Part shown: positions 1 through 33,154 of the stretch, in pieces
Position numbering within the stretch: the first letter of the stretch is position 1
How the letters are laid out: the number at the start of each line of letters is the position of its first letter
Origin: an uncultured Dysgonomonas sp.
Lineage (GTDB): Bacteria > Bacteroidota > Bacteroidia > Bacteroidales > Dysgonomonadaceae
DNA length: 33,154 bases
Assembly (NCBI GenBank): GCA_945273835.1
Contig: CALYPL010000020.1
Location: 1-33,154, forward strand
Direction: 5' to 3'
Position numbers and translations under genes: made by a program
Notes under the pieces: generated by a model
Told to the model about the DNA's origin: nothing
What the model saw: the letters and a program-made list of their open reading frames with translations, nothing else
The model's database searches: none

Positions 1-64
1 GTTATATAAGCTATATTTATTAGTCAAAAATAAACTCGCTGAGAATTCAATATTTGAAAACAAA

Positions 65-95
65 CAAGAGAATGACACGAAATATCATTCTCTTG
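65..95 (-). terminator. Intrinsic terminator after the gyrA-TPR unit
   Basis: Perfect 11-bp inverted repeat CAAGAGAATGA (65-75) and TCATTCTCTTG (85-95) with a 9-nt loop. Read on the minus strand it is followed by a T-rich tail (TTTGTTTT). It lies 32 nt beyond the stop codon of the TPR gene and would end that transcript. Confidence 0.85.
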
Positions 96-126
96 GGAAA
101 TATAGGGTTTTAAATAAAATCTTAAA

Positions 127-1434
127 TTACTGACCTTTGATTGCTTGTAATTCAGCAGTCACAGCATCATATTCTTTTGATTTATCAATATTAAGTAAAC
201 TTAAATTGTAATATACATTCTGGAGCTTAACTAATATTTGACGAAGATCTAGTGCGCTTGCATTCTTCTCTTTCAAAATTTTATAGTATTTTTCAAGGTA
301 TGGCAAAGCAGCTATGTATAGATCTGAAGTTGCTTTATCTAACTCAGCTTGTTCTTTTCTATTTGTAGTTTGTCCAGCTTTATCTTTCATATCTTGAGCT
401 TTTAAGATATTTAAGACTCCAAGACCTTCTAAAGCCCGATCACAATTTGCATCTGAACTTAAAGCCTGCTGATATGCCTTTTCTGCTTGATCATAGTCTT
501 TATTGGAATCATCTACGAACAACGTACCTTTAACACTATATAAACTACAAGCATTGGATGGATTATTGCTAATCGCTTGATTTATATACTCTATCGCTTT
601 AGCTCTCTGACCAGCCTTAATAAATTCATTTATCAGATTAGGCGTAAAATACAGATTATTAGGATATTTCTCTGCTCCAGTTTTTAATGTGGCCAAGAAA
701 TTAACTGAATCACCAACTTGTTGATATTCACCCGCTAATAATTCATATGGATCACTTTCTTTATATGTACTGTTAGCAACATAGCCTTCATTTATTAAAT
801 TATTCAAAAGGTTAATCGCTCTTTGTTGGTTGCCAGACTGTATAGAAGTAATTACAGCATAATATTTAATTGTCTGCAATGTAGAATCTGCAACAACTAT
901 TTTGCCATCTTTGTCATCTTTAAAAATATTTAAATTTGGCATAACCCAATATCTTTCAAAGAAATCACACGCGCGTGCAAAATCTCTTTTATCGTTATAA
1001 TATGCACCGGCATTGATCAAGTATGGATAAGCGCTCTTCAAATTTTTTACAATATCTTTGCGAAATTTGTTTTTCACTTTACCTTTTTCATCTGGAAGTT
1101 GTCCTAGCGAATCGGCTTTCAAGTACGGTACGTACATGTTATACAAGCCTATGTACATGGCTTCGCTATCCCCTCCTTTTTTATCACTTGAAAACTCTTT
1201 CATCATTTCAGCTTCGCGTTCTTTATCGAAAGCCTTATATTCGATATCTCCTGCAACGAACCAAGTTTCAGGATCATTCATTGTCTCAGGGTTAGTCAAT
1301 GCGGGTTTAATCAACGTCCTCGCTTCATTTGTATTTTTACCTGCTTCAGTTTTTGCATCTTTAACCGCCTTTTTCTGAGCAAAAGCTAAAGTTGATAATG
1401 CAGATAAAGCCACAACTAAAAAATATTTTTTCAT
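127..1434 (-). CDS. Secreted tetratricopeptide-repeat protein
   Basis: A 435-residue protein with a clear signal peptide: a Lys-rich start, a hydrophobic stretch and likely cleavage after AFA at about residue 19, so it should act in the periplasm or envelope. Helical TPR-like repeats run through the middle and C-terminal half. The clearest is around residues 295-345, with alternating Ala/Leu/Tyr spacing such as DQAEKAYQQALSSDANCDRA. No catalytic motif is visible, so a scaffold or protein-interaction role is inferred only from the repeats. The ATG lies 33 nt after the gyrA stop codon with no terminator between, so it is probably co-transcribed with gyrA. Similar signal-peptide TPR proteins are common and uncharacterised in Bacteroidales. 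The exact function is unknown. Confidence 0.8.
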   Translation of the reverse strand: MKKYFLVVALSALSTLAFAQKKAVKDAKTEAGKNTNEARTLIKPALTNPETMNDPETWFVAGDIEYKAFDKEREAEMMKEFSSDKKGGDSEAMYIGLYNMYVPYLKADSLGQLPDEKGKVKNKFRKDIVKNLKSAYPYLINAGAYYNDKRDFARACDFFERYWVMPNLNIFKDDKDGKIVVADSTLQTIKYYAVITSIQSGNQQRAINLLNNLINEGYVANSTYKESDPYELLAGEYQQVGDSVNFLATLKTGAEKYPNNLYFTPNLINEFIKAGQRAKAIEYINQAISNNPSNACSLYSVKGTLFVDDSNKDYDQAEKAYQQALSSDANCDRALEGLGVLNILKAQDMKDKAGQTTNRKEQAELDKATSDLYIAALPYLEKYYKILKEKNASALDLRQILVKLQNVYYNLSLLNIDKSKEYDAVTAELQAIKGQ

Positions 1435-1467
1435 AACTATCTTATTTTTAGTTTAATATTGCATTTA

Positions 1468-3993
1468 TTATTCTTCCGTATTATTTTCAATCGACTCGTT
1501 CAATTCTGTTTCTTCAATATTTTCAGAATCAACTTTACAAACAGATGCTATCTCGTCATTACGTTTACCTAAATTAATTAAACGCACGCCTTGAGTGGCA
1601 CGTCCCATAATTCGTAAATCAGCAACCTTCATACGGATTGTAACACCGGATTTATTAATTATCATCAAGTCGTTATCGTCTGTAACACTATTAATTGAAA
1701 CAAGTTTACCTGTTTTTTCGGTGATATTTAGTGTTTTAACACCTTTACCTCCTCTGTTGGTAATTCGATATACAGGTTCACCGTCTTCATCGTTCAAAAG
1801 GGTACGTTTTCCGTATCCCATTTCAGATACAACCATTATAGTATGTGTAGACTGTTCTTCTTTATTCATAGCTATCATACCGATAACTTCATCATTACCA
1901 TCTTCGTCAATGCGCATACCTCTGACACCTGTGGCTGTACGTCCCATTTCACGGACAGCTGATTCATGAAAGCGGATGGCCCGACCGTTACGATTAGCCA
2001 TTAATACTTCTGAATCGCCATCAGTCATTAGTACTTCAATTACACTATCATCCTCACGAATCGTTATCGCATTAACTCCATTCTGTCGAGGACGAGAATA
2101 TGCTTCAAGTCTTGTTTTCTTGATAACACCTTGTTTTGTACAGAATACCAAGAAATGATTATTTACAAAATCAGCATCATTAAGACCTTTGACTTTTATG
2201 AAAGCTGTGACTTTATCATCTGATTCTATGTTCAAAATGTTCTGAATGGCACGACCTTTGGAGTTTTTACTTCCTTCGGGTATATCGAATACGCGCAGCC
2301 AAAAGCATCTTCCTTTTTGTGTAAACAATAGCATATAGTTATGCATTGAAGCAGGATAAATATGCTCAATAAAGTCTTCATCTCGAGTTTCTGAACCTTT
2401 AACCCCTACTCCACCTCTATTCTGTGATTTGAATTCTGTAAGTGGTGTGCGTTTTATGTATCCCATATGAGAGATTGTAATAATCATCTCGTCATCAGCA
2501 TAAAAATCTTCAGGATTTAATTCTTCTGAGGCATATACTATTTCTGTACGGCGCTCATCACCGTATTTATCTCTTATTTCAACTAATTCATCTTTGATAA
2601 CACTCATACAAAGGGCATCGTCAGACAAAATATTTTTTAGATATTCTATTAGTTTCTCTATCTCTTGATATTCGTTATGAAGTTTATCTTGCTCAAGTCC
2701 TGTTAATTGACGTAAACGCATCTCTACAATGGCACGGGCTTGTATATCACTCAGGCTAAATCGACTTATCAATTTATCTATGGCTTCTTGAGGTGATGCG
2801 GCTCCCCGTATTATCGCAATAACTTCATCAATATTATCTGATGCTATGATCAATCCTTCTAAGATATGCGCACGCTCTTCTGCTTTACGCAAATCATATT
2901 GGGTTCTGCGGATAACCACTTCATGTCTATGCTCAACAAACAATGATATCATGTCTTTTAGGTTGAGCGTACGTGGGCGTCCTTTAACCAAAGCAATATT
3001 ATTGACGCTGAACGATGATTGTAATGCGGTTAATTTATATAACTTGTTTAATACAACATTAGCATTACTGTCACGTTTTACATCAACTACAATACGCATA
3101 CCTTGACGGTCTGACTCATCGTTTACATTGCTGATACCTTCAAGGCGTTTTTCACCTACAAGGTCTGCGATATGTTTAATCAGTTCAGCTTTATTTACAA
3201 GATAAGGTATTTCTGTTATAACAATTTTTTCATGATTGTGTTCAGTTTCAATCTCAGCACGTCCACGGATGATAACTCGTCCACGTCCTGTTTCAAATGC
3301 ATCACGCACTCCCTGATAGCCGTAAATAAAACCTCCTGAAGGAAAATCAGGAGCTTTCACATAATGCATCAAACCTTCGGTGTCAATATCATTATTATCA
3401 ATGTATGCTATAATACCATTAATAACTTCCGTCATGTTGTGAGGAGCCATATTGGTTGCCATACCCACGGCAATACCTGAGGCACCGTTAATAAGAAGAT
3501 TAGGGATACGTGTCGGTAATACGGTCGGTTCTCTTAATGTATCATCAAAGTTAAGCTGAAAATCAACAGTTTCTTTATCAATATCCTTAAGCATTTCTTC
3601 AGCCAACTTGCTTAATCTGGCTTCGGTATAACGCATGGCGGCAGGACTATCGCCGTCCACACTACCCATATTTCCCTGACCATCGACAAGCATATATCTC
3701 ATGCTCCAAGCCTGAGCCATACGCACCATAGCAAAATAAACAGAAGAGTCTCCGTGCGGATGATATTTACCTAAGACTTCCCCAACGATTCTCGCTGATT
3801 TTTTATATGGTTTATTAGATGTGTTACCCAGCTCACTCATACCGAACAAGATACGACGATGCACTGGTTTAAAACCATCCCTAACATCGGGCAACGCACG
3901 CGAAACGATAACAGACATCGAATAGTCGATGTAAGCCGATTTCATTTCATCTTCGATGTTTATTTTAATAATTCTATCTTCCTGATCAATCAT
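1468..3993 (-). CDS. gyrA: DNA gyrase subunit A
   Basis: Breakage-reunion subunit of DNA gyrase, which introduces negative supercoils together with GyrB. I start at the ATG at 3993 (841 residues). An in-frame TTG two codons upstream is less likely, and the ATG start makes numbering match E. coli. The winged-helix core holds HPHGDSSVY, with the catalytic tyrosine Y122 in AAMRYTEAR. The C-terminal beta-pinwheel has a GyrA-box-like QNRGGVG and a second NRGGKG, and the tail is acidic. Length and box favour GyrA over ParC. In the quinolone-resistance region residue 83 is Ser, but the position equivalent to E. coli Asp87 is Phe. The gene follows the secA terminator and has its own candidate promoter. 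Confidence 0.95.
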
Positions 3994-4061
3994 TATCAAC
4001 TATGTAAATAATTTAACTTAATATCTAAGCATAACGGCTGTTTCAGCTTGAAAAATGCATG

Positions 4062-4092
4062 CTAAGATAGTAATTACTATCGTATTTTGAAA
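4062..4092 (-). promoter_or_regulatory. Candidate gyrA promoter
   Basis: On the minus strand, TTTC (4092-4089), then 19 nt, then TATCTTAG (4069-4062). This resembles the Bacteroidota pattern TTTG-N19-TAnnTTTG with one mismatch in each element. It would start gyrA transcription about 60 nt before the ATG. The secA terminator immediately upstream makes a promoter here necessary. Confidence 0.5.
4066..4081. repeat. Perfect 16-bp palindrome in the gyrA promoter
   Basis: GATAGTAATTACTATC equals its own reverse complement. It fills the right half of the spacer and overlaps the first four bases of the candidate -7 element of gyrA, which is a typical operator position. No binding protein can be named from sequence. 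Confidence 0.6.
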
Positions 4093-4104
4093 ATAAATAG
4101 ACAC

Positions 4105-4143
4105 AAAAAAGCCCGATGAATAAAAGGTTATTATCGGGCTTTT
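4105..4143 (-). terminator. Intrinsic terminator after secA
   Basis: GCCCGAT (4111-4117) pairs with ATCGGGC (4133-4139), and the stem continues through a bulge with AATAA/TTATT. It is flanked by A6 on the left (T6 on the minus strand) and T4 on the right. It lies about 36 nt beyond the secA stop codon and separates the secA operon from gyrA. Confidence 0.88.
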
Positions 4144-4178
4144 AATAATTATTAATTAGTTCATATAAGAACTATAAT

Positions 4179-7100
4179 TTATGCATTTTTACCATGACAG
4201 TTTTTATATTTTTTGCCACTTCCGCAGAAACATGGATCATTACGTCCGGGTTTCTTGTCAACTTGTATAGGGGCAGTTTTCTGAACTTGCTGCTGTGAAT
4301 TACCTTGATGTTGTGAATTCTGGGCATTATTTCCTTGAGCGGCATCGTCATGCACAGTACGATATTTACTGTAATCTGTCTTTTCTTCATGCGAAGCCTC
4401 TTTTACCTGTTCGGGTTCTCTTACTGGTATTTGTCCACGCATTAGAATTGTCACAGCTTTACGATTGATACCGTTGAGCATTGTTTTGAACAGGCTGAAA
4501 GATTCTAATTTATAAATCAAAAGCGGATCTTTTTGTTCATAGCTTGCATTTTGTACTGATTGACGTAAATCGTCCATTTCACGCAAATGTTCTTTCCATG
4601 CCTCGTCTATGGTATGTAATACGATTGCTTTTTCAAACGAGCGCACAACATCTTTAGATTGTGTGTCGTAAGCGGTTTTCAGGTTGCAGGAAATGTTGTA
4701 AACTCGTTTACCATCGGTTATAGGGATCAAAATATTTTCGTATTTATCTCCTTGCTCTTCATAAACTTGCTTAATAACAGGATTAGCTATTTCTGCTAAA
4801 CGATCCATTTTATGCTTGAAGCCATCAACCGACTTGTCAAAAAGTTCATCTACAAGTTTAACTTGCTTGCTGGAACGCATTGTCGATTCATCAAACGGAA
4901 CTTCAATAGTCAAGACACGTAACGTATCCATTTTGAGCGATTCGTAGTCATATGAACCGATATTTTGTTCAATCAGGTCTGTGGCGGCATCATAGAACAT
5001 ATTTACGATATCGTTGCCAATGCGTTCTCCCATAAGTGCATGACGACGACGTTTGTATACAACTTCACGTTGAGAGTTCATCACATCGTCATATTCAAGC
5101 AAACGTTTACGTATACCGAAGTTATTTTCTTCTACTTTTTTCTGCGCACGTTCTACAGACTTGCTAAGCATGTTATGCTCTAACATTTCGCCTTCTTTGA
5201 ATCCCATCTTATCCATCATTCCGGCAATACGTTCTGATGCAAACAGACGCATTAAATCATCTTCGAGCGAAATAAAGAATACGGATGAACCGGGATCTCC
5301 CTGACGTCCGGCACGACCACGTAACTGACGGTCGACACGACGTGAATCATGTCTTTCAGTACCTATTATCGCCAATCCTCCGGCTGCTTTAACTTCGGGA
5401 GCTAATTTAATGTCGGTACCACGTCCCGCCATATTGGTGGCTATTGTTACTGCTCCTTGCTGACCAGCAAGAGCAACAACTTCTGCTTCTTTTTGGTGTA
5501 ACTTAGCATTCAAAACATTATGTTTTATCTTTCTCATCGAAAGCATCTTGCTAAGTAATTCTGATATTTCAACCGATGTTGTACCTACAAGAACGGCTCT
5601 GCCCTCGCCTACTAATTTTTCAATTTCAGCGATTACTGCCGTATATTTTTCTCGTTTTGTTTTATAGATACGATCGTTCATATCTTTACGGGCAATCGGT
5701 CTGTTGGTAGGTATTACAACTACATCCAGTTTATATATATCCCAAAATTCTCCTGCTTCGGTTTCGGCAGTACCGGTCATACCCGCAAGTTTGTGATACA
5801 TACGGAAATAGTTCTGCAATGTAATTGTTGCGAATGTCTGCGTTGCGGCTTCTACTTTAACCCGTTCTTTGGCTTCGATAGCTTGATGTAATCCATCTGA
5901 ATAGCGACGTCCATCCATGATACGTCCGGTTTGTTCATCGACTATCATTACTTTATTGTCGATAACCACATATTCATCGTCTTTTTCAAAAAGGGTATAG
6001 GCTTTTAATAATTGATTGACTGTATGTACTCGTTCTGATTTAACCGAATAATTCTGCATCAAATCGTCTTTTTTCTGAGCTTTTTCTTCATCTGACAGTC
6101 CTGAGTGTTCGAGTTCTGAGAGCTGTGAACCTATATCTGGTAAAACAAAGAACTGTGGGTCGCCTGAATTACCTGTTAATAAATCAATTCCCTTATCGGT
6201 AAGTTCAATTTGATTATTTTTTTCGTCAATAACAAAATAAAGTTCGTCTGTTATTTCAGGCATTCTCTTATTTTGTTCTGCCATATAAACTTCTTCGGTT
6301 TTAAGCATCAATGCTTTAATACCGGGTTCGCTCAAAAATTTAATCAGCGGTTTGTTTTTAGGCAACCCTTTGTGCGAACGGTAAAGTAATATAGCTCCTT
6401 CTTCCTGTGTTTTTTTGTCGTCCGATGCCAATTTTGTTTTGGCGTCAGCCAGCAATTTAGTACACATGTCACGCTGTGCTTTTACAATAATTTCTACACG
6501 AGGGCGGTATTCTTCAAATAACTGTTCTTCTCCTCGTGGTACTGGACCTGATATAATCAACGGTGTACGAGCATCATCAATCAATACGGAGTCAACCTCG
6601 TCGACAATGGCATAATTATGCTTGCGTTGAACAAGATCGTTCGGGCTGATCGCCATATTATCACGTAGATAATCGAAACCAAATTCATTATTTGTTCCGA
6701 ATGTGATATCGGCTCGATAAGCCTGACGGCGTCCTTCTGAGTTGGGCTGGTGTTTGTCTATACAATCTACTGATAATCCGTTGAACATATAAATTGGTCC
6801 CATCCATTCCGAGTCACGCTTAGCCAGATAGTCATTCACAGTTACAACATGCACACCTTCACCGGTCAACGCGTTCAAAAATACGGGTAATGTAGCTACA
6901 AGGGTTTTACCTTCTCCGGTCGCCATTTCAGCGATTTTTCCTTTATGCAGTACAACGCCACCAAAAAGTTGCACGTCGTAATGAACCATATCCCAGGTTA
7001 TTTCATTTCCTCCGGCAAGCCAATGATTGTTATAAATTGCTTTGTCGCCATTTATATGTACAAAATCTTTTGTTTTAGCAAGTTGACGGTCAAAATCTGT

Positions 7101-7493
7101 TGCTGTAACTTCAATTTCTTTGTTCTGACTGAAACGACGGGCAGTGTCTTTTATAATTGCAAACACCTGAGGTAAAACTTCGTCAAGAACAACTTCGTAT
7201 TTATCGGTTACTTCTTTTTCTAATTTATCTATTTCATTCCAAATATCTTCGCGATCATCGATTTCGAGATTCTCAACTGAAGCCTTTAATTCTTCAATAC
7301 GTTTTTTTTCTGCGGCTACGTAGTCTTGTATTTGTTGACGTATTGCAACGGTCTTAGCACGCAACTCGTCATCAGATAGTTTTTCAATATCATCATACGC
7401 GACTTTTATTTTGTCCACGTAAGGATTGATTTCTTTTAAATCGCGCTGCGACTTATTGCCAAAGAATTTAGTTAGTATATCGTTTAAACCCAT
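4179..7493 (-). CDS. secA: Preprotein translocase ATPase SecA
   Basis: Motor ATPase that drives unfolded preproteins through SecYEG at the inner membrane. The 1104-residue length exceeds E. coli SecA (901), as is usual in this phylum. The extra length includes a charged helical insertion at about residues 58-105. Walker A is ATGEGKT at 191-197, Walker B lies in AIVDEVDS, and the second helicase domain holds [12 protein letters not shown]. The C-terminus has a Gln/Asn-rich linker followed by the zinc tail [16 protein letters not shown] (CxCx8CH), which in other SecAs binds SecB or the ribosome. It starts at ATG 36 nt after the upstream phosphatase-like gene and appears to be the last gene of a six-gene run. 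No promoter was seen in the short gap. Confidence 0.97.
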
Positions 7494-7529
7494 ATATTTA
7501 GTCTGTTAATTAAATTTCAATATTATGTA

Positions 7530-9119
7530 TTAATAAAATAGTTCTGCCAAAGGTTGATCTTTAGCCGCATTGGGCGGTCTGATACGCATAACGTGTGCTA
7601 TGGTAGGCGCAATTTCTGTTGCCTTGACTGTACGTCTGACTTTTTCAGGTTTTAGCCTGTTGCCGAAAAATATAAGCGGACTAATAACTGCATTATTGCT
7701 GATTTGTTTTGTATTAAAATCAGCATTTTTCTCATTTACAACTTTAAATCCGGGTTGTATCTCTACAAATAAGTCTCCTGAGGTATCTTTGGTAAATCCA
7801 TTTTTGTAAAACTCCATTACAGGATTCCATTCGCCCAATTTTATCTGATAAGCTGTATAGACATTCTGCACACCTGTAAATTCTGACACAAATTCGGCTG
7901 CTTTTTTCTGAACTTCTTTGAGTGGCAGATTTTTTCGCTCAATAAGTTCTCTGTTCAGATAAATTTGTCCATTGTAATACCTGTCTACCCATTGTTCCTG
8001 ACCGTATGTAGCCATAAGAAACATATTCAACAGAGCTTCACAGCGATTTACATAAAAAATGTCATCCTTAAGGACTAAGGAATTTGAACTATTTGATTCA
8101 TTCGGATTGTAATATCCTGTTGATGTAACAAATATCAGTGTGTTAGCAAGCCCGATTGTTTTATCTATATTGTCAAGCAATGACCCGATTTCTTTATCAA
8201 GTCTTACGTAAATATCCTGTAATTCAGACGAGTATTCAGGTGCTCCGGGATAATTACCCGCATATAAAGTCAAAGACAGAAAATCGGGACTGGTCCTTTG
8301 TCCCATTTCTGATTTTGCCATTACTTTCAACGCCATATTGCAAATGCTCTCATTTACCAATGGTGCTTTCTTGAACAGCTTATATGTTTCTTTATCTGTA
8401 CCGAAATTATGCTGAAAATAGGCCGAACCTTGAAAATAAGGGATTGATTTGTTTGCATTATTCTGAAGCGGAGTCCAATTATATCCCCATGCTTTAGTTT
8501 CGTATCCGCTATGACTTCGGTTCATTTGATCTACAACCCAGTAAAAATTAGGATAGTAAGTTGAAGAAGCCCACTGACCGCTATAACTATCGACCCAAAA
8601 AGCACAATCGCCTAAACGCCCTGCTGATATTAAAGCCTGTTCGGAACTCGGCGCAAAAGAAAAGACATCCGATGTTCCGCTTGTCGCCTGCTTTAACTCG
8701 TCAGTCAAGGTAGTGGCACGAAGTGCTAAAGGAGATACTTTGTCCTGACAATAATTACCTAAATAGTTATTATCGGCAAATGTAGAAACTATCTTCTTAT
8801 CCTTATGCTCGTATTTTTCATTACTTACAATGCCATGATAATAAGGTGTAGTCCCGGTATATATGGTGGCAATGGCTGAAGCGTCATCAAGTCCGGGAAA
8901 ATCAAACTCTACATTCTGATAGACAATGCCTTCATTTAACAGACGTTTAAAACCGCGCTCAGTGAAAAGCCCTTGAAAAAGATCAAGGTAATTGCCATTC
9001 AACTGGTCTATGGTGATACCAACAACTAATTTAGGTGTCTCACGTACAGTATTAGCCTGTGCCTGAACAGACGAAACTGTTATGGTTGCAGCGACAAGAG
9101 TTGTTAGTATTTTTATCAT
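7530..9119 (-). CDS. Secreted PafA-like alkaline-phosphatase-fold protein, probably catalytically dead
   Basis: About 529 residues from the ATG at 9119 (an in-frame TTG at 9125 would overlap the upstream stop codon). A signal peptide ends near VQA-QA at residues 20-22. The protein follows the type I phosphodiesterase / PafA layout: VVGITIDQ, IYTGTTPYYHGI, ELQDIYVRLDKEI and SPLIFFG are recognisable. Compared with the PafA active site as I recall it (D38, T79, N100, K162, R164, D305, H309, D352, H353, H486), D38 and N100 are kept. The nucleophile position is Asp79, K and R are replaced by Ser and Glu, the DxxxH pair reads L..N, the DH pair reads TG, and the last His is lost. Binuclear-metal catalysis therefore looks impossible. 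I infer a structural or binding role. The gene abuts lnb. Confidence 0.8.
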   Translation of the reverse strand: MIKILTTLVAATITVSSVQAQANTVRETPKLVVGITIDQLNGNYLDLFQGLFTERGFKRLLNEGIVYQNVEFDFPGLDDASAIATIYTGTTPYYHGIVSNEKYEHKDKKIVSTFADNNYLGNYCQDKVSPLALRATTLTDELKQATSGTSDVFSFAPSSEQALISAGRLGDCAFWVDSYSGQWASSTYYPNFYWVVDQMNRSHSGYETKAWGYNWTPLQNNANKSIPYFQGSAYFQHNFGTDKETYKLFKKAPLVNESICNMALKVMAKSEMGQRTSPDFLSLTLYAGNYPGAPEYSSELQDIYVRLDKEIGSLLDNIDKTIGLANTLIFVTSTGYYNPNESNSSNSLVLKDDIFYVNRCEALLNMFLMATYGQEQWVDRYYNGQIYLNRELIERKNLPLKEVQKKAAEFVSEFTGVQNVYTAYQIKLGEWNPVMEFYKNGFTKDTSGDLFVEIQPGFKVVNEKNADFNTKQISNNAVISPLIFFGNRLKPEKVRRTVKATEIAPTIAHVMRIRPPNAAKDQPLAELFY

Positions 9120-9121
9120 TA

Positions 9122-10390
9122 TCAATTTAGAGCCTGATGTGCTCTTGAATATTTTTTATATTGTAAGATATTCATACCTGATCTGACGATTAATGTCAGA
9201 ATATAGGGTATAAAAGCGATTTCTAATTGTTGTGGGATCAAACTCCATGCCAAAAGAAATAGCGAAACAATCGCAAAGTTAATAAAATGATAATAATAAC
9301 TATATTTTTGAAGTGGTTTTACAAAAAATAAAAAGGCTGCTAATGTTTGTAGCGGATTGAGCCATACCAAATTCCAGTTTGCATCAACGCATGGATGCAC
9401 CGAAATAAACCATAGAAAACAAATAATACATCCTGCTAATCCTGATAAGAAAAATAATAATGTATCAACTATTTTACCTAAAGCTATTCTATCCTTTTGG
9501 TAAGAATAGTATGAAATGAGAGATACAACTATTAACAATGCGATGCCGACCAATAAAGGCGGTGTTATTCTTGAAATTTTATTGTCGTATACTGACTCTG
9601 AATGACTATAATAATCATATAATGTTTTAGCTATATTGTCAGTCGGTTCTAAAATAAAATTTGAATTTGCTACAAGTTTATGTTTTTCCCTATTTTCATC
9701 AGTTAAAACGGCATTCTTGAAGTCGTTACTCAAATAACGTGGAAGGAAATCTTTTTGAGATTTTGTGATTACTTTATCTGCTCCGCTACCAATTATTATA
9801 TCAATGCCGAACTGAGTCCACGGATTAAGGATAGTACATTCGTGTATAAGATCACGATAACTCTGTTGTTTTTCAGATTTATCGTACTCAATGGTTTCAT
9901 TTATGTTATTTGCAATTATATCACGGACACGTGTCGCACAATTATCGTATAAAAAGTTATAACGATATTCTTTGTTTTCGGGTTTAATATTTTCGATCAG
10001 AGCATTCCAAATCTGTTGCTTGTCAGAAGTAGTTAAATCCAACAATTGTTCATATACCCCTACTCCACGTAAACGATATTCTATAATAAAGTAATCATAT
10101 GGTGATGCCCCGACTTGATAGTCTGTTTCGCCCTTGATAAAGCGGTATATGAAATTTGGCGAATTATAGTTAAACAACCCATAATTAAAAACTAAATCGA
10201 GAGACAAAGATTCATCTTTGACACGAATAGCTGTATGCCCAAACAAGGTATAAACTTCTTCATCGGACGGTGTTACCGTAAGCAAACTTATTTGTGAGGA
10301 ATCAGTTAGCTTATACGTATTTTGCGACACTATATTGGGTGTCATCAATGTAAAAAAAAGAATTAAGGAAACAATAATTTTTCGTCCCAT
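9122..10390 (-). CDS. lnb: Lipoprotein N-acyltransferase Lnb (DUF4105 family)
   Basis: A 422-residue membrane protein. After an N-terminal hydrophobic signal or anchor (residues 5-20) comes a periplasmic domain of the DUF4105/Lnb type. It carries the conserved LFGHTAIR (His52) and YDNCATRVRD (Cys151), the likely catalytic pair of a thiol acyltransferase. The C-terminal third (about 275-410) has several hydrophobic helices such as LLVGIALLIVVSLISYY. Established knowledge: Lnb proteins add the N-terminal acyl chain to lipoproteins in Bacteroides, which lack a classic Lnt. The assignment rests on domain architecture, and other DUF4105 paralogues with unknown roles exist. The start lies 5 nt after the purU stop codon, and the stop abuts or overlaps the next gene, suggesting translational coupling. 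Confidence 0.8.
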   Translation of the reverse strand: MGRKIIVSLILFFTLMTPNIVSQNTYKLTDSSQISLLTVTPSDEEVYTLFGHTAIRVKDESLSLDLVFNYGLFNYNSPNFIYRFIKGETDYQVGASPYDYFIIEYRLRGVGVYEQLLDLTTSDKQQIWNALIENIKPENKEYRYNFLYDNCATRVRDIIANNINETIEYDKSEKQQSYRDLIHECTILNPWTQFGIDIIIGSGADKVITKSQKDFLPRYLSNDFKNAVLTDENREKHKLVANSNFILEPTDNIAKTLYDYYSHSESVYDNKISRITPPLLVGIALLIVVSLISYYSYQKDRIALGKIVDTLLFFLSGLAGCIICFLWFISVHPCVDANWNLVWLNPLQTLAAFLFFVKPLQKYSYYYHFINFAIVSLFLLAWSLIPQQLEIAFIPYILTLIVRSGMNILQYKKYSRAHQALN

Positions 10391-10395
10391 AACCT

Positions 10396-11274
10396 TTATG
10401 AGAATAGAATTGTTTTATTTTTATAAACCAATACCCTGCGGTCTATGTGCAATTTGATAGCTCTCGATAAAACTATTTTTTCCAAATCCTGTCCCTTACG
10501 CACTAAATCATTTACACTGTCACGATGAGAAATGCGCGTAATATCCTGCTCTATTATCGGTCCGGCATCAAGCTCGGTAGTAACATAATGGCTTGTAGCT
10601 CCGATAATTTTTACGCCTCGTTCGTAAGCGGCATGATATGGTTTTGCTCCAATAAATGCAGGAAGAAATGAATGGTGTATGTTAATTATCTTGTTCGGAT
10701 AAGATTCTATAAAATTATCTGAGAGAATTTGCATGTAACGTGCAAGAACCACAAAATCTATCTGTTTTTCTTTCAGAAGCGATATTTGTTCCGCTTCAAC
10801 AGTTTCCTTATTATCTTTATTTACCTTCAGCACATGATATTCAATACCGAAACGCTCTGCAACCCAACGTAAATCTTCGTGATTGCTGATAATAAGCGGA
10901 ATTTCTACGTTCCACTCTCCTGCGGTATAGCGTCCCAGAATATCAAATAAGCAATGAGACATTTTAGAAACAAAAACAGCCATCCGTGGAGTGTAATTAT
11001 CGAAATAGATACGGAAAGTCATCCCATATTTATTGGCGTACATTGTGCGGAAATAATCTTCAATCTTCTCGCACGGAATCAGAAATTTTGAAACATCCCA
11101 CTTGATGCGCATGAAAAACTCGTTCTCTTGTCTGTTGACATATTGCTCAAGATCAATTATATTGCCACCATTTACATTAATAAAATCAGTAACGGCGGCA
11201 ACAAGTCCCGGTTGATCGGGGCAATGTATAAGGATGGTGGCACTGTTAATGCCTGAATTATTCTGATTTTGCAT
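10396..11274 (-). CDS. purU: Formyltetrahydrofolate deformylase
   Basis: Hydrolyses 10-formyl-tetrahydrofolate to formate and tetrahydrofolate, balancing one-carbon pools and supplying formate to purine synthesis. I choose the ATG at 11274 (292 residues). The upstream TTG at 11298 would overlap parE by 20 nt and add an unconserved leader. An N-terminal ACT domain (HCPDQPGLVAAVTDFI) is followed by the formyltransferase fold with SKMSHCLFDIL, NIHHSFLPAFIGAKPYH and IGATSHYVTTELDAGPIIEQD. The last two carry the His and Asp of the active site shared with GAR transformylase, and the ACT domain separates PurU from PurN. It begins 4 nt after parE. Confidence 0.95.
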   Translation of the reverse strand: MQNQNNSGINSATILIHCPDQPGLVAAVTDFINVNGGNIIDLEQYVNRQENEFFMRIKWDVSKFLIPCEKIEDYFRTMYANKYGMTFRIYFDNYTPRMAVFVSKMSHCLFDILGRYTAGEWNVEIPLIISNHEDLRWVAERFGIEYHVLKVNKDNKETVEAEQISLLKEKQIDFVVLARYMQILSDNFIESYPNKIINIHHSFLPAFIGAKPYHAAYERGVKIIGATSHYVTTELDAGPIIEQDITRISHRDSVNDLVRKGQDLEKIVLSRAIKLHIDRRVLVYKNKTILFS

Positions 11275-11278
11275 AGTT

Positions 11279-13153
11279 TTATAATTCTTCTTCGTCAACT
11301 ACAAGATTTTCGATAATGAAATCCTGTCGTTCAGGGGTATTTTTTCCCATGTAGAAATTCAGCATTTCTTTCACAAGGTCTTCTTTCTTCATCGTAACTC
11401 TGTCAAGTCGAATATCCTTACCTATAAAATGCCGGAATTCATCGGGAGAAATTTCTCCCAATCCTTTAAAACGTGTAATTTCAGGATTAGCTCCTAATTT
11501 ACTTATCGCCGCCAAACGCTCTTCTTCTGTGTAACAATACAATGTTTCTTTTTTATTGCGCACACGGAAAAGTGGTGTTTGAAGAATATACACATGATTT
11601 TTCTTAATCAAATCAGGAAAAAATTGCAAAAAGAATGTGAGCAGCAACAATCTGATATGCATACCATCTGTATCGGCATCTGTTGCTATGATTATTTTAT
11701 TATACCGCAAATCTTCTAATCCTTCTTCTATGTTTAGAGCAGCCTGAAGCAAATTAAATTCTTCATTCTCATAAACAATCTTTTTAGTCAACCCATAACT
11801 ATTCAATGGTTTACCTCGAAGACTGAATACGGCTTGTAAATTTGGATTGCGGCTTTTGGTTATTGAACCACTTGCAGAGTCACCCTCAGTTATAAAAATT
11901 GAGGTTTCTTCGAGATTATCGCCTTTTGAATCATTATAATGAACTCGACAGTCTCTTAATTTTTTATTATGGAGATTGGCTTTCTTTGCGCGTTCACGAG
12001 CCAGTTTTGTAACTCCGGCTATTGCTTTGCGTTCTTTTTCTGACTCAAGTATTTTTTTATAGAGTATTTCGGATGTTTCGCCGTTCTTATGCAGATAATT
12101 ATCTAATTCTCTCTTTAAGAAATCACCAATAAACTTTTGGATAGTTGGCCCATCGGGTCCCATGTCTTTGGAGCCGAGTTTTGTCTTTGTCTGCGACTCG
12201 AACACCGGTTCTTCGACTTTAATACTGATTGCCGCCACTATACCATTGCGAATGTCGGCAAAATCGAAGTTCTTATTGTAATGCTCTTTTATTACACGTG
12301 TCAGGGCCTCTCTAAATACGGATTGGTGTGTTCCGCCTTGCGTTGTATGTTGCCCATTGACAAAAGAATAATATTCTTCTCCGTATTGGTTGGTATGTGT
12401 GATTGAAACTTCAATATCCGTATCAGACAGGTGAATGATGGGATATAAAGCTTCGGATGTCATATTCTCGTTTAATAAATCAACTAATCCATTTTTTGAG
12501 TAGAATTTATTTCCATTGTAATGGATTGTCAACCCTGTATTCAGATAAACATAGTTCCGAAGCAGGGATTCGATATATTCATCTTTAAACGTGTAATTGA
12601 CAAATATACTACTGTCGGGGATAAATTCGATCAGCGTTCCACTGTCTTCCGACTGGTTAACACCTTTGTTTTCTTTTACAAAAATGGCTCTCGAATATTC
12701 TACTGATACTGATTTGCCTTCACGAAAACTTTCGATGTAAAAGTAAGATGACAGGGCATTCACGGCTTTGATACCTACCCCATTCAGTCCTACCGATTTT
12801 TTAAATGCTTTCGAGTCGTATTTAGCTCCGGTATTCATCTTGGACGAAACGTCTCTTACTTTTCCTAACGGAACTCCACGACCATGATCTCGCACGGTTA
12901 CTTTATTATCGGCAATAGATATTTCGATAGATTTTCCGAAACCCATCATATATTCGTCAATCGAATTGTCCAATACTTCCTTCAGCAGGACATAGATACC
13001 ATCATCAGAAGATGATCCATCCCCTAATTTCCCGATGTACATACCGGGACGTCGGCGAATATGTTCCTGCCAATCGAGGGTTTTTATATCATCATCAGAA
13101 TAATTGACATCCTGTATGGGTTGAGGGTCAGTATTCTTCAATTCTTCTTCCAT
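11279..13153 (-). CDS. parE: DNA topoisomerase IV subunit B
   Basis: ATPase subunit of the type II topoisomerase that decatenates daughter chromosomes. At 624 residues it has the normal ParE length. The GHKL ATPase domain shows [17 protein letters not shown] and [14 protein letters not shown]. The Toprim part shows [22 protein letters not shown] and [17 protein letters not shown], with MYIGK near the N-terminus. EGDSASGS and DADTDGMH, instead of the usual GyrB EGDSAGGS and DADVDGSH, favour ParE over GyrB. Its partner parC is not in the window. It lies 13 nt downstream of the GNAT-like gene and 4 nt upstream of purU, within one apparent operon. Confidence 0.9.
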
Positions 13154-13166
13154 ATAGTATGATGTA

Positions 13167-14306
13167 TTATTTTAGTTGCTTTTTATATGCTCTGCGTACT
13201 TTATGCTGTTCGGCTTCAAATCCGTCCCATAAAGATACCATTTTATTATTCATCTCCAATTCAGGATTCGTTTCGACGTATTTAAAACCACTTTTATATG
13301 CCGAGGTTATAAAATCATCAAATATTATGGCGTTAACTCCTTTACCCTGATATTCGGGAGCCACTCCCATCAGCATGAGATCGACAATCTTATTGCTTTT
13401 GAATTTTAGGGCTTTGATTAATCGCCACCAACCTAACGGAAATAATTTTCCTCGCGATTTTATTAACGCACTTGACAGGTTTGGTACTGTTATTCCAAAT
13501 CCTACGACATTGTCTGTTTCTTCTTCAACCACAATGCAAACAATGTCCCATCGGATAAGAGGAACATACATTTTGACATAATAATTTATTTGTCGGTCGG
13601 TCAATGGCGCAAATCCATAAAGCGGTTCGTAAGCAATATTCAATAGTCTGAATAACTTATCCACATATGGTTTTATTTGTTTAAGACTATTGAATTTCAA
13701 TACCTTTAAGTTGCTTCTTGATGCGACTAAAGTGGCTATACGATGATGCCTTTCTGGTGTTTGAGGGGGAATTTTCACATAAAACTCTTTCCAATCCACT
13801 TCTTTCTCAAAACCGATTCTTTCAATTTGAGTTTTATAATATGGAAAACTGTATGAGGTTGACATGGTTGAAACTCTGTCGAAACCCTCGATAAGCAAAC
13901 CTTCATGATCAAGATCGGTAAAACCCATCGGACCTACGATTTCTTCCATTCCTTTTGCTTTCAACCAACTGCCTGCAGCTTCAAAAAGGGCATCTACAAC
14001 TTCATTATCATCGATGAAATCGACAAATCCGAAGCGTCCGTTTTTTTGCTTCCATATTTTATTGGCATTATGATTGATAATCGCTGCTATACGACCTACT
14101 ATTTCATCACCTCGATATGCAAGAAACAATTGCATTTCACAGAAATCGAATGCAGGGTTCTTTTTCAAGTTTAATGTTTCCAATTCATCGAGTATCAATG
14201 AAGGAACATAATATGGACAATCTTTATAGAGTTTTATGGGAAATTTGACAAAAGCTTTTTTCTGACTCCTGCTGTTGTTATCAATTTCTTTTATGGTTAC
14301 AGCCAT
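13167..14306 (-). CDS. GNAT-like N-acetyltransferase family protein
   Basis: A 379-residue soluble protein with no signal peptide. The N-terminal half shows a GNAT-like strand pattern ([22 protein letters not shown]) and a conserved [19 protein letters not shown] segment. The C-terminal part has [15 protein letters not shown] and [19 protein letters not shown], the latter resembling the acetyl-CoA pyrophosphate loop (Q/RxxGxG/A). Proteins of this size are widespread in Bacteroidales and have no known substrate. It is the first gene of the run parE-purU-lnb-phosphatase-like-secA and follows a good -7 element. Function beyond a probable acyltransferase fold is unknown. Confidence 0.75.
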
Positions 14307-14364
14307 ACCTTGTTTAACGTTTCAAATAAAATTATTGTAATCTTTGATTCCTTTTTTAATCTTG

Positions 14365-14372
14365 CAAAGATA
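14365..14372 (-). promoter_or_regulatory. -7 element before the GNAT-parE-purU-lnb-secA run
   Basis: On the minus strand TATCTTTG (14372-14365) is a perfect TAnnTTTG. No well-spaced TTTG is present upstream. It lies in the 114-nt gap after the cyclo-ligase gene, about 60 nt before the first ATG, and is the only clear promoter signal for the six genes that follow. Confidence 0.6.
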
Positions 14373-14420
14373 AAAATAATTTCATTTTCTATCTTTCAAT
14401 TTGTAAGTCAAATATTAAAA

Positions 14421-14978
14421 TCACACTTTAACAATCTCATTTTCAGACACAATAAAATCCATCCTGATATCTTGCTCATTATAAGGGATTGTATCAAATA
14501 ATTGAAAACCGAAACACACTCCCACCTTGATAGCATTCAATTGACAGAGAAAGCGATCGTAGTACCCGCGACCTCTCCCCAAACGGTTTAAATGACGATC
14601 GAATGCTAATCCCGGTACGATAATCATATCCACTGAATCATAATCTCTATAATTTTCTCCTTCGGGTTCCATTACTCCTAGATTAGCTTTATTGAAACGT
14701 ACTTTGTCATCATATTTTCTAAAAATAAGGTTTTCACCGCTTACAACAGGAAGGTAAAAGTCTTTATGAACATTCCATTTTCGGATAAAGTCTAATGTAC
14801 GAACTTCGTCTTTTAGATTATTATAGGTGAATATTTTTTGGGCATCTTTAAAAATGCTTAATTTTTCAAGATTAGAAAAGATTTGTTCAGATTTACAATT
14901 CATTTCTTCATCCGTATATGTTCTTTTCACGGATGCAATATAACCACGAAATCTGTTTTTTTCTTCTATATCTTTCAT
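14421..14978 (-). CDS. 5-formyltetrahydrofolate cyclo-ligase
   Basis: Converts 5-formyl-THF to 5,10-methenyl-THF with ATP, returning stored folate to the active pool. The 185-residue length fits the family. The signature VPGLAFDRHLNRLGRGRGYYDRFL (about 121-144) includes the ATP-binding GRGRGYYDRF, and an N-terminal Arg/Lys-rich helix is present. Together with purU downstream it gives the region two one-carbon enzymes. The ATG lies only 12 nt after the T-run of the terminator at 14991-15026, with no clear promoter between, so expression may depend on read-through. Confidence 0.93.
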   Translation of the reverse strand: MKDIEEKNRFRGYIASVKRTYTDEEMNCKSEQIFSNLEKLSIFKDAQKIFTYNNLKDEVRTLDFIRKWNVHKDFYLPVVSGENLIFRKYDDKVRFNKANLGVMEPEGENYRDYDSVDMIIVPGLAFDRHLNRLGRGRGYYDRFLCQLNAIKVGVCFGFQLFDTIPYNEQDIRMDFIVSENEIVKV

Positions 14979-14990
14979 TGTAGAATTATA

Positions 14991-15026
14991 AAAAAACGCT
15001 GTATATACTATCTATTATACAGCGTT
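14991..15026 (-). terminator. Intrinsic terminator after the S41 peptidase gene
   Basis: AACGCTGTATA (14995-15005) pairs perfectly with TATACAGCGTT (15016-15026) around a 10-nt loop. On the minus strand it is followed by T6. It lies 6 nt past the peptidase stop codon and just before the cyclo-ligase ATG. Confidence 0.88.
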
Positions 15027-15032
15027 CTAATT

Positions 15033-16676
15033 TTAGTTTTTATATTTTTCCTGCCTTATTGCTTGAGGTGATGCCTTACCGCTTTTAATCATAAATATCG
15101 CTTTATTAACTAGAATGTCGTCTTTATATAAGATTGGATAGAAGCCTTCATCACCAAATATATTCCTAACAATCAATGCTCTTACTTGTGAGTCAAGCAA
15201 GTAACTTGATTCAGAAATTAAATAAGGTCTGCGGCGTATTCCTTTAGTTTCGGCATACGAAGTCAATTCACCCAATAGAGGTTGTTGCAATAAATAGCGA
15301 TCAAGTTCCTGCCAAGATTTGAATTTATTCAATTTCTGACGATTATTGTCTACATATTTAAACACAAACTCGTTGAAAACGCCCGAATTCAACAATTTAA
15401 TGTAATATGAATTTTGTCCGATTGTATCGCGTGGTATAAACACATCGGGCATAATACCATCGTTGCCGAAAACTTTTCTTCCGGCTAAAGTTTGATAGAC
15501 CGGCAAATTATCGGTTTTGATGCTGTCTCTATTATCAAATTCACCTCTTAGAAACCTATTTACAAGATCTTTATTATATGCTTCGTCATTGCCGATTTCA
15601 TATTTTTTCTGAATGCAACGACCTGAAGGTGAATAATAACGTGCAATCGTTAATCTCAAAGCAGAACCGTCATTAAATCTATACTGACTTTGTACCAATC
15701 CTTTTCCATAAGATCTGCGCCCCATGATAAGCGCCCGGTCATTATCCTGTAAAGCTCCGGAAAACACTTCGCTTGCTGAAGCACTGGATTCATCTAATAA
15801 AATCACGACATTTTCATTTTGACAAGTTCCTGAACCATCAGCCATGATATTACTGCGCGGATAGGCTCTTCCTTCCACATAAACGATCAAGTCACCCGAT
15901 TTAAGAAACTCGTTGGCCATACGATAGGATGCTTCAAAAGAACCTCCTCCGTTTTGCTGTAGATCAATTATAAATGAATTAGCTCCTTTTGACTTTAATT
16001 TAGCTATTGCTGAGATGAACTCATCAAAAGTAGTAACGGCAAAACTTTTGATCTTTATGAAACCGATTTTGTCTTCAATCATATAAGCGACTTCAACACT
16101 TTTAACCGGTACATCTGCACGAGTAACTTCAAAATTTAAAATCTTATCACTGGTCTGTCTTTTTACCCCCAGTTTAACTTTTGTATCTTTCTTACCACGT
16201 AATTTTTTTAAGACACTTGTCTGAGTCACTCCTTTGCCCACAAACAAAGAATCGTTTACATAAACTATTCTGTCTCCTGACATTAATCCAACTGCCTCAG
16301 ATGGTCCACCCGGCAATACGTTGACAACAACTATAGTATCGTTCTGCAATGTAAATTCTACGCCGATACCACCGAAATAGCCTTCAATTTCTCCACCCTG
16401 CACTTCCATATCTTCAGCCGGGATATAAGCCGAATGCGGGTCTAATTCCGATAAAACAACGGGAATTGCTCTTTCTACCAATTCATCAACACTAATTGTA
16501 TCGACATATGACTTTTCAATATAATCAAATATAACATCAAGTTTGTTTCCCGATACGCCAAATATGCGGCTGATTGGGGTTTGTCTTGAGAAAATATTGC
16601 CTAACAAAATCCCTAAAGCTATACTGGCGGCAATACAAAGAGGTAACCAGATATATATTTTCTTCAATTTATTCAT
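15033..16676 (-). CDS. C-terminal processing peptidase (S41 family)
   Basis: Serine protease of the CtpA/Prc type, anchored in the inner membrane and acting in the periplasm. Residues 7-28 form the N-terminal membrane segment. A PDZ domain spans about 95-185 (GGIGVEF, VLPGGPSEAVGLMSGDRIVYVND). The peptidase core holds IDLQQNGGGS and the catalytic Ser300 in SSASASE, 25 residues before the general-base Lys325 in SYGKGLVQ. This is the usual Ser-Lys spacing, so the enzyme should be active. The C-terminal region of about 150 residues is of unknown role. It begins 6 nt after the dCMP deaminase gene and forms a two-gene unit with it. Confidence 0.93.
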   Translation of the reverse strand: MNKLKKIYIWLPLCIAASIALGILLGNIFSRQTPISRIFGVSGNKLDVIFDYIEKSYVDTISVDELVERAIPVVLSELDPHSAYIPAEDMEVQGGEIEGYFGGIGVEFTLQNDTIVVVNVLPGGPSEAVGLMSGDRIVYVNDSLFVGKGVTQTSVLKKLRGKKDTKVKLGVKRQTSDKILNFEVTRADVPVKSVEVAYMIEDKIGFIKIKSFAVTTFDEFISAIAKLKSKGANSFIIDLQQNGGGSFEASYRMANEFLKSGDLIVYVEGRAYPRSNIMADGSGTCQNENVVILLDESSASASEVFSGALQDNDRALIMGRRSYGKGLVQSQYRFNDGSALRLTIARYYSPSGRCIQKKYEIGNDEAYNKDLVNRFLRGEFDNRDSIKTDNLPVYQTLAGRKVFGNDGIMPDVFIPRDTIGQNSYYIKLLNSGVFNEFVFKYVDNNRQKLNKFKSWQELDRYLLQQPLLGELTSYAETKGIRRRPYLISESSYLLDSQVRALIVRNIFGDEGFYPILYKDDILVNKAIFMIKSGKASPQAIRQEKYKN

Positions 16677-16682
16677 TACCTA

Positions 16683-17108
16683 TTACATTATATCAATACA
16701 AACAACATCCACACCAGCCCTTTCGAGTAAAGCGCAACCATCAGATCTTCTGTATTTCTGATTATACACCACTCGTTTAATTCCCGCTTGTATTATAAGT
16801 TTGGCACACTCAATACAAGGAGAGGTTGTGACGTACATTGTAGCTCCTAAACTACTGTTATGCGAACAAGCAACTTTAGTTATAGCATTCGCTTCAGCAT
16901 GTAACACATAGGGTTTCGTTTCGCCATCCTCGTCTTCGCAATTATTTTCAAATCCGACAGGCGTACCATTATAGCCATCCGATATAATCATCTTATCTTT
17001 GACTATCAACGCTCCTACTTGCCTACGTTTGCAATATGAATTCTCGGCCCATATATTTGCCATTTTCATATAACGCTCGTCCAGTAGCTGTTGTTTATTC
17101 TTGTCCAT
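16683..17108 (-). CDS. dCMP deaminase family protein
   Basis: Zinc-dependent deaminase that likely converts dCMP to dUMP for thymidylate synthesis. The 141-residue protein has HAEANAI (His70, Glu72) and PCIECAKL (Cys98, Cys101), the zinc ligands and proton shuttle of the cytidine/deoxycytidylate deaminase fold. QVGALIVKD and DGYNGTPVGFENNCED are also typical, as is its ComEB-like length. Substrate specificity is inferred from family resemblance. It is the first gene of a two-gene unit with the S41 peptidase and is divergent from ilvD. Confidence 0.92.
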   Translation of the reverse strand: MDKNKQQLLDERYMKMANIWAENSYCKRRQVGALIVKDKMIISDGYNGTPVGFENNCEDEDGETKPYVLHAEANAITKVACSHNSSLGATMYVTTSPCIECAKLIIQAGIKRVVYNQKYRRSDGCALLERAGVDVVCIDIM

Positions 17109-17130
17109 AGTTAAACATCATTTAGTAATG

Positions 17131-17138
17131 CAAAAGTA
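17131..17138 (-). promoter_or_regulatory. -7 element for the dCMP deaminase gene
   Basis: On the minus strand TACTTTTG (17138-17131) fits TAnnTTTG exactly, about 23 nt before the ATG. No good upstream TTTG was seen at 19 nt. The rest of the 395-nt divergent region, up to about 17290, is AT-rich and holds nothing I can name. Confidence 0.5.
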
Positions 17139-17289
17139 TACAAAAACTATTAGATTGATTGATTTGGACATCAGTTTAAAAATATAAAATATTATTTACT
17201 GCATCAAAAAAAATTTTCGCACGTTATTAATTATGTGCTTTGTTGATTTAGATTATTCATTATACGCTGTAAAAAAATGAAATGCAAAA

Positions 17290-17319
17290 CTTGTTTTACC
17301 AAAAATAGTTATACCTTTG
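17290..17319 (+). promoter_or_regulatory. Promoter of the ilv operon
   Basis: CTTG (17290-17293), 18 nt, then TACCTTTG (17312-17319), which matches the Bacteroidota promoter pattern. The expected transcription start is about 17323-17326. That gives an ilvD leader of about 180 nt with a 15-nt stretch before the leader ORF. Confidence 0.72.
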
Positions 17320-17340
17320 CGAAGTGTATTTTTATAAAAA

Positions 17341-17406
17341 ATGACAAATTACTTATTACATAACCTCGTCAGCTTAAATTTACTCCTCATTATCCGGGAT
17401 AAATAA
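17341..17406 (+). CDS. Leu/Ile/Val-rich leader peptide of the ilv operon
   Basis: A 21-codon ORF, ATG to TAA, about 15 nt after the predicted transcription start. Ten of 21 residues are branched-chain: Leu at 5, 6, 9, 12, 14, 15 and 16, Val at 10, Ile at 17 and 18. Codons 14-18 are five in a row (TTA CTC CTC ATT ATC). It sits before ilvD, the first branched-chain amino acid gene, and its stop codon touches the GAAAGG element that can act as antiterminator. These facts together indicate an attenuator leader peptide. It needs no function as a protein. A start region without a strong Shine-Dalgarno is normal in this phylum. Confidence 0.8.
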   Translation: MTNYLLHNLVSLNLLLIIRDK

Positions 17407-17483
17407 GAAAGGTGTGTATTTATATAATAAAAATAAGGAATTAAAATATAAGCCTTTCTCAAAACTGGGAAAGGTTTTTTTTT
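17406..17483 (+). promoter_or_regulatory. Candidate ilv transcription attenuator (antiterminator plus terminator)
   Basis: Two copies of GAAAGG (17407-17412 and 17469-17474) can each pair with the one CCTTTC at 17453-17458. Pairing of AGAAAGG (17406-17412) with CCTTTCT (17453-17459) gives a 7-bp antiterminator. Pairing of CCTTTCTC (17453-17460) with GGGAAAGG (17467-17474) gives an 8-bp terminator. A ribosome finishing at the stop codon 17404-17406 would cover the first GAAAGG and favour termination. A ribosome stalled on the Leu/Ile/Val codons would leave it free. A small hairpin TTATC-CGG-GATAA (17390-17402) overlaps the end of the leader ORF. Confidence 0.75.
17453..17483 (+). terminator. 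Leader terminator upstream of ilvD
   Basis: CCTTTCTC, loop AAAACT, GGGAAAGG (one G-T pair), followed at once by nine T residues (17475-17483). It lies 20 nt before the ilvD ATG and downstream of the ilv promoter, so it can only act as a conditional terminator. Confidence 0.85.
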
Positions 17484-17503
17484 AATAGAAAAGTTTAATA
17501 ATT

Positions 17504-19333
17504 ATGGTATTTGAGTTAAGGAGTTCAACAAGTACACAAGGGCGTCGTATGGCAGGAGCCCGTGCTTTATGGAGAGCCAATGGCATGAAAGAAGAGCAGA
17601 TGGGTAAACCTTTGATTGCCATTGTAAATTCATTTACACAGTTTGTTCCGGGACATGTTCATCTGCACGAAATAGGTCAGAAAGTAAAAGCCGAAATTGA
17701 ATCATTAGGATGTTTCGCAGCCGAATTCAATACAATTGCAATTGACGATGGTATAGCTATGGGACACGATGGAATGCTTTATTCACTACCATCACGAGAT
17801 TTGATTGCCGACAGCATAGAATATATGGTTAACGCTCATAAAGCTGACGCTATGGTGTGTATAAGTAATTGTGACAAAATTACTCCCGGTATGCTGATGG
17901 CATCCATGCGATTGAACATTCCCACAATATTTGTTTCCGGCGGTCCGATGGAAGCAGGTGATTTAAACGGTGAACACCTTGACCTTATAGACGCTATGAT
18001 ACGTGCTGCTGATGACACTGTGTCTGACCAAGAAATATATTCCGTTGAACGTGCCGCCTGTCCTACATGCGGATCATGTTCAGGTATGTTTACAGCAAAT
18101 TCCATGAATTGTTTGAATGAAGCAATCGGACTTGCCTTACCGGGTAACGGAACGATAGTAGCAACACATAACAACCGTCTGAAATTATTCAGAGATGCGG
18201 CAAAAACCATTGTAGAAAATGCTTATAAATATTACAGAGACGGCGATGAAAGCGTCTTACCTCGAAATATAGCCACAAAGCAGGCTTTTCTGAACGCTAT
18301 GACCCTCGATATTGCGATGGGTGGATCAACAAACACCATCCTGCACTTACTTGCAGTAGCACAAGAAGCCGAAGTAAACTTCACGATGGATGATATCGAT
18401 AAACTTTCACGTAGAACACCTTGCCTTTGTAAAGTAGCACCCAATACCAATAAATATCACATACAAGACGTTAATCGTGCCGGAGGTATTCTTGGCATCA
18501 TGAACGAACTTGCTAAAGCAAACCTTGTTGATACCACTGTAAAACGAGCAGACGGCATGACATTGGCGGAGGCGATTGACAAATATGATATAACCAAAAC
18601 CTCATTAAATAAAGATGCTGAAATATTGTACAAATCAGCACCGGCAAATAAATTCAATTTGGTCATGGGATCGCAGGATTGTTACTATCCTGAATTAGAT
18701 AAAGACAGGGCAAACGGATGTATCCGAGACATTCAGCACGCATACACCAAAGACGGAGGTTTGGCAATCCTGAAAGGTAATATCGCACTTAACGGATGTG
18801 TGGTAAAAACAGCAGGAGTAGACGAAAGTATATTCAAATTTTCGGGATCAGCCAAAGTATTTCATTCACAAGACGCAGCATGCGAAGGTATCTTACAAGG
18901 CAAAGTACAAGCCGGTGATGTTGTGGTTATAACATACGAAGGTCCTAAAGGCGGACCGGGAATGCAAGAAATGCTATACCCTACCTCTTATATTAAATCC
19001 AGACATTTAGGAAAAGAATGTGCGCTAATCACTGATGGACGCTTCTCAGGTGGAACATCAGGTTTATCAATCGGACACATATCACCGGAAGCCGCTTCGG
19101 GAGGTGCTATCGGTCTTGTACGTGACGGAGATATAATTGAAATAGACATACCGAATCGTTCAATAAACGTAAAATTATCGGATGCAGAACTTGAAAAACG
19201 ACGTGAAGAAGAACTAGCCAAAGGAGCGAAAGCATTTACTCCAAACCGTGAACGCTACGTTTCAAAAGCCTTACGAGCTTATGCAAGTATGGTAAGCTCT
19301 GCCGATTTAGGAGGAGTAAGAATAATAGAATAA
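17504..19333 (+). CDS. ilvD: Dihydroxy-acid dehydratase
   Basis: Dehydrates 2,3-dihydroxy-isovalerate and -methylvalerate to the 2-keto acids, the third common step to valine and isoleucine. At 609 residues it matches the E. coli enzyme closely throughout. The cysteines Cys123 (SNCDKITPG) and Cys192 in [12 protein letters not shown] are in place. The segment near residue 45 reads [13 protein letters not shown], with no cysteine, as in E. coli IlvD. This points to the oxygen-labile [4Fe-4S] type rather than the [2Fe-2S] type of plants and mycobacteria. It is the first structural gene after the leader attenuator and is followed 19 nt later by ilvB. Confidence 0.97.
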
Positions 19334-19352
19334 ACCTTAACTTATAAACGAT

Positions 19353-21053
19353 ATGTCAACGGAAATTACAGGAAGTGAAATATTGATTCAGTCGCTGATA
19401 GCTGAAGACGTAGACACGATATTCGGTTATCCGGGAGGTGCTATAATGCCCGTATTCGACTGTTTGTATGATTATAAAGACAAGCTGAATCATATCTTGG
19501 TGCGCCACGAACAAGGTGCTACTCATGCGGCTGAAGGATACGCACGCACATCGGGAAAAGTAGGAGTTGCTTTAGTGACTTCAGGACCGGGAGCAACAAA
19601 TGCCATTACGGGAATAGCCGATGCCATGATAGACAGCACCCCTATGGTTGTCATATCAGGACAGGTTGCTTCATCACTGTTAGGAAGCGACGCTTTTCAA
19701 GAAGCCGATATCGTCGGCATATCACAACCTATAACCAAATGGGCATTTCAGATACGTCGTCCCGAAGATATACAATGGGCAGTATCACGAGCGTTTTATA
19801 TTGCTTCAAGCGGTCGCCCCGGACCCGTATTACTTGACATAACCAAAGACGCACAATTCGGTAAAATTCAGCACACTGAATACAAAAAAACAACCTATAT
19901 CCGAAGCTATCAACCGGTACCCGACATAAATAATGATGATATACGTAAAGCCGCCGAAATTATAAATCAGGCTAAAAAACCTTTAGCACTTGTAGGACAA
20001 GGTGTTATTTTGAGCGGTGCTGAAAACGAACTGAAAACATTTATCGAAAAAGCAGATATACCGTTTGCATCGACTGTATTGGGATTGTCAGCTATGCCTT
20101 CCGATCATCCGCTGAATATGGGAATGTTAGGTATGCATGGAAATGTAGGTCCTAATCTAAAAACAAACGAATGTGACGTATTGATAGCAATCGGAATGCG
20201 TTTCGATGACCGTGTTACAGGTGACCTCAATACATATGCCAAACAGGCAAAAGTTATACATTTTGATATAGACCCTTCTGAAATCAGTAAAAATGTACCT
20301 GTAACAGTTAAAGTTTTGGGAGATGCAAAAACGACTTTAGAAGCTTTAACAAAATATATAAATGAAAACAAGCACACAAGTTGGCGTGAAGAATTTAAAC
20401 CTTGCGAAGAAAAAGAATTTAGCGAGGTTATAAAAAATGAGCTTTATCCCGAATCAGGTATGCTCAAAATGGGTGAGATCATTCATAAAATATCCGAAGC
20501 AACCAACAACGATGCCGTATTGGTGACTGATGTTGGACAAAACCAAATGATGGGTGTGCGATATTTTAAATACAAACAAACACGCAGTGTGGTTACTTCA
20601 GGAGGATTAGGCACTATGGGGTTCGGACTGCCTGCGGCAATCGGCGCAAAATATGGCGCACCCGACAGAACAATATGTTTATTTGTTGGTGACGGAGGCT
20701 TACAAATGACCATACAGGAGTTTGGCACAATCATGCAATACGATGTAAATGTGAAGATAATCGTATTAAACAATCATTTTCTCGGAATGGTACGCCAATG
20801 GCAGGAACTATTTTTTCATGAGCGTTACTCTGAGACTGTAATGAAAGACCCAGATTTTGTAAAAATTGCCGATGCTTATAACATAAAAGCAAAAAAAGTA
20901 TCTGAAAGAGAGAAGTTAGACGAAGCCATTACCGAAATGTTATCACACAAAGGCGCATATCTCCTGAACATAGATGTAGAACCCAAAGGAATGGTCTATC
21001 CGATGATCCCTGCGGGAACATGTGTCACAAATATTTTATATGGTAACGAATAA
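19353..21053 (+). CDS. ilvB: Acetolactate synthase, large subunit
   Basis: ThDP-dependent synthesis of acetolactate and acetohydroxybutyrate, the first common step of branched-chain amino acid synthesis. The 566-residue length is typical. The N-terminal PYR domain has FGYPGGAIMPVFD and the ThDP-activating Glu in RHEQGATHAAEGYAR. The central domain has RFDDRVTGDL. The C-terminal PP domain has the GDGGLQMTIQE...VLNN ThDP/Mg motif and GMVRQWQELFF, found in anabolic AHAS. A regulatory subunit follows 13 nt downstream, which supports an anabolic, feedback-regulated enzyme rather than a catabolic ALS. Confidence 0.97.
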   Translation: MSTEITGSEILIQSLIAEDVDTIFGYPGGAIMPVFDCLYDYKDKLNHILVRHEQGATHAAEGYARTSGKVGVALVTSGPGATNAITGIADAMIDSTPMVVISGQVASSLLGSDAFQEADIVGISQPITKWAFQIRRPEDIQWAVSRAFYIASSGRPGPVLLDITKDAQFGKIQHTEYKKTTYIRSYQPVPDINNDDIRKAAEIINQAKKPLALVGQGVILSGAENELKTFIEKADIPFASTVLGLSAMPSDHPLNMGMLGMHGNVGPNLKTNECDVLIAIGMRFDDRVTGDLNTYAKQAKVIHFDIDPSEISKNVPVTVKVLGDAKTTLEALTKYINENKHTSWREEFKPCEEKEFSEVIKNELYPESGMLKMGEIIHKISEATNNDAVLVTDVGQNQMMGVRYFKYKQTRSVVTSGGLGTMGFGLPAAIGAKYGAPDRTICLFVGDGGLQMTIQEFGTIMQYDVNVKIIVLNNHFLGMVRQWQELFFHERYSETVMKDPDFVKIADAYNIKAKKVSEREKLDEAITEMLSHKGAYLLNIDVEPKGMVYPMIPAGTCVTNILYGNE

Positions 21054-21066
21054 ATATACTGACGAT

Positions 21067-21618
21067 ATGAAAGATAAAACATTATATACGATTACTATAT
21101 TCTCTGAAAATACAGTCGGTTTGCTGAGTCAGGTAACAAGCGTATTTGTACGCCGACAATTGAACATAGAATCGCTTTCAGTATCAGCCTCCGCACTTGA
21201 AGGCATCCATAAGTTCACCATAACCATTTTCTGCGAACCTGAGATCGTTGAGAAAATTGTCCTGCAAATTGATAAAAGGGTTGATGTGCTGAAAGCATAT
21301 TACAACACCAACGAACAGCTTATTTTTCAGGAAATTGCATTGTATAAAATAGCAACACCACTATTTCTAAAAATCAAATCGGCAGAAGATCTTATTAGAA
21401 AATTCAACGCTCGCATACTTGAAATTAATGAAGTATGCGTGGTTATAGAAAAAACAGGACACTACGAAGAAACTCAAAGTCTGTTCGACGAATTGAGTAA
21501 AACTATCGGAGTTTTACAGTTTATCCGTTCAGGTCGTGTGGCGATAACAAAATCAAAGAATGAACGTCTGAGCGATTTACTGGCTCATCTTGACAGAAAA
21601 CATAAAAAGGAAAACTAA
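21067..21618 (+). CDS. ilvN: Acetolactate synthase, small regulatory subunit
   Basis: Regulatory partner of IlvB that confers valine feedback control and raises activity. I choose the ATG at 21067 (183 residues). An in-frame GTG at 21022 would overlap ilvB by 32 nt and precede the conserved start of the ACT domain. The N-terminal ACT domain reads YTITIFSENTVGLLSQVTSVF, with RRQLNIESLSVS. The C-terminal ALS_ss region includes IRKFNARILEI and GVLQFIRSGRVAI. It closes the attenuator-controlled ilvDBN block. A new promoter follows before the thioesterase. Confidence 0.93.
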   Translation: MKDKTLYTITIFSENTVGLLSQVTSVFVRRQLNIESLSVSASALEGIHKFTITIFCEPEIVEKIVLQIDKRVDVLKAYYNTNEQLIFQEIALYKIATPLFLKIKSAEDLIRKFNARILEINEVCVVIEKTGHYEETQSLFDELSKTIGVLQFIRSGRVAITKSKNERLSDLLAHLDRKHKKEN

Positions 21619-21664
21619 TAGAATACAACCATCAAAAGTTTTTTAATGAAGAAAACAGTCAGAT

Positions 21665-21695
21665 GTTGGATAATATTTAAAATCCGCTAACTTTG
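21665..21695 (+). promoter_or_regulatory. Internal promoter before the thioesterase and ilvC
   Basis: GTTG (21665-21668), 19 nt, TAACTTTG (21688-21695). Both spacing and -7 element fit the Bacteroidota consensus, with one mismatch in the -33 box. The predicted start is about 21699-21701. It would let the thioesterase and ilvC be expressed independently of the ilv leader. Confidence 0.7.
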
Positions 21696-21700
21696 CTTTA

Positions 21701-21754
21701 ATGAAGTTTTACCCAATAGGTTTAGCAATTTTACAAATCCTACATTCTTCATAA
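21701..21754 (+). CDS. Possible 17-codon leaderless upstream ORF
   Basis: ATG to TAA, 17 codons, with its ATG essentially at the predicted start of the internal promoter. Six residues are Ile or Leu (6, 8, 10, 11, 13, 14). No terminator or clear alternative pairing follows before the thioesterase ATG at 21788, so a regulatory role is only a guess, and the composition could be chance in AT-rich DNA. Confidence 0.2.
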   Translation: MKFYPIGLAILQILHSS

Positions 21755-21787
21755 AACTTATATCTACAGACACTTATAAATAATGAA

Positions 21788-22531
21788 ATGACAAATAGCA
21801 AAATCGGTACATACAAGTTTCCCATAGACGCATATTTAACCGACTTCAGAGGCAGGGCAACACTCCCGATGATTGGAGGCTTCATGTTACAAGCCGCAAC
21901 TAAACACGCTGAAGAAAGAGGTTTCGGATATAACGAAATGACAGGCAATAAACGTGCGTGGGTATTATCCCGCATGGCAATTGAAATATTTGAATATCCG
22001 AAAAACGATACAGTCTTGACCATCAAAACATGGGTTGCAGATGTAAACCGACTATTCACAGAACGTTATTTCTCGTTTGAAGATGAAAAAGGTAAAATCA
22101 CAGGATACGCAAAAACAGTATGGGCATCCATTGATCTTGCCACACGCCGTCCAACGAATGTGAGCGGACTTGACGAACTTGTTGCTTATATTGAAAAAAA
22201 CGTCGATTGTCCGATAGAAGGGTTAAAAAAAATACCTGCCTTGAAAGATAACTTTGAAGTAGTAAGAGAATTTACCGTAAAATACAGCGATTTAGACATA
22301 AACAAACATCTGAACAGTATGAAATACATCGAACATATAGTAGATGTATTCGACATAAAGATGTATGAACAAAAAGAAATCAAACGCTTTGAAATAAATT
22401 ACATCAATGAAGGACATTATGGATCAAAGCTCGATATTATGAAACGTGATGAAGAACCCGATACAATCTATATACTTGAAATGAAAGACGGAGAAACGAC
22501 TATTTGTTCGTCAAGACTTGTCTGGAAATAA
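21788..22531 (+). CDS. Acyl-ACP thioesterase
   Basis: Hydrolyses acyl-ACP to release free fatty acids. The 247-residue protein has the double hot-dog layout of the FatA/FatB-type family. The first half shows RAWVLSRMAIEIFEYPKNDTVLTIKTWV. The second half shows YSDLDINKHLNSMKYIEH, which contains the catalytic Asn-His signature (DxNxHxNN-like), then FEINYINEGHYGSKLDI. No signal peptide is present, so it is cytosolic. Its place between ilvN and ilvC, in the same direction and 33 nt before ilvC, suggests a link between branched-chain keto acid supply and fatty acid release. That link is inference from context. Confidence 0.88.
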   Translation: MTNSKIGTYKFPIDAYLTDFRGRATLPMIGGFMLQAATKHAEERGFGYNEMTGNKRAWVLSRMAIEIFEYPKNDTVLTIKTWVADVNRLFTERYFSFEDEKGKITGYAKTVWASIDLATRRPTNVSGLDELVAYIEKNVDCPIEGLKKIPALKDNFEVVREFTVKYSDLDINKHLNSMKYIEHIVDVFDIKMYEQKEIKRFEINYINEGHYGSKLDIMKRDEEPDTIYILEMKDGETTICSSRLVWK

Positions 22532-22564
22532 AAAATTATAAATACACTATAAATAAAAAAGATT

Positions 22565-23611
22565 ATGGCAGAATTAAATTTTGGAGGAGTAGTTGAAAAA
22601 GTTATCACTCGTGAAGAATTTCCATTAGAAAAAGCAAGAGAAGTATTGAAAAATGAAACAATAGCCGTTATCGGTTACGGAGTTCAAGGACCCGGACAGG
22701 CTCTCAACCTACGTGACAATGGTTTTAATGTAATTGTAGGACAACGTAAAGGTGGTAAAACATGGGAAAAAGCCATTGCTGACGGATGGGTTCCCGGAGA
22801 AACACTTTTCGATATTGAAGAAGCAGCAGAGCGAGGAACAATTATTCAATATCTTTTGTCAGACGCAGCTCAGATTGAAGTTTGGCCAAAATTAAAAAAA
22901 CACCTGAAACCCGGAAACGCTTTATATTTCTCTCATGGTTTCGGAATCACTTATAAAGAACGCACAGGCATAGTACCACCTAATGATGTTGATGTAATAT
23001 TAATCGCACCAAAAGGATCAGGAACAAGCCTTCGCAGAATGTTTCTTGAAGGTAGAGGTCTGAATTCAAGCTATGCAATATTTCAAGATGCCACCGGCAA
23101 AGCATTCGATCGCACTATTGCATTAGGAATCGGAGTAGGTTCAGGATATCTCTTTGAAACAGACTTCAAACGTGAAGTTTATTCTGACCTTACAGGTGAA
23201 CGTGGTACACTAATGGGAGCTATACAAGGCTTGCTTTTAGCACAATACGAAGTATTACGTGAAAATGGACACACTCCATCGGAAGCATTTAACGAAACTG
23301 TAGAAGAATTGACACAATCGTTAATGCCTTTGTTTGCAGAAAAAGGAATGGACTGGATGTATGCCAATTGTTCCACAACAGCACAACGTGGTGCGCTTGA
23401 CTGGATGACACCGTTCCACGATGCAACCAAACCTGTATTTGAGAAATTATACAAAGAAGTGGCTTGCGGAAATGAAGCACAACGATCAATCGACACCAAT
23501 TCTCAGCCGGATTATCGTGAAAAACTCGAAAAAGAATTGAAAGCCCTTCGTGAAAGCGAAATGTGGCGTGCCGGAGAAACAGTACGTAAATTACGTCCTG
23601 AAAACAATTAA
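22565..23611 (+). CDS. ilvC: Ketol-acid reductoisomerase
   Basis: Isomerises and reduces acetolactate or acetohydroxybutyrate with NAD(P)H and Mg. At 348 residues it has class I length. The Rossmann motif is GYGVQGPGQALNLRD. The following loop RKGGKTW carries an Arg and Lys residues as in NADPH enzymes. Metal-site motifs are SDLTGERGTLMG (Asp and Glu) and EELTQSLMPLFAEKG. NCSTTAQRGALDW and the terminal MWRAGETVRKLRP resemble the branch that includes plant enzymes more than the usual bacterial class I sequence. It is the last gene of the cluster and is followed by a 14-bp terminator stem. Confidence 0.96.
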   Translation: MAELNFGGVVEKVITREEFPLEKAREVLKNETIAVIGYGVQGPGQALNLRDNGFNVIVGQRKGGKTWEKAIADGWVPGETLFDIEEAAERGTIIQYLLSDAAQIEVWPKLKKHLKPGNALYFSHGFGITYKERTGIVPPNDVDVILIAPKGSGTSLRRMFLEGRGLNSSYAIFQDATGKAFDRTIALGIGVGSGYLFETDFKREVYSDLTGERGTLMGAIQGLLLAQYEVLRENGHTPSEAFNETVEELTQSLMPLFAEKGMDWMYANCSTTAQRGALDWMTPFHDATKPVFEKLYKEVACGNEAQRSIDTNSQPDYREKLEKELKALRESEMWRAGETVRKLRPENN

Positions 23612-23644
23612 TCAAGCAAATATTTAAATAAATTATTTATAAAC

Positions 23645-23680
23645 ATGAGCTGTATTATTTTTTAAGATAATACAGCTCAT
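23645..23680 (+). terminator. Hairpin terminator after ilvC
   Basis: A perfect 14-bp stem, ATGAGCTGTATTAT (23645-23658) with ATAATACAGCTCAT (23667-23680) and an 8-nt loop. The tail TGCTGTTATTTG is only moderately T-rich. It sits 33 nt after the ilvC stop codon. Confidence 0.8.
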
Positions 23681-23688
23681 TGCTGTTA

Positions 23689-23719
23689 TTTGTAGATTTA
23701 CAAAATTTAATTACCTTTA
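23689..23719 (+). promoter_or_regulatory. mgtE promoter
   Basis: TTTG (23689-23692), exactly 19 nt, then TACCTTTA (23712-23719). Only the last base differs from TTTG-N19-TAnnTTTG. The predicted start is about 23724, giving a leader of about 128 nt before mgtE. Confidence 0.7.
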
Positions 23720-23735
23720 TCGCGCTTTAGGATTT

Positions 23736-23820
23736 GCTTACTGATTGTGACAATTAATAAGCATCTGCTCCCCCAAAGTTAATTCATCCAATAAACATGT
23801 TAGCTTAGTAATGTGTTTAT
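23736..23820 (+). other. Structured mgtE leader with alternative pairings
   Basis: GCTTA (23736-23740) can pair with TAAGC (23758-23762) around an inner ATTG-TGA-CAAT hairpin. The same TAAGC can instead pair with a second GCTTA at 23803-23807. That second copy lies in the loop of a 7-bp hairpin, ATAAACA (23791-23797) with TGTTTAT (23814-23820), close to the start codon. I recognise no known magnesium riboswitch. Confidence 0.35.
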
Positions 23821-23851
23821 GCATTAAAAACGACCTAAAAGCCTCAAAAGG

Positions 23852-25243
23852 ATGAAATCGAATGCTGAAATAATAAAAGAACAAGTATTATCCTTCATCG
23901 AAGCAGGAAATATCAAAGAAATGCAGGTTTACCTCGATGACCTGAACATATCTGATGTAGAAGACTTGATTGATGAACTGCCGGAATACGCACCTTTGTT
24001 TATTGATACAATGAGTATAAACAGAGCGGTGAACGTGTTTCGTATTTTGGACTGGCCTACTCAGGAACGTGTAATCACAAAACTGTCCGGACAAAAAATA
24101 TCTGAGATAATAAACGGCTTGCCTCCCGATGACCGTACGTCATTCTTCGGAGAATTAGAGGATAAAGAGCTATTGCATAAATTGGTATCAGTTCTTCCCC
24201 TAAGTGACCGTAAAGAGGTGCTTACCCTTCTTTCATACCCTGAAGACAGTATCGGACGTCTGATGACACCCGATTTTCTTGCAATACCACAGGAATATAC
24301 AGTCGAAGAGGCATTGTTATATATACGACAAAATGGTAAAAACTCGGAGACGATTGACGTTGTGTATATTCTTGACAAAAACAGAAAACTGATAGATGAT
24401 ATGCCCATCAGAAAACTGTTGATTTCTGATCCTAAAACGTCAATTTCTGAACTTATTGACGGACGCTTAATATCGCTTAATGCAAATGATCCGGTGGAGG
24501 AAGGTATTAAAATATTCAAAATGAATAATCGGGTAGCGCTTCCTGTCATTGATTCCGAAAGTATATTACTCGGCATCGTTACAATTGACGATATACTTTG
24601 GGCTGCCGATGAAGAATATTCTGAAGATATGCAACGTATGGGTGGTACACAAGCCTTAGATGAACCCTATCTTGATTTACCGATACACCGATTGGTAAAA
24701 AAACGTGCCGGATGGTTAATATTTTTGTTTATCGGTGAATTACTAACAGCTTCGGTCATGCAACATTACGAAGACCGTTTAGCCCAAATGATAGTGTTGA
24801 CACTGTTTCTTCCATTGATGATTTCAAGCGGTGGTAACAGTGGCTCACAGGCTTCAACACTGATAATTCAGGCAATGGCGACAGGCGAAGTCGCTTTGCG
24901 TGACTGGTGGTTGGTTTTCAGAAGAGAAGTTATATCAGGCTTCAGTTTAGGCACGATATTAGGTTCAATTGGTTTTCTCCGAATATGTATATGGCACATG
25001 ATCTTCCCCAATCTTTATGGCGAACATTGGGTATTAGTCGGCATTACTGTTGCAATTTCCTTAATTGGTATTGTACTTTGGGGATCGCTTATAGGTTCAA
25101 TGTTACCATTCATCTTACGTAAACTCGGAGCCGATCCGGCAACATCTTCCGCACCGTTTGTCGCCACAATAGTAGACGTGACAGGATTGATGATATACCT
25201 TAGCGTGGCAGGTTTTATATTTGGTCCTATGCTTCAGGGATAA
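23852..25243 (+). CDS. mgtE: Magnesium transporter MgtE
   Basis: Mg2+-selective channel of the inner membrane, gated by cytosolic Mg. The 463-residue protein has the full family layout. A helical N-domain covers about 1-130. Two CBS domains at about 135-258 include the segments IGRLMTPDFLAIPQEYTVEEA and LPVIDSESILLGIVTIDDILW. Five membrane helices follow from about 285 to 460. The pore region has SSGGNSGSQASTLIIQAMATGE, and the last helices hold GADPATSSAPFVATIVDVTG, whose Asp corresponds to the Mg-binding pore residue of the family. It is monocistronic, with its own promoter and a long leader. Confidence 0.96.
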   Translation: MKSNAEIIKEQVLSFIEAGNIKEMQVYLDDLNISDVEDLIDELPEYAPLFIDTMSINRAVNVFRILDWPTQERVITKLSGQKISEIINGLPPDDRTSFFGELEDKELLHKLVSVLPLSDRKEVLTLLSYPEDSIGRLMTPDFLAIPQEYTVEEALLYIRQNGKNSETIDVVYILDKNRKLIDDMPIRKLLISDPKTSISELIDGRLISLNANDPVEEGIKIFKMNNRVALPVIDSESILLGIVTIDDILWAADEEYSEDMQRMGGTQALDEPYLDLPIHRLVKKRAGWLIFLFIGELLTASVMQHYEDRLAQMIVLTLFLPLMISSGGNSGSQASTLIIQAMATGEVALRDWWLVFRREVISGFSLGTILGSIGFLRICIWHMIFPNLYGEHWVLVGITVAISLIGIVLWGSLIGSMLPFILRKLGADPATSSAPFVATIVDVTGLMIYLSVAGFIFGPMLQG

Positions 25244-25303
25244 CCTGATTATTAATTATTTATCTTTTAATATAAAAAAATAAGAGTCTAATGTTATTTT
25301 CTG

Positions 25304-25318
25304 TAACTTCGGAAGTTA
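25304..25318. repeat. Inverted repeat upstream of the lipoprotein gene
   Basis: TAACTTC-G-GAAGTTA is a perfect 7+1+7 inverted repeat, 48 nt before the ATG at 25367. Its left part, TAACTTCG, is one mismatch from TAnnTTTG, so it could be an operator over a promoter. No good -33 element was found. The rest of the 123-nt gap is plain AT-rich DNA. Confidence 0.4.
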
Positions 25319-25366
25319 GCATATTTATAGTTCCCATAAATTATAAATCAAAAAAACGATAATTCA

Positions 25367-25855
25367 ATGAAAAAATCAATTTTGCTCTTAGCATCTTCAC
25401 TATTGATGATAACATCATGTGGTAAAAAGAATGATCAGGCTATTATAACTGATAAACAAGCCACCGCAGAAGTGAAAACGGAAGAAAATACCATTCCATA
25501 CACCGTTGCTGAACGTTATTTTGTAAAAAACTCGGTAGAGAGTGGATTAAAGACGTTAAAGATTACATCGAAAGAAGAATTTGATAAATATTTCGGGGCG
25601 GCAACTGTAATGGGTGAAAATGGAACGCCTACGGCAATTGATTTTAGTAATCAATTTGTGATTGCCATTATTAATGCTGAATCTAATAAGACAGAAGATA
25701 TATCTTTGAAATCGCTTACACAAGTTGATAACAAGCTAAAAGTAGATTATAAAATTACCACACAAGACGATACTAAATCTTATATCAGCAGATTATCTCT
25801 TATTTTGATTGTAGATAAAAAATACGACAAAGAGGTTGAGTTTGTGAAAGAATGA
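25367..25855 (+). CDS. Small lipoprotein of unknown function
   Basis: A 162-residue protein with a signal peptide and lipobox, LMITSC, giving a lipid-modified Cys18 followed by GKKND. The residues after Cys are basic rather than acidic, so no clear surface-export signal of the Bacteroidota type is seen and a periplasm-facing location is likely. A linker of about 30 residues rich in charged residues precedes a compact alpha/beta domain from about residue 45 (TSKEEFDKYFG, FVIAIINAES, LKVDYKI, SLILIVDK). The strand pattern faintly resembles PrcB C-terminal domains, but I cannot confirm this. It is followed by a strong bidirectional terminator and stands alone. Confidence 0.78.
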   Translation: MKKSILLLASSLLMITSCGKKNDQAIITDKQATAEVKTEENTIPYTVAERYFVKNSVESGLKTLKITSKEEFDKYFGAATVMGENGTPTAIDFSNQFVIAIINAESNKTEDISLKSLTQVDNKLKVDYKITTQDDTKSYISRLSLILIVDKKYDKEVEFVKE

Positions 25856-25883
25856 TTTTAAAGTAATATAATCATAATTTAAG

Positions 25884-25910
25884 AAGGATAATATCGTCGA
25901 TATTATCCTT
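25884..25910. terminator. Bidirectional terminator between convergent genes
   Basis: AAGGATAATATC (25884-25895) and GATATTATCCTT (25899-25910) form a perfect 12-bp stem with loop GTC. A T-rich tail follows on the plus strand (TATTTATATT). It serves the lipoprotein gene and overlaps the last codons of the oxidoreductase gene, whose stop is at 25903-25905. Confidence 0.82.
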
Positions 25911-27471
25911 TATTTATATTCAGACTTTGCACCAATGCTTCAGCACAACGTTCGCCGTCCATAGCCGCAGATACGATTCCACCGGCATATCCTGCCCCCT
26001 CACCGCAAGGATAAAGTCCTGAAATCTCAGGATGCTCCAATGTATCCCGATTTCGTACAATACGTACAGGCGATGATGTTCGGCTTTCAACCGCAATTAG
26101 CAAAGCCTCATTGGTTAGATAACCTTTCATATTTTTGCTTAACTTCCTGAATCCGTCCTGCAAGCGTGAAACTATAAATTGTGGCATCCATTCATGCATC
26201 GGAGAAGAAATTACTCCCGGTACATATGACGTTTTAGGCAAGTCACGACTAATCTTACCATTTACAAAATCATACATCCTTTGCGCAGGAGCAACCTGTG
26301 TACGTCCTCCTTGAATCCATGCCTGTTCTTCAATATCTTCTTGAAATTTAAGCAACGCCAATTCATTATATTGTGAATAGCTTGGAAAATCTTCAGGATG
26401 AATTTCTACAACAACTCCGGAGTTAGACCATTTTGAACCTCTATTTGATGGCGACATACCATTTACGACAACCTGATTTGGCGCGCTTGCGGACGGAACA
26501 ATTATACCTCCGGGACACATGCAGAACGAATATACACCTCGTCCTCCGCTTTGTACCACGAAGCTGTATTCGGCGGCAGGCAGGTATTTACCACGTCCTT
26601 CGGATGAATGATATTGAATCTGATCTATTAAATGCGCAGGATGCTCAATTCTGAAACCTACTGCAAATCCTTTCGCTTCGAGCTTTACATGTTGTTCATG
26701 TAATTTATAATACACATCACGTGCTGAATGTCCTGTGGCAAGAATTACTTTACCCAGAAATTCTTTGCCGGTGCTTACCTTTATTCCCTTTATCTCATTA
26801 TTTTCGATGATAAGCCCGTCCATTCGGGTTTCGAAAAATACTTCTCCGCCTGATGCTATTATCTGATTGCGCATTTTTTCAATAATGGCGGGTAATTTAT
26901 CCGTGCCGATATGCGGATGGGCATCGACAAGTATTGATGTGTTTGCTCCATGCTGACAAAAGACTGTGAGTATTTTTTCAACATTTCCACGCTTTTTACT
27001 CCGTGTGTAAAGTTTTCCGTCGGAATAAGCTCCTGCCCCACCCTCGCCGAAACAATAGTTTGATTCGGGGTTTACAATATGCTCACGATTCAGCAAAGCA
27101 GTGTCTATTTTTCGAGCTCTTACATTCTTACCGCGTTCTACAACAACTGGTTTAATTCCTAATTCTATGAGACGAAGAGCCGCGAATAATCCCGCCGGAC
27201 CGGCTCCGACAATGATAGCTTGCTTTGAACCAGATACATTGGGATAATGAATGGGTGTATAGAGTTGTTGAGAGGGTATTTCGTTGATAAAGACCCGAAC
27301 CCGCAAATTAATGTAAATCTTCTGTTGACGCGCGTCAATAGATCTGCGTATGATATATATTGATGTTATGTCCCTGAAAGGAATGCCTTTTTCGTCCGAA
27401 ATTATATGTTTGATATTATCTGTATTAGAGGCTTGCCGTGGCGACAAGCGTAAATCGAAATCTTTCTGCAT
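25903..27471 (-). CDS. FAD-dependent oxidoreductase (COG2509-like)
   Basis: A 522-residue cytosolic flavoprotein. After an N-terminal domain of about 80 residues comes the dinucleotide-binding motif VGAGPAGLFAALRL (about 88-101) with VVVERG at the end of the second strand. NYCFGEGGAGAYSDGKL, VILATGHSARDVY and the C-terminal GLYPCGEGAGYAGGIVSAAMDGERCAEAL contact FAD in related proteins. The whole order matches the uncharacterised FAD-dependent dehydrogenases of COG2509. The substrate is not known. The start lies 2 nt after the MscS-like gene, so the two are probably translationally coupled and share its promoter. Confidence 0.87.
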   Translation of the reverse strand: MQKDFDLRLSPRQASNTDNIKHIISDEKGIPFRDITSIYIIRRSIDARQQKIYINLRVRVFINEIPSQQLYTPIHYPNVSGSKQAIIVGAGPAGLFAALRLIELGIKPVVVERGKNVRARKIDTALLNREHIVNPESNYCFGEGGAGAYSDGKLYTRSKKRGNVEKILTVFCQHGANTSILVDAHPHIGTDKLPAIIEKMRNQIIASGGEVFFETRMDGLIIENNEIKGIKVSTGKEFLGKVILATGHSARDVYYKLHEQHVKLEAKGFAVGFRIEHPAHLIDQIQYHSSEGRGKYLPAAEYSFVVQSGGRGVYSFCMCPGGIIVPSASAPNQVVVNGMSPSNRGSKWSNSGVVVEIHPEDFPSYSQYNELALLKFQEDIEEQAWIQGGRTQVAPAQRMYDFVNGKISRDLPKTSYVPGVISSPMHEWMPQFIVSRLQDGFRKLSKNMKGYLTNEALLIAVESRTSSPVRIVRNRDTLEHPEISGLYPCGEGAGYAGGIVSAAMDGERCAEALVQSLNINKG

Positions 27472-27473
27472 TA

Positions 27474-28784
27474 TTATTGTTTTTTTGCTGTCACATCGGT
27501 AAAATTTACATTGTAGTCGTCACTTCCGGCAGATTCTTCATGTACTATCAAATCAAAAAATTTGGTCGCACATATCATGTGATTAATAATTTCGGCTTGT
27601 GTATTTTCATAACTTATCAATGCCGTAGAGTCTGCAAAAGCGTAAAACTCAACCGGTATCCCCTGACTGGTAGGAGCTAATTCACGTGCCAGTAATGTCA
27701 TATTCTTATTTATTCCGGGATGCAATTTCATCAGATTCACGCAATATTGCAAAAACACATCCATATTGGTAAGCTGAAGCTGCATATATGGGTGTACGGA
27801 GTTGGAATTATTAATATTTTGAAACACATTGTTTTTTTGACTGATATATGCTCCTAAACTATCAATCTGACTGTATTTATCAATTTCTTCTTTATTGAGA
27901 AAATGAATAGTGTCTTGCTTGATCAAAATAGAACGTTTAATGCGTCTTCCTCCTGAATCGACCATCCCCCGCCAATTCTGAAAAGAGTCTGATGTTAGTG
28001 CAGTGGTAGGAATTGTTGTTATGGTCATATCGAAATTACGAACTTTTACGGTTGTCAGATTTATTTCTTCTACATTACCATCAGCTCCAAACTTGCTAAA
28101 GGTTATCCAGTCTCCTAACTGAACCATATTGTTAGTCGATATTTGTATACTTGACGCAAATCCTTTGATTGTATCCTGAAAAATGAGCATCAATATAGCA
28201 GAAGCTCCTCCCATCGCTACAAAGAATTTTGTTGGCGATGATCCTGTCACAATACAGAAAACCGCTACTACTCCGAATATAAAAAATATAATTTGTATTA
28301 CTTGTATGTAACTGTTCATCGGTTTGTTCCTAAATGCGGGACGATCTTTCAGTATGTCGAAAAATGAGCGCACTAATGCCATAATCATCCATATAATCAT
28401 AAAGACAATGTAGATATCGGCAAGTTTGACTAAAGGTTTGATCATTCCTTTAAAGCTGAAAAACACCAGCGGTATTGCGCCACGAATAAAAGAATATGGT
28501 ACGATAAGAGCCAGAAAATGAGGCAATCTGTTATTAATGGTATAATGAAAAAACTTTAGTTTGGTTATTTTATAGATATGTTGAAATACAAATGTTAGTA
28601 TTCTTCTTGTCAGATATTGGAGTATATAAACGATTGCCACAACCACAACGATCATAACCACAAGTTTGGTATAAATAACCATCCCTGCAGGCACCCCCCA
28701 TCCAGTCAAAAGCTCCTGCAACCATGTGTTAATTGTATGTATTAATCTATCCGGATCGAGATTGTCTATTAGTTCGTCTTCCAT
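27474..28784 (-). CDS. MscS-family mechanosensitive channel, YbdG-like
   Basis: Inner-membrane channel that opens under membrane tension to release solutes. The 436-residue protein has about five N-terminal hydrophobic helices (for example LVVMIVVVVAIVYILQYL and IIFFIFGVVAVFCIVTG). The pore helix and beta domain follow: FFVAMGGASAILMLIFQDTIKGFASSIQI, then DWITFSKFGADGNVEEINLTTVKVRNFDMTITTIPT. The later NWRGMVDSGGRRIKRSI closely resembles E. coli YbdG and points to the miniconductance branch. It follows a well-formed promoter at 28815-28845 and precedes the oxidoreductase with a 2-nt gap. Confidence 0.92.
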   Translation of the reverse strand: MEDELIDNLDPDRLIHTINTWLQELLTGWGVPAGMVIYTKLVVMIVVVVAIVYILQYLTRRILTFVFQHIYKITKLKFFHYTINNRLPHFLALIVPYSFIRGAIPLVFFSFKGMIKPLVKLADIYIVFMIIWMIMALVRSFFDILKDRPAFRNKPMNSYIQVIQIIFFIFGVVAVFCIVTGSSPTKFFVAMGGASAILMLIFQDTIKGFASSIQISTNNMVQLGDWITFSKFGADGNVEEINLTTVKVRNFDMTITTIPTTALTSDSFQNWRGMVDSGGRRIKRSILIKQDTIHFLNKEEIDKYSQIDSLGAYISQKNNVFQNINNSNSVHPYMQLQLTNMDVFLQYCVNLMKLHPGINKNMTLLARELAPTSQGIPVEFYAFADSTALISYENTQAEIINHMICATKFFDLIVHEESAGSDDYNVNFTDVTAKKQ

Positions 28785-28814
28785 TGTTTCAAATGTAAAA
28801 AATTAAAATATAGT

Positions 28815-28845
28815 CAAATATATTCAATTAAGATAAATCGGCAAC
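28815..28845 (-). promoter_or_regulatory. Promoter of the mscS-oxidoreductase unit
   Basis: On the minus strand GTTG (28845-28842), exactly 19 nt, then TATATTTG (28822-28815), an excellent match to the Bacteroidota pattern. It lies in the 77-nt gap after hemW. The predicted start is about 28810, some 26 nt before the ATG. Confidence 0.75.
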
Positions 28846-28861
28846 AATGTTCATATTGCTT

Positions 28862-29992
28862 TTAATCAATATACATTAAATCACTCATAATATCATCAGA
28901 TATAAAAATGCCGTCTTGCGTGAGCTTCAATTTATCTTCTACTTTGATTACCTTATCCCTATCTATGTGCTTTTGTATGTTCTGTAAACAATAATTTAAT
29001 TTCCGATCTCCGAATTTTTGCTCCAACTGCTTTAAATCAACTCCCCACTTAGTACGCAACCCTGTTAATATGAAATCATTATAACGCATATTCTCATCCA
29101 GATATTCCGTAGTAATATTGGGTTTAAGGTTATTGATTCCTTTTATATATTCTTTGACGGACGAAATATTCCAAGACCTGTTTTCTCCATCGTATGAATG
29201 CGCTGAACTCCCCAATCCAAGATACTTAGTTCCAAGCCAATAGGAGCTATTATGTTTAGAGATAAAGCCTTCCTTGGCAAAATTAGATATTTCGTAATGT
29301 TCAAAACACGCTTGTCTGAATTGGTCAATCATTTCAGAAAACATATCAACACTCAGATTCTCTTCTATGGTCTTGACACGTCCTTTTTCTAATAACCTAT
29401 ATAGTTTTGTTTTTTCTTCGTAAATCAGATGATAGGCTGAAATATGCTGAACATCAAGTTCAACAGCCTGATGCAGATTGTATTTCCAGATATCCATTGT
29501 CTGTTCTGGCAGACCATACATCAAATCAATACTTATATTGTTGAAACCTGCTTTGCGGCATTCTTGAACAACATCTATCGCTTGTTTTGCGTCATGTCTT
29601 CTATTGAGGAATTTAAGCTCTTTGTCGTTGAAACTTTGCACCCCCATACTTAGGCGATTGACGGGCAAATCTTGCAGGAGTTTTATATAATCTGAAGAAA
29701 GATCGTCGGGATTGGCTTCCAATGTTATTTCTGCATCAGCAGAAACATTGAAGTTCTTGTATAATGAATGAAATATCTGCTCAAAGTCAGCCGATTGCAA
29801 CAATGAAGGTGTACCTCCTCCAAAATATATGGTGTTGACGACCTCGCCCTCGATATAATCTTTTCTTAGTTCAGCTTCACGGCACAAAGCATCCATATAA
29901 TTCTGCCGATCTATCAGATTTGTTGTCGTATAAAAATCACAATATATGCACCGCTGCTTACAAAAGGGTATATGTATATAAATACCTGCCAT
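28862..29992 (-). CDS. hemW: HemW-like radical SAM heme chaperone
   Basis: A 376-residue radical SAM protein. Cys11, Cys15 and Cys18 in IPFCKQRCIYCDFYT form the CxxxCxxC [4Fe-4S] site. YFGGGTPSLL and the HNSSYWLGTKYLGLGSSAHSYDG segment are typical of HemW. It is often annotated as oxygen-independent coproporphyrinogen III oxidase, but known HemW proteins bind heme and deliver it to targets instead. The extra N-terminal Cys residues expected in true HemN are absent, and HNxxYW supports HemW. It starts 13 nt after the acyl-CoA synthetase stop codon and is the second gene of that unit. No strong terminator follows. Confidence 0.88.
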   Translation of the reverse strand: MAGIYIHIPFCKQRCIYCDFYTTTNLIDRQNYMDALCREAELRKDYIEGEVVNTIYFGGGTPSLLQSADFEQIFHSLYKNFNVSADAEITLEANPDDLSSDYIKLLQDLPVNRLSMGVQSFNDKELKFLNRRHDAKQAIDVVQECRKAGFNNISIDLMYGLPEQTMDIWKYNLHQAVELDVQHISAYHLIYEEKTKLYRLLEKGRVKTIEENLSVDMFSEMIDQFRQACFEHYEISNFAKEGFISKHNSSYWLGTKYLGLGSSAHSYDGENRSWNISSVKEYIKGINNLKPNITTEYLDENMRYNDFILTGLRTKWGVDLKQLEQKFGDRKLNYCLQNIQKHIDRDKVIKVEDKLKLTQDGIFISDDIMSDLMYID

Positions 29993-30005
29993 AGCTGATT
30001 ACAGG

Positions 30006-31811
30006 TCAGTCTTCATACATTTTATCAATAATATCTTTGTACTTTTCCGATATGACGTTTCTTCTAATTTTAAGCGTATTCGTTAATTCACCATCTTCCA
30101 TCGTAAAAGGTTTTGGTAAGAGAGTAAATTTCTTAATCTTCTCATATGAAGCGAAGTTAGCCTGAAGCAATTCGATATGACTGTCAATTAAATTGTATAT
30201 TTCGGGATTTTTAAGTAAATCATCCATGCTGCTGTAAGATATATTCTGTGAATTAGCATATTCTTTAAGAGCTTTATAATCAGGGACAATTAATGCGCTG
30301 ACAAATTTGCGGTCATCACCGATTACTGCTATTGTGTCAATATATTTATCTTCACTGATACGTATTTCTATTGCTTGAGGCGCAATGTATTTACCGTTTG
30401 ATGTTTTATATAAATCCTTAATCCGCTCCGTCATATATAATACGTCACCGTCAAGCATTCCTGCATCACCCGTCTTAAAGTAACCGTCTTCGGTAAATGC
30501 TTTAGCTGTTTCTTCGGGTTTATTGTAATACTCCCGCATCACGGTTTTGCCTTTGACCAAAATCTCATTGCTGTCAGGGTCGATACGAACCTTTAAATGA
30601 GGCATGACCTGACCTACCGAACCGAGCGCATAACCTTTATCGGGATAACATGAAACGGTAGCACTTGTTTCAGTCAAACCGTATCCGACTTTCAACGGTA
30701 TGGTGACTGATTGGAGAAATTCATCAATACTTTTAGACAGGGGTGCTCCTGCGCACGGAAACATATTACCTCGCTGGATGCCTATAACCGTTTTCAGAAT
30801 GCGAAATACTGTATTGTTATAAAAAGCGAATTTGAGACTTGTTCTGAACGGCGCTTTTTTACCCTGATTCTTGTATTCTACAATGTATTTATGTCCTGTC
30901 TTGACAGCATCATTAAATAACCACTTTTTCGCACCTTTGGCTTCGGATATCTGATCTTGTATACCGGCGTAAACCTTTTCCCAGAAACGAGGTACGCTGC
31001 ACATTACGGTGGGTTTTATTTCTTTGATGGATTTTTGAATTATACGAGGGTCCTGATTGACGGCTATACGCATTCCTCGATGAATTGCATACATACACCA
31101 AGCCTTTTCAAAGACATGAGCCATCGGCAGAAAACACATCGACAAGTCTTTATCCGACACGTTTAACCGAATATCGTGTATGCGGAATACTTCCATAAAA
31201 CATGAATGGGGCAAAACCACTCCTTTGGGTTCGCCTGTTGTTCCTGAAGTATAAATTATACAGGCTGTATCGGTTTCTTTTACAGATTTGAGACGGACAT
31301 TTACTTTTACCTGATTTTCGGTGTCTTCGCCCGAAGCCATAAACTCGCTGTAATATACCGATGTTTTATCTTCGGGATTTAATATTACTTCTTTATCAAA
31401 GATAACCAACTTTTTAAGGATGGTCGATTTCTGTTGTAAAGCGAAAGCATTGTTATATTGGAACTGCTCTCCTACAAATAATAATTCGATATGAGCATCA
31501 TTTACAATATATTCTACCTGCGCCGGTGAAGAGGTGGCATAGATAGGAACTGAAGCTGCTCTGTTGCCGAAGATACCAAATTCGGAGATAAGATATTCAG
31601 GCATGTTTTGAGAATAAATACCTACATTATCACCTTCTTTAACTCCCGAATCTGCGATAGCCCAAGATGCTTTGAACACTCGGCGCGAAAATTTGTCCCA
31701 TGAAATATTTGACCATTTATGAACCTGATTGTCCCAATATTTTAGAGCTGTACGTTTTCCGTATTTTTTAGCTTGTTCGTGGACAAGCATTGCAGGATGA
31801 AAATAATTCAT
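30006..31811 (-). CDS. Long-chain acyl-CoA synthetase, AMP-forming
   Basis: Activates fatty acids to acyl-CoA through an acyl-adenylate. The 601-residue protein carries the AMP-binding P-loop YTSGTTGEPKG (187-197), GYGLTETSATVSCYP, FKTGDAGMLDGD and the hinge motif RIKDLYKTSNGKYIAPQAIE. The final ELTNTLKIRRNVI carries a lysine in the position of the family's catalytic lysine. No signal or membrane segment is evident. Chain-length specificity cannot be read from sequence. A -7 element lies about 23 nt upstream, and hemW follows in the same unit. The product could feed exogenous or thioesterase-released fatty acids into lipids, though this is inference. Confidence 0.92.
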   Translation of the reverse strand: MNYFHPAMLVHEQAKKYGKRTALKYWDNQVHKWSNISWDKFSRRVFKASWAIADSGVKEGDNVGIYSQNMPEYLISEFGIFGNRAASVPIYATSSPAQVEYIVNDAHIELLFVGEQFQYNNAFALQQKSTILKKLVIFDKEVILNPEDKTSVYYSEFMASGEDTENQVKVNVRLKSVKETDTACIIYTSGTTGEPKGVVLPHSCFMEVFRIHDIRLNVSDKDLSMCFLPMAHVFEKAWCMYAIHRGMRIAVNQDPRIIQKSIKEIKPTVMCSVPRFWEKVYAGIQDQISEAKGAKKWLFNDAVKTGHKYIVEYKNQGKKAPFRTSLKFAFYNNTVFRILKTVIGIQRGNMFPCAGAPLSKSIDEFLQSVTIPLKVGYGLTETSATVSCYPDKGYALGSVGQVMPHLKVRIDPDSNEILVKGKTVMREYYNKPEETAKAFTEDGYFKTGDAGMLDGDVLYMTERIKDLYKTSNGKYIAPQAIEIRISEDKYIDTIAVIGDDRKFVSALIVPDYKALKEYANSQNISYSSMDDLLKNPEIYNLIDSHIELLQANFASYEKIKKFTLLPKPFTMEDGELTNTLKIRRNVISEKYKDIIDKMYED

Positions 31812-31833
31812 ACTTGTTGAAATTATATATCGG

Positions 31834-31841
31834 CAAAGGTA
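31834..31841 (-). promoter_or_regulatory. -7 element before the acyl-CoA synthetase gene
   Basis: On the minus strand TACCTTTG (31841-31834) is a perfect TAnnTTTG, about 23 nt from the ATG. No clear -33 element was seen. The following 150 nt of the divergent gap hold only AT-rich sequence. Confidence 0.55.
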
Positions 31842-31993
31842 GTATTTATATACAGTAAATACATTACAGATATTATTTTTTAATGTTTCGGAAATCGCTA
31901 TCTATTTGTAATGCACTATTGATATACGGTAATATAAATTTTGAAATATTTTTATTCTTATATTCAGAAAGTCAATCTATGGATTATATATAT

Positions 31994-32001
31994 TACTTTT
32001 G
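31994..32001 (+). promoter_or_regulatory. -7 element before the flippase gene
   Basis: TACTTTTG fits TAnnTTTG exactly, with a predicted start near 32006 and a leader of about 37 nt. The -33 region lacks a good match. Confidence 0.5.
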
Positions 32002-32042
32002 TAAAGTATGATAATTTTAAAATAGCATTTTATCGGTTTAGT

Positions 32043-33154
32043 ATGGCAGGAAGCGGAATGAAAAGTCTGGCAAAAGACACAGCAATCTACGGGTTGAGTA
32101 GTATATTAGGCAGGTTGTTCAATTGGTTTCTGGTGCCATTACACATGTATGTGTTTACCAATCCGGTTGAGTTCGGTAAAATAAGCTACATGTATGGCTA
32201 CACTGCTTTGTTATTCATATTACTGACTTACGGCTTAGAGACAGGTTTTTTCAGATTCATGAATAAAAAGGATGAAAATGCGGATATGGTTTATTCTACT
32301 TCGCTAATTTCACTGGCATTTACATCCGGATTTTTCATCTTACTTTGTTTTATCTTTATCAATCCAATAGCAGGATGGATGGAATACACCGACCACCCTG
32401 ATCACATTTTGATGATGGCGATAATCGTCGCCCTTGACGCATTTATGTGCATACCTTATGCCTATCTCAGGTATCAAAAAAGACCAATCCGATTTGTATC
32501 TATACGTCTTGCGTTTATCTTTCTGAATATATTTTTCAATGTATTCTTTTTAGCAATTTGCCCTTATATACATACACATGCACCATCAACAATAGATTGG
32601 TTCTACAATCCTTCTTACGGAATCGGGTATGTTTTTTTGGCAAATCTGATCAGTACATTCATTGTATTATTACTGTTTTTACCTCAGTTCAGTAAATTCA
32701 AATTCGGATTTGACATACATCTTTTAAAACGTATCCTTATCTATTCTTTCCCTTTGCTGATATTAGGCATAGCAGGCGTTATAAATCAAGCAGTCGCTCA
32801 ATTAATCTATCCGCATATCTTTGGCGACAATCTTGATGAAGCCTATAAACAATTAGGTATTTACAGTGCCTGCCTCAAACTCACGGTCGTAATAAGCATG
32901 TTTACCCAAGCTTTCCGTTATGCTTACGAACCCTTTATTTTTGCTAAAAATAAAGAAAATAATTCGGATACTAAAGCCTATTCCGAAGCTACAAAATATT
33001 TTATCATATTTGCATTAGTCGTATTTCTGGCTGTCGTTTATTTTATAGAATTACTCAGACACATTGGTCGTTTCAGTAATTATATGGTTGGTTTGGATAT
33101 ACTTCCTCCGGCAATGATGGGCGAAATTTTCTTCGGTATATATTTCAACCTGTC
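32043..33154 (+). CDS. Polysaccharide (oligosaccharide) flippase-like membrane protein, partial
   Basis: An open frame from ATG 32043 to the window edge, 370 codons with no stop, so the C-terminus is missing. An in-frame ATG at 32058 is an alternative start. The N-terminus MAGSGMKSLAKDTAIYGL, followed by SSILGRLFNWFLVPLHMYVF, is typical of Wzx-type flippases of the MOP superfamily. At least eight hydrophobic helices follow (for example YTALLFILLTYGLETGFF and LLILGIAGVINQAVAQLIY). Such proteins move lipid-linked sugars across the inner membrane for capsule, O-antigen or similar polymers. No glycosyltransferase genes lie in the window to define the polymer. It is divergent from the acyl-CoA synthetase gene. 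Confidence 0.85.
   Translation, partial: MAGSGMKSLAKDTAIYGLSSILGRLFNWFLVPLHMYVFTNPVEFGKISYMYGYTALLFILLTYGLETGFFRFMNKKDENADMVYSTSLISLAFTSGFFILLCFIFINPIAGWMEYTDHPDHILMMAIIVALDAFMCIPYAYLRYQKRPIRFVSIRLAFIFLNIFFNVFFLAICPYIHTHAPSTIDWFYNPSYGIGYVFLANLISTFIVLLLFLPQFSKFKFGFDIHLLKRILIYSFPLLILGIAGVINQAVAQLIYPHIFGDNLDEAYKQLGIYSACLKLTVVISMFTQAFRYAYEPFIFAKNKENNSDTKAYSEATKYFIIFALVVFLAVVYFIELLRHIGRFSNYMVGLDILPPAMMGEIFFGIYFNL

Follow-up and report, generated by a model that had tools for sequence, protein, structure and literature searches.

The closest described system within the phylum of the element analyzed here is the Bacteroid-trp RNA (RF01692), entered in Table 1 of PMC2864571 as the "Bacteroidete tryptophan peptide leader RNA". 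As far as that table entry goes, the two elements share a phylum, a similar leader size (131 positions in RF01692) and the character of a cis-regulatory peptide leader; RF01692 differs in sensing Trp rather than Leu/Ile/Val. The ilvBNC attenuator of Corynebacterium glutamicum, as presented in an excerpt of PMC11857589, likewise combines a branched-chain amino acid leader peptide with terminator, antiterminator and anti-antiterminator hairpins, but it belongs to another phylum, precedes another gene order, encodes a 15-aa leader and has a transcript start that adjoins the leader start codon. In Staphylococcus aureus, according to a portion of PMC5794164, ilvD also comes first behind a leader peptide (26 aa, Ile/Leu-rich) and the terminator lies 52 nt past the leader stop; this attenuator differs in that its proposed antiterminator engages the poly-U tail while the terminator stem stays intact, and in that CodY also acts. 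Within the Bacteroidota, small ORFs in 5' UTRs of B. thetaiotaomicron are termed reminiscent of leader peptides in a passage of PMC7366714, and a section of PMC2965389 states that as of 2010, ermC apart, none had been shown beyond Proteobacteria and Actinobacteria. The thr, leu, his, trp and ilv leaders of E. coli carry codons for the end product and a terminator before the first gene, as does the present locus, and in thrL, too, the antiterminator strand as detected shares bases with the leader stop. The 2010 survey of bacterial attenuation by Lopatovskaya et al. may reportedly include Bacteroidota. No paper describing ilvD, leuA or hisG attenuators in Bacteroidota was recognized in the open literature, which was viewed mostly as titles.

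The window, that is, the whole stretch of DNA analyzed, comprises 33,154 nucleotides from an uncultured Dysgonomonas sp., and all features given here lie on its forward strand. A promoter-like TAnnTTTG, which we take to be a Bacteroidota -7 type promoter motif, was read from the sequence at 17312..17319. It is followed by a leader ORF of 21 codons, MTNYLLHNLVSLNLLLIIRDK, at 17341..17406, ten of whose codons specify Leu, Ile or Val (L/I/V), with five in a row as codons 14-18 (Leu-Leu-Leu-Ile-Ile, the presumed control codons, 17380..17394). The leader stop codon TAA (17404..17406) abuts strand A, the predicted antiterminator strand, with GAAAGG directly 3' of the stop at 17407..17412; from covariation and a test independent of A (below), strand A was delimited as AGAAAGG at 17406..17412. 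After a gap of 40 nt from GAAAGG comes the left arm of a terminator (strand C, CCTTTCTC, 17453..17460), then its right arm (strand D, GGGAAAGG, 17467..17474), both assigned from sequence, covariation and folding, and a run of nine T residues (17475..17483). The preliminary description had recorded the promoter-like motif, the ORF with its codon run, the stop abutting GAAAGG, the 40-nt gap and the terminator with its nine T residues, all of which were confirmed from the sequence. In the window the A:C helix is some 7 bp long (AGAAAGG:CCUUUCU); most close relatives have a longer one. Two further strands were located by RNAalifold on 26 close leaders: segment 1, comprising leader codons 6-8 (17357..17364), and its partner segment 2 (GGTGTGTA, 17411..17418), which shares with strand A the last two bases of the latter.

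The first gene predicted to be controlled is ilvD, encoding dihydroxy-acid dehydratase (17504..19333; NCBIfam NF009103, TIGR00110). It is followed by ilvB, the acetolactate synthase large subunit (19353..21053; NCBIfam TIGR00118), ilvN, the small subunit (21022..21618; NCBIfam TIGR00119, Pfam PF10369), whose listed start overlaps ilvB and whose true start is probably further downstream, an acyl-ACP thioesterase gene within the ilv cluster, between ilvN and ilvC (21788..22531; Pfam PF01643, PF20791), and ilvC, ketol-acid reductoisomerase (22565..23611; NCBIfam TIGR00465). Gene order and spacing point to a co-transcribed operon ilvD-ilvB-ilvN-acyl-ACP thioesterase-ilvC. The unit had earlier been given as ilvDBN; these three genes are indeed present, but the cluster also holds the thioesterase gene and ilvC.

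Occurrence by chance was assessed with a detector built to recognize three elements: a terminator, a strand able to pair with its left arm, and an ORF rich in L/I/V that stops nearby. The window scored 66.5, whereas the highest score among 507 dinucleotide shuffles of the regions upstream of ilvD was 50.2; a cut of 52 was set once this null maximum was known. An ORF as rich in L/I/V as that of the leader arose in 8 of 5000 leader shuffles, and an ORF this rich in L/I/V was found in 2 of 2644 window tiles (125 nt, both strands), where by arithmetic exactly two tiles contain the leader ORF itself. The exact triad pattern of strands A, C and D occurred once in the window's genome; in 31 genomes it gave 19 matches distributed over 18 of them, 16 upstream of ilvD, with 3 for the reversed control.

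Relatives of the window's ilvD came from Bacteroidales. All 24 genomes of the same genus that gave an ilvD match carried the attenuator; a 25th genome of the genus (71% complete) gave no ilvD match. Overall, 75 of 129 ilvD regions scored above the cut, as did 13 of 40 in a sample of the phylum, for which 89 of 118 genomes gave a match and 40 of these 89 were read upstream, loci L236-L264 lying outside the scan. Five of the 75 (L051, L058, L062, L086 and L129) were set aside by eye after scoring, and the 70 rows kept consist of 27 of 30 loci from the set of the window's relatives, 7 of 19 from a second set and 36 of 80 named loci. There is some overlap between the named and the unnamed loci (L055 and L121 read alike). 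Bacteroides graminisolvens, Phocaeicola faecalis, three Alistipes MAGs, a Marinifilum and a Labilibaculum were among the named loci that passed. The leaders of L121, L122, L040 and L054 were plausible by eye yet scored below positive, and none of 16 named loci outside Bacteroidota (three with less than 200 nt upstream) exceeded the cut. In L027, L029 and L030 a coding sequence, presumably leuB-like, lies directly 5' of ilvD and the attenuator is absent. TAnnTTTG lay no more than 75 nt from the leader ATG in 57 of 66 ilvD leaders (5.0 expected), 22 of 22 leuA leaders (1.9) and 19 of 20 hisG leaders (2.5), and in only 2 of 12 of the phylum set (1.4). Judged by comparison of sequences, the attenuator looks like a real, conserved element of a known kind, common to many Bacteroidales.

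Two observations on individual loci are recorded here. Locus L129 (G057 contig 112, 1-457) apparently carries two tandem attenuators before ilvD, the first with GAGAAGGG..CCCTTCTC and a terminator, truncated by the contig end, the second with an L/I/V-rich ORF, GGGAAAGG..CCTTCCC and a terminator. Nine leaders of the phylum sample (within L285-L302), located before more distant ilvD genes, encode Ile/Val-rich, Leu-poor peptides like MITRTIITVIINVIGTKYRPGK and have a GGGAAG/CTTCCC triad.

Strand A, with its earlier-proposed competition between two GAAAGG copies for the CCTTTC left arm, was examined in a MAFFT alignment of the 70 distinct rows, which are related, non-independent and in part selected for A:C complementarity. 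Standard A:C pairs occupied 90.6% of cells, compared with 45.6-64.2% when slid by 1-3 columns and 84.2% when shuffled, and two-sided changes numbered 45 cells against 12.9 +/- 5.4 in shuffles (0 of 500 reached 45). For D:C, 92.1% of cells held a standard pair and two-sided changes numbered 47 against 16.3 +/- 3.8 (0 of 500 reached 47). The competition is supported by this comparison, both A:C and C:D covarying over the 70 rows. In one column, strand C changed from T to A in L123, L124 and L128, with T in both A and D, and L127 had G in strand C with C in both partner strands. Of the 15 rows in which strand C has a different base at that column, 8 retained D:C and lost A:C, so A:C is less strict than D:C. 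An initial swap test of A:C was weak, with the own C strand beating at least 95% of unlike ones in 29 of 88 leaders, because CTTTCTC is common to most C strands.

A test independent of A was therefore of value, in which leaders were picked for terminator and ORF alone. The score against strand C was 22.0 for the stop region and 9.6 for both the ORF interior and the spacer, and A:C reached p<=0.05 in 57 of 69 ilvD leaders, the window leader scoring 17.8 (p 0.02). In 7 of the 12 ilvD leaders which failed, the ORF passes A and stops 16-21 nt after the start of A, so that the stop region tested contains little of A. Elsewhere the test succeeded in 8 of 11 phylum, 14 of 21 hisG, 4 of 18 leuA and 1 of 3 trp leaders. 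GAAAGG as a ribosome-binding site was considered and rejected, the strand covarying with C.

At gathering score, no Rfam family was found in the window, including RF01692, the T-box and the enteric His, Leu, Thr and Trp leaders, and T-box, riboswitch and PyrR elements were rejected as candidates in the lack of any such match. There were six weak matches (E up to 5), none of them a T-box, and the only leader-peptide family among these was Phe_leader (18.6 bits against a gathering score of 55). A leader bound by a protein or ligand (T-box, riboswitch or PyrR-like) in place of a ribosome sensor could point to one weak match to PyrR, at 23.5 bits against 54 (E 0.28), but this falls below gathering score and such a leader would leave the ORF and the geometry unexplained; we consider it extremely improbable. 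The window and seven related ilvD, leuA and hisG loci also failed the RF01692 model, and a sequence relation to the E. coli leaders, judged by Rfam alone, gave no match.

Upstream regions of other amino acid biosynthetic genes were scored in the same way. Above the cut were 22 of 25 leuA regions and 12 of 24 hisG regions; for hisG, 24 of 27 places were used (three of genome G013 were excluded), and later tests used 20 leaders with an HHH run and a score >44. The composition of the leader matched the operon, the hisG leaders carrying His codons and the leuA leaders Ile/Leu codons. A further attenuator of the same type is present in genome G000, that of the window, in the leuA leader MKSYSSLISIIILLWKFSRVSFAV (L167, G000 contig 2), which has a strong first hairpin (duplex p 0.005). 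A hisG match was absent from this genome (2.19 Mb, 99.6% complete), which may have lost histidine synthesis; it is smaller than most same-genus genomes examined (2.0-5.2 Mb, several incomplete). In relatives, the hisG leaders L179-L203 carry at least three consecutive His codons and a GGTAAG/CTTACC triad; their CAT repeats can also pair with a spacer ATGATG, which would make a first hairpin unlike that of ilvD. None of 21 trp loci exceeded the cut, most failing because trpE follows another gene. A few trpE loci had WWW or WW peptides (L208, L214, L225 and L226). One trp locus, L206, matched RF01692 (50.2 bits against 49) and the other four trp loci tested did not. For thrA, 12 of the 26 match places were examined, using estimated gene starts, and none of these 12 stretches showed an attenuator. 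At L378, a short Thr-rich ORF, MIRTTEHTAILTTTPWGVQ (ORF at 459), lies upstream of thrA without a detectable triad.

These comparisons bear on a simpler account, in which a terminator acting at a constant rate separates ilvD from its promoter and the ORF is a small membrane protein or a product of chance. Hydrophobic small proteins are common, and the leader peptide is hydrophobic and partly conserved among close relatives, as this account would have it. However, strand A covaries with both C and D and lies at the stop codon regardless of selection, and the residues of the leaders fit their operons (Ile/Leu for leuA, His for hisG, Trp runs in a few trpE leaders). We therefore hold a constant terminator to be very improbable. 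Anatomy and comparison together point, with a high degree of confidence, to transcription attenuation mediated by the ribosome, in its classic four-segment form.

The placing of the control codons was measured in 83 leaders (70 ilvD and 13 phylum). Counted from the first base of the final L/I/V codon in the cluster, the distance to the start of A, on which the detector placed no direct bound, had a median of 14 nt (interquartile range 13-15, range -10 to 21); it was at least 12 nt in 73 leaders and less than 12 nt in 10. In 42 of the 83, strand A started on the first base of the stop codon or as many as 3 nt upstream. Assuming a footprint that reaches from -18 to +12 relative to the A-site codon, a ribosome on the stop codon would overlap A in all 83 leaders, a result partly built in as the detector bounded the stop-to-A range. 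The median of 14 nt fits the proposal that a ribosome at the stop covers A and that a stalled one mostly leaves it free. The share of L/I/V codons was 54% in the leader frame versus 26% and 9% in the other two, and the leader frame ranked top in 81 of the 83.

Equilibrium folding of the growing window RNA, the two-way folding that had been suggested, gave a probability of A:C pairing of 1.00 with A free and D not yet emerged and of 0.00 with a ribosome at the stop. Once the RNA extended through D, the terminator was favoured in every ribosome case (probability at least 0.87), so that the decision between the two structures must be a kinetic one. At the stage with C out and D not yet out, equilibrium A:C pairing exceeded 0.5 in 56 of 70 ilvD, 8 of 13 phylum, 1 of 22 leuA and 4 of 20 hisG leaders.

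The first (1:2) hairpin was studied by several approaches. Fold z scores from ORF start to C, relative to shuffles, averaged -1.39 for ilvD (70), -1.72 for phylum, -2.15 for leuA, -2.13 for hisG and -2.37 for the five E. coli leaders; the window gave -0.34. RNAalifold on the 26 close leaders (24 of the same genus and 2 of the same family) predicted an 8-bp helix between codons 6-8 and a GGUAUGUA-like stretch overlapping the end of A, and an inner helix of 6 bp as well, with 97.6% and 98.1% of outer and inner cells paired in the same 26 rows from which the structure was predicted. The window copy retains 7 of the 8 outer pairs and 4 of the 6 inner ones. Applied to the alignments of leuA and hisG leaders, RNAalifold found little or nothing (energy -1.51 and 0.00). 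Among 60 leaders, of which just 3 are from the close 26, own 1:2 duplexes averaged -13.9 kcal/mol versus -11.1 when swapped (Wilcoxon 3e-7), with 12-13 of the 60 in the top 5%. The 1:2 pairing is made with different letters in L120 (AACAUAGUC:GGCUGUGUU) and L127 (AUACAUAUC:GGUAUGUAU), and L056 has a 14-bp first-hairpin helix covering A. Compared with shuffled ORFs, the duplex reached p<=0.05 in 30 of 70 ilvD, 1 of 13 phylum, 19 of 22 leuA and 5 of 20 hisG leaders. In the ensemble, pairing of the ORF with A plus the 8 nt that follow reached the same level in 34 of 70, 4 of 13, 19 of 22 and 3 of 20, respectively. In hisG leaders, ORF pairing of A showed no excess (0.16 versus 0.16 shuffled). The window's own first hairpin gave a duplex p of 0.55 and an ensemble p of 0.75, with own-versus-swapped ranks of 0.29 and 0.56.

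The preliminary description had proposed a simpler and more compact design than the enteric one, working by direct masking with no separate pause hairpin. The simplicity is not supported for the ilvD family, where the ORF of relatives pairs with A and the bases following it beyond chance in 34 of 70 leaders; as to the pause hairpin, the evidence goes against the proposal for the family but not for the window's own copy, in which the first hairpin is weak. Nor is the leader compact, as its 134 nt from the ATG to the end of GGGAAAGG are about the length of the five E. coli leaders, which measure 108-151 nt from ATG to terminator end compared with a median of 138 in the 70 ilvD leaders. It does differ from the E. 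coli leaders in the weak first hairpin and in a control cluster located between segments 1 and 2; for E. coli trpL the detector chose the wrong A, and folding probabilities for that leader are meaningless. By sequence comparison and predicted folding, the layout of the ilvD and leuA families is the classic one of 1:2, 2:3 and 3:4, the window copy having a weak first hairpin.

A version of the switch in which the ribosome has no role beyond covering A at the stop codon, the first hairpin is minor and an untranslated leader reads through by default would apply to this copy and perhaps to many ilvD leaders. It draws on the fraction of ilvD leaders in which A:C pairing dominates before D emerges, against those of leuA and hisG, on the A:C probability of 1.00 in the window and on the non-significance of the window's first hairpin. 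Against it stand the significant pairing of the ORF with A and the following bases in nearly half of the ilvD leaders, the own-versus-swapped difference (p 3e-7) and the lowering of P(2:3) by the real ORF, to 0.78 versus 0.94 with shuffled ORFs; moreover, equilibrium folding ignores kinetics. We judge masking by itself to be unlikely, if deserving of some weight. Masking by the ribosome may nevertheless be the decisive step in the window's genome, because folding there gives a weak first hairpin and A:C wins once C is out.

Under the four-segment attenuator that we favour, a ribosome supplied with plentiful charged Leu, Ile and Val tRNAs would reach the stop and cover A, whereupon C would pair with D and transcription would end upstream of ilvD. 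When one of these charged tRNAs is short, the ribosome would stall on the control codons, approximately 14 nt short of A, leaving A free to pair with C, and RNA polymerase would continue into ilvD-B-N-thioesterase-C. In between, the first hairpin would probably sequester A, if weakly in the window's copy.

Codon choice within the leaders was also uneven. CTC made up 86 of 131 Leu codons in the 26 close leaders versus 54 of 837 in 21 ORFs of the window; the corresponding counts were 40 of 94 for the leuA leaders, 3 of 7 for the window's own leader and 24 of 154 for 44 leaders from other Bacteroidales. ARAGORN reported one tRNA-Leu(GAG) in the stretches holding all 37 tRNA matches, in a list without tRNA-Leu(TAA) and so perhaps incomplete. 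A broader reading, which we put forward tentatively and think somewhat less probable than its negation, is that an uncatalogued set of attenuators extends across much of Bacteroidota (ilvD, leuA and hisG in addition to the known trp), each with its control cluster about 14 nt from an antiterminator strand at the stop codon, and that the ilvD switch of close relatives senses mainly the rare Leu codon CTC through tRNA-Leu(GAG) and depends on ribosome masking as A:C outcompetes the first hairpin. The part concerning CTC is countered by its low share in the other Bacteroidales leaders and its count in the window's own, and pairing constraints could favour CTC.

These data suggest that translation-coupled attenuation, best studied in enteric bacteria, is widespread in Bacteroidota, with only the trp version found in Rfam. 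Divergence of the triad in several lineages has produced natural compensatory variants that can guide the design of mutants, and the tight spacing offers a natural ruler for ribosome-RNA polymerase coupling in Bacteroidota. For the Bacteroidales, which are major members of the animal gut community, the leader would offer a well-defined point at which control of branched-chain amino acid synthesis can be tested.
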